The translations under genes and the position numbers were made by a program. The notes beneath the pieces were generated by a model that was given only the letters and a program-made list of their open reading frames with translations, ran no database searches and was not told the origin of the DNA. Positions 1 through 64,000 of a DNA stretch of 64,000 bases are shown piece after piece. Source of the DNA: Vulcanimicrobiota bacterium (GTDB lineage: Bacteria > Vulcanimicrobiota > Vulcanimicrobiia > Vulcanimicrobiales > Vulcanimicrobiaceae); contig PLTN01000170.1 in assembly GCA_003164495.1 (NCBI GenBank), forward strand, positions 1-64,000. Reading direction: 5' to 3'. Each line of letters begins with the position of its first letter. The stretch's first letter is position 1.

Positions 1-363
1 AAACAGCGTCGGATCGATCCGCGCCAGCACTTCCCCGGTACGAACGACGCTGTTGTAATCGACGTCGATCTCGGAAATCGTCCCCGAGACCTGCGAGCCG
101 ACGCTGATCGTATTTTGCGGATTAACCGTACCCGACGCTGTTACGTTGCGAGCGAGTGTCCCTTGTTGCACGGGGGTCGTGACGAGGACGGTTGCGGCCG
201 GCACGACCGCGCGCCAAACGAAGATCCCTACGACGACGATGACGATGACGGCCAGCGCGCCACCTATCAGCCATAATTGCCGGTGCTTTCGGGCGGGTTT
301 GACGTTCGGCGACGAGTTCGTTGTGCCGTTCGCCGCGGGCGGGGCCATTGGCGTCACAGCCAT
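1..363 (-). CDS. Efflux periplasmic adaptor (HlyD/MacA-like), N-terminal part only
   Basis: The frame is open from an ATG at 363 to the window edge (121 codons). A basic Pro-rich cytoplasmic start is followed by one membrane segment (about residues 32-50, LIGGALAVIVIVVVGIFVW), then a periplasmic stretch with TASGTVNPQNTISVGSQVSG and VRTGEVLARIDPTLF, the beta-strand/lipoyl half-motif pattern of membrane fusion proteins. Family members join an inner-membrane ABC or RND pump to an outer-membrane channel. MacA-type is favoured by the VNPQNTI.VGSQVSG pattern; the pump gene would lie beyond the edge. Frame and family are seen; substrate is unknown. Confidence 0.8.
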   Translation of the reverse strand, partial: MAVTPMAPPAANGTTNSSPNVKPARKHRQLWLIGGALAVIVIVVVGIFVWRAVVPAATVLVTTPVQQGTLARNVTASGTVNPQNTISVGSQVSGTISEIDVDYNSVVRTGEVLARIDPTLF

Positions 364-482
364 CAGAACGATCCTTCCTTATGAGCCACGACTGCCGCCG
401 GCAGGTGACCTGCTCGATAGTATGGAGCAATTCTGTTGAATTTCGTGTGAAAGGAGAGGCGCGAACAGCTTCACATTCCCAT

Positions 483-1553
483 TCAGGGCGCCGGCAGCTC
501 GCTCGGCAATGTTATGCGTACCGCCGCAATGCAGCGATCGGCCGCGCCGTAATAGATGTCCAGGAGCCCGTCGGGACGCAAATCGCTCGCGCTCGGAAAG
601 ACGATGTCCGAAGAGAGGCCGTGACACTCGTACTCCGTCTGTGGTTCCAGAACGGGCAACGGTGTCCGGTAGAGAATGCGCGCGGGGTTTTCGAGATCGA
701 GAATTGCAATGCCCATACAGTAGCGCGGGTGTCCGCTCGCAGTCGAGACGCCATGGTACGGCATGACCCATCCATAAGGAAGCCGCACCGGCGGAGCCCC
801 GGTACCAATCTTGCTGTTTCCCCAGGGCTGTTCCGCTGCCATGACGCGTTGGTGACGCCGGACCGACGTCAGCGCTCTGATATCGGCCAAGACCGCGTCC
901 ACCGCGATGTATGATATCCAAATGTATTCCCGCGTCTCTTCCCCGCTCGGCGGTGTCGTCACATCGACTCCGTCGTGCCGGAGTTGAACGCGGGTCGTCG
1001 GCCGGTGCAAGATTGCAAACGACGGCACCCCCTCGGGATCGACGATTATCTCTGGAAAGAGCGCGGCATCTTTGTTTCCACACTGATTGAGGTCGTCCTC
1101 ACCGGGGATAACCTCGTACCGCAAGAGGCCGAGCCGCTGCCAATTGTAGAGGTCCTCTGAGACGGCAATCGCAACGCGCGGTTCGTAGGGAACGAACGCC
1201 GTATACGTCATGACGTAACGCTTGAGCAACGGTTCGTAAATGATTCGTGGGTCTTCGACCCCGCCACCGCCGGCGTTAACCTCATACGATTCGTGCGGTT
1301 CAAGCGCAATACCAAGGCGCTCGACGCCGACGGGAACGTCGCCTTCAAAAAGGACGCGAACATGCCCGATCCGGGAATAGTTGCCTTCGGCGATAAGGCG
1401 CGGAAAGAGGTGCATCGCACCGTCCGCCGCACGAACTCCGCCCGGATTGAGAACCCCCCATGCTTCGTGTGGCTCGCCTGCCTTTGAGCTCATGACGACT
1501 CCGAAGCGGGTAGCAGCGAAGTCTTTCTCCCTCGCCGGCGTCAGCGTACTCAC
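483..1553 (-). CDS. GH130-family glycoside phosphorylase/hydrolase
   Basis: A 356-residue protein with the five-bladed beta-propeller pattern of GH130 enzymes, which phosphorolyse beta-1,4-mannosides or related glycosides. Visible signatures are NAGGGGVEDPRI (residues 93-104, holding the conserved Asp region), CGNKDAALFPE and a late YYGAADRCIAAVRI (the usual YGaaD...a end). No signal peptide, so it acts in the cytoplasm. It starts with GTG at 1553, and that codon overlaps the stop of a tiny membrane ORF by GTGA; the PPK2 kinase gene lies just upstream. Donor sugar cannot be told from sequence. An internal ATG at residue 21 (VVMSSK) is a possible later start. Confidence 0.85.
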   Translation of the reverse strand: MSTLTPAREKDFAATRFGVVMSSKAGEPHEAWGVLNPGGVRAADGAMHLFPRLIAEGNYSRIGHVRVLFEGDVPVGVERLGIALEPHESYEVNAGGGGVEDPRIIYEPLLKRYVMTYTAFVPYEPRVAIAVSEDLYNWQRLGLLRYEVIPGEDDLNQCGNKDAALFPEIIVDPEGVPSFAILHRPTTRVQLRHDGVDVTTPPSGEETREYIWISYIAVDAVLADIRALTSVRRHQRVMAAEQPWGNSKIGTGAPPVRLPYGWVMPYHGVSTASGHPRYCMGIAILDLENPARILYRTPLPVLEPQTEYECHGLSSDIVFPSASDLRPDGLLDIYYGAADRCIAAVRITLPSELPAP

Positions 1554-1636
1554 TTATGGGCAGTGCCCCATAAGAATACATGCAACCCGAGTGTCCACGA
1601 AAGCAGCGCTGCGATTACAACGATCGCGAGAGCCAC
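1550..1636 (-). CDS. Possible small single-span membrane protein between PPK2 and GH130
   Basis: A 28-codon frame from GTG at 1636 reads VALAIVVIAALLSWTLGLHV then FLWGTAHK and stops with TGA that overlaps the GTG start of the GH130 gene (GTGA). The frame stays open upstream with basic residues (RRRAALKLWHGIA), so a non-standard CTG start at 1660 would give 36 residues with an inside-positive end. The hydrophobic segment plus the exact 4-base coupling are the evidence; no family is recognised and no good ribosome site is seen for the GTG. Confidence 0.35.
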   Translation of the reverse strand: MALAIVVIAALLSWTLGLHVFLWGTAHK

Positions 1637-1656
1637 GGCTATGCCGTGCCAGAGTT

Positions 1657-2490
1657 TCAGGGCAGCTCTTCTTCTTTGTAATACTTCCGTCGAATGTCGG
1701 CCAGATCGACGCGGGCTGCCGGCACCTTCAGATCCATTTCATCCATCGTATCGGCGATGATTTGAGAGATTGCTAAATTACGAAACCACTTATGATCGGC
1801 GGGGATGATGTACCACGGCGCATGCTCGGTACTCGTCCGCTCCATTGCCTCCTCATAAGCGTCGCGATAACGCGGCCAGAACTCGCGTTCCGTGTAGTCC
1901 GACTCGCTGATCTTCCAATTGCGCGCCGGATCATCGAGGCGCTCTTTGAATCGCCGAAGTTGCTCCTCGGGGCTGATGTGCAGGAAGAACTTGAGAATCC
2001 GCGTGCCACCTTGACAAAGCGTCTCTTCAAAATCGTTGATGAGATCGTACCGTTCCGACCAAACGGATTTGGGCACGAGCTTGTGCACGCGCACGACGAG
2101 CACGTCTTCGTAGTGGGACCGATTAAAGATCGTGATCTGCCCCTTGCCGGGCGTTTGCCGATGCACGCGCCAGAGGAAATCGTGCGCGAGCTCTTCCGCC
2201 GTAGGCTCCTTGAATCCAAAAACCGCGGTGCCTTGAGGATTCATCCCGGTGAAGAGGTGCCGGACAACGCCGTCTTTCCCGCCGGCGTCGAGAGCTTGCA
2301 GTACGATGAGGAGCGATTGAGTTGCGTCGGCGTAGAGTAAATACTGAAGCGCATCGAGCCGTGCTACATGTCGTTGTATTTCTCGTTCGGCCTCTTCGCG
2401 CGATTCGAGCTTGCCCGCATACGCTGGGTCTATATCCTTAAGATGGATCTTCGAGCCGCTATCGACCACGAACCGTTTTCGATAGTCCAT
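1657..2490 (-). CDS. Polyphosphate kinase 2 family protein
   Basis: A 277-residue PPK2-family kinase, which moves phosphate between polyphosphate and nucleoside mono- or diphosphates in the cytoplasm. The Walker A-like loop is QALDAGGKDGVVRHLF (residues 65-80); the Walker B/lid region is FNRSHYEDVLVVRVH, followed by DFEETL, the KFFLHISPEEQLRRF segment and a late APWYIIPADHKWFRNL, all family landmarks. Length fits single-domain PPK2. Class III (AMP/ADP phosphorylation) is suggested by overall pattern but not proven. It is 5 bases upstream of the secreted-protein gene's end and probably heads a unit with the downstream small ORF and GH130. Confidence 0.9.
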   Translation of the reverse strand: MDYRKRFVVDSGSKIHLKDIDPAYAGKLESREEAEREIQRHVARLDALQYLLYADATQSLLIVLQALDAGGKDGVVRHLFTGMNPQGTAVFGFKEPTAEELAHDFLWRVHRQTPGKGQITIFNRSHYEDVLVVRVHKLVPKSVWSERYDLINDFEETLCQGGTRILKFFLHISPEEQLRRFKERLDDPARNWKISESDYTEREFWPRYRDAYEEAMERTSTEHAPWYIIPADHKWFRNLAISQIIADTMDEMDLKVPAARVDLADIRRKYYKEEELP

Positions 2491-2495
2491 CGTAT

Positions 2496-3314
2496 CTACT
2501 CAGATACGAGGGAAAGCGTCGACGGGTCGACGTCATAATCTCCGGGCCCGACGATGGCGTTCGGGAAGGCGCAAATCAAACTGTTGTCCGGTCCCCAGAT
2601 GACGACGAGATCCGGCGGTCCGCACGGTGTTTGGGTAAGCTGGTAGTTGGCCAGCAATGTCGCTCCCGGACTATCGGGATAGACCGCGTATGACTCGTAG
2701 GTTTGACCGGAGGCGATGAGGTCGCCGAAAAGCGCAGCGCCGGCACTGAACGCGAGCGCTCCCCAGAAACCGCCGCCCCAATATGTGGGCGCCGGGTTCC
2801 AAGCGACGCCGCGATTCCAGCCCCAGGCATTCCCGTGGAACGAGGGGTTGCCGATGCGCCGTTGTGCTCCGATGTTGCCGGGCGACTGTCGCGGCGGGTT
2901 GTTGCGCACCGCTACTTGCCCGCCGTTCGGACTTCCGGGCTGCCGCGCCGATGGTTGCGGTAATTGCGCGCGGACGGCTGGCGCCTGCGGTCGTTGAAAC
3001 GCTGCAGCGGGCGGGGGCGCGGCGGCTGCCCGCTGGGGCGGAGCCATCCGTTGCGGAGCCGCCGCTTGCGGCGCGGGAGCGAGATCGTGGTTGAGCTGGA
3101 AACCGCCGCCGCGCGCCGCCGGCGCCTGAGCCGGGCGCTGAGCCGGCGCTGGAGCCTGCCGCTGAGCCGGTGCCGGAGCCTGCCGCTGAGCCTGTGCCGG
3201 AGCCTGCCGCTGAGCCGGCGCCGCGCGGCCGCCCCCGCCGCGCGGCTGCGCGTATGCGGCCGTCGTCGAGGCAATCGTGAACGCGACACAAAGGAGCGCT
3301 GCAAGTCCGCGCAT
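2496..3314 (-). CDS. Secreted Ala/Pro/Gln-rich protein of unknown function
   Basis: 272 residues. A signal peptide (MRGLAALLCVAFTIASTTAAYA) is followed by about 140 residues of low-complexity A/P/Q/R sequence including the repeated octapeptide RQAPAPAQ, then a glycine/tryptophan-rich patch (YWGGGFWGALAFSAGAALF) and a more ordered C-terminus with one Cys pair and WGPDNSLICAFPN. It probably sits in the periplasm or on the envelope. Its ATG overlaps by one base the TGA of the secreted protein gene upstream, so the two are co-transcribed. Family unknown. Confidence 0.7.
   Translation of the reverse strand: MRGLAALLCVAFTIASTTAAYAQPRGGGGRAAPAQRQAPAQAQRQAPAPAQRQAPAPAQRPAQAPAARGGGFQLNHDLAPAPQAAAPQRMAPPQRAAAAPPPAAAFQRPQAPAVRAQLPQPSARQPGSPNGGQVAVRNNPPRQSPGNIGAQRRIGNPSFHGNAWGWNRGVAWNPAPTYWGGGFWGALAFSAGAALFGDLIASGQTYESYAVYPDSPGATLLANYQLTQTPCGPPDLVVIWGPDNSLICAFPNAIVGPGDYDVDPSTLSLVSE
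3137..3222. repeat. 24-bp in-frame tandem repeat (about 3.6 copies)
   Basis: Units 3137-3160, 3161-3184, 3185-3208 and a partial one to 3222 differ by one to three bases and start GCTGAGCC. Read on the minus strand each unit encodes the octapeptide QAPAPAQR-type motif of the secreted protein. The unit length is a multiple of three, so copy-number change keeps frame. Confidence 0.85.
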
Positions 3315-3766
3315 CAGCGTGTCACCTTGTCGATGGTGCCGTGCACCGCGATCGATGTGCCCCGCGCCGTTCGCACGAAGACCAGAACGCCGTTCGGAGG
3401 CAATTGCTCCGACGATCGCGGAAGGGGCTGCGCAGCAGCGCTAGGATTGAAAAACACGGTGCCGTGGTCGAAGCCGATCGTGTGATCCGCACCGTTGCGG
3501 CGAAGCGCAAGCCGATAGGGAAGACAGCGCCGAATCTCGCCGATATAGGTGCACGCTGCATGCGAGATGATCAGCGTGTCTCGATTATCCGGGCTAAACA
3601 CCCGGATCGTGTCGCCCACGATCCGGATGACGCTGCCGCCGTAGTTCTGGACCGTGCCGTCGCGCTGGTCGATGCGCACGGTCCCCTTGGCATTCGCGAC
3701 CGAACTGAGCGCGAGAAACATGGCAAGCGCGCCCACGGAATAGAACCGCAGTGTTCTGAAAGTCAT
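3314..3766 (-). CDS. Small secreted protein, unknown family
   Basis: The likely start is the ATG at 3766 (MTFRTLRFYSVGALAMFLAL), because a clean signal peptide ending VANA begins there; the frame is open 12 codons further upstream. The mature part is about 125 residues of beta-type sequence with a Cys pair (HAACTYIGEIRRCLPY) and ends TIDKVTR. It overlaps the next secreted-protein gene by one base (TGATG). No domain recognised; a periplasmic or surface role in partnership with the Pro-rich neighbour is inference from the coupling. Confidence 0.65.
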   Translation of the reverse strand: MTFRTLRFYSVGALAMFLALSSVANAKGTVRIDQRDGTVQNYGGSVIRIVGDTIRVFSPDNRDTLIISHAACTYIGEIRRCLPYRLALRRNGADHTIGFDHGTVFFNPSAAAQPLPRSSEQLPPNGVLVFVRTARGTSIAVHGTIDKVTR

Positions 3767-3825
3767 ACAGTTAACCGTTCTCGTTCCCCGGAAAGCAGGC
3801 AACCAAACGTCCCCAAACTTTCCAC

Positions 3826-4938
3826 CTACGTGATGATGGTCCGGCCGGCGATCGCGCAGGCCGAGCCGTCTTTGAGAACGATGTGCAGCGCAAGCGCCGT
3901 CCCGGCGTTCAGCACGTCTTCGCTGTCGAGGGCGATCGACGGCACGTCTTCAACGTCCATGCCGATGCCGTGACCGAGTCCGTAGCTGCTCGCAAATGTC
4001 AGCAAGCCGTCGTCGCCGAGCGCTTTCCGCGCCGCGGCGGCAACGGTGCTGCCGCGCGCTCCCGCGATGGCCGCGGCTTCCATCGCATCGACCGCAGCGC
4101 GAGCACGCGATGCGAGGTTCTCCGCTTGTGCGTTCGGCATGCCGATCGCGAACGTTTGCGCGGCCTCGCTCCAGTAGCGTTGAATTTCGACGCCCAAGAA
4201 CAACATGACCGTGTCGCCCTCTTCGAGGCGGCGCTCGACCGGCGGCGCGAGCTCGTTATTCTCGGGGCCGCCCGAGGTGAGAATACGCACGTCTTCCGCG
4301 CCGGCCAGCCGCATCGAGCGCTCGATCTGCGCGAAAGCTTCGCTCGTTGAAGCGCCGGGGCGCAGCACCGTTGCGGCCACGGCGAACGCGGCCTCGAGGA
4401 CGTGCGACGCCCGTTGCGCGACCGCTAGGTCGGCCGCGTCTTTCTTGCGGCGCAGATGCGCGAACTCCGCGTCGCGCGGCACGAACGTTACGTCCGGGAC
4501 GGCTCGGGTCAGAGCGCTCCACTCCCGGGCGGGAAACGTTTCCACAGCACCGACCGTGCCGACGCGCGCCTGCGCCAGACCCTGCTCCGTCAGCACTTCA
4601 GCGAGCTTCTTCGAAATGCTCGCGAACATCCGAACGTCTGCTATCCACGTCATCGGTCGAATCGACGGGAGCGTCCGCCCCCCGCCGTTCACCAGCACGA
4701 TCGGCGGCGCGTCGAGCGTCACCAGCACGGCGGCATCGCGGATGCGCGGAAAATAATGCGAGACGTACGCGAGCGCGCCGCAGCGTTCCGCGTCGCCGTA
4801 GAAGATCCACGCGGCGTCACCGGCGGCGCTGATTGCCGATCGAACGTTCTCGAGCCGCGACTGCAACAACGCCGCGGGAACGAGGTCCTCGTCCCAAAAC
4901 AGCGCACCGTGCTTGATGACGGTATGAACGGTTTGCAT
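3826..4938 (-). CDS. M24-fold (creatinase/prolidase-like) protein, second of a pair
   Basis: 370 residues from ATG at 4938 (MQTVHTVIKHGALFWDEDLV); the frame runs open much further upstream, but that part lies over the neighbouring M24 gene and makes no sense. The N-terminal creatinase-type domain is followed by a pita-bread domain with GPENNELAPPVERRLEEGD, FLGVEIQRYWSEAAQTF and SSYGLGHGIGMDVEDVPSIA. Of the five metal ligands of aminopeptidase P only the His of GHGIGM is obvious; the two Asp and the late Glu are not in place. It is therefore probably not a classical metallopeptidase. It overlaps the upstream paralogue by one base (TGATG). Confidence 0.8.
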   Translation of the reverse strand: MQTVHTVIKHGALFWDEDLVPAALLQSRLENVRSAISAAGDAAWIFYGDAERCGALAYVSHYFPRIRDAAVLVTLDAPPIVLVNGGGRTLPSIRPMTWIADVRMFASISKKLAEVLTEQGLAQARVGTVGAVETFPAREWSALTRAVPDVTFVPRDAEFAHLRRKKDAADLAVAQRASHVLEAAFAVAATVLRPGASTSEAFAQIERSMRLAGAEDVRILTSGGPENNELAPPVERRLEEGDTVMLFLGVEIQRYWSEAAQTFAIGMPNAQAENLASRARAAVDAMEAAAIAGARGSTVAAAARKALGDDGLLTFASSYGLGHGIGMDVEDVPSIALDSEDVLNAGTALALHIVLKDGSACAIAGRTIIT

Positions 4939-6077
4939 CAGACGGCGCGCCAGAAGAGCTTCGCCGGCGTCTTCGTAAGTACGCGCGGTCGCGCACGTTC
5001 GATCACCACCGTGTCGCCGAGCATCAAGTAACCGGTATCGGGAAAATACTGATTGGGATGGATGACGAACGTCATGCCTTCTTCCAGCGTCGGACCGCCT
5101 TCCGGATCGAGATCGCCCGGCAGCACCGATCCCCGTCCTAAACCGTGACCGCGGGTCCGCATGTACGGCGGGCGGCAGAATTCGCCGTAACCGCCGTCCG
5201 TGATGACCTGGTTTGCGGCTTCTGCGATCGCGGAGCTGCTCTGACCGGGCAATGCGGCCGCGAAGGCTCGGCGCTCCGCCTCGATGAGGATGTTGAAGTT
5301 TTCGACGGTTTTCGGCGTCGGCTCGCCGAGAACGAACGTCCGGCACAGTTGGGCGTGATAGCCCGCGAACGCGGGCGTGATCTCGCCGACGATGACGTCG
5401 CCGGCCTCGAGCCGGCGCTCCGTCGCGCCGCGAACGGCCGTGTTGTGGCTGCCGCCGGCGATCAAACCGAAATTGTCGGAGGCGCCGAGCGACTTCATCG
5501 TCGCTTCAACCTCGGCCGCAAGCTCGTACTCGCGCAGGCCGACCCTCGCGACCTGGCAGAGCGTCGCGAAGCCGGCGTCGGCGATCTCCGCCGCGCGTGC
5601 GATACGCGCGACTTCGGCCGGAGATTTCACCGCGGCCAACCGCGGAATGATCTCGTTCTCGCCCGGTAGCGCGAAACCGGCGAACGACTCCGCTGCGCGC
5701 ACCGATAGCGCGTCGCCCCCGCAGAGCGCGAAGGGCGGCGAGGCTTGCGCGAGCGCCCCGGCAGCCGCCTGCATCAGACCCTTCGCATCGGCCGGCACGA
5801 CGTCCGCGTGGGAAACGAGGCGCTTAGCGCGCGGCGCATCCCACGCCGGCGAAACGAATAGCGTCGGCCGGCCTTCCAGCTGCAGCACGAGCCAGCACGG
5901 ACCCACGGCGTAGAAGTCGGTGAGGTAGAACAGCTCGTCCATGGAGGTCATGTCGTGCTGCGCGCTATCGTAGACGGCCAGCGTAGCGATCTTCTTCTTC
6001 GCCATCTCCGCGCGAACGCGGTCGAGCCGGCCGCGAAGTTCGGTTTCGGAGACGAGGACCGGATCGTCGAGAATCAT
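4938..6077 (-). CDS. Creatinase-like M24-family protein, first of a pair
   Basis: 379 residues. The ATG at 6077 is chosen because GGAGG lies 7 bases before it and MILDDPVLVSETELRGRLDR begins like the family; the frame is open 27 codons further. The catalytic-domain pattern EITPAFAGYHAQLCRTF resembles creatinase (Glu...GYYTALERT) rather than the Asp/Asp metal site of Xaa-Pro peptidases; His311 in RGHGLGRGS and Glu333 in EEGMTFVIHP remain. It probably hydrolyses a small C-N bonded compound in the cytoplasm (inference). It is divergent from the substrate-binding protein gene at 6170. Confidence 0.82.
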   Translation of the reverse strand: MILDDPVLVSETELRGRLDRVRAEMAKKKIATLAVYDSAQHDMTSMDELFYLTDFYAVGPCWLVLQLEGRPTLFVSPAWDAPRAKRLVSHADVVPADAKGLMQAAAGALAQASPPFALCGGDALSVRAAESFAGFALPGENEIIPRLAAVKSPAEVARIARAAEIADAGFATLCQVARVGLREYELAAEVEATMKSLGASDNFGLIAGGSHNTAVRGATERRLEAGDVIVGEITPAFAGYHAQLCRTFVLGEPTPKTVENFNILIEAERRAFAAALPGQSSSAIAEAANQVITDGGYGEFCRPPYMRTRGHGLGRGSVLPGDLDPEGGPTLEEGMTFVIHPNQYFPDTGYLMLGDTVVIERARPRVLTKTPAKLFWRAV

Positions 6078-6169
6078 CAGGCGACCTCCGTTTTCACAAG
6101 CATGGTGTCCTGCCGGCGAAATTATGCATCGCGGAACTTGAGGACTCGGGCGATCCAATCGACAATGGA

Positions 6170-7117
6170 ATGACGATGAAGCGTTCCGAGTGGTTGGCTT
6201 CGAGTGCGGCGTCGGGCATCTTCTCGAGTGCGGGGCTCTCGCGGGTTGCCCTCGCGCAGGACGCGCCCACGCTCAAGATCGGCGTGCCGTATGCCGAGCC
6301 GACCGGCCCCGCGTATTACGCCCAGGACCTGGGCCTCTACCGGAAGGCCGGGCTCAACGTCGAGCTGGTGCAGCTCCAAAACGGGGTTGCCATCGCGGCG
6401 GCCGTCATCGGCGGGACCGTGCACATCGGCGCCTCGCAGATCCTCTCGCTGGCGGTCGCGCGCTTGCGCGGTGTCGCGCTCATGATGATCGCACCGGGCG
6501 GGCTGTGGGACGCCGAACGGCCGAACGCAGGACTGATCGTCGCGCCCAACGCGCCGCTCCAGCGCGGCCGCGACCTCGTCGGCCGCACGGTCGGGACGAC
6601 CGTGCTGGGCGGAACCGATCAACTCGGTGTCTTTGCGTACGTCGACCGCGACGGCGGCGATTATAAAGGCGTGAAGTTCGTCGAAATGCCCGCCAGCGTC
6701 ATGGTGGACGCGGTCTTACAGGGCCGCGTCGATACCGCGCACGTGACCGATCCGGCTTTTTCGGACGCCATCGCTTCGAAGCGCATCCGCATCCTGACCA
6801 ACCCGTTGAGCAGTATCGCGCGGCGCTTCATCCTGACCGCGTACTTCACGAACAGCACCTGGCTCGCTGCGAACAAGCGCACCGCGCAAGTGTTTGCCGG
6901 GGTCATCAACGAGGCCGGCATTTGGGCAATGAACAATCGCGCACAAGCGGCTCAAATGCTCGCGAAGTACATTCCGATGGCCGAGCCGCGCGTCACCTCG
7001 TCGTTCGGCGACAAGCTCGACCCTTCGCTCGTCCAGCCCATGTACGATCTTGCCGTGAAGTACGGCTTTCTTGCGAGCCCGGTCGACAGCCGAACGATGC
7101 TCTGGAATGGGAAGTAA
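6170..7117 (+). CDS. NMT1/THI5-like periplasmic substrate-binding protein
   Basis: 315 residues with a Ser/Ala-rich signal region (to RVALAQDA) and the family's opening LKIGVPYAEPTGPAYYAQDL, then GLYRKAGLNVELVQLQNG and IGGTVHIGASQILSLA. Such proteins deliver nitrogenous, sulfonate or aromatic compounds to ABC importers (SsuA, TauA, ThiY, phthalate binders). No permease or ATPase gene adjoins it. Starts at ATG 6170 or ATG 6176. It faces away from the creatinase-like pair and leads to the TonB receptor, which suggests joint uptake of one substrate. Confidence 0.85.
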   Translation: MTMKRSEWLASSAASGIFSSAGLSRVALAQDAPTLKIGVPYAEPTGPAYYAQDLGLYRKAGLNVELVQLQNGVAIAAAVIGGTVHIGASQILSLAVARLRGVALMMIAPGGLWDAERPNAGLIVAPNAPLQRGRDLVGRTVGTTVLGGTDQLGVFAYVDRDGGDYKGVKFVEMPASVMVDAVLQGRVDTAHVTDPAFSDAIASKRIRILTNPLSSIARRFILTAYFTNSTWLAANKRTAQVFAGVINEAGIWAMNNRAQAAQMLAKYIPMAEPRVTSSFGDKLDPSLVQPMYDLAVKYGFLASPVDSRTMLWNGK

Positions 7118-7175
7118 GCTTAAGAAGCTTTAAACAAAACCTTAATAACATCTTTATCAGGAACTTCTAAGCTAC

Positions 7176-7209
7176 GAACGATCCCCGGGTTCTACCGGGT
7201 CGTTCTTTT
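7176..7209 (+). terminator. Rho-independent terminator after the NMT1-like gene
   Basis: GAACGATCCCCGG pairs with CCGGGTCGTTC (one extra base pair-mismatch region) around the loop GTTCTA and is followed by TTTT. It separates the binding protein gene from the TonB receptor gene. Confidence 0.7.
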
Positions 7210-7223
7210 GCTGGAGGTTCCGG

Positions 7224-10142
7224 TTGCGTATCCACGCTTTGAGCGCGGCTCTTTTTCTTATGTGCACCCTTCTGCTTTCGCACACGGGCGCGTTCGCGCA
7301 GACAGGGCCTCCCGCCGGCGCCTCATCAGCGGATACGCGCCCCGCGTCTTTGGGTTTGAGCATCGTTGCGAACCCCGATACCGGGGTTACGATCCTCACG
7401 CGGCAGCAAGTCGCGAACATTTTTTCCGGAACCGTCACGAACTGGAGCCAACTCGGCGGTGCCGATCTCGCGATCGTCGCGATCACGCGCGGTGAAGGAT
7501 CCACCGCCCAAGCGGCGTTCGACAAAGTCTATCTCGGCGGCGCGAATGCCGGCTACGGACGAGCGCTACCGGGCACGGTCGAAGCCTTGAACACCGTGGC
7601 GACGACCAGCGGCGCGGTCTCGTTTGCCGCGGATGCCGAAGCGGCTGCAGCCGAAGGCGTCACGATCGTCACGGTGAGCGACGTCCGCCCGACCGACACC
7701 ACGGGACTCATCGCTCTTGGATCCGTCGAGGCAACGACGCAGGCCGGTGCGTATCAGGTTATCGGCCGCATCCCGGCGCACAGTTCGGCCATCGGCGCGA
7801 TCGCACCGACCCAGTCCGATGTCCATTCTATGGAAGCGCATTCGTTGATCACGCGTGACTTCATCGACGAGAACGCGTCGCCCATCGCGGAATTCACGCG
7901 CATCGCGACCATCGCCCCGAGCGTCACGAACACCGGTGCCGTCAACGGACCTGGGCTCTCTGAGCAAACGCTGGTCATTCGCGGCATGGCGAAGGACTTC
8001 ACCAACCTGACCTTCGACGGAATCCCCGTCGCCGACACGAACGACCCGTCGTACCACTCCACCTCGTTCTTCCCGGAGTTGATCGTCGGCGGCGTCGACG
8101 TCGTTCGCGGTCCCGGGTATGCGAGCAACATGGGCTACGCGACGTTCGGCGGTGCCGAAAACGTCTACACGCTCGCGCCGTCGGAAACGAAGTCGCTGGA
8201 CGCCGCCCTTTCGTACGGCACATGGAACACGTACATCGGCAGCCTGAGCTATCAAAGCGGGCGGCAGAAGTGGCTCGGCAACGGGACGCTGATCGCCACC
8301 TATCAGGATCTCGGCTCGCAAGGCTATCTCACCGGCAACTCGATTTGGAGCCGCAACTACTCGTTCAAGTATGAAGTGCCGGTGGGCAGCAAGACGCTCG
8401 TCGACGCTTTCGCGACTTGGAACGACCAAGCGTTCAATGCGGCCGACGCCGGGCCCGGTGCCACGGCGTACGAAATTCAGACCTTCGGCCCGAACTACAG
8501 CTTGAACAATAACCCCGCGAGCGGCGAGTACGTCGGCTACAACTACGAGATCAAGACCACCGACCTCGGTTATCTGCGGGTGCGCTCCGACCTCGGCGGG
8601 AACGTCTATCTGGACAACAAGCTCTACACCTACCGCTACGACAACGAGACCACTGCGGCCGATACCGTCGGCCTGACGTCGACGATGGCCGCCGCCGGAA
8701 CATTTCCTTCGCAAGGGACGATCACGTGCTCGTCGGGCCCGGCAAATTGCACCGGCCCCCTCGTTCCGGGATCTCTCGCCTCAAACGGCCTGCAGTACAA
8801 TCCGACCGACATCGGCGGATATCTCAAACGTAACAAGTACATCGCCGCCGGTGATATTCTCGAGGGCACGAAGACGTTCGGCGACAGCTTCCTGCGCGCC
8901 GGCGTCTGGCTCGAACACTCCGACACCGATCGCCATCAGTACTCGGTCGATCTTACGGACGGCGGTGACTACAACTACGTCAACGGTTCGAACTGCCTCT
9001 TCGGAACCGCGATCGGCGCGGGGCAGATCTCCGGCACCACGGCACCGACGGTCATCGCCCCGAACTGCGCGGCGTCGGCGGCCGGCCTTCCGGCCGGTCT
9101 GAAACAGCTGCCCGGACCGAGCGGCGGCATACTGCCGAACGGCACGCCGATCGGAGCGGTCAAGTTCGACCAGCAGTCCCAAATCCTCAACGCACAACCG
9201 TTCGTCGAATTTCAGTGGGTGCTGCCCGGCGGCGCCACGATCTACCCCGGCTTCAAGTGGCTGAACATTCAGCGCTACGACGATGCGGCGATTCAGAATA
9301 CGTCACGTACGCCGAACTCGACCAACAAGATCCTCTACCAGGCGGGCTTGCCGTTCCTCTCGATCAATCAGCCGATCACGAAAAATGCTGCGGCAAACGC
9401 GTATAGTTCGTTCTTCTTCCAGTACGGCCGCGGCTACGAAATTCCCGACCTCGCGACGTTCTACGTCAACAATCCCCTGCAGAACTCGCCGACTCCGAAC
9501 GCCACCTCGACCTATCAAGCCGGCTTCATCGGCACGTCGAACGAATTTCTCTGGGACGTCGACTACTACACGATCAGCTTCTCCGATCTTCAGAGCTCGC
9601 TCAGCACCGACGTCAACGGCAACATCTGTTCGGCTACGGCGCCGGGCTGCACCTACAGCGCGTATTTCGATGTCGGCGGCGCGAAGTATCAGGGTGTTGA
9701 AGCGGAAGGCACGCTCAACCTCGGGGGCGGCGCGGCTCTCTACGGGAACTTTTCGACCGACGAAGCCAAAGAGCTCACCTACAATACCCAAGTCAAGGGC
9801 GTCCCGGAGATGACCGCGGCGCTCGGCGTGCTCTACAAATCGAAACACTTCGACAGCTCATTGATCTACAAAGAGATCGGTTTCCAGTACCTCAACGCGT
9901 ACACGGGCCCGAACTCGGCAGTGAACTACAACGACCCGAACCAGCAGGTTCAACCCTACGGCCTGCTCGATTTCGACTTTACCTGGAGAATCGGCCGCGG
10001 GACATTCCAGTTCAACGCCTACAACATCGCCAACTCGCAACCGTACTTGTCGGTCTTCACGACGTCGCTGACGTCGGGCAGCCTGATGAACCATATCGCC
10101 CCGACCAGCATACTGCTGACCTACAAGCAGAAGATCTTCTAG
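7224..10142 (+). CDS. TonB-dependent receptor with PstS-like N-terminal segment
   Basis: 972 residues. TTG start at 7224, with GGAGG 7 bases upstream. Signal peptide to AFAQ. Residues about 45-165 read like the second lobe of a phosphate-type binding protein: LTRQQVANIFSGTVTNWSQL, GGADLAIVAITRGEGSTAQA, then a stretch ending TIVTVSDVRPT. Next come a plug (IREFTRIATIAPSV-like region, LVIRGMAKDFTNLTFDGIPV, VDVVRGPGYASNMGYATFGG) and a 22-strand-type barrel that ends LTYKQKIF with a terminal Phe. The receptor would import a TonB-energised ligand across the outer membrane. The N-terminal piece replaces the usual carboxypeptidase-like or STN extension. Substrate unknown; neighbours point to an aromatic or amide compound. 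Confidence 0.85.
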   Translation: MRIHALSAALFLMCTLLLSHTGAFAQTGPPAGASSADTRPASLGLSIVANPDTGVTILTRQQVANIFSGTVTNWSQLGGADLAIVAITRGEGSTAQAAFDKVYLGGANAGYGRALPGTVEALNTVATTSGAVSFAADAEAAAAEGVTIVTVSDVRPTDTTGLIALGSVEATTQAGAYQVIGRIPAHSSAIGAIAPTQSDVHSMEAHSLITRDFIDENASPIAEFTRIATIAPSVTNTGAVNGPGLSEQTLVIRGMAKDFTNLTFDGIPVADTNDPSYHSTSFFPELIVGGVDVVRGPGYASNMGYATFGGAENVYTLAPSETKSLDAALSYGTWNTYIGSLSYQSGRQKWLGNGTLIATYQDLGSQGYLTGNSIWSRNYSFKYEVPVGSKTLVDAFATWNDQAFNAADAGPGATAYEIQTFGPNYSLNNNPASGEYVGYNYEIKTTDLGYLRVRSDLGGNVYLDNKLYTYRYDNETTAADTVGLTSTMAAAGTFPSQGTITCSSGPANCTGPLVPGSLASNGLQYNPTDIGGYLKRNKYIAAGDILEGTKTFGDSFLRAGVWLEHSDTDRHQYSVDLTDGGDYNYVNGSNCLFGTAIGAGQISGTTAPTVIAPNCAASAAGLPAGLKQLPGPSGGILPNGTPIGAVKFDQQSQILNAQPFVEFQWVLPGGATIYPGFKWLNIQRYDDAAIQNTSRTPNSTNKILYQAGLPFLSINQPITKNAAANAYSSFFFQYGRGYEIPDLATFYVNNPLQNSPTPNATSTYQAGFIGTSNEFLWDVDYYTISFSDLQSSLSTDVNGNICSATAPGCTYSAYFDVGGAKYQGVEAEGTLNLGGGAALYGNFSTDEAKELTYNTQVKGVPEMTAALGVLYKSKHFDSSLIYKEIGFQYLNAYTGPNSAVNYNDPNQQVQPYGLLDFDFTWRIGRGTFQFNAYNIANSQPYLSVFTTSLTSGSLMNHIAPTSILLTYKQKIF

Positions 10143-10165
10143 CGTTTTACCTGCGCAACACCACT

Positions 10166-10203
10166 CGAGCCCGCCAGGCTGCGCCCGGCGGGCTCGTCTT
10201 TTT
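10166..10203 (+). terminator. Rho-independent terminator after the TonB receptor
   Basis: A perfect 10-bp stem CGAGCCCGCC / GGCGGGCTCG with an 11-base loop is followed by TCTTTTT. Confidence 0.9.
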
Positions 10204-10243
10204 GCCAAAGGATTCGCGCGCTCGTGCGTCTGAGCTTCGACGC

Positions 10244-11419
10244 ATGATGAAACGTCTGCCGGCTCTGCTCGTCCTCGGAGCGCTGATCCTCACGTTACGG
10301 CCGCCGGCCGAGGCCCAACCCGCGCCACTCGAGATCAACATCATGCTCTCGATGACCGGGCCGGCTGCGTTTCTCGGCAACGCCGAGTTCGCCGCCTTTC
10401 AGGCTGCCGAGAAAACCGTCAACCAGCACGGCGGCGTCAAAGGCCGGCCGATCAAGATCGTGATTTCCGACGACGCCTCGAGCCCCCAGGTGGCGCTGCA
10501 GCTCGCCAACTCGTTCATCGCCAAGGGCGTGCCGGTGTTCCTCGGTTCGCCGTTCGCGTCGGCCTGCGGATCGTTTCTCGCGATCGTCGCGCAAAAGGGA
10601 CCGGTGAACTTCTGTCTCTCGCCGCCGGTCACCGCGCCGCCCGGGAGCTACGTCTTCACGGCCGGGGCCAGCGCCGCCGATCTCACCGCCGCGCTCATCC
10701 GGTATTTCCGCGAAAAGGGCATGACCCGCTTCGCCATCTTGTCGACGACCGATGCAACCGGGCACGCGTTCGAAGCCGGCTACCTCAACGTCCTCGGCCG
10801 GCCGGAAAACAAGAAACTCCAAATCGTCGGGAACGAACACTTCAACCCCACCGATCTCAGCACGTCGGCCCAGATCGCGCGCCTGAAGGCGGCCGATCCG
10901 CAGGTGCTCCTTACTGGGACGGTCGGCACGCCGATGGGCACGATCTTGCGCGGCATCCAAGACGTCGGGCTCGATATCCCGATCGTCGCCGTCAACGGCA
11001 ACATGCTCTATCAGGAGATGGCGCAGTTCGCCTCGATCATGCCGAAGGAATTGGACTTCCCATCGTACCGCGCCATGATCGAAGGCGACGTGCGCCCGGG
11101 TCCGATCCAAGACGCGCAAAGAGTCTTCTTCCGCGCGCTCAAGGGTGCGAACTTGAAACCCGACGCAGCGTCCGTGACGGGTTGGGATCCACTGATGATC
11201 GTGTTGAGCGCGTACGCGCACCTTGGGCCGGATCCGACCGCGCAACAAATTCACGAGTACATCGAGAACCTGCACGGGTTCGCCGGCGTAAACGGTCTGT
11301 ATGATTTCCGCGATGGCGGTCAGCGCGGCATCGGGGCGCAAGCCATCGTCGTCGACCGCTGGGATCCCGCGGCAAAGACTTTCATCGTTTTGAGCAAGCC
11401 CGGCGGTACGCCAAAGTAA
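10244..11419 (+). CDS. Branched-chain amino-acid-type (LivJ/K) ABC substrate-binding protein
   Basis: 391 residues from ATG 10244 (MMKRLPALLVLGALILTLRP, signal peptide to AEAQ); upstream codons lie on the terminator and are not needed. The mature protein follows the type-I binding fold: LEINIMLSMTGPAAFLGNAE, VNQHGGVKGRPIKIVISDDA, FLGSPFASACGSF, then KTFIVLSKPG at the end. Family members carry amino acids, amides, urea or aromatic acids. There is no permease/ATPase partner in the window. It lies in the putative aromatic block and is followed by an outer-membrane protein gene. Confidence 0.87.
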   Translation: MMKRLPALLVLGALILTLRPPAEAQPAPLEINIMLSMTGPAAFLGNAEFAAFQAAEKTVNQHGGVKGRPIKIVISDDASSPQVALQLANSFIAKGVPVFLGSPFASACGSFLAIVAQKGPVNFCLSPPVTAPPGSYVFTAGASAADLTAALIRYFREKGMTRFAILSTTDATGHAFEAGYLNVLGRPENKKLQIVGNEHFNPTDLSTSAQIARLKAADPQVLLTGTVGTPMGTILRGIQDVGLDIPIVAVNGNMLYQEMAQFASIMPKELDFPSYRAMIEGDVRPGPIQDAQRVFFRALKGANLKPDAASVTGWDPLMIVLSAYAHLGPDPTAQQIHEYIENLHGFAGVNGLYDFRDGGQRGIGAQAIVVDRWDPAAKTFIVLSKPGGTPK

Positions 11420-11485
11420 AACTTTGGTACAAAGCAAGTCGGTGACAGGTCCGGCGCTCGCGCGCCCGCAACGTCGTGCACCGAG

Positions 11486-12307
11486 ATGCGCCGACTTATG
11501 CCGCTTCCGGTTTTCTTATTCGTCGCCGCGATCGGCGCCGCTCGGGTAAACGCGCAGACGCCGGACTTCACGTTAGCGAATCTCCCGCCCAGCGCGTGCA
11601 CGACGCAGAACCCGGCGTTCACAACCGACGATCTCAGCGGCGTCGCCGCACCGTGCACCGTCGCGCCCGGATCGCTGCTCATCGAAACACTCTATTATCA
11701 GAACGCATCGCGCGTCGGCGGCACGGCGCTCGCCGCGTATCCCCTGTTCCGTCTGCGCACCGGTATCGTGCGCCGGCTGGAGGTGGTCGTCGATCTGCCT
11801 TCGCAAGTCGCGGAGTCGGGACTCAACGGCGCCGGCCTCTATCCGCGGACGCAGCTCGGTTACGGTTTGAATTACACCGTCATCGCCAACGCGCGCATGG
11901 CAGCGGCGTTCGGCACCGAAGTCTTGCCGCCGAGTTCGCGCTTCACCGTCAACCAAGCGCAACCCCGATACGTGCTCGATTTCACCGTGGGCTACCACCT
12001 TCTGCCCCGTGCGACGCTCTCGGCCATTGCTACCGGCTCGTCCTCACGCCAAGTCGGCTTCAATCAAATCTCGCCCGCGGCGGCCGTGCGAATGGCTTAC
12101 GATTCCAGCGTCGCGACCCAATTCTCCACCGACATCGGGACGCGCATCGTCACGCGTCATTCCGTCGCGCAATCATACGGCGACGTCGCGATCAACGAAC
12201 GGATCCGTAAGAACACGACCTTCGACGTCGGCCTCGGCACGACGTTCAACCCGGTGTCGAACGCCAAGGCCCACTACCTCGCGAGCGGCCTAAACTTCCA
12301 CCTTTAG
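11486..12307 (+). CDS. Outer-membrane beta-barrel of the MetA (phenol-degradation) transporter type
   Basis: 273 residues with a signal peptide (MRRLMPLPVFLFVAAIGAAR, cut after VNAQ) and alternating beta-strands such as RRLEVVVDLPSQVAESG, TQLGYGLNYTVIANARM and TFDVGLGTTFNPVSNAKAHY, ending in an amphipathic strand ASGLNFHL. The overall layout matches the family often found beside aromatic degradation genes and thought to help hydrophobic compounds cross the outer membrane. It follows the binding-protein gene by 66 bases with no obvious terminator, so the two may be one unit. Confidence 0.65.
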   Translation: MRRLMPLPVFLFVAAIGAARVNAQTPDFTLANLPPSACTTQNPAFTTDDLSGVAAPCTVAPGSLLIETLYYQNASRVGGTALAAYPLFRLRTGIVRRLEVVVDLPSQVAESGLNGAGLYPRTQLGYGLNYTVIANARMAAAFGTEVLPPSSRFTVNQAQPRYVLDFTVGYHLLPRATLSAIATGSSSRQVGFNQISPAAAVRMAYDSSVATQFSTDIGTRIVTRHSVAQSYGDVAINERIRKNTTFDVGLGTTFNPVSNAKAHYLASGLNFHL

Positions 12308-12308
12308 T

Positions 12309-12329
12309 GGATTCACGTTCCGTGAATCC
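12309..12329. repeat. 21-bp perfect palindrome, copy 1
   Basis: GGATTCACG-TTC-CGTGAATCC begins two bases after the outer-membrane gene's stop, between convergent genes. No T-run follows on the plus strand. A sister palindrome with the same 8-base arm ends (GGATTCAC...GTGAATCC) is at 54905-54925. Confidence 0.7.
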
Positions 12330-12341
12330 GTCGCGTTTGGG

Positions 12342-13592
12342 CTACGCCCAAGCCGCCGGCAGTGGAAGTAGTTGGTCGTAGTCCTCGGGCATTGCGACTT
12401 GGCGCGAGAGCAGAATCTCGCGCCGCTCGCGCGCGGAGTCGATCAGCGCGAGTACGACCTCCAGGGTCGCCCGGCCCCACGCGCCGTCATGGAAGAGTGG
12501 GCGTCCATGGATGACGCTGTCGTAGAGTTCGCCCAAAATCGCGAGCGTCAGTCCGCCTGACGGATCGGCTTCGGGACGCTGCAGATCGCGCAAGTCGAGT
12601 TCTTCGCGGCCGCGATCGCTGTAGACGACGATCCCGTTTTCCGCGCTACGCATCACGCCGCGCTCGCAACTCACTTCAACCGGTCCCAGATCGAACGGCT
12701 TCCAACCCGGCCGGCCGGTATGTTTCTTTTTCGTCGGATCGCGGCGCCCGCCGATGCGCCAGTCGGCTTTCTCGCTGTCTTCGTCGCGCGTACCCGAGAG
12801 CAAGTCGCGGCGCATGCGCGCGCGGTCGGCGTCGGTGAACCGCTCCTCCGCCGCGACCCACGGATAGAGTTCGGACATCACGAAATACCCGTAGCCGTTG
12901 TGCATGATCGTGGCGGGCGTGCCGTCCTCGAACTCGAGAAAGGCCGTGTAGTATCCCGGCACCGGCCGCGCTTCGAGCCAGCGTCCGGTTTGCGCCCGCA
13001 CGCTGCGCACGAGCCCGCCGCCGAGCAAACGGACCGTATCGATCTGATGCGGCCCCTGGCGAAAGACGATGCCGCCGCCTTGTTCGGGGTCGAGTTCGTC
13101 GGCCGTACGCGGCCGGATGAGCCAATCGGTATACGCCCAGATGTGGATCGCGGTAACCGCGCCCAACGCCCCGCCCAGCGCGATGCGCCGCATCGCCCGA
13201 TTCCATATCGAGAGACTGCGCGTGTGCCCGCACGCCAGACGCACGCCGTATTTCTCGGCCGTCTCCACCATGCGATCGGCCTCGTCCATGTCGACCGCCA
13301 TCGGTTTCTCGACCACGACGTGCTTGCCGTGACGCATGGCCTCGATCGCGTGCTCGCAATGAAAGCGATTCGGCGTCGCGACCCACACCGCATCGACGTC
13401 GCCGGCCGCGCACATCTCCGCCACCGTCTCGTAGGTCTTGGTGCCGGGGTAGGTGGCGAGAAAGCCGGCCCGCATCGCGGGGTTCATGTCGGCGCCCGCC
13501 ACGAGCGCGTACTCGGGCATCACGTCGATCGCGGGCATCGTACTCGCCGCCCCTTGACCCAGCCCCGCCATCCCGATTCGCAACTGTCGCAC
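12342..13592 (-). CDS. Gfo/Idh/MocA oxidoreductase, phthalate cis-dihydrodiol dehydrogenase-like
   Basis: 416 residues. GTG start at 13592 with AAGGAG 9 bases upstream. Rossmann opening RQLRIGMAGLGQGAAST, then WVATPNRFHCEHAIEAMRHG and HVVVEKPMAVDMDEADRM, the family's KP signature. The long insertion with RIGGRRDPTKKKHTGRPGWK and the end REILLSRQVAMPEDYD resemble the Pht4 group, which oxidises phthalate 4,5-cis-dihydrodiol with NAD(P). It is divergent from the Rieske oxygenase gene 69 bases away, which would make that diol. Family is firm; the substrate is inference. Confidence 0.8.
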   Translation of the reverse strand: MRQLRIGMAGLGQGAASTMPAIDVMPEYALVAGADMNPAMRAGFLATYPGTKTYETVAEMCAAGDVDAVWVATPNRFHCEHAIEAMRHGKHVVVEKPMAVDMDEADRMVETAEKYGVRLACGHTRSLSIWNRAMRRIALGGALGAVTAIHIWAYTDWLIRPRTADELDPEQGGGIVFRQGPHQIDTVRLLGGGLVRSVRAQTGRWLEARPVPGYYTAFLEFEDGTPATIMHNGYGYFVMSELYPWVAAEERFTDADRARMRRDLLSGTRDEDSEKADWRIGGRRDPTKKKHTGRPGWKPFDLGPVEVSCERGVMRSAENGIVVYSDRGREELDLRDLQRPEADPSGGLTLAILGELYDSVIHGRPLFHDGAWGRATLEVVLALIDSARERREILLSRQVAMPEDYDQLLPLPAAWA

Positions 13593-13661
13593 ACCGGGAA
13601 TCTCCTTCGTCCGTCACGGTAACCCTTGGACAAACCTTGCCGGCCGCGTTAGACTCGAATC

Positions 13662-14969
13662 ATGCTGACACAGGAAGAGAACGAACGGCTGACCCGCGTC
13701 GGTCCCGGTACCCCGATGGGCGCGCTTATGCGCCGCTATTGGCAACCGGTCGCAGCGGCCTCGGAGATGAGCGAGCGCTGGACGAAGTCCGTCCGCCTGC
13801 TCGGCGAATCGCTCGTCCTCTTCAAAGACCGTAGCGGGCGCTTCGGTTTGATCGAAGAGGCGTGTCCGCATCGCCGCGCATCGTTCCTCTACGGCATCCC
13901 GCAAGCGGACGGCATCCGCTGCCCGTATCACGGTTGGCAATTCGACGGTACCGGCAAATGTTTAGACCAGCCGAACGAGCCGGCCGACAGCACGTTCAAA
14001 GACCGCGTGAAGATCGCGGGCTATCCGGTCGAGGAGCGCGGCGGTCTGCTGTGGGCGTACATGGGCCCGTTACCGGCACCGAACGTTCCGCCGTTGGCGG
14101 GCATCGATTCGCCGCACGCGATCCGGCTGCTCGGCAGCGCGGTGATCCCGTGCAACTGGCTGCAGATCATGGAGAACTCGGTCGACGCCGTCCACACCGA
14201 ATGGCTGCACGGCCATCTGTTCGAGTTCGTGCTCGAGCACAAGAACTTCAAGACCAAGTTCACGCGCAAACATCTCAAGACCGCCTTCGATGAATTTCCG
14301 TACGGCATCATCAAGCGCCGCGTGATCGAAGGGCATACGGAAGAGGGCGATGATTGGAAGATCGGCCACCCGGTCGTGTTTCCCACCACGCTGCTCGTCG
14401 GCAACGCCAGCGAAGAGGCGTGTCACATGCGCTATCAGTTCCGCGTGCCGATGGACGACACGCACACGCTGCACCTGTGGTATCACGTCATCGTGCCGCC
14501 CGCCGAACTGACGATCCCGGCGCATCTCGCCGGCACCGTGCACACCTACGACGTGCCCTACACGGACGAGCGCGGAGGGTACTTCCTCGACTCGATCCAC
14601 GCGCAAGATATCATGGCGTGGATCACGCAAGGCCCGATCGCGGATCGCTCCCTCGAAGCGCTCGGCTCGACCGACCGCGGCGTGACGGTCTACCGCAACA
14701 TGCTGCGCCGCGAACTCAAGCGCATCGAGAACGGCGAAGATCCGATGAACGTGTTCCGCGGCGCGGAGCCCGAGACGATGGAGCTGCCGCTCGAATTCGA
14801 ACGCACGCAAGGCGACCTGAGCCCCGACGGCGCGCGCGGCGAGGGCTTTGCGATTACCAACCTGCGGGCGATGTTCAGCCGCCACGAAGGGCGCTTCTGC
14901 CCGCTCGGTCCCGAGATCGTCGACGTGTTCGTGCAACACCGGCAGCGCGAGCCGGCCGGCGTCGCATAG
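13662..14969 (+). CDS. Rieske aromatic-ring oxygenase, large subunit (phthalate 4,5-dioxygenase-like)
   Basis: 435 residues starting MLTQEENERLTRVGPGTPMG, an opening typical of the Pht3/phthalate oxygenase group. Rieske [2Fe-2S] ligands are Cys68-x-His70 (EACPHR) and Cys87-x2-His90 (CPYHGW). The mononuclear iron site is in NSVDAVHTEWLHGH: Asp175 bridges, His178 and His183 bind iron. It would hydroxylate an aromatic acid using electrons from a reductase, which is not encoded nearby. Ends EPAGVA two bases before the TTG of the next binding-protein gene, so the two are one transcript. Confidence 0.88.
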   Translation: MLTQEENERLTRVGPGTPMGALMRRYWQPVAAASEMSERWTKSVRLLGESLVLFKDRSGRFGLIEEACPHRRASFLYGIPQADGIRCPYHGWQFDGTGKCLDQPNEPADSTFKDRVKIAGYPVEERGGLLWAYMGPLPAPNVPPLAGIDSPHAIRLLGSAVIPCNWLQIMENSVDAVHTEWLHGHLFEFVLEHKNFKTKFTRKHLKTAFDEFPYGIIKRRVIEGHTEEGDDWKIGHPVVFPTTLLVGNASEEACHMRYQFRVPMDDTHTLHLWYHVIVPPAELTIPAHLAGTVHTYDVPYTDERGGYFLDSIHAQDIMAWITQGPIADRSLEALGSTDRGVTVYRNMLRRELKRIENGEDPMNVFRGAEPETMELPLEFERTQGDLSPDGARGEGFAITNLRAMFSRHEGRFCPLGPEIVDVFVQHRQREPAGVA

Positions 14970-14970
14970 C

Positions 14971-15921
14971 TTGCAGCCCATCGATCGCCGCGCGGCCCTC
15001 GGCGCATTGGCGTCATTGGCCGGCGCAGCCGCTGCGAGCACGCCCGCGCGGGCCGAGGGGCCGCCGGTGCGCATCGGCGTTGGGAACGCCGACACGTTCG
15101 CCGAGGGCTATTACGCAACCGACATGGGCTTCTTCACCAAAGCGGGCCTCAACGTCGATCAGCAGGTCTTCAATTCCGGCGGCGCTATTCTCGTTGCGGC
15201 CGGCGGCAACGCGCTCGACATCGGTCTGTCCAACACCGGCAACCTGGCCACGGCCATTGCGCACGGCGCGCCGTTCACGCTCATCGCCGGCGCAGGCATG
15301 TACACCGCGAGCAATCCTACCACGGTATTGATGGTGGCGTTGAATTCACCGCTTCAGAAGCCCGCGGATCTGGCCGGGAAGACGATCGCCGTCACGGCGC
15401 TGAAAGATCTCACCGAAGTCGGCACGCGCGCGTGGCTCGCGCGCAGCGGCGTCGATCCGAACAGCGTGAAGTTCGTCGAGCTCTCGATGAACCAGATGGC
15501 GGCCGGACTCGATCGCGGCACGTTCGACGCGGCGATCATCGGCGAGCCGTTCCTCTCCGCGGTGCGCGGCAAGACGCTGCGCGTCTTCGCCGACGCCTAC
15601 GATGCGCTGGGCCCTCAATTCCTGATCGCGAACTGGTTTGCGACCACCGACTACGTGAAGAAAAACCCCGACATCATCCGGCGCTTCGTCGCCTGCGTCT
15701 ACGACACGGCGCGCTGGGCGAACGCCAACCACGCGGCGTCGGGCAAGATCCTCGCCAAGTGGGCACAGATGGACCCGGGTGCCGTCAGCACGATGGGCCG
15801 CTGCCAGTACGCCACCTCGCTCGACGCGAAGCTGCTCGATCCGGTCCTTGCCGCGATGTACAAGTACAACGCGATCGACAAGAAACTGACCGCGGCCGAC
15901 CTCGTTACAACGCTCGGCTGA
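14971..15921 (+). CDS. Second NMT1-like periplasmic substrate-binding protein
   Basis: 316 residues if it starts at the TTG at 14971, directly after the Rieske gene's stop; the frame runs 41 codons into that gene but those residues are nonsense. DRRAALGALASLAGAAAAS gives a twin-arginine-like secretion signal ending ARAEG. Then PPVRIGVGNADTFAEGYYAT, FFTKAGLNVDQQVFNSGGA and GNALDIGLSNTGNLATAI, the classic family pattern. It overlaps the aminotransferase gene 3' end by 17 bases (convergent). Co-transcription with the oxygenase suggests it binds that enzyme's substrate. Confidence 0.8.
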   Translation: MQPIDRRAALGALASLAGAAAASTPARAEGPPVRIGVGNADTFAEGYYATDMGFFTKAGLNVDQQVFNSGGAILVAAGGNALDIGLSNTGNLATAIAHGAPFTLIAGAGMYTASNPTTVLMVALNSPLQKPADLAGKTIAVTALKDLTEVGTRAWLARSGVDPNSVKFVELSMNQMAAGLDRGTFDAAIIGEPFLSAVRGKTLRVFADAYDALGPQFLIANWFATTDYVKKNPDIIRRFVACVYDTARWANANHAASGKILAKWAQMDPGAVSTMGRCQYATSLDAKLLDPVLAAMYKYNAIDKKLTAADLVTTLG

Positions 15922-17131
15922 CCAGGTCTCCCAGGCGCGCGACGCCTTCGGCGATCACGTCTTCCGGCGCGAGCGAGTAGTTCAGACGAATCGTATTGCG
16001 CACCGCGCCGTTCGGCGAGAACGCGCCGCCCGGTACGAACCCGATGCGTTCTTCGAGCAGCGAGCGCTCGAGCAGTTCCGCGCCGTCCATGCCCTCGGGC
16101 AGCGTCACCCAAACGAACATCCCGCCTTCGGGTTTACTCCACGTCACGCCGGCCGGCATTTTCGCCGCGAGCGCGCCCAGCATCGCGTCGCGCCGGCGCC
16201 GGTACGGCGTCACTAGCGTGCGCACGTGCTCGTCGAACATCGTGCTCGCGATGCGGTGCACGACCATCTGGTTGATCGTTGCCGAGTGCAGATCGCCGCC
16301 TTGTTTCGCGAGCACGATCTTGCCCACGAAGTCGCGCGCGGCACAAATCCAGCCCACGCGCAAACCGGGGCACACGGTCTTCGAAAACGTCCCGCAGTAG
16401 ATCACACGGCTGCGCTCGATGCTTCCGCTGCGCTCGATCGCGAGCGCGGCGAGCGCGGGCACGGGTTCGCCTTCGAAGCGGATCGCCTCGTAGGCTGCAT
16501 CTTCCAGCACCGGCACGTGCAACTCTTGGGCCAGGTCGAGCAGTGCGCGCCGGTCCGCGAGGCTGAGCGTTTCACCCGACGGGTTGGCAAAGTCCGACAC
16601 GACGTACGCGAACGCTACGCGTCCCCCGTTCTCGGCCGCTTTGCGCCGATATTCGGCGGCCTTCTCCCGGAAGAGCACGTCGTAGTGCGGTTCGTAGGCG
16701 TTGAAGGCTTGCAGCGCGCCGAGGTAGGTCGGTTCCTGGACGAGCACCGTATCGCGCGGATGGATGAACAGCTTCGCGATGAAGTCGAGGCCTTGCTGCG
16801 AACCCGACGTGATGACGATGTTCTCGAGCTCGCACGGCACGCCGCGGCGGCGCATGTAGTCGACGATCCAACGCCGCAGCGGCCCGTAGCCCTCGCTGAC
16901 CGAATACTGCAGCGACGACGTACCCAACACCGGATCGCCGAGAATCTCGCTATACGCCCGGCGAATCGCGTCCATCGGAAAGAGCGCCGGATCGGGGATG
17001 CCGCCGGCAAACGAAACGACATCCGGCCGTTCGAGCAGCTTGAGCAGCTCGCGGATCTCGGAGGCGTACATGCGCGACACGCGACCGGCAAACCAGTCGC
17101 TCCAATCGACGGCAGCTTCCGGCGCAATCAT
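15905..17131 (-). CDS. PLP-dependent aminotransferase (class I, LysN/2-aminoadipate-like)
   Basis: 408 residues. Family marks: VVSFAGGIPDPALFPMDAIR, LQYSVSEGYGPLRRWIVDYM, ENIVITSGSQQGLDFIAKLF, VLVQEPTYLGALQAF, FANPSGETLS and the PLP lysine in CGTFSKTVCPGLRVGW. It ends LGDLVSRAL. The group transfers amino groups between 2-oxo acids and aromatic, aminoadipate or branched amino acids. It is 12 bases after the VOC gene and probably in its operon; exact substrate is unknown. Confidence 0.88.
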   Translation of the reverse strand: MIAPEAAVDWSDWFAGRVSRMYASEIRELLKLLERPDVVSFAGGIPDPALFPMDAIRRAYSEILGDPVLGTSSLQYSVSEGYGPLRRWIVDYMRRRGVPCELENIVITSGSQQGLDFIAKLFIHPRDTVLVQEPTYLGALQAFNAYEPHYDVLFREKAAEYRRKAAENGGRVAFAYVVSDFANPSGETLSLADRRALLDLAQELHVPVLEDAAYEAIRFEGEPVPALAALAIERSGSIERSRVIYCGTFSKTVCPGLRVGWICAARDFVGKIVLAKQGGDLHSATINQMVVHRIASTMFDEHVRTLVTPYRRRRDAMLGALAAKMPAGVTWSKPEGGMFVWVTLPEGMDGAELLERSLLEERIGFVPGGAFSPNGAVRNTIRLNYSLAPEDVIAEGVARLGDLVSRAL

Positions 17132-17143
17132 GGACGGCCGGGC

Positions 17144-18025
17144 CTACAAGGTGACGAGCGGGTCGGGCGCGCGGAATTCGACGATATCGGGCTTGGCACC
17201 CCACATGCAAAACGCCTCGGCCGTGAACGGCAACTGACGCGGAACGTACGTCGCTTCGTCTTCGATGATCCGCACGCCGCACGAATACTCGTAGACCATT
17301 TTGTCGAGGCCTTCGAAGTACAGGAACACCGCACCCGACGAGAGGTGGCGGCCGGGACCGAACACGATGCGTATGCCGCGCTGTTCGCGCAATAGGTACC
17401 AGGAACGCATCACGTCGTCGATCGACTCGACCTGGTGGTTGATGTGCTGCACGCCCACGTGCGAACTTGGGAAGAGCGCGATCGAGTGGTGGACGGGGTT
17501 GATGCGCAACAGCGGCGCGTCGCCGATCCAGTCGCTCGCGCGTGCGTTGAACACCTGCGTCCAGAATTTCTCGTCGCGCCCGGCGTCGTTCGTATGCAGA
17601 CCGATGTGGCTGAAGCCGGTGATTCCGGCATCCCGCGACGGAAAATATCGCCGGGTAGCGTACTGTGCGCGCCACACGATCTCGATCTCGTTGCCGGTCG
17701 GATCCTTGAACGCGATGAAATCCAACACGCGCCGCGCTTCACGCTCGGCCGCCGTGCCGGCGTGCACCGGGTAACCGACACGTTCGATTTCAGCCGCTAT
17801 CGCCTGCAGATCGGCGCTCTCCGAGACTTCGAAGGCGACCGAATGCCGCGCCGGATCGCCTTCGACGTAGCAGATCGTGTGGTCGCGTTCGTCGCTGCGG
17901 AAGTACGCCATGCCGCGCTCGCGGCCGGCCGGCTCGAGGCCAAGCACCTTCGTGGCAAAATCGGTTGCTTCGCCCAAGTCGGGCGTGCCGACACGCACGT
18001 AGCGGATGCGGCGCAGATCGATCAT
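17144..18025 (-). CDS. VOC-superfamily extradiol ring-cleavage dioxygenase-like protein
   Basis: 293 residues with two vicinal-oxygen-chelate modules. Start ATG 18025 overlaps the HD-GYP gene's TGA (ATGA); earlier codons in the frame are shadows. Module 1 begins MIDLRRIRYVRVGTPDLGEA; module 2 has ITGFSHIGLHTNDAGRDEKF. The type-I extradiol iron ligands appear intact: His in FSHIGLHT, His in GVQHINHQVES and Glu in MVYEYSCG. Such enzymes cleave catechols using Fe(II) and O2. In this block it would open the ring made by the Rieske oxygenase (inference). Confidence 0.82.
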   Translation of the reverse strand: MIDLRRIRYVRVGTPDLGEATDFATKVLGLEPAGRERGMAYFRSDERDHTICYVEGDPARHSVAFEVSESADLQAIAAEIERVGYPVHAGTAAEREARRVLDFIAFKDPTGNEIEIVWRAQYATRRYFPSRDAGITGFSHIGLHTNDAGRDEKFWTQVFNARASDWIGDAPLLRINPVHHSIALFPSSHVGVQHINHQVESIDDVMRSWYLLREQRGIRIVFGPGRHLSSGAVFLYFEGLDKMVYEYSCGVRIIEDEATYVPRQLPFTAEAFCMWGAKPDIVEFRAPDPLVTL

Positions 18026-19077
18026 GCCGCGTGACCGGTGTCCGCGTACTCTTTCTGAATGTCGAGAAACTGATTCCAGCTCGCATTGAGCGCGTCGACG
18101 ACCATCGGGTCGAAATGCGAACCGGACGATTTCTGAATGACGCGCAGCGCTTCGTCGGTCGTCCACGCGCGCTTGTACGGACGCTTCGAAATCAGCGCGT
18201 CGAACACGTCGCCGACGGCCGCGATGCGCGCCGCCAGCGGAATTTGCGTGCCGCGCAGATGATCGGGATAGCCCGTACCGTCCCAGCGTTCGTGATGGCG
18301 CAGCGCAATCTGCGAGGCCAACTGCAGCACTTTCGACGAGCTGCCGACCAGAATGTCGTAGCCGGCGCGGGCGTGACGCTTCATGATCTCCCACTCGTCG
18401 GGATTGAGCGGGCCCTCTTTGAGCAGGATGCCGTCGGGCGTCGCGACCTTGCCGATATCGTGCATCGGAGTGGCCAAGCGCAGCAGCCGTTGGTCTTCGG
18501 AATCGAGTTCGAGCGTGCGGCCCAACACCTCAGCGTATTTCCCCATGCGCACGATGTGCAAACCGGTTTCGCTATCGCGGAATTCCGCCGCGCGCGTGAG
18601 CCGGTTGATCGTCTCTTCTTCACGGTCGGCGATCTCTTGGGTTGCGCGAGCAACGTCGGCAGCCAAGGAAGCCGCGTAGCTCTCGAGCTTCTTGCGGCTC
18701 TCGCGCAACGCGAGCAGGTTCTTCACGCGCGAGAGAAACTCGACCGGGTCGGCCGGCTTATTCAGAAAATCGCTGGCGCCGAATTCGAGCGCGCGATGGC
18801 GGATCTCGCGGTCTTTTTCACCGGTGATCATCACGAGCGGCGTTTGCGAATCGCCGTGCGCCTTGTTGTACGCCCTGACGAAGTCGAGCCCGTCCATGCC
18901 TTCGACTTGCCCCATGCGGTAGTCGAGGATGACGAGATCGTGTTCTTGTTTACCGCACCAGACCAGCGCCGCATCCGGAGACGTAAACGGCTTCACCTTC
19001 ACGTCGGCGATGCGTGAAAGAATGTGAGCGTAAGCTTTCTGGTTCGTTTCGCTGGTGTCGATGATCGCGACTACCAT
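18022..19077 (-). CDS. Response regulator with HD-GYP cyclic-di-GMP phosphodiesterase domain
   Basis: 351 residues. A receiver domain (Asp in LVILDYRMGQ, then MITGEKDRE and FLNKPADPVEF) is joined by a coiled linker (ADVARATQEIADREEETINR) to an HD-GYP domain with full HDIGK, HARAGYDIL, HHERWDGTGYPDHLRG and IPLAARI. Such proteins hydrolyse c-di-GMP when phosphorylated by a sensor kinase; no kinase is adjacent. It is translationally coupled (ATGA) to the VOC dioxygenase-like gene, linking a second-messenger enzyme to the catabolic block. Confidence 0.92.
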   Translation of the reverse strand: MVVAIIDTSETNQKAYAHILSRIADVKVKPFTSPDAALVWCGKQEHDLVILDYRMGQVEGMDGLDFVRAYNKAHGDSQTPLVMITGEKDREIRHRALEFGASDFLNKPADPVEFLSRVKNLLALRESRKKLESYAASLAADVARATQEIADREEETINRLTRAAEFRDSETGLHIVRMGKYAEVLGRTLELDSEDQRLLRLATPMHDIGKVATPDGILLKEGPLNPDEWEIMKRHARAGYDILVGSSSKVLQLASQIALRHHERWDGTGYPDHLRGTQIPLAARIAAVGDVFDALISKRPYKRAWTTDEALRVIQKSSGSHFDPMVVDALNASWNQFLDIQKEYADTGHAA

Positions 19078-19289
19078 CTCGATCCTCCCGACTCCGATGC
19101 GAATACGCGGGCGATATACGTAATTGTCCGACGCGACTCTCTAAGCGATGAGTGTTCTACCAGGGACATACTATTCAGCAATGGCCGCGCCGACTCTTGG
19201 TTAACGTGCCAAGAGGTGTTTCTCGGGCAAAACAGTACCCTTGCGAAACCATGTTTCATTAGCGTCCCCTGCTCTATTGACGGCCTGCG

Positions 19290-19718
19290 CGCAACGCGCC
19301 TTTCCACTCGCCGCAGAACTTGGGAACGTTTACATGGTCCCTCGGCGCCCAGGCATCCGGCATCCCGTTTCTGCTGGGCAAGGATCGCGCCAAGGCCGCC
19401 GTCGCCACTCTGGTCGCGACCGAACAAGGCGTGAACCTGATCGCCTCGGTGGCCTCGTTCGGGCCGGAGCGCCCGGGCGGGTTCCCGCCGTTGGCCGTGA
19501 TCGCTCGCGACGTCCAGGCCGGGTTTCGTTTCGTGATGGCCGCGTCTTCGGCGTGATTCGCCTGCTGGTGCTGGTGGGGATGGTTCCCGGTTCGATCCTG
19601 GGCGGGGTCATCGCCGACCGTTGGGGACGCGCGCGGTAATGGCATCTCCGGGTTTGCGTTTCTGCTGCCGGCGCTCAACTTGCTCGGCTCGCGCGCGGTA
19701 CTATCGGAGCGGCGCTAA
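19290..19718 (+). pseudogene. Decayed MFS transporter fragment
   Basis: Pieces of a major-facilitator protein appear in different frames. LGTFTWSLGAQASGIP then RAKAAVATLVATEQGVNLIA and VIARDVQAGFRFVMA lie in the frame ending at 19556; VIRLLVLVGMVPGSILGGVI then ADRWGRAR lies in the frame ending about 19639; GISGFAFLLPALNLLGSRAV and LSERR lies in a third ending TAA at 19718. The order matches an MFS_3-type exporter, with frameshifts and deletions. The rest of 19078-19290 shows nothing recognisable. Confidence 0.5.
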
Positions 19719-19738
19719 ACCGGGTATTCTTGAAGCGC

Positions 19739-20407
19739 ATGATCGTCTCGATCTCGCGTGAACTCGGTGCCGGCGGCGGAACGCTTGGCGAAGCCCTTTC
19801 CCAGGCGCTGAATGCCGCGCTCCTCGATGAGCGCTGGTTCTTCGCCCAGTTGACCGAGCGCTACCAGTTCTCCAGCGACTATCTGCAGCGCCGCCTCGAG
19901 CAGCCGCCGAAGTTCGGAGAGAGCCTGATCGCCACGCTGGCACGCGCGACCGCGCTGGTGCCCGGCGCCTCCACCCTGCAGATGCCCGACGAACAGATCA
20001 TCGACGCGGTGCGCGCGCTGGTGCTCGAAACGGCCCAGCAGGGGCACGTGGTCGTGATCGGGCACGGCGGCGTGAGCATGCTGGGCTGGCGCCCGACGAA
20101 CATCCCGGTCCTCTCGATTCTGCTCCAGGCCGGCAAGGAGTGGCGCGTCGAGCAGCTCGCCCGCCGCTACAACATCGCGCCCGACGAAGCGGCGCGACGC
20201 GTCAAGTCGACCGACGAAGCCCGCGCGCGTTATCAACAGCACTACTTCAACGCGCACATCTACGATTGCGCGCTCTACGACCTCGTGCTCAACACCGAGG
20301 TGCTGGGCTTGGAGAATTCGGTCACGCTGGCGACGACGGCCGTGCGCGCGCTGTTGCCGGACTACGCGGCGGCGACGTCCGCCGAAAGCGCGGCGAAGTC
20401 CACGTAA
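19739..20407 (+). CDS. Cytidylate-kinase-like family protein
   Basis: 222 residues from ATG 19739 (MIVSISRELGAGGGTLGEAL); a TTG three codons earlier is also possible. The P-loop is the relaxed SRELGAGGGT of the cytidylate-kinase-like family, followed by LLDERWFFAQLTERYQFS, VVVIGHGGVSML, LQAGKEWRVEQLARRY and HYFNAHIYDCALYDLVLNTE. The family binds nucleotides but its physiological substrate is generally undefined. Its 3' end overlaps the convergent mtnC by 46 bases. Confidence 0.8.
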   Translation: MIVSISRELGAGGGTLGEALSQALNAALLDERWFFAQLTERYQFSSDYLQRRLEQPPKFGESLIATLARATALVPGASTLQMPDEQIIDAVRALVLETAQQGHVVVIGHGGVSMLGWRPTNIPVLSILLQAGKEWRVEQLARRYNIAPDEAARRVKSTDEARARYQQHYFNAHIYDCALYDLVLNTEVLGLENSVTLATTAVRALLPDYAAATSAESAAKST

Positions 20408-21066
20408 GACGGGTGCGCGCTCGTCGCACCGGGCGGCGTGTCGGCCGGCCGCAGCAAACGCGCGGTCAGTAAACCGGCCGCGCGTGCGGCGTCGAGCTCC
20501 TCCTCCGTATCGGAGAGAAAGAGCATCTCGCTCGAATGGAAGCCCGTGGCCGCCAGGATCTCCGCGTAGGATGCGGCTTCGCGTTTGGGGCCGGTCGTCG
20601 TATCGAAGTGATCGGTGAAGAGCGGCCTGAGATCGCCCGCAAACGTATGCGCGAACAGCACCTTCTGCGCGACGATCGAACCCGAGGAGTAGACGTAGAG
20701 TTCGATGCCGGCGTCATTCCAAGCCCGCAGCACGGGCGGAACGTCGGGATAGACGTGACCGAGCAATTCGCCGTTCTCGTAGCCGACGTGCCAGATCAGG
20801 CCCTGTAGCGTCTTGAGCGGCGTCGACTTCCGGTCTTCGCGGATCCATGCATGCAGATGTGCGAGGATGGCCGCATCGCCGATCGCGCCTTCGCCGATCT
20901 CGACCACCGCTTCGCTCAACGCTTTGACGACGATCGGATCGTGGCGATGCGCGGCGACGTATGCATCCAGCCGTTCGTCGGCGTACGGAAAGAGCACGTC
21001 TTTGACGAAGCTGATCGCCGAGGTCGTGCCCTCGATGTCGGTGAGGATCGCGCTGGTAACGATCAC
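20362..21066 (-). CDS. mtnC: Acireductone synthase (enolase-phosphatase E1)
   Basis: 234 residues, HAD fold. Converts 2,3-diketo-5-methylthiopentyl-1-phosphate to acireductone in the methionine salvage pathway. Diagnostic stretches: AILTDIEGTTSAISFVKDVL (with the Asp nucleophile region), HVYPDVPPVLRAW, LYVYSSGSIVAQKVLF and LFLSDTEEELDAA. GTG start at 21066 overlaps the mtnD TGA as GTGA, so it is the third gene of the mtnB-mtnD-mtnC operon. Confidence 0.93.
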   Translation of the reverse strand: MIVTSAILTDIEGTTSAISFVKDVLFPYADERLDAYVAAHRHDPIVVKALSEAVVEIGEGAIGDAAILAHLHAWIREDRKSTPLKTLQGLIWHVGYENGELLGHVYPDVPPVLRAWNDAGIELYVYSSGSIVAQKVLFAHTFAGDLRPLFTDHFDTTTGPKREAASYAEILAATGFHSSEMLFLSDTEEELDAARAAGLLTARLLRPADTPPGATSAHPSYVDFAALSADVAAA

Positions 21067-21626
21067 TCGTACTTTGGAAATTGCGCGGCGATGGCGGTTC
21101 CGCTGTACTGCGGTACCCAGCCTTCTTGGTTGTTGAACCAGCGGATCGCGGTGAACTCGGGATCGGGTCCCATATCGAACCAGTGCGGCGTGCCGGCCGG
21201 AACGCTGATCAAGTCGCCGCGCACGCAGATCGCCTGATACACTTTGCCGCTCAGGTGCAGATAGAACGCGCCGGAACCCTCGACGAAGAACCGCACTTCA
21301 TCTTCGGTGTGGATGTGCTCGTCGAGAAACTTGGCGCGCATGGGTGCCGTGTTCGGGGTGCCTTTCGCGAGGCGAAGCACGTCGACCGTGCCGTAGCCGC
21401 CGTCGGCTTGCACGCGTTTCACCGAACTTGCATACGCGGCGAGCACGGCGTCGGAATCGGCATCGGGCGCGAGTTCCGCTTCGGCGGTCCAGCGTTCGAA
21501 GCGTACGCCGACTTCGCCCAGCAGGCGCGCGATCTCGGCGCCGTCGGTCGTCGCGACCAGCGGTTTCGCGGGCGCGTTCTCGTCGTATACGTTGAGCTTC
21601 GACCTGAGAAGCGTGACGGTGGTCAT
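21063..21626 (-). CDS. mtnD: Acireductone dioxygenase
   Basis: 187 residues, cupin fold. It oxidises acireductone to the keto-acid of methionine plus formate (Fe form) in methionine salvage. Metal ligands are visible: His-x-His and Glu in DEHIHTEDEVRFFVEGSG and the late His in ISVPAGTPHWFDMG. ATG 21626 overlaps the mtnB TGA (ATGA) and its own stop overlaps mtnC, so the three genes are tightly coupled. The frame extends upstream inside mtnB but that part is a shadow. Confidence 0.94.
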   Translation of the reverse strand: MTTVTLLRSKLNVYDENAPAKPLVATTDGAEIARLLGEVGVRFERWTAEAELAPDADSDAVLAAYASSVKRVQADGGYGTVDVLRLAKGTPNTAPMRAKFLDEHIHTEDEVRFFVEGSGAFYLHLSGKVYQAICVRGDLISVPAGTPHWFDMGPDPEFTAIRWFNNQEGWVPQYSGTAIAAQFPKYE

Positions 21627-22240
21627 CGTTGCAGTTTCCGTTCTTCCAGCGTGCAAGTCAGCAAGAATTCCAAGCCTTCGAGGTGCCGGCGCGCATCGCC
21701 CATCGTTGCGCCCCAAGCATAGAGTCCGTGGCCGGCGAGCAAGTACCCGGGCACGGCGTCGTCCCCGGCGAGGCGGCTTTCCACCGTTGCCGCGAGCGCC
21801 GTCGTGTCTTGGCTGTTGGCGAACACCGGCACGTCGACGACGCTCTCGTGCGTCGTGATTCCGCTCAGCGCCTTCTGCATCTCGAAGCCGCGCAGGCGCA
21901 CGTAACCGAGCTTCAGATCGGCGCGCGAGAGCACGGTCGCCGCAACGGTGTGCACGTGCACGATCGCGCCGATCGCGGCCGAGGCCCGATAGCGCGCGAG
22001 GTGCAGCGGCGTCTCGGCCGACATGCCGGCCGGAATCGGGCCGGCCAGCGGCACGACCGCGACGTCGCCCGCGCCGATCGCGCCCTTGTCGATCCCCGAT
22101 CGCGTGAGCAGCGCGTGCCCGGCATCGAGCCGGCACGAGAAGTTGCCCGAGGTCGCCGCGACCCACCCGCGTGCGGATGCAAACCGGCCGATAGCGGCGA
22201 TCGCTTCGACGGCTTGCGGATCGGCGGCCGGCATGGCCAT
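21623..22240 (-). CDS. mtnB: Methylthioribulose-1-phosphate dehydratase
   Basis: 205 residues from ATG 22240 (MAMPAADPQAVEAIAAIGRF); an ATG at 22297 would add 19 residues of doubtful sequence. Class-II-aldolase fold: ARGWVAATSGNFSCRL, LTRSGIDKGAI, zinc ligands in IVHVHTVAATVLSR and the later His in LLAGHGLYAWG. It dehydrates 5-methylthioribulose-1-phosphate. First gene of the salvage operon; divergent from the HAD dehalogenase gene. Confidence 0.92.
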   Translation of the reverse strand: MAMPAADPQAVEAIAAIGRFASARGWVAATSGNFSCRLDAGHALLTRSGIDKGAIGAGDVAVVPLAGPIPAGMSAETPLHLARYRASAAIGAIVHVHTVAATVLSRADLKLGYVRLRGFEMQKALSGITTHESVVDVPVFANSQDTTALAATVESRLAGDDAVPGYLLAGHGLYAWGATMGDARRHLEGLEFLLTCTLEERKLQR

Positions 22241-22303
22241 TGTGCCCGGTTGCGAGGTCACGTCGCTGGAACCCCGCGTAAGCGAAACCGGTTGCATAGC
22301 CGC

Positions 22304-22981
22304 ATGAAACCCGCCGCCGTCGTCTTCGATCTGTTCGGCACGCTGCTCGACATCGCGTCGCTGAACGATGCCGCGGCCGGGGTCGCGACGGATCCGGCCG
22401 ACTTCGTTACGGCCTGGCGCGACAAACAGATCGCGTATTCGTTCGCAGCCGCGGTGATGGGGCTGCACGAGGACTTCGACTCGATCACCGCGCGTGCGTT
22501 GGCTTACACCGCCGCGAAGTTCGGCGTGACCCTCGATTTGCTGCGGCGCAAACGCCTGCTCGACGCGTGGTTCGGCCTGCAGGCGTTCGACGATGCGGCG
22601 CCGGCTCTGCGCGCACTGCGCGCGGCCGGCGTGCGCTGCGCGGTGCTGACCAACGGTACGCCCGCGACGGCTGCGACGGCAACAGCCAACGCCGGCCTAG
22701 CCGACTTGCTCGACGCCGTGCTCAGCGTCGAATCGGCCGGCGTGTTCAAACCGGACCGCCGCGTCTACGCGCTGGCAACCGCGCACTTCGGCGTGAGCGC
22801 GGAGCGGCTGCTGTTCGTGACCTCGAACGGTTGGGACGCAACCGGCGCCGCAGTTTTCGGGATGAACGTTGCCTGGTGCAACCGCGCCGGCGCGCCGGCG
22901 GAGACGTTCGGTCCCGCGCCGCGCTGGACGATTGCGAGCCTGCATGAACTCGCCGCCATCACGTCGCAGAGCACGCCATGA
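22304..22981 (+). CDS. HAD hydrolase, (S)-2-haloacid dehalogenase type
   Basis: 225 residues. Motif I FDLFGTLLD holds the nucleophilic Asp; motif II is LTNGTP, motif III Lys in FKPDRRVYALA, and the SNGWDATGA loop is diagnostic for type II haloacid dehalogenases, which replace halogen by water on 2-haloacids. Start ATG 22304 follows the mtnB divergent region by only a few bases. Its TGA overlaps the cupin gene's ATG. True substrate might be another 2-substituted acid. Confidence 0.85.
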   Translation: MKPAAVVFDLFGTLLDIASLNDAAAGVATDPADFVTAWRDKQIAYSFAAAVMGLHEDFDSITARALAYTAAKFGVTLDLLRRKRLLDAWFGLQAFDDAAPALRALRAAGVRCAVLTNGTPATAATATANAGLADLLDAVLSVESAGVFKPDRRVYALATAHFGVSAERLLFVTSNGWDATGAAVFGMNVAWCNRAGAPAETFGPAPRWTIASLHELAAITSQSTP

Positions 22982-23436
22982 AACATCTCGCCACCACGCT
23001 CGTCGCGGTGCTGCTCGCCTTCGGCGCGGGCTTCGGCGTCGCGCACGTGACCGCGCCCGCCGCCGCCGCTTCGGTCCCGATGACGCCGCAGGTGGTGGAT
23101 GTCGCCGCGCTCGGCTACGCCGACTTGGCCGCGGTTGCGCCCAACAGCCCGCTTCATGCCAAGAACTACGTGTCGGAAGACGGCGCCACGGTCGACGTGC
23201 AGATGGGCCCGGCCGGCAAGCATCTGCACATGAATGCCGATGAGATCCAGTATGTGGTGGAGGGCACCGGAACGGAATGGCTCGGCGACAAGCAAGTCGC
23301 GCTCAAACCCGGCGTCATGCTGCTGATCCCGCACAACACACCGCACGGCGGAACGATCGAAACGAGCGGCCACATCAAGATGGTCGCGATCCACACGCCG
23401 CCCTTGCAAGCGGGCGAGACCAAACCGCTTCCGTAA
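22978..23436 (+). CDS. Secreted single-cupin protein
   Basis: 152 residues. A signal peptide or anchor (MKHLATTLVAVLLAFGAGFG) is followed by a small cupin domain: His in GKHLHMNADEIQYVVEGTG, LGDKQVALKPGVMLLIPHNT and PHGG with the third His. Metal-binding residues are intact, so it may be an exported metal-dependent enzyme or binder; no reaction is assigned. ATGA overlap with the dehalogenase gene indicates one operon. Confidence 0.75.
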   Translation: MKHLATTLVAVLLAFGAGFGVAHVTAPAAAASVPMTPQVVDVAALGYADLAAVAPNSPLHAKNYVSEDGATVDVQMGPAGKHLHMNADEIQYVVEGTGTEWLGDKQVALKPGVMLLIPHNTPHGGTIETSGHIKMVAIHTPPLQAGETKPLP

Positions 23437-23443
23437 CAGCGGC

Positions 23444-23779
23444 GTGAAGGACGAACGCGTTCTCGTTTACTCCACCGACGGCTCGCTGCCGTTGCCGAAG
23501 GCCGGCCCGCGCAAAGCCGCGCCCGCTGCGGCGAAAAACACCGTGCCCGACGACGGGACGATTCGCGTCTTCCGCGAGAAACGGCGCGCCAGTCACGTCA
23601 CCCTCGTGCACGGTCTGCTACCGAACGAAATCGACGCCGTCGGCAAAGACCTGCGCCGCCGCTGCGGCACCGGCGGCACCACAAAAAACGGCGTCGTCGA
23701 ACTCCAAGGCGATCACCGCGACACCATCATCGCCTACTTCACCGAACGCAACCGCCGAGTAAAAAAAGCCGGCGGCTAG
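23444..23779 (+). CDS. SUI1/eIF1-like translation factor (YciH family)
   Basis: 111 residues from GTG 23444. The C-terminal half carries the SUI1 fold: KRRASHVTLVHGLLPN, DAVGKDLRRRCGTGGTTK, NGVVELQGDHRDTIIAYFTE, matching YciH, a ribosome-binding stress-related initiation-fidelity factor. The basic Ala/Pro N-terminus is family-typical. It sits 8 bases after the cupin gene and is followed immediately by the GNAT gene. Confidence 0.9.
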   Translation: MKDERVLVYSTDGSLPLPKAGPRKAAPAAAKNTVPDDGTIRVFREKRRASHVTLVHGLLPNEIDAVGKDLRRRCGTGGTTKNGVVELQGDHRDTIIAYFTERNRRVKKAGG

Positions 23780-24247
23780 ATGGAGATTCGCCAATTTCAC
23801 CCGAGCGATGCGGATGCACTAGCACAACCGATAGGCCACCTTCTCAATCAGCTTCGCGCGGGTGCTTCGCTTGATGCCGACCGGTTGCGAAGCATACTCT
23901 CCGATTCAGGGGTGTACGTTTTCGGTGCCTATCTCGACGGCAGCCTGGCCGGGATTCTCACGCTGACGAGGTCGCATCTTCTTAGCGGCATCCGCTCGAG
24001 AATCGAAGATGTCATCGTCGATGAAGCTCATCGCAGACGAGGCCTAGCAGCCATGCTCGTGAAGCACGCTCTTCGAGTCTCCAACGAACTGGAAGCCGTT
24101 ACGGTCGATCTGACATCCGCACCAAGCCGCATCGCGGCGAACGCGTTATATCATCAGCTCGGTTTCGTCCTCCGGGAAACGAACGTCTATCGCTATTCGC
24201 TACGATCGATGTCGCTGAGTGGCGATCCCTCGACAAGCTCGGGATGA
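23780..24247 (+). CDS. GNAT-family N-acetyltransferase
   Basis: 155 residues beginning immediately after the SUI1 stop. The acetyl-CoA-binding motif A is IEDVIVDEAHRRRGLAAMLV, followed by ANALYHQLGFVLRETNVYRY, the usual end of a GNAT fold. The last residues GDPSTSSG and the stop are encoded by a copy of the dispersed palindromic repeat, so the natural C-terminus probably ended nearer YRYSLRS. Substrate unknown. Confidence 0.85.
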   Translation: MEIRQFHPSDADALAQPIGHLLNQLRAGASLDADRLRSILSDSGVYVFGAYLDGSLAGILTLTRSHLLSGIRSRIEDVIVDEAHRRRGLAAMLVKHALRVSNELEAVTVDLTSAPSRIAANALYHQLGFVLRETNVYRYSLRSMSLSGDPSTSSG

Positions 24248-24248
24248 C
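24222..24248. repeat. Dispersed palindromic repeat, copy 1
   Basis: GCGATCCCTCGACAAGCTCG continues GGATGAC. It overlaps the GNAT 3' end and lies between convergent genes. Same family as copies at 28161, 31388, 33627 and 33709. Confidence 0.8.
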
Positions 24249-24251
24249 AAT

Positions 24252-25532
24252 TTAGGCGTAGAGGTCGCGGCGGGTGGCGGGGATGTTGGCGGGGCCGCCG
24301 TTTTCGGTTTTCGCGAGGAGCGTTTGGATCAGGCCCATCTGACCGCGCCAAAAGTTGCTCGCGCTGCCGGCCATGTAGAGCTTCCAGATGCGGTAGGTGC
24401 GCTCGTCGGTCGCGGCGATGATCTCGTCGCGCCGCGTTTCCAGGTTGGCGTACCAGGCGCGCAGCGTGCGCGCGTAATGTTCGCGCAGATTCTCCACGTC
24501 GCGCACTTCGAAGCCGGCTGCTTCGGCGCCGCGCAGCGTCGTCCCGACGCTGACGAGGTCGCCGTCGGGAAACACGTAGCGGTCCATGAAGCCGCTGACG
24601 CGATAACCCTTTCCGTCGCGCGATTGCTGCGTGATGCCGTGGTTGAGGAAGAGTCCGCCGTCGCGCAGCGCGTCGTAGGCCGTGCGGAAATACGTTGCGA
24701 GCCGCTCGCGCCCGACGTGCTCGACCATCCCGACGCTGACGATCTTATCGAAGGTCTCACCGCGCAGATCGCGATAGTCGCGCAGCTCGACGCGCACTTT
24801 GTCGGCGACGCCGGCCTCGGCGATGCGGCGTTGCGCTTCTTCGTGCTGACGGCTGCTGAGCGTCACGCCAAGCGCGTGCGCACCGAACTGCTGCGCGGCA
24901 CGAATAACCAGTGCGCCCCAGCCGCAGCCGATGTCGAGCAACCGTTCCCCGGGACGCAGCCGCACCTTGCGCAGCGTGTGATCAATCTTCGCGACTTGGG
25001 CCTCATCGAGCGTTTTTATGCCCTCGTCCCAGTAGCCGCACGAGTAGACCATACGCGCATCCAAGAACGCGCGATAGAATGCGATCGGTTGATCGTAGTG
25101 AAAGCCGATCGCATCCGCGTCGCGCTCTTTCGTATGACGTTTGCCGCTCAACTGCACGCCGTCTTCCGTTGCTGCCGGCGGCTTCGGGAGCTGCAGCAGT
25201 TGCGCGATGATCTTCGGCAGCGCGAGTCGCGGGAACGCCCCGATCGCGCGTTCCATCGTCTGGATCGCGGCTTCGACGTCGCCCTCGATGTCGATCCACT
25301 TCTCGACGAACGCCCGTCCGGGACTGAGGTCGAGCGGCGGTGCGAACGCCGCGCGAAGCGCAAACGGTTCGTTGATCTTCAGCGTGAACACCGGGGCTTC
25401 GGTCGCGTCGATGCGCGTCCCATCCCACAGCTCCACGGCGAAATCACGGGCGAAGCGCGCTCCGAACAACGTGCGCAGAATCGCGAGCGAACGGTCCGCA
25501 AAAAGATTTTCCCGGCCAACGACAGCTGCCAT
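24252..25532 (-). CDS. cfa: Cyclopropane-fatty-acyl-phospholipid synthase family methyltransferase
   Basis: 426 residues from ATG 25532 (MAAVVGRENLFADRSLAILR); the open frame to 25613 lies on the metK terminator and is not coding. The N-terminal lipid-binding part ends near EGDVEAAIQTMERAIG. The methyltransferase part shows HYDQPIAFYRAFLDARMVYS, CGYWDEGIKTLDEAQ, the SAM loop LLDIGCGWGALVIRAAQQFG, VSVGMVEHVGRERLATYF and GSASNFWRGQMGLIQTLL. It transfers a methylene from SAM to unsaturated membrane lipids. Position beside metK-ahcY fits a SAM consumer. Confidence 0.9.
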   Translation of the reverse strand: MAAVVGRENLFADRSLAILRTLFGARFARDFAVELWDGTRIDATEAPVFTLKINEPFALRAAFAPPLDLSPGRAFVEKWIDIEGDVEAAIQTMERAIGAFPRLALPKIIAQLLQLPKPPAATEDGVQLSGKRHTKERDADAIGFHYDQPIAFYRAFLDARMVYSCGYWDEGIKTLDEAQVAKIDHTLRKVRLRPGERLLDIGCGWGALVIRAAQQFGAHALGVTLSSRQHEEAQRRIAEAGVADKVRVELRDYRDLRGETFDKIVSVGMVEHVGRERLATYFRTAYDALRDGGLFLNHGITQQSRDGKGYRVSGFMDRYVFPDGDLVSVGTTLRGAEAAGFEVRDVENLREHYARTLRAWYANLETRRDEIIAATDERTYRIWKLYMAGSASNFWRGQMGLIQTLLAKTENGGPANIPATRRDLYA

Positions 25533-25573
25533 GCCAGCCAAAACCCAGCGAAACCGCGGTCGGTGGCGTTGTT

Positions 25574-25609
25574 CCAAAAACAAAGGCCGTTTGTTTCCAA
25601 ACGGCCTTC
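25574..25609 (-). terminator. Rho-independent terminator after metK
   Basis: Read on the minus strand, AAGGCCGTTTG-GAAA-CAAACGGCCTT is an 11-bp perfect stem followed by TGTTTTTGG. It ends the ahcY-metK transcript and sets the cfa start downstream. Confidence 0.92.
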
Positions 25610-25632
25610 GCAAGGGGTCCCTCCGTAGGCAG

Positions 25633-26856
25633 TTACGCGCGGACGAGTTCCTTTTCGACCCCGCCTTTGAGCCCCGCGGCCGCGCGCAGCTCTTCCGCTT
25701 TGTTCGTCTTCTCCCACGGCAGATCGAGGTCGAGCCGGCCGAAGTGGCCGTACGACGCGGTCTGTTTGTAGATCGGACGGCGCAGGTCGAGGTTGTGGAT
25801 GATCGCGGCGGGACGCAAGTCGAAGTGCGCCGTCACGAGTTCGGCGATCTTCTCGTCGGGGATCACGCCGGTACCGAACGTCTCGACCAGCACGCTGACC
25901 GGACGCGCGACGCCGATCGCGTAGGCAACTTGCACTTCGCAGCGTTCCGCGAGACCGGCAGCCACGACGTTCTTCGCAACGTGGCGGGCGGCATACGCGG
26001 CCGAGCGGTCTACCTTCGTCGGGTCCTTACCGGAGAACGCGCCGCCGCCATGGCGGGCCATCCCACCGTAGGTATCGGCGATGATCTTGCGGCCGGTCAG
26101 GCCCGCATCGCCCTTCGGTCCGCCGATGACGAAGCGGCCCGTCGGGTTGACGAAGATGCGGAGATCGTTGTCGCGCAGCCCCTTCGGGATCACCTCATCG
26201 ATGATCGCCTCCGTGACTTCGCGCCGGATCAGATCCAGCGGAATGTCGTCGTCGTGCTGGGTCGAGATCACGACGGCATCGACGCGCTTGGGCGTCTGGC
26301 CGTCGTACTCGACCGTCACCTGTGACTTGCCGTCGGGACGGAGATACTTGATCGTCCCGTTCTTGCGCGCCGCGGCGAGCAGCCGGGTGAGATCGTGCGC
26401 GAGCACGATCGGCAGCGGCATCAACTGGGCCGTTTCACGGCAAGCAAAGCCGAACATCATTCCCTGATCCCCGGCGCCCGTCAGTTCGAACGGATCTTTG
26501 TTACCGGAGTTCTGCACTTCGAACGACTCGTCGACGCCCATCGCGATGTCGGCCGATTGTTCGTCGATCGACACGGAAACGCCGCACGTTTCGGCATCGA
26601 AGCCGACCAGCGAATGATTGTAGCCGATGTCCGAGATCGTCTGGCGGACGAGCTTCGGAATGTCGACGTACGTTTTGGTCGTGATCTCGCCCGCCACGTG
26701 CACTTGGCCCGTGATGACAAACGATTCGCAGGCGACGCGCCCCATCGGGTCCTCGGCGAGGACCGCGTCGAGCACGGCGTCCGAAATTTGATCCGCGACC
26801 TTGTCCGGATGGCCCTCGGTAACGGATTCCGACGTGAAAAGGCGGCGATATGCCAT
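25633..26856 (-). CDS. metK: S-adenosylmethionine synthetase
   Basis: 407 residues. It makes SAM from methionine and ATP in the cytoplasm. Signature sequences: [36 protein letters not shown] and [20 protein letters not shown], with C-terminal FGHFGR-like [18 protein letters not shown]. Length is normal. It follows ahcY directly (ATG next to that gene's stop TAA), so SAM synthesis and SAH removal are expressed together; the salvage operon is 4 kb away. Confidence 0.97.
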
Positions 26857-28140
<1,284 letters not shown>

Positions 28141-28149
28141 TCAAAGCAC

Positions 28150-28196
28150 GTCCGGCCCAGCATCCTTCGACAAGCTCAGGACAGGCTGGGGCGGAC
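28150..28196. repeat. Dispersed palindromic repeat (copy 2) inside a larger hairpin in the ahcY leader
   Basis: The core CATCCTTCGACAAGCTCAGG (28161-28180) is flanked by GTCCGGCCCAGC and GCTGGGGCGGAC, which pair with one bulge. The whole structure lies 19 bases upstream of ahcY. Confidence 0.75.
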
Positions 28197-28329
28197 GGGG
28201 GTGTGTATTGTCACCGCTGATCTTTGAAACAATCTTTAAACGGCGCTACTGGTCTTCGATCCGATGACCCCGGCATCCGTTTCAGCCCGCGGGTGGGTTT
28301 GCGCGCCTCCACGGGCCAAAGGGACAGCC

Positions 28330-28938
28330 ATGGAGTTCGAAGCCTACCTCGACGCACTGGCCTCTTCGGCGCCCACGCCGGGAGGCGGCAGCGCTGCGAC
28401 GTTGGTCGGGGCCTTGGCGGCCGCGCTATGTGCGATGGTGGCCCGTATCTCGCTGACCTCGCCCAAGCTCGCATCGGTCCACGAGGAAGCGGCCGCGATC
28501 GCCGCGGACGCCGACGATCTGCGCCGGCGTTTCGTCGAACTGCGCCCGATCGATGAAGCGGCCTTCCAGGCGGTCGTCGCAGCGCAAGCGATGCCGCGCG
28601 CGACCGACGCGGAAAAGGCCGTGCGGCGCGATGCGCTACAAGCGGCTCTGGTCGGCGCGGCCGAAGCGCCGCTCGAATCGGCGCAGCTTGCGCGCGATGC
28701 GTTCGTCCTCACGGCGCGAACCGCGGAGCTACACAATGCAAACCTAATGAGCGACGTCGACTGCGCGCGGCACTTCGCCCGCGCCGCGTTCGACGCTAGC
28801 GCGGCCAACGTCGAGGTCAATCACCGCTACATCACCGACGAAGCGACGGTTCAGCAGCAACGCGACCGGCTAGCGGCCCTCTCCCGCGAGGCGCGCGAAT
28901 CCGAATCGCGCGCTACCGCGGTGATCGACGGCCGCTAG
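28330..28938 (+). CDS. Formiminotetrahydrofolate cyclodeaminase-family protein
   Basis: 202 residues, start ATG 28330. MEFEAYLDALASSAPTPGGG then SAATLVGALAAALCAMVARI carries the family's PTPGGGSAAA loop; the rest is long helices including HNANLMSDVDCARHFARAAF. The cyclodeaminase/cyclohydrolase fold acts on folate one-carbon units (ammonia loss from formimino-THF or methenyl-THF hydrolysis). Freestanding copies of this domain are common and substrate is often unproven. Divergent from ahcY. Confidence 0.85.
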   Translation: MEFEAYLDALASSAPTPGGGSAATLVGALAAALCAMVARISLTSPKLASVHEEAAAIAADADDLRRRFVELRPIDEAAFQAVVAAQAMPRATDAEKAVRRDALQAALVGAAEAPLESAQLARDAFVLTARTAELHNANLMSDVDCARHFARAAFDASAANVEVNHRYITDEATVQQQRDRLAALSREARESESRATAVIDGR

Positions 28939-28941
28939 GGA

Positions 28942-29181
28942 TTATTCGACCGCGGCGGGATCGTTGCTGGCGTCGGAGATCTCGGTGATCTGATCGCCGC
29001 CGTGCAGCATCTCGACGACCGGCTCGCCGCCCTGCTTGATCGGATCCGACACGACGGCGTAGTGCACGTGACCGTGACCCTCGTCGCCGTGTGAGTGCAA
29101 CGTGCCCGCGAGGACGCGGCCGTCGGCAAGAATGAGGCGGATGGGTTTACCGATGTACGGTTTGATCTCAGCGTCGGTCAT
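28942..29181 (-). CDS. Small conserved-looking protein, SH3/Sm-like strand pattern
   Basis: 79 residues: MTDAEIKPYIGKPIRLILAD then GRVLAGTLHSHGDEGHGHVH, a beta pattern like an Sm or SH3 barrel with a His-rich loop (HSHGDEGHGHVHY), then acidic ending. The His cluster might bind metal. No family is recognised. Stop lies 3 bases from the convergent cyclodeaminase-like gene; the PHP gene is 39 bases further upstream on the plus coordinate scale. Confidence 0.6.
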   Translation of the reverse strand: MTDAEIKPYIGKPIRLILADGRVLAGTLHSHGDEGHGHVHYAVVSDPIKQGGEPVVEMLHGGDQITEISDASNDPAAVE

Positions 29182-29220
29182 AGGGCTTCTCCTTATATAC
29201 GTGCGGCAGCGGGTACTTCT

Positions 29221-30027
29221 TTATCCGGAAACGAGATCGAGGAACGGCTTGATGTCGGCCTCATCGACGTCCATGCCGACGCCGCGCGTGTTCCAGCGAA
29301 TGTCGTGGAAGTCGGAACCGGCCGTCATCACGAGACCGTGCTTCGTGGCCCGTTCCCGGAACATCGCGGTCTGCGATGCATTGTGCGTCGGGTAGAAGAC
29401 TTCCAAACCGGCCAGACCGTACGCGATCAGCTCGTCGATGATCGCTTCGTCCTTGAGACGGCCGGGATGTGCGAGCACCGGATGCCCGCCGCTCTCCCGG
29501 ATGACGTCGATGGCCTGCTCGGGCGTGATGTAGTTCGACGGCATGTACCCCGGCTTGCCGCGCACGAGCAGCTGGTCGAACGCGCTCTGGACGTCCTTGG
29601 CCAGGCCCTTCCGGATCAGCGCCTTGGCGACGTGCGGCCGGCCGAGCGCGTCCCCGCCGTCGGATTCGGCCACGACCTCGTCGCGCGTGAGCGGGTAGCC
29701 CGCCGCGGTGAGGTTGGCCGTGATGCGGTCGATCCGGGTCCGCCGGAACTCGCGGTTCTCGGCCAACACGTTCGCGAGCGGCGTGTCCTCGCCAAGCGGC
29801 AAGCCGTAACCCAGCACGTGCACTTCGTTGTCGTTCCAGGTGGTATTGATCTCGATCCCCGGCACGACCGTCGCAAACTCGGCGGCGAATTGTCCGTAGG
29901 CCCGCATCGTATCGTGGTCGGTAATCGAGAAGATGCGCACGCCGCGCGCCCGCATCATCGCGACCAATTCTTCGGGGGCAAGCGCACCGTCCGACTCGCG
30001 CGTGTGCGAGTGAAAGTCGACGATCAC
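29221..30027 (-). CDS. PHP-domain phosphoesterase (RNase AM/TrpH-like)
   Basis: 268 residues from GTG 30027, which overlaps the YmdB gene's TGA (GTGA). Metal-binding motifs of the PHP fold: VDFHSHTRESDG, ITDHDTMRAY, VPGIEINTTW, HPVLAHPGRLKD and GSDFHDIRW. The group removes phosphate from 3',5'-bisphosphonucleotides and trims 5' ends of RNA. The coupling with the YmdB-type phosphodiesterase suggests joint work on nucleotide or RNA turnover. Confidence 0.88.
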   Translation of the reverse strand: MIVDFHSHTRESDGALAPEELVAMMRARGVRIFSITDHDTMRAYGQFAAEFATVVPGIEINTTWNDNEVHVLGYGLPLGEDTPLANVLAENREFRRTRIDRITANLTAAGYPLTRDEVVAESDGGDALGRPHVAKALIRKGLAKDVQSAFDQLLVRGKPGYMPSNYITPEQAIDVIRESGGHPVLAHPGRLKDEAIIDELIAYGLAGLEVFYPTHNASQTAMFRERATKHGLVMTAGSDFHDIRWNTRGVGMDVDEADIKPFLDLVSG

Positions 30028-30809
30028 GCCAGGCCCCTCAAGTTGATCCGTTTGACGTCCAGCGCCCGGCCCGACGCAACCTCGACGGTCGCGAGCACGG
30101 CGCAAAACTGACGCGGCCCGGTTTTCTGCACGCTGAACCGTTCGCCATAGGCCTGCGTGAACCGCTGCAGCACGCCGGCCGTCTCCATTCCGATGACACC
30201 GTCGGACGGACCCGTCATGCCCACATCCGTGATGTAGGCGGTGCCGCCGGTGAGGATCTGTTCGTCGGCGGTCTGGACGTGGGTGTGCGAACCGTAGACG
30301 AATGAGACCTGACCGTCGAGAAAGCGGGCCATCGCCATCTTCTCCGACGTCGCCTCGGCGTGCACGTCGACGACGATCACCGGCGTCTGGTGGCGGAGCA
30401 TGTCGACCATCTCGCGCGCGACGCGAAACGGATCGTCGACGGTCGGCATGAAGACGCGCCCCATCACGTTGAGCACGCCGACGCTCACGCCGTCGACCTG
30501 GACGATCCCGCTGCCGCGGCCGGGCGAACCGGGCGGATAGTTCGCGGGACGGATGATGCGGTCGGTTTCGTCGAGCGCGTTGCGGAACTCGCGCTTGTCC
30601 CAGATGTGATTGCCGGACGTGATGAAGTCGACCCCGGCCGCGAACATCTCATCGGCGGTCTGGCTCGTGAGTCCGAAGCCGCCGGCGGCGTTCTCGCCGT
30701 TGGCGATCACGACGTCGACGTGGTGCTGTTCGCGGACGAGCGGGAGATGTTTAGCGAGCGTCTCGCGACCGGGAGCGCCGACGACGTCGGCAATGGCCAG
30801 GATCGAGAT
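30024..30809 (-). CDS. ymdB: YmdB-family metallophosphoesterase (2',3'-cyclic nucleotide phosphodiesterase type)
   Basis: About 261 residues if read from 30809, close to the B. subtilis length. The first ATG/GTG/TTG in frame is the GTG at 30710, which would cut off the essential start; upstream the frame clearly encodes SILAIADVVGAPGRETLAKH with the first metal Asp. No standard start codon exists there, so ATC (30809) or another rare codon is inferred. Further motifs: VIANGENAAGG, FITSGNHIWDKRE, VVDVHAEATSEK, YGSHTHVQTAD. Calcineurin-like two-metal enzyme. Confidence 0.85.
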   Translation of the reverse strand: MSILAIADVVGAPGRETLAKHLPLVREQHHVDVVIANGENAAGGFGLTSQTADEMFAAGVDFITSGNHIWDKREFRNALDETDRIIRPANYPPGSPGRGSGIVQVDGVSVGVLNVMGRVFMPTVDDPFRVAREMVDMLRHQTPVIVVDVHAEATSEKMAMARFLDGQVSFVYGSHTHVQTADEQILTGGTAYITDVGMTGPSDGVIGMETAGVLQRFTQAYGERFSVQKTGPRQFCAVLATVEVASGRALDVKRINLRGLA

Positions 30810-30817
30810 ATTTTGCT

Positions 30818-31372
30818 TTAGGATCGCGCCCGTGCTTTCGTGCGCTTGGCGGGATGAACGAAGTACACGATCACCCGCTTCTCCTCACGGACGCCGACCA
30901 GGCGCTGCCGTTGACCCGGATCGCGCAGCGCATCGAGCGCCAACTCGACCGACTCTTCGCCCGTTCCGGCTTCATCGTCGTCGGCTTCTTCGGCTTGCGG
31001 GTTGGTCAGCAGCCCGTCGCCGAAGCGCGCGACGAACAGCGACGCTTGCAGCGCCAGCTCTTCGGGCGAAAACGTGGCCAGATCCCGGGTTACGTGGATG
31101 AACGTCACTTTGACATCCTGCTCGCACGTCACGGCAAAGCGTTCGATCGAATCACCACCGAGCGCGTGGAACGATCGCACGTGTTCGCCCACGAAGTCTT
31201 CCAACGCGCGCATCGCCGCCGCGTCGAGACGCCGGTCGACCGCGTACGTGAGCGTCAGCGTCGCGTCCGCCGGGTTCGAGCGGATACTGTGCAGCTCCGG
31301 GAAGCGGACCAACAGCGCGACAACACGGTTGACCGTGTCGGCGGACTCGAAGGCGTTGCGCGGGCGGTACAC
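30818..31372 (-). CDS. Conserved-looking cytoplasmic protein of unknown function
   Basis: 184 residues with no signal peptide. MYRPRNAFESADTVNRVVAL begins an alpha/beta region of about 115 residues (TLTLTYAVDRRLDAAAMRAL, VKVTFIHVTRDLATFSPEEL); an acidic linker (EEADDDEAGTGEESVELA) and a basic tail (HPAKRTKARARS) follow. Its TAA lies 8 bases before the inferred YmdB start, so it is probably the first gene of the ymdB-PHP unit. Not recognised. Confidence 0.6.
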   Translation of the reverse strand: MYRPRNAFESADTVNRVVALLVRFPELHSIRSNPADATLTLTYAVDRRLDAAAMRALEDFVGEHVRSFHALGGDSIERFAVTCEQDVKVTFIHVTRDLATFSPEELALQASLFVARFGDGLLTNPQAEEADDDEAGTGEESVELALDALRDPGQRQRLVGVREEKRVIVYFVHPAKRTKARARS

Positions 31373-31387
31373 AGCTTCTCTCTTTCT

Positions 31388-31410
31388 GTCATCCTGAGCC
31401 CGTCGAAGGA
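31388..31410. repeat. Dispersed palindromic repeat, copy 3
   Basis: GTCATCCTGAGCCCGTCGAA continues GGA, an inverted copy relative to 28161. It lies in the 165-base gap between the unknown 184-residue gene and fur; the rest of that gap has no gene I can see. Confidence 0.8.
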
Positions 31411-31537
31411 CGGGTGGGGGGCCAGTCTTCAGTCGGGGACTCTCCGGGCACCTCTGGCCCGGTAGCCTCCCCCCTCAATCACTCTTCGAGCGTGCCCCGC
31501 TAGGGAGAAATTTTCACCATTCGGCTAATCGTTCTGC

Positions 31538-31924
31538 TCAGCGACTTAACCGCGAGCAGGCGGCGCAAGCCCCGAAAATCATCACGCCGTGTCCGGTCGC
31601 CACGAACCCGGCCGGAAGCTCGCCGCGGATTTCGCTCGCGCAGCCGTCGAGTTCGTACACCCGCTTGCACTGCGTGCACTCGAAGTGATGATGGTGCGCT
31701 TTGCCGGCACGTTCGTAGAGCGACGTGCGTCCCGGAATGTCGACGGCGGTGAGCCAGCCTTCATCTAAGAGCGCGCGTATCGAGCGGTACACCGTCGCCC
31801 GTCCGAGCGATGGGATCGTCGCGTGTGCACCGGCCAGGATCTCATCGGTGCTCAACGGCCGGTCCGCTCGCTCGACGACGTCGCGGATCGTCCGGCGCTG
31901 CCGCGTGTTGCGCTCGGCGCTCAT
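31538..31924 (-). CDS. Fur-family metal-responsive repressor (Zur/Mur/Fur type)
   Basis: 128 residues. Winged helix with ATIPSLGRATVYRSIRALLD, then the metal region AGKAHHHHFECTQCKRVYEL and two further Cys in FGACAACSRL (structural zinc, CxxC pairs). It is last in the znuA-znuB-fur unit (ATGA overlap with the permease gene), so zinc or manganese sensing is more likely than iron. The co-regulator metal is inference from context. Confidence 0.88.
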   Translation of the reverse strand: MSAERNTRQRRTIRDVVERADRPLSTDEILAGAHATIPSLGRATVYRSIRALLDEGWLTAVDIPGRTSLYERAGKAHHHHFECTQCKRVYELDGCASEIRGELPAGFVATGHGVMIFGACAACSRLSR

Positions 31925-32763
31925 TGCGCGGACGGCACCGGGCTCGTACGGCGGCGTTGCCGGCCGATCGCAAGCATCACGAAAAACGTCGCCGTGGCGA
32001 CCAGCACGATCGTCGCTCCGCTGGCCGCGCCGGCGTAGTATGAGATGTAGAGACCACCCACGCAGCTGCCGATGCCGATCGCCGTGGAGGTCAGCAGCAT
32101 GGGAACGAAGCGCCGCGTCACTTGGGCCGCGGCCGCCGCCGGCGTCACCAGCAGCGCGGCCACGAGAATGATGCCGATCGACTCGAGCGAGATCACGATC
32201 GTGAGCGCGAGGAGCACCAGCAGCATGTTATCGATGAAGAAGACGGGTAGCCCCGACGCGCGAGCAACCGTCGGATCGAACGCCGTGAACAGCAGCGCGC
32301 GGTAGTTCCAGGCGACGGCCCCGGCAACGATCGCGGCCAAACCCAGATCGATCCACAAATCGTCCGGACCGACCCCGAGGATGTTGCCGAAGAGGAAGTC
32401 CTGGAGGTCGACGGTCGACGTCCGCACTTGGCTCATCAAAAACACGCCCAGGGCAAAAACCCCCGTAAACAGGACGCCAATCGCCGTATCGAGCGACACG
32501 TGACCGCGCCGGTTGATGTACCCGATTCCCAGCGCCGTCAGCACCGCAACCACCGCCGCGCCCAATTCGAAGTTCAATCCGCGGATGTACGCGATGACGA
32601 TCCCGGCGAACGAGGCGTGCGCTACGCCGTCGCCGATGAACGAGAGCTTGCGCAAGACGACGTACGTGCCGAGCGTCGAACACAAGCCGCCGACGAGCAG
32701 CGCGGTGACGAACGCGCGCTGCATGAAATCGTAGTGGAAGGGTGCCGTGAGGGCATCGATCAC
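31921..32763 (-). CDS. Zinc/manganese ABC transporter permease (ZnuB type)
   Basis: 280 residues with eight to nine hydrophobic segments. Family signatures: VVLRKLSFIGDGVAHASFAG, DTAIGVLFTGVFALGVFL and VALLVTPAAAAAQ-type end (LVAALLVTPAAAAAQVTRRF). It forms the inner-membrane channel for Zn(II) or Mn(II). Overlaps both neighbours by ATGA. A matching ATPase (ZnuC) gene, normally adjacent, is not in the window. Confidence 0.9.
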   Translation of the reverse strand: MIDALTAPFHYDFMQRAFVTALLVGGLCSTLGTYVVLRKLSFIGDGVAHASFAGIVIAYIRGLNFELGAAVVAVLTALGIGYINRRGHVSLDTAIGVLFTGVFALGVFLMSQVRTSTVDLQDFLFGNILGVGPDDLWIDLGLAAIVAGAVAWNYRALLFTAFDPTVARASGLPVFFIDNMLLVLLALTIVISLESIGIILVAALLVTPAAAAAQVTRRFVPMLLTSTAIGIGSCVGGLYISYYAGAASGATIVLVATATFFVMLAIGRQRRRTSPVPSAQ

Positions 32764-33656
32764 TTGAGCGCCGCCACGATCGTCGCGGTGTCGGTGTCGA
32801 GCATCGAGATGTAGTCGCGCGTCTGCGGCGAAGTTCCGACGGAGTCATCGTAGAGCATCGCAACGCGCGGAATATCCGCGCTGCGCGCGACCGCGTTGAC
32901 CAGGTTCGCGTTGTATTCCGGCTCGGCGAAGATCGCACGCACGTGCGCGGCGCGAGCCGCGTCGATCAGCTGCGCCATATGACCGGCGCTCGGTTCGCTG
33001 CCGGGAACCTCTTCGATCGCACCGAGCGTACGTAAACCATAGCGGCGGTTGTAATACAGCCACGCGTTGTGAAACACGATCATGTTGCGGTTGGCCGCCG
33101 GAATCGTGGCGATCGCCTTGACGATGCGCGCGTTCAACGCGTCGAGCCGCGCGTCGAGCGCCGCGGCGTTCGCGCGATACGTTGGGGCGCCGCCCGGATC
33201 GGCCGCAATCATGGCGTCACGAATTTGGGCGACGTAGTGACGCGCGTTCTGCGGATCGAGCCACAGATGCGGGTTCGCATCGACGATCTGCAAGCCGGCG
33301 CTGCAATCCACCAGCGGCGTTTTCGTGGCACCGGAACGCAGCATCGGGCCGAGCCAGGCTTCGAGGCCGGCGCCGTTCTCGACGATCAGGCCGGCGTCGT
33401 GAGCCCGGACGATGTCGGATGGGGACGGCTCGTAGGTCTCCGGCGAGGCCCCGACCGGCATCAGCGAGGTGACGACGGCGCGGTTGTGCCCCACGTCCGA
33501 GGCCAGCGAGGCCAACAGCGTGGTCGTGGTCAGAACGTCGAGATGCCCCGGAGACGCCGGCGCCGTGGCCGTAGGGCCGCCGCATCCCGCCAACGCGAGG
33601 GCAGCAGCGAGCACTACGCCCCTAATGTCATACTGAGCTTTTCGAAGGATCGCCAC
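32760..33656 (-). CDS. Zinc/manganese ABC transporter substrate-binding lipoprotein (ZnuA type)
   Basis: 298 residues from GTG 33656, or 284 from GTG 33614 (AGGGG 4 bases before it). Lipobox LALAGC. The longer start draws its first 12 residues (MAILRKAQYDIR) from a dispersed repeat, and these supply the positive charge a lipoprotein signal needs. Binding landmarks: VGASPETYEPSPSD (the usual ligand His is Glu here), ANPHLWLDPQNARH, VFHNAWLYYNRRYGL and a late MLYDDSVG. No His-rich loop. Confidence 0.86.
   Translation of the reverse strand: MAILRKAQYDIRGVVLAAALALAGCGGPTATAPASPGHLDVLTTTTLLASLASDVGHNRAVVTSLMPVGASPETYEPSPSDIVRAHDAGLIVENGAGLEAWLGPMLRSGATKTPLVDCSAGLQIVDANPHLWLDPQNARHYVAQIRDAMIAADPGGAPTYRANAAALDARLDALNARIVKAIATIPAANRNMIVFHNAWLYYNRRYGLRTLGAIEEVPGSEPSAGHMAQLIDAARAAHVRAIFAEPEYNANLVNAVARSADIPRVAMLYDDSVGTSPQTRDYISMLDTDTATIVAALK
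33627..33653. repeat. Dispersed palindromic repeat, copy 4 (overlaps znuA-type gene start)
   Basis: GTCATACTGAGCTTTTCGAA continues GGATCGC. Inverted relative to copy 5 at 33709, 55 bases away; the pair brackets the likely promoter. Confidence 0.8.
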
Positions 33657-33708
33657 CCGGGCCGCGTTCGTTATTGCGACTGAGTTCTCATTTTCATTAA
33701 ACGTTGAG
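33654..33708 (-). promoter_or_regulatory. Possible promoter/Fur-family operator of the metal importer
   Basis: An AT-rich island in very GC-rich DNA. Read on the minus strand it contains TTTAATGAAAATGAGAACTC, which loosely resembles Fur/Zur half-sites (TGAAAATGA). It lies directly upstream of the importer genes that end with their own Fur-family gene. Confidence 0.3.
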
Positions 33709-33735
33709 GCGATCCTTCGACGAGCTCAGGGTGAC
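33709..33735. repeat. Dispersed palindromic repeat, copy 5
   Basis: GCGATCCTTCGACGAGCTCA continues GGGTGAC and abuts the stop codon of the TonB receptor gene. Confidence 0.8.
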
Positions 33736-36029
33736 TAGAGGACCGCGGTCACCGTGAGCAGGCCCTGGGCGCCGGCCGACCATTGAGTCGTGTTGAACCC
33801 GTTGTTGACCTTGATCAAGTACTGGTAGCCCGTCAGGTTGAGGACGCTCAGCGCCACCCCGAGGCGATGCGGCGTGGCCTTGCGGCCGATCGACGCGTCG
33901 AACGTCAGGTGCGGCGGCAACCGGCCGGTGCCGTTCTCGAACTGGATCGGGTAACCCGTTCCGTAGTCGGAGCCGACCGATGCGGAGTACTCGCCCTCGC
34001 GGCCGAACCGCCACGCGTAGCCGTCCTTGACCGCGACGGCTTGATCGTGATCCTCCGGTTGCAGCGACGTGTCGGAAATCGCGGACGGCGGGAAGAGAAA
34101 CGTTCCGCCGGAGATGCCGCCGGCGACCGACTGCGAGAACGTTCCCGAGAGGTACCAGTTGGCATGCGGTTGGCGGCCCTCGAGGCGCAACTCGAGACCA
34201 TGCGCCAGCCCGAGCGCGTTGTTGAACACGGCGAAGATCGGCGTCGGAAAGATCTGCGTCGTGTCGAGCACGTTCCACACGTTGCGCTGCCAGGCGTTGA
34301 CGTAACCCTCGATGCCGTTGCCGAACGAATGTGCGAGGCCGGCCTCGTAGTACGATTCGGTTTGCGGCTTCAGGTCGTAGACCGGTAACGCGTCCGAGGG
34401 CGATCCGCCGCCGACGATGTCGGCATCGCGCCGCGTGTCTTCGAGCGACGGTGCGCCGTAGAGCCGCCCGTAGTAGACATGGAACGTCGTGTCCGGCGCG
34501 ACGCGTACGTTCGCGCCGATGCGCGGTTGCACTTGATTGCCTTGTACAAACCCGTCGGACTCATCGTAGCGCAGGCCCACTTGGAGCGAGAAGGCCGCCG
34601 TCGGCGTCCATTTGTCTTGCGCGTACGCAGCGTAGGCGGAACCGTGCTGCGCGGTATTGTCGAGAAACGGCGCCGCACCGGCCGTGACGATCGTCTCGGC
34701 GCTGGTGAAATTTTCCACCGAGCCTTCGATGCCGGCTTTGAACGCGTGGCTGCCGCTGTCGTGACCGTAGACCGTGCGCAATCCGAACGACGTCGCGCGG
34801 CGATCGGAGTCGAGTCCGTCGAGCGAACACGGCGGTGCGGCCGGCGCACAATCGTTCGCGCCGTAGTCGAGCGCCAGCACGTCGTCGGCAAGATCACCCG
34901 CGTACACGACGCGGCTCGAGCGGAACCACGGGATGACCTGCTCGTAGGCACCGCCGGCCGAGGTGTGCGTGTAGTTTGCACTGCCGAAACTGGTGTACTC
35001 GAGTTGTACGTCGTCTTGGCCCGGCACGTTGACGATCGAATCGACCGGCGTCAGCGTTGGATTGACCGGGATCTGATAGGTGTTGAACTGGTTGGAGTAG
35101 TTGAACGCCAGCGTGTCGTGCGGGCCCATGTTCGTGATGGTGCGCAAGAAGAGATCCGACAGGCTCGCGCCATCGTGTGCTTGCGCCTGCGTCGGCGCAT
35201 CGAGACCGCGGTTGCTCCCTTGCGTGTTCGCATCGAGGAACACGTCGGTCGACCCGATCCGCGAAGCCTGCGAGAAACCGTACTGCGAGGTGCCGTAGGT
35301 TCCGATGCCCGCGGAGAACTGCGTGAGCGAACCGTTCGGGATGTCGATGTCGCGCTTGGTCACGATGTTGACCACCGCGCCCGCGCGCTGGCCGCCGAAC
35401 TCTGCCGGGAACGCCCCGGTGAAGATCTCCAGCGAGTCGATGTTGCGGGGGTCGATCACCTCCGAGAAGTTGGAGCTGGTCGTGAGCGGCACCGGCGCGC
35501 CGTCGACTTCATAGGTGACGCCGTGAAAGCCGTGTGCCACCGGTTCGTCGAACGAGAACTCGACGATGCCGGGAACCGTTTCCACCAGCCGGTTGAGGCT
35601 CTGCGACTGGGGCATCGCCGCGATATCGGCGCTGGTGAACGTGGCAACGGATACCGGATTTCCGCCGACGCCGCGCGTCGTCGCGACCGTGCGTCCGATC
35701 TCCGCGGTCGCCCCGATCGCGAGCGCAACGGTGGATACGGAATCCGTCGAAACGTCGACGTCGCTCTGAGCGGCCGGTTTGCCGGCGCTCTCCGCGCGCA
35801 CGGTGTAGCGCCCGAACGCGATCTGTTGGAATGTGAAGCGGCCCCCTGCGTCGGTGACCGTCGTCGCCGTCGTGCCCTCGCCCACGATCGTAACGCGAAC
35901 GCCGGCGGTTGCCGCGCCGTCGATCGTGACGGTGCCGCGCACGGTACCGGTCACGGCGGCCTGCGCCGGCAATGAGAGCATAGGTAATACGAGCGCTGCG
36001 AGCAGCGCTGCTATCCATCGTCCGTTCAT
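33735..36029 (-). CDS. TonB-dependent receptor, probable metal (copper?) uptake
   Basis: 764 residues. Signal peptide to AQAA, then a carboxypeptidase-regulatory-like beta domain (GTVRGTVTIDGAATAGVRVT, GRFTFQQIAFGRYTVRAE), a plug (SLNRLVETVPGIVEFSFDEP, IDSLEIFTGAFPAEFGGQRA, GAVVNIVTKRD) and a barrel with landmark QDKWTPTAAFSLQVGLRYDE; it ends GAQGLLTVTAVL, without the usual terminal Phe. It follows the CusF-like gene by 2 bases and precedes the zinc/manganese importer, hence the metal suggestion. Confidence 0.85.
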   Translation of the reverse strand: MNGRWIAALLAALVLPMLSLPAQAAVTGTVRGTVTIDGAATAGVRVTIVGEGTTATTVTDAGGRFTFQQIAFGRYTVRAESAGKPAAQSDVDVSTDSVSTVALAIGATAEIGRTVATTRGVGGNPVSVATFTSADIAAMPQSQSLNRLVETVPGIVEFSFDEPVAHGFHGVTYEVDGAPVPLTTSSNFSEVIDPRNIDSLEIFTGAFPAEFGGQRAGAVVNIVTKRDIDIPNGSLTQFSAGIGTYGTSQYGFSQASRIGSTDVFLDANTQGSNRGLDAPTQAQAHDGASLSDLFLRTITNMGPHDTLAFNYSNQFNTYQIPVNPTLTPVDSIVNVPGQDDVQLEYTSFGSANYTHTSAGGAYEQVIPWFRSSRVVYAGDLADDVLALDYGANDCAPAAPPCSLDGLDSDRRATSFGLRTVYGHDSGSHAFKAGIEGSVENFTSAETIVTAGAAPFLDNTAQHGSAYAAYAQDKWTPTAAFSLQVGLRYDESDGFVQGNQVQPRIGANVRVAPDTTFHVYYGRLYGAPSLEDTRRDADIVGGGSPSDALPVYDLKPQTESYYEAGLAHSFGNGIEGYVNAWQRNVWNVLDTTQIFPTPIFAVFNNALGLAHGLELRLEGRQPHANWYLSGTFSQSVAGGISGGTFLFPPSAISDTSLQPEDHDQAVAVKDGYAWRFGREGEYSASVGSDYGTGYPIQFENGTGRLPPHLTFDASIGRKATPHRLGVALSVLNLTGYQYLIKVNNGFNTTQWSAGAQGLLTVTAVL

Positions 36030-36031
36030 CG

Positions 36032-36340
36032 TTAGCGACCGTGCTTCGGATCGGGGCGGATGTCGGTTCCCGGCCAGGGCACGATCGACGTATCGATCGT
36101 GGCGTAGATGACCTCACCCACGTGCAGCTTGCGTAAGTCGGCGCGGCGCACGGGTTCCACTTCCATCGTCATCGCCATCGGCATCATCGGAAACGGGTCG
36201 TGATGGATCATGAAGGTGCTGCGTTTTGGATCGATCTTCACGATCGTCCCGTGAATGTGGGCGATCGTTTGCGGCGTCGTCGCCGCAATAGTCAGCGCCA
36301 TGCCGGCGCCGACGACCGCATGAAAAAATTGCGTCGTCAT
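36032..36340 (-). CDS. CusF-like periplasmic copper-binding protein
   Basis: 102 residues. A hydrophobic leader (FFHAVVGAGMALTIAATTPQ) is followed by the CusF OB-fold pattern AHIHGTIVKIDPKRSTFMIH then a Met-rich stretch PFPMMPMAMTMEVEPV, matching the His/Met copper site region of CusF; a canonical Trp is not in the usual place. CusF chaperones Cu(I)/Ag(I) in the periplasm. Two bases from the TonB receptor gene. Confidence 0.8.
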   Translation of the reverse strand: MTTQFFHAVVGAGMALTIAATTPQTIAHIHGTIVKIDPKRSTFMIHHDPFPMMPMAMTMEVEPVRRADLRKLHVGEVIYATIDTSIVPWPGTDIRPDPKHGR

Positions 36341-36388
36341 GTGTTCTCCGTCAGTTGTGCACAGTACGCCCCGGAACGGGGCAATGGA

Positions 36389-37063
36389 TTAGCGCACGAA
36401 CGACGGCGGGGCACGTAAGCCGCGACCGGCGGCGAGCACGGGAACGGCGTGGCCGAAATCGACGACGGGCGGGACGCGCTGCACGTGCACGTCGGCCGCG
36501 TCGGCGGCGTATGCAATAGCGGCAACGAGGGCGACCAGGAGACGGCGCCCAAGCGCAAGCACGATACGGCCGGCTACGATGCCGAGCACCGTCGCAGCGA
36601 GGGCGCAGAGGACGAGCAGTGCGACGAGCATGACACAAACGGGCAATGCGGGTGGCGCGGAACGTTCCAGGCCCAACATCGCCGCGACCGCGCTCGCGCC
36701 ACCGACCAACAGCGTAGCGGCCGTGCGGACCGGCGGCAGTTGCGCCAGGGCGCCGGCAATCCTACGCTGCGTGAGCGCCCGATGCGGATCGCTCCACAGC
36801 ATGGCGATCGCCGCCAGCGTCAGGAGCGCGCTGGCGACGATGAGCGCGAGCACGATCGGGCAGATCATGATCATTCCCTGGCCCGGCGACTGCATCGAGC
36901 TCATGTCCATCCCCGGCATCATCGGCATCGCGCCCGCCGCCACGGGCAGCGCGATCTTATCCGTACATGCCAGGCTCGTCTGCGCGGCGAGCAGCATGGC
37001 CAGCACGGCTGATGTCAGCAACGCGACCAACGGGATGCTCGTTCGGGGGCGCGTGAGGGTCAC
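36389..37063 (-). CDS. Met-rich membrane protein, probable copper-related
   Basis: 224 residues with about four hydrophobic segments (LVALLTSAVLAMLLA, CPIVLALIVASALLTLAAIA, VCVMLVALLVLCALAATVLG and IVLALGRRLLVALVAAIAY). After the first lies a Met-rich periplasmic loop, GAMPMMPGMDMSSMQSPGQG, with Cys on both sides, suited to Cu(I). The C-terminus has a His/Pro tail. No family recognised. First gene of the unit with CusF-like and TonB receptor genes. Confidence 0.6.
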   Translation of the reverse strand: MTLTRPRTSIPLVALLTSAVLAMLLAAQTSLACTDKIALPVAAGAMPMMPGMDMSSMQSPGQGMIMICPIVLALIVASALLTLAAIAMLWSDPHRALTQRRIAGALAQLPPVRTAATLLVGGASAVAAMLGLERSAPPALPVCVMLVALLVLCALAATVLGIVAGRIVLALGRRLLVALVAAIAYAADAADVHVQRVPPVVDFGHAVPVLAAGRGLRAPPSFVR

Positions 37064-37144
37064 CTAACTGCCATTCAGGGACCCTGTTGGCAAAATCCCC
37101 TAGCCAAGGCTCGGGGCGCTCTTCTCCCGAACCGGCTACGGCTG

Positions 37145-37717
37145 ATGGGGGTACCGCGGAAACCGCCCGAGCCGCCGTCGCAAGAGGCGACGGAGTTCCT
37201 AGAACGCGCGATGGAGCAGTACGGCAAGGCCACATACAACTTCGCCTACCGCCTGACCGGGAACGAGGCCGACGCCCGTGACCTGACCCAGGAGGCGTTT
37301 ATTCGCGTATACCGGGCCTGGCGGTCGTTTCAGCCCGGCACGTCCTTCCTATCGTGGATTTACCGGATCGTGACGAATTTGCACCGGGATGAACTTCGGC
37401 GGCAAAAAGGACGTTTCCAGGAAGAGATACCGGAAGACAATGCCCCCCAGGAGTACGGCGGGTCGAAGCCGCTCGCGGTGGACCCCGTCGAGGACTATAT
37501 GGCGGAGCAGTTGGGCGGACCGCTGGCCAAGGCGCTCTCCCTGCTCTCCACCGACCAGCGACAAGTTATCGTCCTCGCCGACATCGAGGAGTACAGCTAT
37601 CAGGAGATTGCCGAAATCATGGGGTGCTCGATCGGAACGGTACGCTCTCGCCTGCACCGCGCCCGCGCGTTGCTCCGCCGACTCGTCATTCGCGAACAGC
37701 AGCAAGCCCAATCGTAA
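37145..37717 (+). CDS. ECF (sigma-70 group 4) RNA polymerase sigma factor
   Basis: 190 residues. Region 2: YNFAYRLTGNEADARDLTQE then AFIRVYRAWRSFQPGTSFLS, WIYRIVTNLHRDELRR; region 4: LSTDQRQVIVLADIEEYSYQ, EIAEIMGCSIGTVRSRLHRA. The SigW/RpoE-like layout and following membrane anti-sigma show a release-controlled stress factor. ATG 37145. Upstream 80 bases hold no clear operator I can name. Confidence 0.94.
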   Translation: MGVPRKPPEPPSQEATEFLERAMEQYGKATYNFAYRLTGNEADARDLTQEAFIRVYRAWRSFQPGTSFLSWIYRIVTNLHRDELRRQKGRFQEEIPEDNAPQEYGGSKPLAVDPVEDYMAEQLGGPLAKALSLLSTDQRQVIVLADIEEYSYQEIAEIMGCSIGTVRSRLHRARALLRRLVIREQQQAQS

Positions 37718-37722
37718 AAACT

Positions 37723-38235
37723 ATGCATTACAACGCCGACACCCTTGACGACTATCTCCACGGCGCGCTCGGACCCGAACGCGACGCGACGATCCACGCC
37801 CATTTGGAAAGCTGCGCGCCTTGTCGCGCGCTGTACGACGAAGCCGCGTCGGTGCGCGATTGGCTGCAGAACGCGGCGCGTGCCGAAGAGCTCGAGTTTC
37901 CCTCGATCATCAAAGCCCGCGTCTGGGAACGCGTGCGCGAGCTACCCCAACCGGTTTCGTTCGCCGATCGTTTGCGCGCCCTGTGGCGTCCGATGATCGC
38001 CGTGCCGGTCGCCGCGGTCCTCGCGGTATTCGTCTACGTCGGGGTTCCCGGAATTCATGGCAGCGGTCAACCGGCCGGCGTCGCCGCGACCTATCTGCTC
38101 GAAGAACACGCCGCCGTGGCTTCCGACAACCCGCTCGCCGATCGCGGACTGATCGTCCCGGCATCGATGGTCGACGATCAGCAAACCAGCGGCTTGATCG
38201 ACGCCGGCGATACGGCGTCCGCATCCGGCCGGTAA
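37723..38235 (+). CDS. Membrane anti-sigma factor with zinc-binding (HC2) motif
   Basis: 170 residues from ATG 37723, 5 bases after the sigma factor stop. The anti-sigma domain has THLDDYL-type start (DTLDDYLHGALGPERDATIH) and the zinc motif HLESCAPCRALYDEA (His-x3-Cys-x2-Cys). One membrane segment, MIAVPVAAVLAVFVYVGV (about residues 86-103), leads to a short extracytoplasmic tail. It would hold the sigma factor inactive until signal-driven proteolysis or redox change. Confidence 0.9.
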   Translation: MHYNADTLDDYLHGALGPERDATIHAHLESCAPCRALYDEAASVRDWLQNAARAEELEFPSIIKARVWERVRELPQPVSFADRLRALWRPMIAVPVAAVLAVFVYVGVPGIHGSGQPAGVAATYLLEEHAAVASDNPLADRGLIVPASMVDDQQTSGLIDAGDTASASGR

Positions 38236-38237
38236 CG

Positions 38238-39275
38238 ATGCTCCGCCTCGCAGCAGCGCTCGCGATTGCCGCGGCGTGCATGTTGCCCGTGGGCGCGCTG
38301 GCCGCGAAAAAGGCGGCGCCGCCCGATGCGAACGCGCTCGTGCGCGCGGCGCTCGAGGCTCCGCGTCACGTTTCGTACGTCGGACAGATGCAAACGATCC
38401 GCTGGGGAACGCGCGTCGCGAGCGCGACGATCCAGCGCGTCGAACACCTCGCCCCGTCCAGCACCCGCCGCACGTTCTTGGCGCCCGAAGCGCTCTACGG
38501 CGAGTACGACATCACGCTCGGTACGACGACGACCAAAATCGATCCCAAACAGCACCGCGCGATGGTCTCGGAAAACCCCTCATCCGATAACGAAATTGCG
38601 ATGAACAGCAGCATCGCGCTGCTGGTCGCCAACTACCGTGCAGTCATCGGTCCGGTGGAGATCGTGGCGGCACGCCCCGCAACGACGATCTCGCTCGTGA
38701 ACCGCTACACGGGCGAACGCATGATGCGTCTGTGGATCGACAACGTCACCAAAGTCGTGCTCGCAAAAGAAGCCTACCACCAGGACGGATCGCTCGCCTG
38801 GCGGTCACGATTCGACGATATCCGCTTCACGGGCGAGATCCCGAGCGGCATTTTCTCGACCGCCATTCCATCCGACTTCCAACAAGTCGAAGGCCGGCGC
38901 TTCGCCGACATCAACGACGATTTGCAGCAAACGCTCGACGATGCCGGGTTCAAACCGGAAAACCCGCGCTATCTCCCCGATGGCTTCCACATCATCGGCG
39001 CGGAGAACTCGATCTTCCGCGGCCTGCACAACCTGCATCTGCTCTACAGCGACGGCATTCGCACGATCTCGCTGTTCGAGAACAACTCCGACTCCGAACC
39101 CGATTTCGGCGACGTGAAGCCGTCGATCACGCATTTCGAAGGGCACGACGCGCAATACGTCAAGGACGGCCCGACGACGCTCCTCACCTGGCGCGAACAC
39201 GGCCTCGCCTTCGCCCTCATCGGTGACCTCGACCTCAAAAACCTCACCGATATCGCAATAAGCGTCGTCCCCTAA
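38238..39275 (+). CDS. MucB/RseB-like periplasmic regulator
   Basis: 345 residues from ATG 38238, 2 bases after the anti-sigma stop. Signal peptide MLRLAAALAIAAACMLPVGA (to LAAK). The first domain is lipoprotein-like (VSYVGQMQTIRWGTRVASAT, MRLWIDNVTKVVLAKEAYHQ, DIRFTGEIPSGIFST); the second, after LDDAGFKPENPRYLPDGFHI, resembles the smaller MucB/RseB C-terminal domain (LLYSDGIRTISLFENNSD). It likely senses envelope lipid or protein stress for the sigma factor. Confidence 0.8.
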   Translation: MLRLAAALAIAAACMLPVGALAAKKAAPPDANALVRAALEAPRHVSYVGQMQTIRWGTRVASATIQRVEHLAPSSTRRTFLAPEALYGEYDITLGTTTTKIDPKQHRAMVSENPSSDNEIAMNSSIALLVANYRAVIGPVEIVAARPATTISLVNRYTGERMMRLWIDNVTKVVLAKEAYHQDGSLAWRSRFDDIRFTGEIPSGIFSTAIPSDFQQVEGRRFADINDDLQQTLDDAGFKPENPRYLPDGFHIIGAENSIFRGLHNLHLLYSDGIRTISLFENNSDSEPDFGDVKPSITHFEGHDAQYVKDGPTTLLTWREHGLAFALIGDLDLKNLTDIAISVVP

Positions 39276-39280
39276 AGTCG

Positions 39281-41017
39281 CTATTGGGCGATGCCGATGG
39301 CGTAGCCGTCGCGGCCGCGGTGTTTGACGTCGTAGAGTGCGGCGTCGGCGGCCTTGAGCATGTCGACCGGGTTCTCGGCGTCCATCGGAAAAACCGCACA
39401 GCCGACGCTGATCGTCACGCGAATGTCGTGCGCACCGGCGCGCAGCGTTTGATCGCGGATCGTACACAGTTTCGCCGCTACTTCTTCGGCTTGGTCTTGC
39501 GAATCGATCTCGGGTTGCAGCACGACGAACTCATCTCCGCCGATCCGGCCGATCGTATCGCTGTCGCGCAGCACCGAACGCAGCCACGACGAAACCGCGA
39601 TCAGCACGGCATCGCCCACGTGATGACCGTACGTGTCGTTGATCGTTTTGAAGTAGTCGATATCCACGTAGTGCGCGGCGAACGAACGCCGGTGACGGCG
39701 CGCCGAGAGCAGGGTCTGTTCGAGCCGGTCTTCGAGCAAGGCACGATTGGGTAAGCCGGTCAGCGCGTCACCGAACGCCAGCGTGTCGAGCCGCTTCGTG
39801 CGTTCGCCCTGCTGGATCGCCGAACCGATCAGGACGCCCAGCGCCCGGATATAGTCGCGATCCATCGTCGAGAGGTTCATCGGTGCCCCGGTTTGCACGA
39901 ACGCGACCGCACCGTAATGGGTACCCTCAACGGCGAGCGCAGTTCCGGCCAGCGACGGCGGATATGCTGCCGGATCGGAAAAGACGAAAACGTCCTCGCT
40001 CTTGAGTTCGGCGCGTATCCGATCACGCTCGGCCTCCAGCGGAATCTTCTGCGGCCGCGTACCGGCACTGAACGTGATCTCGAAGCGGTCGTTGTCGAAG
40101 CGCGCGACGTAGGCCCACTCCGCGCCGAGTTCCGCCACACCCGCCTCGAGGGCGGTTTTCACACGTTCTTCCTGCGCGACGCTCGCCGACGCGGCGATGC
40201 GGTACAGCTCGGCGATGCGCGTCGCTTGCCGGGCCGAATTACGCGCCGCCCGCCGTTCCTCGGTAACGTCGTGGATCATGCTGCAGAAGCCGCGCACCTC
40301 GCCGTCGAGGATCAACGGCACGCGCCGGCCGTTGATCTCGAGAGTGCCGCCGCTCTTGGTGTGGATCGGATGTTCGAACTCCGTCGTCTCCCCGCGCAGC
40401 ATCGCCGCGCGCACCGCTTCGACGTCGTAACCGGTGTCCGGGCCGAACAGTTCGGGCGTTTGCCCGATCATCTCGTCGAGCGTGTAGCCGGTGAGGCGCT
40501 CGGCCGCGCTGTTCACGCGCAAAAAGCGGCTCTCCAGGTCGTGCAGCGCGAGACCATCGGGGTGGTTCTCGAACAGCGACCGGAACTGCTGTTCCGAGCG
40601 CATGAACTGCCCGAGGATGTCTTGACGGTGGCGCAAGTCCCGGGCAAAACCGATGACGCCGACGATACGATTCCCCACGCGCGCCGGCACCAGCAGCGTA
40701 CGAACCGGGATCGGCTGGCCGTCTTCGCCGACGAAAACACTGCTGCTTTCCACCCGCTGGCCGAGCGTGACGCAGTGGGCGAAATCCCGCGCGGCCTTGG
40801 TGGCCGCCTCGAGCGTCATGTGCTCCGCGAAATGGCGTCCGAGCATCGAGGACGCGCGGTCGCTCCCGATCATTGCGCGTGCCACGGCATTGCCGGCCAC
40901 GACCCGGCCTTCGAGATCGTAAATCGCGATGGCGTCCCACGACCGCCGGAACGTCTCGGGCGCACGTTCGAGCAGCTTCAGATAGTCGTGGATGTCCGCC
41001 GGAACGTTTTCACTCAT
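39281..41017 (-). CDS. PAS-PAS-GAF diguanylate cyclase
   Basis: 578 residues. Two PAS domains (FRRSWDAIAIYDLEGRVVAG; RSLFENHPDGLALHDLESRF), a GAF-like domain (about 270-410), then GGDEF: FGDALTGLPNRALLEDRLEQ, the active site RIGGDEFVVL and the inhibitory RxxD (RDSD) five residues before it. It should make c-di-GMP with product inhibition. No membrane segments, so it senses inside the cell. The ATG at 41017 directly follows the U-run of a terminator hairpin and has no ribosome site. Confidence 0.92.
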   Translation of the reverse strand: MSENVPADIHDYLKLLERAPETFRRSWDAIAIYDLEGRVVAGNAVARAMIGSDRASSMLGRHFAEHMTLEAATKAARDFAHCVTLGQRVESSSVFVGEDGQPIPVRTLLVPARVGNRIVGVIGFARDLRHRQDILGQFMRSEQQFRSLFENHPDGLALHDLESRFLRVNSAAERLTGYTLDEMIGQTPELFGPDTGYDVEAVRAAMLRGETTEFEHPIHTKSGGTLEINGRRVPLILDGEVRGFCSMIHDVTEERRAARNSARQATRIAELYRIAASASVAQEERVKTALEAGVAELGAEWAYVARFDNDRFEITFSAGTRPQKIPLEAERDRIRAELKSEDVFVFSDPAAYPPSLAGTALAVEGTHYGAVAFVQTGAPMNLSTMDRDYIRALGVLIGSAIQQGERTKRLDTLAFGDALTGLPNRALLEDRLEQTLLSARRHRRSFAAHYVDIDYFKTINDTYGHHVGDAVLIAVSSWLRSVLRDSDTIGRIGGDEFVVLQPEIDSQDQAEEVAAKLCTIRDQTLRAGAHDIRVTISVGCAVFPMDAENPVDMLKAADAALYDVKHRGRDGYAIGIAQ

Positions 41018-41052
41018 AAAAGAACGGCGGCAGCCTTTCGACCCCGCCGTTC
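41018..41052 (-). terminator. Terminator/attenuator hairpin between spy-like and cyclase genes
   Basis: On the minus strand GAACGGCGG pairs with CCGCCGTTC and is followed by TTTT; the next base begins the ATG of the diguanylate cyclase. Confidence 0.8.
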
Positions 41053-41081
41053 CGGATATTCGGGCAGCCCCCGAAAGAACC

Positions 41082-41489
41082 TTACTGCGCGGGCGCCTGC
41101 GGCCCGGGAGCGTTAGGTTTCATGTGGCGCGCCTGCGCGAGCTTCGTGTGGAATTGGGTCCGCTGATCGGGCGTCAGCACGCCTTCGATCTGCTGGCGCA
41201 TCGCCAAGCGATTGGCGCGCCGGGTCTGTGGATCGGCGCCTTTGCCGGCCGCTCGTGAGTTCTTCATGATGCCCACGATCTGTTGCCGTTGCGCCGAGGA
41301 GAGGCCGAGGCCACGCATCGCGCTCATGTACGGATTGCGACGGTGATGGTGCCGGGGCTGTTGCTGGGACTGCTGTGCGGACGGTGCAGGCCCGGCCGCA
41401 GCGGGATTGGGGAACGTTTGCGCTGATGCGCTCAGCGGCATGGCGAGCGCAGCGAGTAACGCAAGCGCTCCTAAGTGATGTCGAACCAC
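41082..41489 (-). CDS. Spy/CpxP-like periplasmic LTxxQ protein
   Basis: 135 residues. Signal peptide MVRHHLGALALLAALAMPLS (to ASAQ), a Gln/His-rich linker (QQSQQQPRHHHRRN), then two LTxxQ motifs: LSSAQRQQIVGIMKN and LTPDQRTQFHTKLAQAR. Such proteins form a helical cradle that acts as an ATP-free chaperone or binds metals during envelope stress. It is monocistronic with the hairpin just after it. Confidence 0.85.
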   Translation of the reverse strand: MVRHHLGALALLAALAMPLSASAQTFPNPAAAGPAPSAQQSQQQPRHHHRRNPYMSAMRGLGLSSAQRQQIVGIMKNSRAAGKGADPQTRRANRLAMRQQIEGVLTPDQRTQFHTKLAQARHMKPNAPGPQAPAQ

Positions 41490-41547
41490 GGGGTACTCCT
41501 CGACGAAAGCGGTGTATACACGCTACGTCGACGAGGCCCCGATCGTC

Positions 41548-42159
41548 CTAAGAATGAGATGAGAGAATGCCGTTGAGCGCCGTCTGCAGCTCCGGCGGCG
41601 TGAGTTCACCGCTGTTGACGTACCGCACGACCTTGTTGCTGTCGATCATCACGATCGTCGGGTAGCCGCCCTGGAGATACTCGTTGGCGATCTTCAGATC
41701 GGGATCGAAGGCAATCGGGTAGGTGACGTTGAGCTTCTGCACCCACTCATTGATGTCGGCCTGATTCTCGGGCGAGCTGCCGTCAATACCGTACGGGCTG
41801 CCCGAAACGCCGATGAAGGCAACCCTGCCCGCATACTGTTTGGCGAGCGCATCGACGATCGGAACTTCGTGCTGACAGTGGGGGCACCACGACGCAAACA
41901 CTTCGAGGAACACCGGCGTGTTGACGCTGGCCAAATCGAACGGACCCGCGTTGCTCGTGATGCTGAACGTCGGTGCGGTCGAACCAACTTTGATCTTGGT
42001 CGCATCGGGGTTGACGGTCTGCGCGGCGTTCGAGATCGCGCCGGTATTGGCAAAGTGAATCGCTAGGCCCACGGCGATGACGACGACCGCCACCGTGATA
42101 TAGACCAAGGTCTTGCGGTTCAGCCAACCGGACGGCGAAGATGCTGCTGCCTTACTCAT
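41548..42159 (-). CDS. Membrane-anchored thioredoxin-like protein (TlpA/ResA type)
   Basis: 203 residues from ATG 42159. N-terminal anchor VYITVAVVVIAVGLAIHFA, then KIKVGSTAPTFSITSNAGPF, the active site FASWCPHCQHEVPIVDAL and the cis-Pro region GGYPTIVMIDSNKV. It faces the periplasm and reduces or forms disulfides. It overlaps by 8 bases the MauE-type gene, whose products often re-charge such proteins. Confidence 0.9.
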   Translation of the reverse strand: MSKAAASSPSGWLNRKTLVYITVAVVVIAVGLAIHFANTGAISNAAQTVNPDATKIKVGSTAPTFSITSNAGPFDLASVNTPVFLEVFASWCPHCQHEVPIVDALAKQYAGRVAFIGVSGSPYGIDGSSPENQADINEWVQKLNVTYPIAFDPDLKIANEYLQGGYPTIVMIDSNKVVRYVNSGELTPPELQTALNGILSSHS

Positions 42160-42595
42160 GACTCTCCATTCTACGATCCAGGGCGAGCGCCCCGGGAGCT
42201 TTCCAGGCAATGATGACGCTCACCAGCGTCAAGCCGAGGTCGCGCCCCACCTCGGGCCACGACGTCGTGGCCTTGTCGCTCGGGCCGAAACAGCCGCACG
42301 ACGTGCTGATACCGCGCATGACGGCTGAGGCGATAGCAACCGAGAACAGCGCCATTTCCGCGGCCGCAAACCACGCAGCAAAACGCGTGAACAAACCGAG
42401 AACCAGATACGCGCCGATCATCAGTTCGAGAAACGGCAAGAGCAGCGCGAGCGGCGCGATGAGCGGATGCGGCAGGATTTGGAAGCCCGCGATCTCCGAC
42501 GCGAACACGTCCGCATGACCGACCTTGAGCGCGCCGGCCGCAAGGAACACGCCGCCGAGAGCAAGGCGCAAGACCAAAACGATACGAGCGATCAT
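42152..42595 (-). CDS. MauE/DoxX-family membrane protein
   Basis: 147 residues with four membrane segments (IARIVLVLRLALGGVFLAAG, LIAPLALLLPFLELMIGAYL, AAWFAAAEMALFSVAIASAV, LGLTLVSVIIAWKAPG). The Cys pair in ISTSCGCFGPSDK is the MauE hallmark, linked to disulfide transfer for periplasmic proteins. ATG 42595 overlaps the deacetylase gene's TGA (ATGA); the frame upstream is a shadow. Partner of the thioredoxin-like gene. Confidence 0.88.
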   Translation of the reverse strand: MIARIVLVLRLALGGVFLAAGALKVGHADVFASEIAGFQILPHPLIAPLALLLPFLELMIGAYLVLGLFTRFAAWFAAAEMALFSVAIASAVMRGISTSCGCFGPSDKATTSWPEVGRDLGLTLVSVIIAWKAPGALALDRRMESHE

Positions 42596-43596
42596 CGCGA
42601 TGCTGCCGCCTCCAGCACGGCGCGCTGTTCGGGTGGGATAGCGCCGGTTTGCGCCGGATCGACCGGCAATGCATCGTCGTAACCGACGATCGTATCGGCC
42701 ACGCACTGGGCCAACACCGCGGGATCGTAACCGCCCTCGAGGACGAACAGCGCGCGGCCGTTGCAGTAGTCGTCGGCAATTTCGCGGATCAAGCGGCCGA
42801 GCTGCCCGGCAGCGTTCGTCGAAACACCGAGATCGCCGACCGGATCGCCGGCCACGAAATCGTAACCCGCGCTCACGATGATGAGCCCCGGGCGTACGCG
42901 CTTGGCCAGCGTGCGCAATGCCGACGCCCAAATCGCGACGAAGGCTTCGGTGGAGATACCTGAGGCGGCGATCGGGACGTTCACGAGGTGGCCGTCGGGC
43001 GCGACCCGATTGTCGCGCGCCGAACCGGTTCCGGGATAGGCCGGCATCGCATGCGTGGAGAGATAGGAAAGGCCGCGGCCCACGAGCGCTTGCGTGCCGT
43101 TGCCGTGATGGTAGTCGATGTCGGCGATGATCGCGGGCTCACCGGTTTCGGCCGTGAACACCCGCGCCGCAATCGCCGCGTTGTTGAACAAGCAAAAGCC
43201 CATGCCGCGCGCGGGTTCGGCGTGATGACCGGGCGGGCGCACGAGCGCAAACGCCGCGCGCTTCGCTGAGGCGACGTGTGCCAGCGCGGCCAGCGTACCG
43301 CCGGCCGCGTGCAGCGCGCCTTCATATGACGTAACGCCGATGTCGGTATCGCCGGTCGTCAGTTCTTCGAACTCGTTGACATCGAGGCGTTGACATTCGC
43401 GCTTCGCCAACTCGATATACGCGGGATCGTGCGCGAGCGCAATTTCCGCTTCGGTTGCGCGCCGCGTATCGATCCGCTCGTCGAGCAATCCGCGGCGTTC
43501 CAACTCTGCAGCCACCACCCGAACGCGGTCGGGCTGCTCGACGTGGAAGACACCAGCGAGGTGGCGGGTGAGCGACTCGTCATACGCGACGAGCAT
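42592..43596 (-). CDS. Histone-deacetylase-family (acetoin utilisation/APAH-like) amidohydrolase
   Basis: 334 residues from ATG 43596 (MLVAYDESLTRHLAGVFHVE). Zinc enzyme of the arginase-deacetylase fold: RPPGHHAEPARGMGFCLFNN, the Asp-x-His ligands in IIADIDYHHGNGTQAL and the Asp in SAGYDFVAGDP, with late LEGGYDPAVLA. It removes acetyl groups from acetyl-lysine, acetylpolyamines or similar. Why it is coupled to redox-membrane genes is unclear; both overlaps are ATGA or near. Confidence 0.9.
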   Translation of the reverse strand: MLVAYDESLTRHLAGVFHVEQPDRVRVVAAELERRGLLDERIDTRRATEAEIALAHDPAYIELAKRECQRLDVNEFEELTTGDTDIGVTSYEGALHAAGGTLAALAHVASAKRAAFALVRPPGHHAEPARGMGFCLFNNAAIAARVFTAETGEPAIIADIDYHHGNGTQALVGRGLSYLSTHAMPAYPGTGSARDNRVAPDGHLVNVPIAASGISTEAFVAIWASALRTLAKRVRPGLIIVSAGYDFVAGDPVGDLGVSTNAAGQLGRLIREIADDYCNGRALFVLEGGYDPAVLAQCVADTIVGYDDALPVDPAQTGAIPPEQRAVLEAAASR

Positions 43597-43601
43597 CGTC
43601 G

Positions 43602-45197
43602 TTAGTGATTCGGCGCCGCGCTCGGACTCGGTTTCGGTTTCGGCTTGGCCGTTTTCGAACCCGGTTTTGCCGAGGACTTGGGATCCGGCTTCGCAGTACC
43701 GTGATCGATGCTCGCGATGAGCTGTTGCACTTGCGTGTAACCTTGTGTCCCGGGCTTGAGGAAGCTGAGGAAACGAACGAACGTCGCCTTTGCCTTCTGC
43801 GGCTGGTTGGCACCTTGATAGGCCGTGCCCATGCTGTAGAGGATGCCGGGATTGGCTTTCACGAGCGGCGCCGCGTTCTTGTCGAGCGCTTCGTAGATCT
43901 GAACGGCTTCGGGCCAATTCTTCGATTGTTGATCGGCGGCGGCAAGTCCGACGAGCGCGTCCGGCGTTTTCGCGAGGTTGAACGATGCCTTGAACGCCTC
44001 GCGCGCGGGATTGGGATTTTTCGCCGCCAGGTACGCTTGCCCGAGCAGCATGTACGCGCGCGGATCGTTGGCATCGACTTCCGTCAAACGCTTGTAGTTG
44101 TCGACGGCCTTATTGAAGTCGTTGCTCTCAGCGGCGGCTTGACCCAACCGCGCGAGCGCTTCGGGGTTGTCGCGATTCGGGCCCACCGCGGTCGTCCACT
44201 CACGTAGCGCGCCCGCTTTGTCATTGGTCGCTTGGAGATAGTCGCCGTAGGCGAGATGCGCTTCCGCCAGGTTGCCGTAACTGGCGATCGCCCGGCGGAA
44301 GGCGGCATCGGCATCGGTGTTTTGTTTTTCCCGCGCGTAGACGATGCCCATCTGATCCACGACGCCGGCCTTTTGCGCATCGGTCGTCATCAGACCGAGC
44401 AGCGTGGTGTACGTGGCGATCGACGTTTTGACGTCGTGCTGCGCGGAGGCAAGCTCGGCTTTCCCGGCCAGCGCTTCCAGGTTGTTGGGATCGATGGCGA
44501 GCGCTTTATCGAAGAGCGGAATCGCCAGGGCCAGCGAGTTCGCGTCTTCGTAGGTGCGCGCTTCGAGGACGTAGGGGTGCGGGTCTTTGGGATTGATCTT
44601 CGCAACGGATTCGAACTGCGCGCGCGCTTCGTCGTACTTCTTCTCGGCCGCGAGAACGAAGCCGAGATTCTCCGCTGCATCGGTCGAATTGGCGTTGAAC
44701 GTCAGCGCACGGCGCGCGACGCGCTCGGCGTCGGCCGGGCGGTTCGCCGTCATGTACATCTGCGTGAGCGACTGCAGCACCTGAATGTTAGTCGGCTCGA
44801 GATTCGCCGCTTGCTCCATGCTCGCGATTCCGGCGTCGGCCTTACCAAGGGCCGCCTGCGAGGCTCCGTCGACGAAGTAAATCTGCGCGGTCTTCGTTCC
44901 GCCCGCGAGCAGCTTCTGCGTCAGCTGGACGGCAAGATCGGGCCGGTTCGCCTGCAGATAGAGCATCGATAACTGCGTCATCGAGTCTTTGTCGTTGGGG
45001 TTCGCCTTCAGCGCAGCTTCGAGACGCGGGATCGCGTGATCCAACGTTTCGGGCGTCGCGGTTGGCGACGGCACCGGGGACGGGGATGGAGAGGGCGCCG
45101 CCTTGCCTGCGGCGCCGGCGGGATGCGAGATCCCAACAGCCATCGCGACGGCGATCGCACCGGCGGCGAACAGGGCGGACAAACGGAAACGGATCAC
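43602..45197 (-). CDS. Secreted TPR-repeat protein
   Basis: 531 residues, GTG start at 45197 with GAAAGAG upstream; the frame above that belongs to etfA's shadow. Signal peptide with LSALFAAGAIAVAMAVGISH, a Pro/Ser linker (PSPSPSPVPSPTATPE), then about ten 34-residue TPR units (e.g. DAAENLGFVLAAEKKYDEAR, NLEALAGKAELASAQHDVKT). The C-terminus is Lys/Pro/Ser-rich (KPKPKPSPSAAP). Likely a periplasmic assembly scaffold; exact job unknown. Confidence 0.82.
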   Translation of the reverse strand: MIRFRLSALFAAGAIAVAMAVGISHPAGAAGKAAPSPSPSPVPSPTATPETLDHAIPRLEAALKANPNDKDSMTQLSMLYLQANRPDLAVQLTQKLLAGGTKTAQIYFVDGASQAALGKADAGIASMEQAANLEPTNIQVLQSLTQMYMTANRPADAERVARRALTFNANSTDAAENLGFVLAAEKKYDEARAQFESVAKINPKDPHPYVLEARTYEDANSLALAIPLFDKALAIDPNNLEALAGKAELASAQHDVKTSIATYTTLLGLMTTDAQKAGVVDQMGIVYAREKQNTDADAAFRRAIASYGNLAEAHLAYGDYLQATNDKAGALREWTTAVGPNRDNPEALARLGQAAAESNDFNKAVDNYKRLTEVDANDPRAYMLLGQAYLAAKNPNPAREAFKASFNLAKTPDALVGLAAADQQSKNWPEAVQIYEALDKNAAPLVKANPGILYSMGTAYQGANQPQKAKATFVRFLSFLKPGTQGYTQVQQLIASIDHGTAKPDPKSSAKPGSKTAKPKPKPSPSAAPNH

Positions 45198-45216
45198 GAG
45201 CAGCTCTTTCGGGGTG

Positions 45217-46200
45217 TTACGCGTGGGCGGCTTTCGCCTCGCGAACGAGTTTGGTGAGTTCGGGGACGATTGCGAACGCGTCGCCCACGACGAGCAAGTC
45301 CGCGAAGTCGGCGATCGGAACGCCGGCATCTTTGTTGATCGCGACGATCGTCGCAGCGGTACGCATGCCCACCTTGTGTTGGATGGCACCGGAAATGCCA
45401 ACCGCAACATAGAGCGATGGACTGATGGTCTTTCCGGTTTGTCCGACTTGGTGGCCGTGCGAGACCCAGCCCGCGTCGACGGCCGCGCGCGAAGCGCCGA
45501 CCGCGCCGCCGAATGCTTCGGCGAGATCGTGCAAAATGCCCGTGAACGGCTCCGGACCGGCCATCCCGCGGCCGCCGGAAACGACGACCGACGCTTCCTC
45601 GACACCCAGCTCGGCAGCCGCTTCCTCGACGTCGTCCTCGACCGTCACAATGTATGACTTACCACTCGGAGCAAGCGTTGTAATCTCGCCCGCCCCGGCC
45701 GTGGCGTTCACTGCGAACACGTTCGGCCGGATCGCGGCCACACCGTAATCACAATTCTTGAACGCGCAATTGGTGATCGTTGTTCCGCCCAGCTTGGGCG
45801 ACGTGCAGACCACCCGTCCGTCCGCGACCTCGATCCCGGTGACATCCGCGTTGATCCCGGCGTCGAGACGGCCGGCGAAGCGCGAGCCGACATCGCGTCC
45901 GATCATCGTATTGGCAACGATGATGAGCGCCGGGCCCGCAGTACGGGCAACGGCCTCGAGGGCGTCGACCAGCGGGTCGACCCCGGCCTTGGCCAAGTTC
46001 GCATCGTCGAGGACGTGGATCCGGTCGACCGGATAGGCCTTGAGCGACTCCGCGACCGCGGCGGCCTGCGCGCCCGCGACGACGGCGTGCACCGCTCCGC
46101 CGAGGGCGCCGGCCGCCGAACGCGCGGCGCAGATCGCCTCGATCGACGAGCGACGCGCAGCCCCGTTCTTGTGCTCGATGAAGGCGATGACGTCTTTCAC
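45217..46200 (-). CDS. etfA: Electron transfer flavoprotein alpha subunit
   Basis: 327 residues from GTG 46200, overlapping the etfB TGA as GTGA. N-terminal domain (KDVIAFIEHKNGAARRSSIE), then FAD domain with VVVSGGRGMAGPEPFTGILH, VGASRAAVDAGWVSHGHQVG, QTGKTISPSLYVAVGISGAI and QHKVGMRTAATIVAINKDA. With etfB it carries electrons from acyl-CoA or other dehydrogenases to the quinone pool. No dehydrogenase or ETF-quinone reductase gene adjoins it. Confidence 0.95.
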   Translation of the reverse strand: MKDVIAFIEHKNGAARRSSIEAICAARSAAGALGGAVHAVVAGAQAAAVAESLKAYPVDRIHVLDDANLAKAGVDPLVDALEAVARTAGPALIIVANTMIGRDVGSRFAGRLDAGINADVTGIEVADGRVVCTSPKLGGTTITNCAFKNCDYGVAAIRPNVFAVNATAGAGEITTLAPSGKSYIVTVEDDVEEAAAELGVEEASVVVSGGRGMAGPEPFTGILHDLAEAFGGAVGASRAAVDAGWVSHGHQVGQTGKTISPSLYVAVGISGAIQHKVGMRTAATIVAINKDAGVPIADFADLLVVGDAFAIVPELTKLVREAKAAHA

Positions 46201-46985
46201 AGCAGTTGCCGGCTCTTGAGAAAGTCGAGCACGATGCGCGCGCCGTCGGCGCCGTCGGCCGCCGTGACGGTTCGGCCTTTCTCGCGCGGCGGCGGCGTTG
46301 CGAGCGCCAGCACTTCCGTACGCGAGCCGTCGCTGCCGACGGCTTTGGTCAAGCCCAGATCGGTGAGTGCGAGCGTTTTGATGTCCTTTTTCTTCGCGCC
46401 CATGATGCCTTTGAGCGATGGATAACGCGGCTCGTTGGCGCTCTTCGTCACGCTGGCCAATGCAGGCAACGGCGCGCTCACGGTTTGGTAGCCGGTCTCC
46501 GTTTCGCGCTTCACCCGTAACCGGCCGCCGTCGATCTCGAGGTGGCGCGCGTACGTGAGCGCGGGAACGCCGAGATATTCGGCCAGCATGCCGGGCAGAT
46601 CGCCCGAGATCGCATCGGTCGATTGCGTTCCGGTCAGCACGAGATCGAAGCCGCCGGCTTTGATACCGTGCGCGATCGCATACGCGGTCGCCCACAGATC
46701 CGAACCGGCAAGCCCGGGATCGGAGAGAATCACGGCGTCGTCGGCGCCCATTGCGAGCGCCTTGCGCACGACTTCGCGGCCGCTCTCGGGCGTCATCGAG
46801 AAGATCGTCACGGTCGAACCGTCGGCGAGTTTGTCGCGCAGTTGCAACGCCGCCTCGATCGCATATTCATCGAACGGATTGAGCACGATATCGACGCCGC
46901 TGCGCACGAGCCGTTTCGTCGCCGGATCGATTCGTTTCTCGGCGGTCGTGTCCGGGACGAGTTTTACGGTGACGACGATTTTCAA
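46197..46985 (-). CDS. etfB: Electron transfer flavoprotein beta subunit
   Basis: 262 residues. The TTG at 46985 is chosen: GGGAG lies 6 bases before it and the protein then starts MKIVVTVKLVPDTTAEK, as the family does; a TTG two codons earlier is possible. Marks: IVLNPFDEYAIEAALQLRDK, LVLTGTQSTDAISGDLPGML and SVTKSANEPRYPSLKGIMGA (AMP-binding). It pairs with etfA. Confidence 0.95.
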   Translation of the reverse strand: MKIVVTVKLVPDTTAEKRIDPATKRLVRSGVDIVLNPFDEYAIEAALQLRDKLADGSTVTIFSMTPESGREVVRKALAMGADDAVILSDPGLAGSDLWATAYAIAHGIKAGGFDLVLTGTQSTDAISGDLPGMLAEYLGVPALTYARHLEIDGGRLRVKRETETGYQTVSAPLPALASVTKSANEPRYPSLKGIMGAKKKDIKTLALTDLGLTKAVGSDGSRTEVLALATPPPREKGRTVTAADGADGARIVLDFLKSRQLL

Positions 46986-47003
46986 GCCCAACTCCCGACA
47001 CGC

Positions 47004-47029
47004 GAAACCCGGCTACGGTGCCGGGCTTC
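47004..47029 (-). terminator. Possible terminator after the outer-membrane protein gene
   Basis: Minus strand GAAGCCCGGC-ACCGTA-GCCGGGTTTC forms a 10-bp stem between the barrel protein gene and etfB. Only a short T-run, within the stem end. Confidence 0.4.
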
Positions 47030-47074
47030 GGAACGACTCGGGGTTCCCGCCGCAAGGAGCGGGCTCCTAGTACG

Positions 47075-49000
47075 TTAGGTCTTGAAACGCTGGTAGAACT
47101 GGATTTGGGGACCGTGGAAAGCAGGCGAGAGTCCACCCGGTATCGTCGGCAATCCTGAGACAGAGTATAGACGCCACTGCAAACCGTAACCGGTCGTGCC
47201 GTTGGGGCGCAATTCGAGACCCGCAAACACGAGGTCCTCGGCGAGCTGCGCGTTGTTCGGGCCCGACGTATCGAACTGACCGTTGAGTCCGAAACGGCCG
47301 ACGCCCGCGGCACCGAACACTTTGGGACCGAAGTTCCGCGAGAGCGTCAGCACTCCGGCGGGATACTGCACGACGACGTTGTCTTGCGGCTGACCGGCGG
47401 GAGCCGGCCGCCACGTGTTCACCTGACCGAGGTCGAGCGTGATGTCGGCGAAGCCGGCGTGGTAGTTGAACCAGCCTTCCCAATGCTGCTCGTATCCGAT
47501 CGTTCCCGGCGCCGTCGTCTGAGCGAGGAAATACGGCTCGATGAAACCGGGCTGAAACGCGGTGCCGGGATTGAGCGCGGCGATCTGCGAGTATTGCGCG
47601 AACGCGAGACGGACTTCGACGCCGGCCACGATGAACGTCGTCGAAAGTTTTCCGCCCTGACGGTTCGGTCCGACTTGGGAGTTGTCGACGAGCTGGTAAT
47701 CGCCGCGTAAAAATGTACCGGGCCATGCGGCCGGATACGACCACACGTTTTCGAGCGTGCCGTAGTCGAGGATCGCCGGCGCGTACGTGGGCTCAAAGCG
47801 CACGCCTTCGAGTTGAAGATCGAAGTGCGAGAAACCGTGGTGCACTTTCGCGTAGTAGTAGTTACCGGCGGTGCAGCCCGTGGTCGGCGCGACGACGCCG
47901 ATCGCGGTGTAGCACGAGTACCCGTAGCGCAATTCGCCGTCGCTGTCCGCCAGCAGCGGGAACGTCGCACCTACGCCGGCGACGAACATCTTCTGGCCGA
48001 ACACCGTCGATTGTGCGACACCGTTCGTGAGGGTGGGAAGGCTGCCGAAGAGCACGTTACCCGTGTCGGGACCGTTGGTGTTGAGACCGGTGAGTTGAGC
48101 CGAATAGCGCAGGCCGCTACCGTGATCTTGAATGAACGAAGCGCTGAGGATGCGCGCCGGCGCGTTGTAGGGTGCGGGCAGATCGGCGCTCGCGACTTCG
48201 AGCGTGTTGATGTCGTCCTTCACCCAGAAGTCGGCACCCGAAAGCGGCAGCACCTCGGGGCCTTCTTTGAGCACGTCAACCGTCGGGGGCCCGTTGCCGA
48301 TCGATTGCGGCAATTGCGGCGCGAGCTGAAAGGGCGTGTTGGTCCACGGCGCTTGGCTCAACGCCCACGGCACGTTCTGATGCAGGCTGAACCAGCCGAC
48401 GGTGAGCGCTCCGTTGCCGCTGTGATCGACGATCGATCCCGACAGAAAACCGAGCTTCGTAGCGCTGATCGGATCCTGACCGTTGTGCGTGGGAAAGGCG
48501 GGTGTGAGCGTGTAGGCGCGGCTGCCGACGTTGGCGTTGATCGACGGCATGATTGCGTCGCCCCAATAGTTGACGACGTTGCCGGTGCCCGATGCCGAAC
48601 CGTAGCCGATGGTCGCCGTGACGTCGAGTTCCGGCGAGAGCGCGTAGATCGGCTTCAGCAAGAAGTCCTGACTGATGCCCTCGCCCGTAACGAGCGGACC
48701 GCCGGAGAACATCTCATAGGGCGTGCCCGGCGCCGGAACCCGGCCCGCGGCGAAGTTCGGGCCCTCGGCCGGCGTCGTGCCCGGGCCGGTGAATTGCTGG
48801 TTGGTGCCCGACGTATACGTCTCGATCTTCAGGTTGAATCTCGAAGGCGGGTTCGTCGTCGGGACGGGGCTCGGTGAGGACTGCGCGACTACGGCCGGGT
48901 CGGGCACCGGCGCACCTTGCGCTCTGGCGGGTCCCCCCAGGCCGGCGATTCCAACGAGAATGGTAACCGCAAATAGGAGCGGCAAGGCTGGCTGACGCAC
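47075..49000 (-). CDS. Large outer-membrane beta-barrel protein, unknown substrate
   Basis: 641 residues from GTG 49000 (GGAGG immediately upstream, rather close). Signal peptide MRQPALPLLFAVTILVGIAG (to RAQG), a Pro/Ser linker, then repeated amphipathic strands rich in Gly, Tyr and aromatic residues (e.g. KIETYTSGTNQQFTGPGTTP, GYEQHWEGWFNYHAGFADIT) and a C-terminal strand HGPQIQFYQRFKT. No plug domain, so not a TonB receptor. Family not recognised; it begins 62 bases after the tRNA gene on the same strand. Confidence 0.65.
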   Translation of the reverse strand: MRQPALPLLFAVTILVGIAGLGGPARAQGAPVPDPAVVAQSSPSPVPTTNPPSRFNLKIETYTSGTNQQFTGPGTTPAEGPNFAAGRVPAPGTPYEMFSGGPLVTGEGISQDFLLKPIYALSPELDVTATIGYGSASGTGNVVNYWGDAIMPSINANVGSRAYTLTPAFPTHNGQDPISATKLGFLSGSIVDHSGNGALTVGWFSLHQNVPWALSQAPWTNTPFQLAPQLPQSIGNGPPTVDVLKEGPEVLPLSGADFWVKDDINTLEVASADLPAPYNAPARILSASFIQDHGSGLRYSAQLTGLNTNGPDTGNVLFGSLPTLTNGVAQSTVFGQKMFVAGVGATFPLLADSDGELRYGYSCYTAIGVVAPTTGCTAGNYYYAKVHHGFSHFDLQLEGVRFEPTYAPAILDYGTLENVWSYPAAWPGTFLRGDYQLVDNSQVGPNRQGGKLSTTFIVAGVEVRLAFAQYSQIAALNPGTAFQPGFIEPYFLAQTTAPGTIGYEQHWEGWFNYHAGFADITLDLGQVNTWRPAPAGQPQDNVVVQYPAGVLTLSRNFGPKVFGAAGVGRFGLNGQFDTSGPNNAQLAEDLVFAGLELRPNGTTGYGLQWRLYSVSGLPTIPGGLSPAFHGPQIQFYQRFKT

Positions 49001-49061
49001 GCCTCCGACTTCTCTTGCGGTCGGCGTTCTCCCACCTCGACGAGAGGAAGGGCCGGACAGC

Positions 49062-49389
49062 TGGGATGACCGAGGCTCGAACTCGGATGCCCTCGCGGGC
49101 GGCAGATTTTCTTACCACTTCGGCTTTCGCCGCCCGGCCTTCATTTTGGAGAAGCCGGTTCGTGGTCTGGACTGTGCCTTGGCCGTTGGGGTCCGCCGTA
49201 GTGGACCCCGGTAGGCCGCGCCCGTCCAGTCTCTACACCTTCCGCCGGCAACAACCGGCGGCTTGGCTCGGCGTTGTCAGGGCACCGCGTGCCTCAGAGT
49301 TCACCGAATTTGAGCGCATCCCGGCCGGAGTTTCCACCCGGCCGGCTCACGTGTAAGTCTGCTGTGTCTGCCTATTCCACCATCATCCC
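49062..49389 (-). tRNA. trnL(UAA): tRNA-Leu(UAA) interrupted by a group I intron
   Basis: Exon 1 is 49389-49355 and exon 2 is 49110-49062. Joined, they fold as a class II tRNA: acceptor GGGATGA/TCATCCC (7 bp), D-arm GTGGAATAGGCAGACAC, anticodon arm GCAGA-CTTAAAA-TCTGC with anticodon TAA, long variable arm GCCC-GCGA-GGGC, T-arm CCGAG-TTCGAGC-CTCGG, discriminator A. CCA is not encoded. The break falls after U34 of the anticodon, exactly where cyanobacterial and plastid tRNA-Leu introns sit. Coding for leucine (UUA/UUG) needs splicing. Confidence 0.93.
49111..49354 (-). ncRNA. Group I self-splicing intron (244 nt) in tRNA-Leu(UAA)
   Basis: It starts after exon U and ends with G (49111), as group I introns must. 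P1 forms between exon CTT plus A and intron TGAG, with U.G at the 5' splice site. Conserved core pieces match the cyanobacterial intron: GGATGCGCTCAAA, GCCGAGCCAAGCCG (about 49257-49270) and AAGGTGTAGAGACTGGACGG (49222-49241). Other stems: CCGGCCGG pair (P2), GGGGTCC/GGACCCC (P8) and CGGC-GAAA-GCCG near the 3' end. It encodes no protein of its own, so no homing endonuclease. Confidence 0.9.
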
Positions 49390-49484
49390 GGGTGCCGTTG
49401 TTCGGCTCTTCGACGGTCGCAACGAAGGGCTCCCCCGGTGAAGTGCTTGTTTGGCACCATCGCATGCCCGATAATTAAAAGTGA

Positions 49485-52040
49485 ATGTCCCTAACCCGTG
49501 AACGCCTGATTGCGCTGCTCGCGGACTCGGCGCTAACCAGTGTCGAACTCGTGATCGCTCCGCCGGGCTTCGGCAAGACAACACTGCTCCGCGAGTACGC
49601 AAGCGCGGAAACCGGGGCCGCCTTTGTCGTGCTCCCCGAAGGGGCCGACCTCGAGGCGTTCGTCCGATGCGTCATTGCAGCGACCGTGCCCTCGGCGCTG
49701 CGTTCGATCGGGGCGGTTTTCGAAACTCCGGCAACAGAGAATATCGAGCAGCGTGCCGGCGAGTGGCTCGTCTCGCGTCTACGCGAGTTCAGCGGAACGC
49801 TGATCGTCGATGACTTTCACCGTGCTGTTGCGGACGAACGCGTCGCACGCGTGCTCGTAGGTGCGATCGCCGCCACGCACGGCCGGATGCGCTGGATCGT
49901 AGCATCGCGTGAGTCGCCGGCATTTCCGATGGGCTCGTGGATCGCGCGCGGCTGGATGGGATTACCCATCACGGGGGACGATCTCGCGTTCACGGCCGAA
50001 GAGGCCGGCGAGCTTGCGAAGTCGCTGGAAATTTTCGTCTCAAACGACGGTCTCACAGCGATCGTCGATGACACGCTGGGCTGGCCGATCGGTGTGCGGC
50101 TCGCGCTGAGTCTCGTCGCGCGAAAGCGCGATACCGGTCAGACGCGAGTTCAAACGCGCGAAGCGTTGTTCGCGTTGCTCGACGACGAAGTGTGGCAGCC
50201 ACTCGACCATGGCCTGAAGTCGCTCGTCGCCGCAGCCGCCTTGATGCCGGCGCCGACGATTTCAACGCTGATCGCGGCGGGATACGCCGACGCGCGTGCC
50301 GGGATGACGAGCGTGTTCGCCAAGGTTCCATTCATCACGGCGATCGACGACAGCGCGTTCATAATTCACGACCTTTTCCGCGACTTCGTCACGACGCAGG
50401 CATCCCCGGAAAACACCAACGGCACCGACGCTGTCGCGAACCGCGTCGGTTTTGCTCTCGTAGCTGCGGGCAATCCGGCCGACGGGCTACGTCTTCTCAT
50501 TGCGGCCGGCCGCATCGACGATGTGCAAGACGCGCTTGCGGTGCACGCTTTTGATCTACTGGAAACTGGACAGCGCGGAGTCATCAACGCGGCGATGACA
50601 TTCCTCGGCGAGCGCAGTCTGAACGATACCGGCATCGCGCTCGCCATCCGCGGCGCATTGGCGTTTGCCGACGGCTCGGCTTCGAATTCGACGAATCTCT
50701 TCGTGCGCGCACTCGGACGTAAGATGCCACCGGCTATACGCAGTGAGGTTTCGCGACGGTTGGCGCTCGCATATGCCAACCGTGGAATGCTGCACGAGGC
50801 GCTTGACGCCTTGAAGCCTCTTGAAGCAGACGTGTCCATCTCGTTGGAAGACCGGCTCGAAGCCCAAGCAATGGCAGCCGCGTTTATTTCCGCTACGGGC
50901 ACCAGCGACCGCGCTGATGTCGAGGCAACGATTGTCAAACTCGAGGCCCAAATATCGCGCGTCCCACCCAATGTTCAGGTGCGCCTATTGAGGTACCTCG
51001 GGAACGCTGCACTGGCCAACCGCGATCCGGAGAGAGCCGAGCGCCTTTCCCTTGACGCGGCCTTACTCGCGACCGAACTCGGCATGGATACGTTTGCGGC
51101 ACTCGCGTACAGCACGCTCTACAGCCTCGCCGCTAGGAACGACCCCGATGCCACTCGAGCACGCTCGTTCTCGCGCTCTCAAGCGATTGCCGCCGAACGG
51201 GCCGCGAACACCGCATTACGGGTTTATGCCTTGCGGGCCCAATATATTATTGCTGCCACGAACGTTGAAGTCGAGGAGGCGCAGACCCTCGAATCGACCA
51301 TGGCGTCGCTCGTGGACACCCGCACCTATCGCGACGCATTTCACTTTCGCTTCGCGCGCGCGCTCCAGTCTGTCGCAACGGGGGACATTGCAAAGGCCGA
51401 ATCTTCCCTACGGTCAATGCCGCAAACCTCAATTTCCGCCGCTGAGCGCATCCGCCTCGAAGCTTTTCTACTGATCCTTCTTCTACTGCGCGGCAAGCGA
51501 TCGGAGGTGGCTACCGTCATAGAACGCAGCCTTTTGGCCGAAGCCCCACGAGATCACGGCGGCCGAATCGAGATGGCGTATGCCTATGCCTACCGTGGCA
51601 TCGCATATTGGGCACTCGATCGCCCCGCGCAAGCGCGTAAAGCATTTGAATTCAACACGGCCGACCTTCCGCGGCGCGACCGGCTCGTGGTCGATGTCTT
51701 CAAGGCGCTAGCTCATCTCCCGCATCCATTGCCGGGCAGCGGCGATATCGATCGACTCGCTTCAAGCCTCGTCGCCGGCAGCTACAGGGCGTATGCGGAG
51801 CTGCTCGTACAGTTTGTGGAGCTCGACGCAAACGATGTCGCGCTGAGTCCGACGGAGCTCGAAACGCTACGCGAATTCGACCGCCACGGCGGCCGGGCAG
51901 CCGACGTTGCCAGGGCGCTCGGGAAATCGAAATTCACCGTCCAGAACCAGATCCAGAGCGCCATCAGAAAGCTCGGCTGTTCCGGCCGCGCTGAAGCTCT
52001 GGCCTATGCACGACAGCGCGGGTGGCTACATAGGGCTTAA
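49485..52040 (+). CDS. Large ATP-binding LuxR-family regulator (MalT/LAL type)
   Basis: 851 residues. P-loop VIAPPGFGKTTLLREYAS (Lys31), Walker B GTLIVDDFH, a STAND-like ATPase region to about 330, then a long all-helical TPR-like stretch and a C-terminal LuxR helix-turn-helix: LSPTELETLREFDRHGGRAA, DVARALGKSKFTVQNQIQSA. Such proteins bind an inducer and ATP, then activate nearby promoters. The next gene is a tiny peptide with a palindrome-containing promoter, a plausible target. Confidence 0.88.
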   Translation: MSLTRERLIALLADSALTSVELVIAPPGFGKTTLLREYASAETGAAFVVLPEGADLEAFVRCVIAATVPSALRSIGAVFETPATENIEQRAGEWLVSRLREFSGTLIVDDFHRAVADERVARVLVGAIAATHGRMRWIVASRESPAFPMGSWIARGWMGLPITGDDLAFTAEEAGELAKSLEIFVSNDGLTAIVDDTLGWPIGVRLALSLVARKRDTGQTRVQTREALFALLDDEVWQPLDHGLKSLVAAAALMPAPTISTLIAAGYADARAGMTSVFAKVPFITAIDDSAFIIHDLFRDFVTTQASPENTNGTDAVANRVGFALVAAGNPADGLRLLIAAGRIDDVQDALAVHAFDLLETGQRGVINAAMTFLGERSLNDTGIALAIRGALAFADGSASNSTNLFVRALGRKMPPAIRSEVSRRLALAYANRGMLHEALDALKPLEADVSISLEDRLEAQAMAAAFISATGTSDRADVEATIVKLEAQISRVPPNVQVRLLRYLGNAALANRDPERAERLSLDAALLATELGMDTFAALAYSTLYSLAARNDPDATRARSFSRSQAIAAERAANTALRVYALRAQYIIAATNVEVEEAQTLESTMASLVDTRTYRDAFHFRFARALQSVATGDIAKAESSLRSMPQTSISAAERIRLEAFLLILLLLRGKRSEVATVIERSLLAEAPRDHGGRIEMAYAYAYRGIAYWALDRPAQARKAFEFNTADLPRRDRLVVDVFKALAHLPHPLPGSGDIDRLASSLVAGSYRAYAELLVQFVELDANDVALSPTELETLREFDRHGGRAADVARALGKSKFTVQNQIQSAIRKLGCSGRAEALAYARQRGWLHRA

Positions 52041-52053
52041 TTAAATTTAACTA

Positions 52054-52083
52054 TTACGGGGGAGTGCCCCCGGGCCGTATGAT
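52054..52083 (+). promoter_or_regulatory. Probable promoter with palindromic operator for the small peptide gene
   Basis: A good -10 TATGAT (52078-52083) lies 18 bases after a weak -35 TTACGG (52054-52059). The spacer holds the palindrome CGGGGG-AGTG-CCCCCG (52057-52072), an unusual place for a hairpin-like operator. Confidence 0.5.
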
Positions 52084-52113
52084 CCCTTCAATAACCACGT
52101 TCGAGAAGGGATC
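52081..52113 (+). promoter_or_regulatory. Leader hairpin that hides the ribosome-binding site
   Basis: GATCCCTTC (52081-52089) is the exact complement of GAAGGGATC (52105-52113), with a 15-base loop. The right arm contains the Shine-Dalgarno-like AAGGGA, 8 bases before the ATG at 52120. Confidence 0.65.
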
Positions 52114-52119
52114 CCACCA

Positions 52120-52224
52120 ATGCTTGCAACGCTTGCTCACTCCGCAGCTGTCCTCGTCGCCCAAGTCTCGCACCTGATCGCGGCGATCCTCGTCGTCCCG
52201 GCCAACATGGAACCGCCGTTCTAA
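52120..52224 (+). CDS. 34-residue hydrophobic peptide
   Basis: The frame ATG 52120 to TAA 52224 reads MLATLAHSAAVLVAQVSHLI then AAILVVPANMEPPF. The middle is hydrophobic and helical, long enough to span or lie on a membrane; the tail is Pro-rich. It has its own promoter-like sequence and a structured ribosome site, and lies between a LuxR-type regulator and two HD-GYP genes. A signalling or regulatory peptide is a guess; no family is recognised. Confidence 0.55.
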   Translation: MLATLAHSAAVLVAQVSHLIAAILVVPANMEPPF

Positions 52225-52248
52225 GACCCGTCTTCGAATTTACGGCAC

Positions 52249-53175
52249 ATGATAGCGTCAGATCGGCTCGTTGATTTCTCGAGCCGTCGCGATTCAAGAG
52301 GGACTCTGGCCCGTGTTTCGGAGCGCACCTTCGGTGACACCGGCTGGGTTTCGTTGGCCCTCAAGAGCTGCATCGAACACCTGGTGCCCGCGATCGGTTC
52401 CGGGGACGCGCACCGCGTTGCCAACACCGTGCGCGCCATCGCCCACGCTCCAACGCTGGAACAGGTCGACGACGTCATTACCGCCGCATGCGATGCTGTG
52501 CTGTCGGATGCATACGCGGCCCGCGACCCGCGTTCGATCTCACTGGTAGCGGATGCCCGCACGGTGATCGGACTCGTGATCGCAGAACTTCGCGAACGAT
52601 CCGAACGCGAAGCGGTCGCGCCGTACCTGCTACGGGAAACGGTCGACGGCTACGTACGTCTCGTCGCACTCGTTAACAAGCGCATCGCCGAACGGCTTGA
52701 CGCAGTCGGCAATCTTGCGGTCCGAATCGGCTCCGTCATGCAGCTCTCGGCTCCGGACTTACTCGATATCGAACTCGCCGGACGCCTCCACGATATCGGT
52801 ATGTTGTCGGTTGCCGGCGCAGCCAGCGTCGAGGACGTGATCACGGATCACGTCGTTGCAGCTGAGAACTTCGTCAAAAGCGTACCGTCCTTGGCCCACC
52901 TGGCCCCGATCGTTCGCGCGCATCACGAACGGTTCGACGGGCAAGGAACTCCGGATGGCCTAACCGGGGCCGAGATTCCGCTCGCTTCACGCATCATCGC
53001 CGTGGCCGCAGCCTTCGTCGACTTGGTGACCGGGTCTACGGCCCATAAGGCCGCTCTCCCCAACCGCGCCTGCCAAAAGATAGCCGTCGCCGCGGCTACC
53101 CGCTTCGACCCGGACGTCGTTGCGGCCACCCTTCACCTCCTCCGCTTTCGCCACCGGACGAATCGATCGGCCTGA
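52249..53175 (+). CDS. HD-GYP-like protein with degenerate motif
   Basis: 308 residues. The N-terminal 130 residues are helical without a known sensor fold. The HD part shows LHDIGMLSV (Lys of HDIGK replaced by Met), DHVVAAENFVKSVPS, AHHERFDGQGTPDGLTG and EIPLASRI; GYP is GTP here. c-di-GMP hydrolysis is therefore doubtful, and it may bind the messenger or a GGDEF protein instead. Ten bases before a second, intact HD-GYP gene. Confidence 0.82.
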   Translation: MIASDRLVDFSSRRDSRGTLARVSERTFGDTGWVSLALKSCIEHLVPAIGSGDAHRVANTVRAIAHAPTLEQVDDVITAACDAVLSDAYAARDPRSISLVADARTVIGLVIAELRERSEREAVAPYLLRETVDGYVRLVALVNKRIAERLDAVGNLAVRIGSVMQLSAPDLLDIELAGRLHDIGMLSVAGAASVEDVITDHVVAAENFVKSVPSLAHLAPIVRAHHERFDGQGTPDGLTGAEIPLASRIIAVAAAFVDLVTGSTAHKAALPNRACQKIAVAAATRFDPDVVAATLHLLRFRHRTNRSA

Positions 53176-53184
53176 ACCTCTCTC

Positions 53185-53865
53185 ATGTCCCTTAACGAAA
53201 CGCTTCGGCTCCGCGAAGCCGGTATAAAAGCCGGCTCCGCGGTCATTCGCCAGGCACCCCAAATCCTCGAACAAGTCCAAGAGTGGATCCCGAGCGAAGA
53301 GCGCGAGCAGGTTGACGTCCTGATTCGCGTGATGGCCGGCTTCGATCGCGATACGGCCGAGCATCTCGAAGCCGTCGGAACGATGTCGATGCTCCTCGCT
53401 CATCGCGTGGGGATGACGCCCGAAACGATCGCGGCCTGCCTCCTCGGCGGGCGCGTACACGATATCGGCAAGTTGGCGATCTCGCGCAGCATCTTACTCA
53501 AGCCGAGCCGCCCGTCGGAATCCGAATGGGTCGAGCTGAAGATGCACCCGAACTACGGCGGAAGCACGCTGACCGGTTTGCCGCGACTCAAGCATCTGTC
53601 GCAGATCGTTATCGCCCATCACGAACGGATCGATGGTCAGGGCTACCCCTACGGTCTCTCGCAGCCGGAAATCCCGATTGAAAGCCAGGTTATCGCAATC
53701 GCGGATGCGTTCTGCGCAATGACCGTTCCACGGCCGTATTGCGCGACGCGTCTGCCCAACGAGGCACTGCAAGAGCTCGAACGCTGCGCCGGAACGCAGT
53801 TCAACGCCGATCTGGTCATTGTTTTTGCCGATATGTTCCGTGATCACGGCCTGGTTGCCGTGTAG
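53185..53865 (+). CDS. HD-GYP domain protein, intact motif
   Basis: 226 residues: a short helical start and an HD-GYP domain with RVHDIGKLAISRSILLK, MHPNYGGSTLTG, AHHERIDGQGYPYGLSQ and IPIESQVIAIADAFCAMTV. It should cleave c-di-GMP or, like some relatives, cGAMP. Co-transcribed with the degenerate paralogue and closed by a strong terminator. Confidence 0.88.
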   Translation: MSLNETLRLREAGIKAGSAVIRQAPQILEQVQEWIPSEEREQVDVLIRVMAGFDRDTAEHLEAVGTMSMLLAHRVGMTPETIAACLLGGRVHDIGKLAISRSILLKPSRPSESEWVELKMHPNYGGSTLTGLPRLKHLSQIVIAHHERIDGQGYPYGLSQPEIPIESQVIAIADAFCAMTVPRPYCATRLPNEALQELERCAGTQFNADLVIVFADMFRDHGLVAV

Positions 53866-53925
53866 CGAAACGTTTAGGGCATAAGCGTCCGGTCGGGTGT
53901 GGGTCCGATCGCGCCGGACGTTCCA

Positions 53926-53960
53926 GAAGAACCCCGAGTGTTTATCACCCGGGGTTCTTC
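53926..53960. terminator. Bidirectional-looking terminator between HD-GYP and ppx genes
   Basis: GAAGAACCCC (53926-53935) pairs with GGGGTTCTTC (53951-53960) around a 15-base spacer; ATTAT follows on the plus strand. It sits between convergent genes. Confidence 0.75.
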
Positions 53961-53961
53961 A

Positions 53962-54912
53962 TTATCGACGGATAACGGCGCTCGCTCCATACGCTTTGGA
54001 CGCAAGGTAGCCGGCGAGTAAATCGTCCACGCTGACGATCACGGTGGGGACAGCGAGGATCCGGCAGGCTTCGTCAATGATCGCGATGCCGGCGGGCAAG
54101 ATGTCGGCGCGCTGCGGCCGGATGAACGGGAGCGCTTTGCGTGCATCGAGGTCGCGCGCTAACAAGTCGTCAAGCAAGTGCGCCCGCTGCTCGGGGTTCA
54201 TCGTCACGCCGTCACGGAGCGGCGCCTTCGCGACCATCGCGGCGGCGGTGAAGGCCGAACCGCCGACAACGATCAGCTGGGACGGCCGCGGCGCCGACGC
54301 GAACGGCTCGAGGATGGCCGCAGCATCCGCGCGCGCCGCGGCCAGAACTTCCGTACGCTCGGCCGGTGCGAGCGCGCGACCGCCCAGCAATAGCGGATGC
54401 CGTTCGGCCAAGCGCACCGCGCCGACCTCGACCGAGCACGTATACGCGACCGATCCGCGCGCTTGCGCGGTTGCCGGAACGTCGATCGCGAGTTCGGTGC
54501 TGCCGCCGCCGACGTCGAGGACCGCCACCGGCTCATTGCCGCCGGCCGTTTGCGTGGCGCCGAGAAACGAATACGTCGCCTCTTCATCGCCGGAAAGGAT
54601 GTGCGGCTCAACGCCGGTCAGCGCCGTCACCGCGGCGGTGAAATCATCGCCGTCGGCCGCCCGCCGCATGGCGCTCGTGGCGATGCAGGCGATGGTCGCC
54701 CGGTGCCCCCGCACACCGCGCATGTAGTCGGCGATTGCCGCGAGGGTCCGCTCGCGCGCATCGGGATCGAGCCGGCCGGTCTGCTGCAGACCCGTGCCCA
54801 GCCGCGTGCCGCGCGACTCGGCCGCCAGCGTCTGCGCACCATCGAGGACGAGCAGCCGGGTGGAGTTGGTGCCGATCGAGATCAGCGCCTTAGGAGGAAC
54901 CCGTGGATTCAC
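53962..54912 (-). CDS. Ppx/GppA-family phosphatase
   Basis: 316 residues from GTG 54912. The ASKHA fold shows ALISIGTNSTRLLVLDGA (first phosphate loop), TSAMRRAADGDDFTAAV, ILSGDEEATYSFLGA and VLDVGGGSTELAID. It would degrade polyphosphate from the end or remove the 5'-phosphate of pppGpp. Short length means only the two core domains. The start codon lies inside a 21-bp palindrome that also covers the upstream regulator gene's stop. Confidence 0.9.
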   Translation of the reverse strand: MNPRVPPKALISIGTNSTRLLVLDGAQTLAAESRGTRLGTGLQQTGRLDPDARERTLAAIADYMRGVRGHRATIACIATSAMRRAADGDDFTAAVTALTGVEPHILSGDEEATYSFLGATQTAGGNEPVAVLDVGGGSTELAIDVPATAQARGSVAYTCSVEVGAVRLAERHPLLLGGRALAPAERTEVLAAARADAAAILEPFASAPRPSQLIVVGGSAFTAAAMVAKAPLRDGVTMNPEQRAHLLDDLLARDLDARKALPFIRPQRADILPAGIAIIDEACRILAVPTVIVSVDDLLAGYLASKAYGASAVIRR

Positions 54913-54925
54913 CGCAGGTGAATCC
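54905..54925. repeat. 21-bp perfect palindrome, copy 2
   Basis: GGATTCACC-GCA-GGTGAATCC bridges the rpiR-type stop and the ppx GTG start. Shares both 8-base outer arms with the palindrome at 12309-12329. Confidence 0.7.
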
Positions 54926-55797
54926 TAGTAGCGCTTGGCTTCGGTCGCCTCGCGGGTCTTGCCGATCGTTTCCAACGACCGGTCGTGAGCGCGGAGCGCG
55001 ATCCCGACGTAGAGCGTGTCGATAATGGTCAGCTGCGCGATGCGGCTGGAGCTCGCGCTACTGCGGAACGCGGTCTGCTTAGCCGCCGTATAGAGGCGAA
55101 TGTCGGAGACCTTGGTGATCGGCGACGTCGAGCGGTGCGTGATGCAGATCGTCGTTGCGCCGTTCGCCTTGGCGCGCTCGAGGGCGTCGGTCACGTCGCG
55201 GCTAGCCCCGGTATGCGAGATGCCGAGCGCGACGTCTCCCTTGCCGAGCAACGCCGAGGACATCGCCATCATGTCGCCGTCGGAGAGGGCGACCGCGACC
55301 ATCCCGAGTTTGAGGAACTTGTGGTAGGCGTCGATCGCGAGCGGGTCGCTGCCGCCGACACCGTAGATGTCGACGCGCCGCGCGTTGGCGAGTGCCGCGA
55401 CGGCGCGTTCGAGATCGGCGTCGTCGAGCACTTCGATCGTGTCGCGCAGCGCTTGCGCGTTCGCTTGAAAGACTTTGTTCTTGATCGTCGTCAGATCGTC
55501 GCCAGGTTCGACCTCGGCATAGATGTCGGAGGTCGGCTCGACCAAATCGCGCGCGAGCACGATCTTAAATTCTTGATAACCTTTGTAGCCGATCTTCTGG
55601 CACAGCCGCACGACCGTCGATTCGCTCGTATTCGTGCGTTCGGCGAGTTCGGTCACGGTCAGGTAGATCAATTCGTCGGGGTGTTTGAGGATGAAATCGG
55701 CAACCCGTTGCTCTGCCGCACGGAGGGTGGCATAAGCGCCTTCGATGCGGACGAAGCATCCGGGGACTTTAACGGCGTCAACGCGAGAGGTGGTCAT
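54925..55797 (-). CDS. RpiR/MurR-family transcriptional regulator with SIS domain
   Basis: 290 residues. N-terminal helix-turn-helix ELIYLTVTELAERTNTSEST then VVRLCQKIGYKGYQEFKIVL is typical of RpiR. The SIS sugar-phosphate domain follows: VDIYGVGGSDPLAIDAYHKF, ALGISHTGASRDVTDALERA and ICITHRSTSPITKVSD. It senses a phosphosugar. Downstream ppx is 12 bases away, so they may be one operon. Confidence 0.9.
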   Translation of the reverse strand: MTTSRVDAVKVPGCFVRIEGAYATLRAAEQRVADFILKHPDELIYLTVTELAERTNTSESTVVRLCQKIGYKGYQEFKIVLARDLVEPTSDIYAEVEPGDDLTTIKNKVFQANAQALRDTIEVLDDADLERAVAALANARRVDIYGVGGSDPLAIDAYHKFLKLGMVAVALSDGDMMAMSSALLGKGDVALGISHTGASRDVTDALERAKANGATTICITHRSTSPITKVSDIRLYTAAKQTAFRSSASSSRIAQLTIIDTLYVGIALRAHDRSLETIGKTREATEAKRY

Positions 55798-55814
55798 CTC
55801 ACGCCACGTTCGCG

Positions 55815-56201
55815 CTATGGCGCCGAGTCGCCTCGAAATTGCTTAGCCCGCGTGCGTTTTCTGAACAAATGGCGCTCGCTGGGAGGCGGCGCGTCGGCCG
55901 GCGCCCACGACTCGGTTTGCTTCAAATATGCCGCAATTTGAGCCTCAAAAGTCGGGTCCTCGACAACAGTCGTAGTCGATGTCGGGACAATTGGCTCATC
56001 AACGCGCGTGGTAGCTAGCCGAACGGAACGTCCATCGAGGTCGAACGGCAGCGTCGTCTTCGTCCCGAGGGCTCGCGTGTAGCTAGCGCGATTCTTGTTG
56101 ACGTCAACCAGCGGTACGGAAACGAGGCGCCCGTCTTCCAGCCGCACCGCAGCGCCGAGGGCGTGGACGTTGATCACACTTCCGCGGACGCGCTCGCTCA
56201 C
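55815..56201 (-). CDS. Small protein with possible S1/OB-like N-terminus
   Basis: 128 residues from GTG 56201 (GTGA overlap with the FtsB-like gene). The first 40 residues, RGSVINVHALGAAVRLEDGR then LVSVPLVDVNKN, resemble an OB/S1 strand set; the rest is Thr/Val/Pro-rich with a basic end (RHLFRKRTRAKQFRGD). Not recognised; an RNA- or protein-binding role is inference. Confidence 0.5.
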   Translation of the reverse strand: MSERVRGSVINVHALGAAVRLEDGRLVSVPLVDVNKNRASYTRALGTKTTLPFDLDGRSVRLATTRVDEPIVPTSTTTVVEDPTFEAQIAAYLKQTESWAPADAPPPSERHLFRKRTRAKQFRGDSAP

Positions 56202-56509
56202 GGGTCGCCGGTGCCCGCGTCGTGGCGCTTGAGGTAGATGATCTCTTCATGTGGGCCGACCATGTGCAGCCGGTCGTGAATCTCCGGGATCGAGCCGCGC
56301 GGATCGCTCAAGCGCTGGATTTGCCGCAGTTGTAGCTCGCGCTTTTGTTCGAGCGCGCCGATGTCGGCGTTGACGTCGTGAACCTGCTGGATGTAGGCGA
56401 CGTTGCGCTCCACGATCCGCACGTACTGCACGGCGATGAGCACCGCGAACGTTCCGCCGATGGCGGTGACACCCAGCCGGGCAAGCCACGCCAGCAGCGG
56501 AGATTTCAT
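56198..56509 (-). CDS. FtsB/DivIC-like septum formation initiator protein
   Basis: 103 residues: short cytoplasmic start, one membrane span (LGVTAIGGTFAVLIAVQYV), then coiled coil with NVAYIQQVHDVNADIGALEQ and KRELQLRQIQRLSDPRGSIP, and end MVGPHEEIIYLKR, the usual FtsB ending pattern (Y.kPGE..~). FtsB-like proteins link cytoskeletal division and peptidoglycan synthesis. Coupled by ATGA to accA. Confidence 0.75.
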   Translation of the reverse strand: MKSPLLAWLARLGVTAIGGTFAVLIAVQYVRIVERNVAYIQQVHDVNADIGALEQKRELQLRQIQRLSDPRGSIPEIHDRLHMVGPHEEIIYLKRHDAGTGDP

Positions 56510-57453
56510 GCCGGGGAACCGATTCGGCGAAATTTATCATACCGGCGCGCACGCAGCTCGCCGGCGGGGACGGTCACCAGACGCGTCAGCGCGCCTTCGA
56601 TAGAAGACAAGACATTGTTAATCGTACCATGCGGGTCCCGGTGGGCACCACCCAGCGGTTCCGGCACGATCTCATCGACGATGCCGAAGCCCAGCAGATC
56701 TTCGCTGGTGAGACGCAGGCGCGCCGCGGCTTCTTCGGCCTTTCCGGCATCGCCCCACAGGATCGCCGCGCACCCCTCGGGTGAGGCCACCGAGTAGACG
56801 GAATGCTCGAGCATAATGACGTGATCGGCTAAGGCGAGGGCCAGGGCCCCGCCGCTGCCGCCCTCACCGATGATCGTCGCCACGATCGGGATCGGCACTT
56901 CGGCCAGCGCCGCAATCGATTGCGCGATCGCTTCGGACTGCGCACGCTCTTCCGAGGCGATGCCCGGATCGGCGCCCGAGGTATCGACGAAGGTCACGAC
57001 CGGAATCCCCAAGTGGCCCGCGAGGCGCACCAGCCGCTGCACTTTGCGATAGCCTTCCGGCCGCGGCATGCCGAAGTTGCGCCGGACCTTTTCCTTGGTG
57101 TCGACGCCCTTCTCTTGGGCGATCGCGATGATCCGGCGACCGCGGAGTTTGGCGAAGCCGCCGATGATCGCCGGATCGTCGCCGAAGTGCCGGTCGCCAT
57201 GGAGTTCGTCGAATTGATCGAGTTCGGCCAAGTATGCCGCTCCGAGCGGTCGCTTGGGATGCCGCGCCATGTTGACGCGCTGCCATGGCGTGAGATGTCC
57301 GAAGACCTCGCGCTGGATCTGCGCGTACTTCTCCTCGAGCATCTTGATCTCGGCGGTGAGGTCCACCGGCTGATCGGCAGCGTGCGCTTTGAGATCGGCG
57401 ATGCGGCCTTCGAGTTCGAGGAGGCCGCGTTCGCGTTCGACGATCGCGTTCAC
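56506..57453 (-). CDS. accA: Acetyl-CoA carboxylase carboxyltransferase subunit alpha
   Basis: 315 residues from GTG 57453 (GTGA overlap with accD). N-terminal ELEGRIADLKAHAADQPVD, HLTPWQRVNMARHPKRPLG, then the crotonase fold: FGMPRPEGYRKVQRLVRLAG, TFVDTSGADPGIASEERAQS and IGEGGSGGALALALADHVIM. With AccD it transfers carboxyl from biotin to acetyl-CoA for fatty acid synthesis. Confidence 0.96.
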   Translation of the reverse strand: MNAIVERERGLLELEGRIADLKAHAADQPVDLTAEIKMLEEKYAQIQREVFGHLTPWQRVNMARHPKRPLGAAYLAELDQFDELHGDRHFGDDPAIIGGFAKLRGRRIIAIAQEKGVDTKEKVRRNFGMPRPEGYRKVQRLVRLAGHLGIPVVTFVDTSGADPGIASEERAQSEAIAQSIAALAEVPIPIVATIIGEGGSGGALALALADHVIMLEHSVYSVASPEGCAAILWGDAGKAEEAAARLRLTSEDLLGFGIVDEIVPEPLGGAHRDPHGTINNVLSSIEGALTRLVTVPAGELRARRYDKFRRIGSPA

Positions 57454-58340
57454 GAACTCGCTCCAGCCGTCGGGCGACCGTTGGTTGCGGGCGGCGCGAC
57501 GGTACGCCGCGCTCCGACGCCGTAGTCGAGCAAGCGCGTCAACAGCGCGCGCAGTTCGTTGCGCTCGCTGACCATATCGATTGCACCGTGCTCGAGCAGA
57601 AACTCCGCCGTCTGAAAATTCTCCGGCAGCTTCTGGCGAATCGTTTGCTCGATCACGCGACGGCCGGCGAAGCCGATCGAGGCGCGCGCTTCGGCGACGA
57701 TCACGTCGGCCTGAAATGCAAACGAAGCTGATACGCCGCCGGTCGTCGGATCCGTGAGCACGGTGATCGCATACCCGCCGTCATCGCGGTAGCGTTGCAG
57801 CGCGACGGTCGTTTTCGCCATCTGCATCAACGCCAACATGCCTTCTTCCATGCGCGCGCCGCCGGAGGCCGTGCAGACGACGAGCGGCAGTTTCCGATCG
57901 CGTGCACCTTCGAACAAACGCACGAGACGTTCACCGACGACGGTACCCATCGTGCCGCCGCGGAAGTTGAAGTCCATCACGCCCAGCGCTACCGGGATGT
58001 TGCCGATCGATCCGAAACCGCACACGACGCCCTCGGAGAGTTTCGACTTTTCGCGATCGCGCTCGAGCTTCTGCGGATACGACGTTTTATCGGTCCAGCC
58101 CAGCGGATCGCCCGGCACGATATCGCCGCCGATCTCAACGAAATCCGCATCGACGAGCATGGCGATGCGATCGAACGCGTGCATCCGGAAATGATGTTTG
58201 CACGTCGTACAAACGAAAAGATTCGCAGCCAGATCCGGACGATATAACATCGTCGAACATTTCGGACACTTCGTCCACTGCGCCGCGTCTTCGAGCGCGT
58301 GTTGCGGTCCGCGCCGACTTCGCAACCACTCCGGGATCAA
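57450..58340 (-). CDS. accD: Acetyl-CoA carboxylase carboxyltransferase subunit beta
   Basis: 296 residues from TTG 58340 (TTGA overlap with the glycosyltransferase gene). Zinc ribbon TKCPKCSTMLYRPDLAANLF then VCTTCKHHFRMHAFDRIAML; catalytic part VVCTASGGARMEEGMLALMQ, VLTDPTTGGVSASFAFQADV and AEARASIGFAGRRVIEQTIR. It forms the transferase tetramer with AccA; coupled genes keep the subunits equal. Confidence 0.96.
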   Translation of the reverse strand: MIPEWLRSRRGPQHALEDAAQWTKCPKCSTMLYRPDLAANLFVCTTCKHHFRMHAFDRIAMLVDADFVEIGGDIVPGDPLGWTDKTSYPQKLERDREKSKLSEGVVCGFGSIGNIPVALGVMDFNFRGGTMGTVVGERLVRLFEGARDRKLPLVVCTASGGARMEEGMLALMQMAKTTVALQRYRDDGGYAITVLTDPTTGGVSASFAFQADVIVAEARASIGFAGRRVIEQTIRQKLPENFQTAEFLLEHGAIDMVSERNELRALLTRLLDYGVGARRTVAPPATNGRPTAGASS

Positions 58341-59083
58341 GGACGACCAAAGAGCCGCCCGCGATAGATGCGGACGAGCTGTCGCAAATAATTGAAAATT
58401 TCACCTTGGTTGAGCTTCGACGTTCCGGCGATACGATCGGTGAACACGTACGGAACTTCGAGCGCGCGACCATAGTGCGCTTTGGCAATCACCTCGAGTC
58501 CGATCTTGAAACCGATCGGATCGAGTTCGACGTTTTCGAGGGCGCGCCGGCGAACGAGAAAAAATCCCGACGTGATATCGCGAACCGGCGTGAGCGGCTT
58601 CGCCAGAGCGATCGCGACGAGTGAGGTGATCTTGCGCCGCAGCGGCCAGTTCTCGATGCCGCCGCCGGGAACGTAACGCGAGCCGATCGCGAGGCCATAC
58701 TCACCGCTTGCGAGCGCAGCGACCATCGCCGGTATCGCTTTGACGTCGTGTGAGAAGTCGGCATCCATCGCGCCGACGGCGTCGGACTCCGGACGCGCAA
58801 ACTTCCAGCCGTCGATCACGCCCGACGATAAGCCCATCTTGCCGGGCCGATGCAAACAGCGAACCGGATACGTCGTCGCCAAGCGGTCGACGATTGCTCC
58901 CGTCCCGTCGGGCGAGTTGTCATCGACAACGATGATCTCGCCGTCGAGATGATGCGCGGCGAACATTTCGCTCAGCGAGACGATGAGCCGTTCGATGCCG
59001 CCGGCTTCGTTGTACGTCGGGATCACGATCGAAAACTTGAGCGCGTTCGCCGTGGGAGTCGACGTCGAGGTCACGGTCGTCAT
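58337..59083 (-). CDS. Family 2 glycosyltransferase, polyprenol-phosphate mannose/glucose synthase-like
   Basis: 248 residues from ATG 59083. KFSIVIPTYNEAGGIERLIV, then IIVVDDNSPDGTGAIVDRLA, the DxD-type region AVGAMDADFSHDVKAIP and RDITSGFFLVRRRALENVEL, the DPM1 pattern. It moves sugar from GDP/UDP donor to a polyprenyl phosphate on the inner membrane. No C-terminal membrane spans, as in the single-domain DPM1 type. Overlaps accD and the PRC gene. Confidence 0.9.
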   Translation of the reverse strand: MTTVTSTSTPTANALKFSIVIPTYNEAGGIERLIVSLSEMFAAHHLDGEIIVVDDNSPDGTGAIVDRLATTYPVRCLHRPGKMGLSSGVIDGWKFARPESDAVGAMDADFSHDVKAIPAMVAALASGEYGLAIGSRYVPGGGIENWPLRRKITSLVAIALAKPLTPVRDITSGFFLVRRRALENVELDPIGFKIGLEVIAKAHYGRALEVPYVFTDRIAGTSKLNQGEIFNYLRQLVRIYRGRLFGRP

Positions 59084-59358
59084 GCCAGTTTGCGAACCGT
59101 AGGAAAGCGCTCTTCGTTGAAGGGCGGCAGGCCATCGTAGTCGTGCGAATTCTGCTGGATCAACGTGACCCCGCGATCGCTGACGCTGCCGATATCGATC
59201 GCCGGCACGGCAACGTTGCCGCGGCCAACCCAATCGACGACGACCCATTCGACCGCGCGTGCGCTGCCCTCAGCGTATAAGCCACGCACCTCGCCGACGC
59301 GTTCTTCGCCGCAAAATACCGGGGTTCCAAGATCGAGCGTCTCCAGGGTACGTGCCAT
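59080..59358 (-). CDS. PRC-barrel domain protein
   Basis: 92 residues from ATG 59358 (GAAGGATG upstream). MARTLETLDLGTPVFCGEER then VGEVRGLYAEGSARAVEWVV match a PRC barrel; ending NEERFPTVRKLA. PRC barrels occur in photosystem H subunits, RimM and small stress proteins. ATGA overlap with the glycosyltransferase gene. Confidence 0.75.
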   Translation of the reverse strand: MARTLETLDLGTPVFCGEERVGEVRGLYAEGSARAVEWVVVDWVGRGNVAVPAIDIGSVSDRGVTLIQQNSHDYDGLPPFNEERFPTVRKLA

Positions 59359-59414
59359 CAGCACGCATCCTTCGACAAAGATCGTATCGCAACCCCCGGG
59401 GCAAGCAACCGCAA

Positions 59415-59870
59415 TCAGCGGATGCGGCGGTAGAAATCCAAGGCCTGCGGCACGGCGTCGTACGCCTTTTGATGCGGGGTGAAGCGGAGCGATTCTTTCG
59501 CGCCCAGCGCGAGAAATCCGAGCCGGACCAAGCTCTCGTAGATCACCTGGTGCGCGTGATAGACGAGCACCCGGTTGAACTTCGCAAGGACGTGGCGCAC
59601 GACGACCAAGTGGAATTCGTTGAACGACCCGTCGGTGGCCAGATTGTGCTGCGCGAACACGACGTGCGAGCGCAGGTTCTCCACATAGCGCAGTTGCTGG
59701 CCCTTGGGCTCGAGGTAGTTCTCCACGCGGCCGGTGCAGCCCGAACGCGCTACCGCCCCGGCCCGCGCGCGCTCGGTGGCCGGCTCGGACGCATCGGTCG
59801 CGTAGATGCGAATGCGTTCGAGAAAATCGATATCGACCGGTTTGCTGATATATTCCGACGCTTGTGAGGT
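59415..59870 (-). pseudogene. Remnant of a CheR-type methyltransferase (possibly with receiver piece)
   Basis: The open frame begins right after a stop at 59871 and has no plausible full-length start. It opens SEYISKPVDIDFLERI, like the end of a receiver domain, then RIYATDASEPATERARAGAV and ENLRSHVVFAQHNLATDGSF, NEFHLVVVRHVLAKFNRVLV and ALGAKESLRFTPH: the C-terminal half of CheR. The SAM-binding first motif (E..G.GTGEEpYs) is missing. It lies against the divergent phosphatase gene, which may mark the break. Confidence 0.6.
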
Positions 59871-59916
59871 TTATCACAGCGCAAGCAAGGGTAAGGCTGT
59901 GCCGACCGCGAGGGCC

Positions 59917-61419
59917 ATGTCCCATCGACCCGTTATGACTGTCTCCGAGTCGGACCGCCTGGCCTTGGGCCTGCGCTTTCTCTCGTCTGCAAGCAACGTG
60001 CTTGCCTCCAGTTTCGATTACGCCGCTACGCTCAAGCGCGTCTCGGAACTCACCGTGCCCGCATTCGGCGCGGGCTTTGCAGTCGAGCTGGATGAGTTCG
60101 GGACGCACTCGGTCGTCTTCACGACGGGCCCGCTCGATCCAGACGAGGCCGTCTTTACGTTTCCGCTCGTGGCACGCGAGCGCACCCTCGGCGCGCTCTG
60201 CATCGTCGGGCATCACGGTAGCGGGAAACTCGACGACTTTCACAACCAGCTGTTCGCGGAGCTCGCAGTCCGAATCGCCGTTGCGATCGACAGCGCGCAG
60301 ATCTACGCGCGCGAACACCGCGTCGCCGACACGCTGCAACGCGCGCTCTTGCCGGAGCAGCTGCCCGAACACGAGCTCGTGCACTTCGACGCGGCCTATA
60401 TTCCGGCCACCGAAGAAGCGATCGTCGGCGGCGACTGGTACGACGCGTTCACGCTTCCGGACGGCCGCATCGCCCTCTCGATCGGCGACGTCGCCGGCCA
60501 CGGACTGCGCGCGGCGATTGTGATGGGTGAGGTGCGTCAAGCCTTTCGCGCGGCGGCCGCCCTCAACCCGACCTCGCCGTCGGTGGTCCTCGAACGCGCC
60601 AACACCATCGTGAACATGCGCCAGAGCCCGATCATGGTTACCGCGATTTTCGGCATCATCGATCCGGCCACGGCAACGATCACCTACGCTGCGGCGGGCC
60701 ATCCCTCACCCGTCCTCGCGCTGCCGTGCATGATGGTCGAGCGTCTGCCCACGGGCGGCATTCCGCTCGGCATCGCCGACTCGATCGATGCAACCGACTG
60801 GTCGTTCACGATCCCGCCCGGCGCGTACCTGGCCTTCTATACCGACGGCTTGATCGAACATTCCAAAGACGTCGTCGAAGGCGAAGAGCAGCTGGTGGCA
60901 GCGATGCGCGCGGAGATCATCGATCGAAGCACGACCCCGGCGCTCTCGCTCATGCGCCGCGTCTTCGGCCAGAGCAAGAACAGCGACGATGCGGCGGCGC
61001 TCTTCGTCGCGACGAGCGACGCACCGCGGTCCGACTTTGCCTTCGACTTCTCCGCGATTCCGCTCGCCGTGCCGATCGTGCGCCGCACGCTCAACCGCTA
61101 TGCCATGCGTCTCGGGCTCGATGAAGATCGCACCTACGCGTTGATCACCGCCGTCGGCGAAGCGATGGCCAACGCTGTCGAACATGCCTATCCGGAGCGG
61201 CCGGGAATCGTGCGCCTGCGCGTTGCGAACGGCGGCGGCGCGCTGCACGTGACGATCGAAGACGACGGCCGCTGGAAACAGGCGCAGAAACGCGACGAGC
61301 GCGGGCGCGGCCTACCGCTGATGCGCGCGCTGATGGACGGGGTCGAGATTCGCACGAACCAATCGCATACCACGATCTCGCTGACCATGGCTTGGAACGG
61401 CACGGCCCTATCGGCTTAG
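59917..61419 (+). CDS. GAF-PP2C serine phosphatase fused to an anti-sigma-type ATPase domain (RsbU-RsbW type)
   Basis: 500 residues from ATG 59917; the alternative ATG 59935 is equally likely. A GAF domain (about 20-150) leads to the SpoIIE/PP2C core: GGDWYDAFTLPDGRIALSIG, DVAGHGLRAAIVMGEVR, YAAAGHPSPVLALP and AYLAFYTDGLIEHSKD, with DD of NSDDAAALF. The C-terminal HATPase_c-type part has GEAMANAVEHAYPERPG and IEDDGRWKQAQKR. It combines anti-sigma kinase and partner phosphatase for a general stress switch. Confidence 0.88.
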   Translation: MSHRPVMTVSESDRLALGLRFLSSASNVLASSFDYAATLKRVSELTVPAFGAGFAVELDEFGTHSVVFTTGPLDPDEAVFTFPLVARERTLGALCIVGHHGSGKLDDFHNQLFAELAVRIAVAIDSAQIYAREHRVADTLQRALLPEQLPEHELVHFDAAYIPATEEAIVGGDWYDAFTLPDGRIALSIGDVAGHGLRAAIVMGEVRQAFRAAAALNPTSPSVVLERANTIVNMRQSPIMVTAIFGIIDPATATITYAAAGHPSPVLALPCMMVERLPTGGIPLGIADSIDATDWSFTIPPGAYLAFYTDGLIEHSKDVVEGEEQLVAAMRAEIIDRSTTPALSLMRRVFGQSKNSDDAAALFVATSDAPRSDFAFDFSAIPLAVPIVRRTLNRYAMRLGLDEDRTYALITAVGEAMANAVEHAYPERPGIVRLRVANGGGALHVTIEDDGRWKQAQKRDERGRGLPLMRALMDGVEIRTNQSHTTISLTMAWNGTALSA

Positions 61420-62159
61420 AGTTCCCCGCGCGCGTACGCAAACGCGGCGAGCACCGCGAGCGCGACCGTTTCGGTCCGCAAGATGCGCGCGCCCAGCGAC
61501 ACCACGACGGCGCCGGCCGCCACCACGCGCTCGACCTCGTGCGCGGAGAAGCCGCCCTCCGGTCCGACGACGAAGAGCGCTGACGTAATTGCCGGCGCGT
61601 CGGCGTCGAAGGTTTCGCGCAGCGGACGCACGTCGGCGAGTTCCCACGGCACGTAGACGCGATCGTACGCTTCGAAGGTCGCGATCAGTTCATCCCAACT
61701 CGCGATCGGCGCCACCGAAGGGATGACGTTGCGCCCGCACTGTTGGGCCGCGGTTTTGGCGAGACGCTGCCAGCGTTCGACCTTATGCTCGCCGGTGCGT
61801 TCGCCGACCACGCGATCGGAACGCAGCGGAACGATCGCCGCAACGCCGAGCTCGGTCGCCTTCTCGACGATCAGGTCCATCTTCTGGCCTTTGGGGATCG
61901 CTTGCGCCAGCGTGAGCCGCACCGCGGTTTCGCGCGTACCGCGCTCGATCGGCTCGGCCAGCGTTGCCGTTACCGCGCCGTCCGCCACCTCGAGCGATGC
62001 CGCAAAGGCGCTACCCGCCGAGTCGATGACGTGCACGCGATCGCCGGTGCGGCCGCGCAGCACGGTCGCGATTTTGCGCGCGTCATCGGCCGCGAACGTG
62101 ACGCTCTCGCCAAGCACGTGCACGCCTTCGACGAAGAAGCGATCGCGGAGCGACACCAT
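61416..62159 (-). CDS. rsmE: 16S rRNA m3U1498 methyltransferase
   Basis: 247 residues. SPOUT fold with RFFVEGVHVLGESVTFAADD, KIATVLRGRTGDRVHVIDSA, KGQKMDLIVEKATELGVAAI, SDRVVGERTGEHKVERWQRL, VVGPEGGFSAHEVERV and LGARILRTETVALAVLAAFA (the knot). It methylates U1498 of 16S rRNA. Three bases from dnaJ; 4-base overlap with the convergent phosphatase gene. Confidence 0.95.
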   Translation of the reverse strand: MVSLRDRFFVEGVHVLGESVTFAADDARKIATVLRGRTGDRVHVIDSAGSAFAASLEVADGAVTATLAEPIERGTRETAVRLTLAQAIPKGQKMDLIVEKATELGVAAIVPLRSDRVVGERTGEHKVERWQRLAKTAAQQCGRNVIPSVAPIASWDELIATFEAYDRVYVPWELADVRPLRETFDADAPAITSALFVVGPEGGFSAHEVERVVAAGAVVVSLGARILRTETVALAVLAAFAYARGEL

Positions 62160-62161
62160 CG

Positions 62162-63277
62162 CTATTCGGCTTTAAACGCTTCTTTGACGCGATCGAAGAA
62201 ACTGCGGTCGCTGTCTTCGTCGGCGTTGGCGCGCTGGTACTCTTCGAGCAACTCGCGTTCACGCTTGCCGAGCTTCGTCGGCACCGCGATGCGAACGGTC
62301 ACCAGATGGTCGCCGCGCACGCCGCCGCGTACGGCCGGCATACCGTGGCCGCGCAGGCGGAACTGCGAACCGGTCTGCGTACCGGCCGGGATATTCAGCG
62401 TGTGCTCGCCGTCGAGGGCTGTCACGCGAATGTCGCCGCCGAGGGCCGCCGTCGGAAACGAGATCGGCACTTCGGCGTAAATGTGGAGCGCGTCGCGTTT
62501 GTAGACCTCGTGCTTGCGCACCGACAGGTAGACGTAGAGATCGCCGTCGGGGCCGTTGCGCAGGCCCGCTTCGCCGCTGCCGCTCAGGCGAATGCGGCTG
62601 CCGTCGTCGACGCCGGCCGGAATCTTCACCGTCAGCGTCTTGTCCTGTTCGATGCGCCCGCGTCCGCGGCACACGTGACACGGCTGCTGCACGACTTGTC
62701 CCTCGCCGTTGCACTTGCCGCAGGTCGTTTGCGTGACGAACTGCCCGAGCGGCGTTTGGCGCACCTGGCGCGCGATGCCGGTGGCACCGCAGCGATCGCA
62801 GGGCACGACGAGCGTGCCGGGTTCGGCACCGCTGCCCTTGCACGTGGTGCACGACGCGAGGTGACGGAATGAGATCTCCCGCTGCGTTCCGGCAAATGCT
62901 TCTTCGAGCGTGATCTCGACGTCGTAGCGCAGATCACTGCCGCGTTGCGGACCGTTGGCGCGTCCGGCAGCACCACTGCCCGCGCGTTGCTGTCCGAAGA
63001 ACATGTCGAAGATGTCGCCGAAGCCCTCGGCGGCGAATCCGCCGAAGCCGCCGGTTTGATCGCCCGCGTGGCCGAAGCGATCGTAGTTCGCGCGCTTCTG
63101 AGGATCGGAGAGCACTTCGTAGGCTTCGTTGATTTCCTTGAAGTGGTTCTCGGCGCCGGCTTTATCCGTCGCAACGTCCGGATGGTACTTGCGCGCGAGC
63201 TGGCGGTACGCTTTTTTGATGTCGCCTTCGGGTGCCGTCCGCGGCACGCCGAGAACTTCGTAATAGTCGGCCGGCAC
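62162..63277 (-). CDS. dnaJ: Chaperone protein DnaJ
   Basis: 371 residues from GTG 63277. J domain with HPD at 32-34 ([12 protein letters not shown]), Gly/Phe stretch [20 protein letters not shown], four CxxCxGxG-type zinc repeats ([32 protein letters not shown]) and the C-terminal substrate domain. It drives DnaK. grpE and dnaK do not lie between it and hrcA. Confidence 0.97.
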
Positions 63278-63280
63278 GCG

Positions 63281-64000
63281 CTATCGAATCTCTACGTTGT
63301 CGAGATACGCTCCGAGCGATTGCGCGGTACCAGTGGCAAGCGCCATCAAGCGAGCGTACGGCATGCGGCGCGGGCCGAGAATTGCAAGCAATCCCACGCC
63401 ACGATCGCCGAAGCGGTAAGGCACGGTAACGACGCTGCACTCGGCCATCTCATCGGCACCGAGTTCAGCACCGATGTGCACGTGGGGGGTCTCCGAGGGG
63501 TGAGCGAGGTCGTCGGCGATGAGATCGTAGAGCACCTTTTGTTCTTCAACCATTCGGAGGATCGAGCGTAGCTTGCGCAAGTCGTGGAACTCGGGCTGGT
63601 CAAGCAAGTTCTGCGCGCCGGCAGCCGAGATTTGCGGATCGCTGCGGCGGGCGTTACGAAACGCGGTTTGGAGCGAGCGCCGGATCTCGGCGGAAACGCC
63701 GATGCTATCGCACACGCGATCGATAGCCGCCGGCGGAATATCTTCCATCACTTTGCCGCCGAGCACCGCGTTGAGCGCGTTCGAGAGCCGCGTCAGTTGG
63801 TCGGCTTCGACATCGACCTTCCATTCAACGAGTTCTTGCGCCGCGACACCCATCGAAGTCACGATCACGATCAGGCTCGTGCGCGCCGAGAGCCACAGCA
63901 ACTGCACGTGCTTGAACGCGTGGGTGTCGCGCGAGGGCGCGATGGCGAGCGCAACGTTGTGCGAGAGACCGGAGAGCAGGCGCGTGGCCTGGTCGATCAC
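63281..64000 (-). CDS. hrcA: Heat-inducible transcription repressor HrcA, C-terminal part
   Basis: The frame enters from beyond the window end, and the 239 codons here are the C-terminal portion. VIDQATRLLSGLSHNVALAI continues the family pattern; then HAFKHVQLLWLSARTSLIVI, PEFHDLRKLRSILRMVEEQK, HVHIGAELGADEMAECSVVT and ILGPRRMPYARLMALATGTA. HrcA binds CIRCE operators; its winged helix lies off the window. Three bases before dnaJ. Confidence 0.93.
   Translation of the reverse strand: MIDQATRLLSGLSHNVALAIAPSRDTHAFKHVQLLWLSARTSLIVIVTSMGVAAQELVEWKVDVEADQLTRLSNALNAVLGGKVMEDIPPAAIDRVCDSIGVSAEIRRSLQTAFRNARRSDPQISAAGAQNLLDQPEFHDLRKLRSILRMVEEQKVLYDLIADDLAHPSETPHVHIGAELGADEMAECSVVTVPYRFGDRGVGLLAILGPRRMPYARLMALATGTAQSLGAYLDNVEIR

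Follow-up and report, generated by a model that had tools for sequence, protein, structure and literature searches.

Cyanobacteria and plastids share an old, textbook intron in tRNA-Leu(UAA), and bacterial tRNA introns of its kind bear the subgroup name IC3. The same subgroup name appears in a review (PMC3984707). According to another review from 2014 (PMC4033280), group I introns occur in the tRNAs of cyanobacteria and of a few alpha- and betaproteobacteria, with the tRNA-Leu(UAA) intron in cyanobacteria and plastids. The tRNAscan-SE 2.0 paper (PMC8450103) describes bacterial genomes in which an fMet or Ile2 tRNA was missed owing to group I introns. Beggiatoaceae carry an interrupted tRNA-Leu-TAA (PMC4853749), which, going by its published description, resembles the gene described here. 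We analysed a 64-kb stretch of DNA (the window) on contig G000:C154, part of a MAG of Candidatus Eremiobacterota, in which a tRNA-Leu(UAA) gene is interrupted by an intron of this known kind. What appears to be new is the host phylum: in the open-access literature we found no earlier report of a tRNA-Leu(UAA) intron in Eremiobacterota or WPS-2.

The window intron resembles the cyanobacterial and plastid IC3 intron in its tRNA, its insertion after U34, its P3-P7 motifs, its similar length and, in the copies compared, the lack of an ORF. It differs from the cyanobacterial copies in belonging to a separate clade, in the fifth pair of P7 (G-C versus mostly C-G), in the sequences of P3, P8 and P9, and in its host. 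The tRNA-Leu(UAA) introns of Alphaproteobacteria, Bacteroidota, Acidobacteriota and Bdellovibrionota match it in tRNA, site and core, but they reside in other hosts and form clades of their own. IC3-like introns in tRNA-Arg(CCU), tRNA-Ile/Met(CAU) and tRNA-fMet, including the Azoarcus type, share the core motifs, so that one pattern covers them in many bacteria, whereas their tRNAs and anticodon-loop positions are different.

A tRNA-Leu(UAA) gene interrupted after U34

With introns allowed, ARAGORN identified a tRNA-Leu(taa) with a full class II cloverleaf and a 244-nt intron in the anticodon loop, on the minus strand (complement 49062..49389). The 5′ exon (49355..49389, minus strand, 35 nt) ends with U34 of the anticodon, and the 3′ exon (49062..49110, minus strand, 49 nt) begins with A35. 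Joined, the exons measure 84 nt, carry the anticodon loop CUUAAAA and form the class II cloverleaf with UAA anticodon expected of a functional tRNA-Leu. An earlier note on this DNA had located the gene exactly to the base, leaving the strand unstated, and had correctly put a 244-nt insert after U34 (...GACUU/intron/AAAAUC...). Run by default, without introns, ARAGORN reported zero tRNAs in the 64-kb window. Its intron-tolerant run proposed two more genes, a tRNA-Ser at 5468-5619 and a tRNA-Val at 33468-36177 whose "intron" would measure 2.6 kb; both fail to match the core model R2 described below, and we take them for chance hits.

The insertion between U34 and A35 (GACUU/AAAAU) is alike in the window gene and in the sixteen cyanobacterial tRNA-Leu(UAA) intron copies that were added to our set, and the 5′ exon-intron boundary is conserved in 48 Eremiobacterota copies. 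Homologous introns were re-cut at GACTT/...G/AAAAT, the ARAGORN isotypes Ser, Phe and Trp there being misplaced boundaries. A terminal G ends 110 of 110 collected tRNA-Leu introns, partly by construction, as the boundary was cut at the G before AAAAT. Divergent from the tRNA gene lies an 851-aa protein (49485-52040, plus strand), by look an AAA/LuxR-type regulator, with a sub-threshold Pfam match to AAA_22.

The group I core and its covariation

We assigned helices P1-P9 by hand in the window intron (49111..49354, 244 nt, no ORF), obtaining a 55-pair structure, and examined it on two alignments, A1 (45 Eremiobacterota introns) and A2 (58 introns from several phyla). All intron features given here lie on the minus strand. 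P1, with its U.G splice pair, arises where the internal guide GAG (49346..49348) meets the exon bases CUU (49355-49357); P1 is paired in every scored row of A1, U34.G7 is kept in every one of these rows, and the last intron base is G. The splice pair and the terminal G that the earlier note had picked out are thus present, the latter as the omega G at 49111, and its core pieces GCCGAGCCAAGCCG and AAGGTGTAGAGACTGGACGG are there too, as parts of P4/P6 and P6/P7/P3.

The P2 hairpin (49321..49345) has a GNRA-type loop, GGAA, and shows compensatory changes at six of its eight pairs in A1. P3 joins GCGCUC (49312..49317) to GGGCGC (49218..49223). P4 encloses P5 (49267..49308) and is formed by 49304-49308 with 49267-49271, its outermost U.G pair being lost in about half of the relatives. 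In the following hairpin (49238..49266), P6 pairs 49265-49266 with 49238-49239, and pairs of P6a have changed on both sides. P7, the guanosine-binding helix, consists of GACUG (49227..49231) and CAGUC (49170..49174), and the P8 hairpin (49181..49217) shows compensatory changes across phyla. P9, with P9a and a GAAA-capped P9b, occupies 49114..49166, its pairing counts being those on A1. No homing endonuclease ORF is present in the 244-nt intron, the whole length of which is taken up by P1-P9. Four other tRNA-Leu introns (L032, L040, L041 and L220) carry palindromic repeats of the CCCTGAGCTTGTCGAAGGG type in their peripheral loops (P5, P6, P9), so repeats have landed in the intron with the core left intact.

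On A1, pairing holds in 94.6% of the cells of this structure, compared with 31-41% when partners were slid by 1-3 columns, and 278 cells carry changes on both sides, compared with 87 in shuffles. Because P3 and P7 are invariant within Eremiobacterota, these helices were compared across phyla on A2. P3 is paired in all 58 sequences, several of which carry compensatory changes at three of the six pairs. The fifth pair of P7 varies across phyla and is likewise paired in 58/58: the window intron has G-C, most proteobacteria have A-U, some Bacteroidota U-A and most cyanobacteria C-G. The earlier note had staked its reading on a P3-P7 core that can fold, and cross-phylum covariation supports both helices. 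The anatomy, covariation and conservation of the intron are direct observations.

The earlier note had named the lack of a group I model hit as grounds for refutation, and taken by itself the Rfam search that it proposed would count against the claim: RF00028 had no match in the window at gathering score or E≤5, nor anywhere in genome G000. This is a false negative, because L009-L011, three members of the same family whose tRNA-Leu(UAA) is likewise interrupted, also score just 30-35 bits against a cut-off of 50, and because an independent core model recovers the intron. That model, R2, a covariance model of the P3-P7 core trained on non-Eremiobacterota tRNA-Leu introns alone, has the intron as its sole match in the 64-kb window (93.4 bits, E 8.7e-24). 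A covariance model that includes Eremiobacterota gives the window intron 116 bits, partly by construction. A match to RF00028 is a criterion set by a database and does not define group I introns. A1, A2 and the core model together reveal the pseudoknotted P3-P7 core with P4-P6 and P8 that marks a group I intron, and this core can be aligned with those of cyanobacterial and proteobacterial tRNA introns, which places the intron in subgroup IC3. Under a relaxed threshold, Rfam also returned RAGATH-5 on the other strand at E 3.4, which is chance level.

Predicted splicing and the probable need for it

Group I chemistry consists of two transesterifications, initiated by guanosine (PMC3984707). By analogy with studied relatives in Anabaena and Azoarcus, we infer two catalytic splicing steps for the window intron. 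The precursor RNA would adopt the P1-P9 ribozyme fold, and a guanosine bound in P7 would attack at the U.G pair of P1, just after U34. Once released, the 5′ exon would in turn attack behind the terminal G, which would link U34 to A35 and restore the loop CUUAAAA. Splicing may be helped by a protein.

The tRNA set of G000 (a 5.37-Mb MAG, 84% complete, with 7% contamination) was taken from an RF00005 search. It includes Leu(CAA) and Leu(GAG); a second, uninterrupted tRNA-Leu(UAA), which the earlier note had named, together with a lack of splicing, as grounds for refutation, was not found in this 84%-complete assembly, though one may lie in the missing part. Of the roughly 1,600 Leu codons in the window's predicted ORFs, 37 are UUA. 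Since no other UUA-reading tRNA was found and UUA is used, splicing is probably needed for normal growth. The incompleteness of the assembly and the rarity of UUA would allow the interrupted gene to be a dead remnant, with another tRNA decoding UUA, but its cloverleaf and core are intact, compensatory changes have been maintained in relatives, and no second copy was found in G000, nor beside the interrupted copy in any surveyed relative. We consider a dead remnant extremely improbable; the gene is almost certainly a functioning tRNA-Leu(UAA) gene with a group I intron of the type known from bacterial tRNAs (IC3-like). Because of the intron, the gene escapes both default ARAGORN and the Rfam cut-offs, and such genomes seem to lack a tRNA that they probably need.

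Residence in Candidatus Eremiobacterota and ancestry

Among 149 genomes of the phylum, a 20-nt core pattern had matches in 54 and the covariance model in 56, and most of these matches are tRNA-Leu(UAA) genes from families f1 and f3 of one class. A pattern for the anticodon arm of uninterrupted tRNA-Leu(UAA) matched 48 genomes, some of them loosely, and many class-mates have the uninterrupted gene instead of the intron-bearing one. The two forms occurred together in 0/149 surveyed genomes. Of the few genomes matched by both patterns, G035, G056 and G092 have their intron in tRNA-fMet, and in G125 and G130 the match is at the exon-intron junction itself. Neither the patterns nor the core model found a tRNA-Leu(UAA), interrupted or not, in the 93%-complete G001, which belongs to the window's genus; the gene is perhaps missing from that assembly.

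Pfam and synteny identify a conserved neighbour of the tRNA gene, outside the intron: etfB (electron transfer flavoprotein; 46197..46991, minus strand), with etfA downstream, within 45217-46695 (ETF, E 1e-46; ETF_alpha, 2e-31). In the window, about 2.1 kb and one ORF separate tRNA-Leu(UAA) from etfB. Both etf genes are present in 13 of 20 class-mate stretches covering 7-16 kb around tRNA-Leu(UAA), and etfB alone in one more. The etf-linked tRNA-Leu(UAA) copies come from both f1 and f3 and include genes with and without the intron, which indicates gain or loss at one orthologous locus. In the tree described below the intron has one origin within the class, and it sits at this orthologous locus, where it would have been carried with repeated losses or gains. 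Because the intron has no ORF, homing by an endonuclease of its own is impossible, and any present-day spread would require either that the locus recombine or that help come in trans.

To survey other bacteria, we scanned GTDB species genomes for the core, which gave at least 118 stretches; the counts describe spread, not frequency. Among the matches listed, tRNA-Leu(UAA) introns occurred in Proteobacteria (at least 31 in Alpha-, two in Beta- and two in Gammaproteobacteria, and at least three unclassified), in Bacteroidota (at least four), in Acidobacteriota (at least three) and in Bdellovibrionota (at least one). Class-wide residence in Candidatus Eremiobacterota, together with this scatter in other groups at the same nucleotide, widens the host range, and the intron occurs more broadly than the cyanobacteria and plastid picture would lead one to expect. 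The description "cyanobacterial-type" in the earlier note was apt for the tRNA and for the cyanobacterial and plastid site, but it is too narrow, as other phyla share the site and the Eremiobacterota introns form a clade apart from the cyanobacterial one.

We then considered ancestry in a tree of 110 bacterial introns, built on only about 210 alignment columns. All 48 Eremiobacterota tRNA-Leu copies formed one clade (100/100) on a long branch. The 16 cyanobacterial copies formed a separate clade (100/100), placed beside Bacteroidota in the best tree, and the window intron lies outside it. The tree tests used the set without its very long-branched rows, and both clades hold without the longest branches. 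A fairly recent transfer from a cyanobacterium into the lineage, of the intron alone or with its tRNA gene, would fit the identical tRNA and site and the similar core of the cyanobacterial copies; a grouping of Eremiobacterota with Cyanobacteria, absent from the best tree, passed the AU test without rejection (p 0.22). The two clades are nevertheless distinct, each on a long branch, and the fifth pair of P7 differs. Moreover, both f1 and f3 have the intron at an orthologous locus, so any transfer must be old. A recent cyanobacterial transfer is unsupported and, in our judgement, very unlikely.

Transfer into the class from a non-cyanobacterial group such as Alphaproteobacteria, followed by spread within the class, is a serious candidate, to which we give somewhat less than an even chance. 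The nearest rows outside the phylum in the full tree are alphaproteobacterial, some with a G-C fifth pair in P7, the intron is patchy in the class, and the best tree places f3 copies among those of f1. Support for the joining branches is weak (34/72) on this short alignment, however, f1 as a clade without f3 was not rejected by the AU test (p 0.45), and losses would fit the patchiness as well. It is also possible, though rather unlikely, that the intron of tRNA-Leu(UAA) has long been a bacterial element of this one site, passed on mainly by vertical descent and lost many times across several phyla (Eremiobacterota, Proteobacteria, Bacteroidota, Acidobacteriota and Cyanobacteria), the cyanobacterial and plastid intron being one surviving branch of a wider, older lineage. 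The earlier note had offered an ancient shared intron or a transfer; within the class, the intron sits at an orthologous locus and has a single origin in the tree, whereas between phyla more than one order of the clades fits the data (AU p 0.22). These copies provide data for testing whether the tRNA-Leu(UAA) intron is ancient or was repeatedly transferred.

Related introns turned up in other genes. A second IC3-like intron lies in tRNA-fMet(CAU) of class-mates L030 (1512-2279, minus strand), L024, L031, L047 and L222, where the exons are joined as GGGCTC/ATAACCC. The L030 copy contains an ORF with a PDDEXK_5 domain (PF11645, E 3e-46), likely a homing endonuclease, whereas the tRNA-Leu introns are without one. 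Elsewhere in the phylum, in other classes, tRNA-Tyr(GUA) and tRNA-Asn(GUU) contain related introns (L320 and L321 in G049, L021 and L223 in G050). Outside the phylum, the same core occurs in tRNA genes of L133 and L134 (Actinomycetota), L173 (Planctomycetota), L156 (Kaiserbacteria) and L197 (Omnitrophota), the host tRNAs being apparently tRNA-Asn and tRNA-fMet, with unsure ARAGORN isotypes. Many class-mates also have group I introns in apparent 23S rRNA (L001-L006, L008, L012-L015 and L017-L020), some with long inserts.
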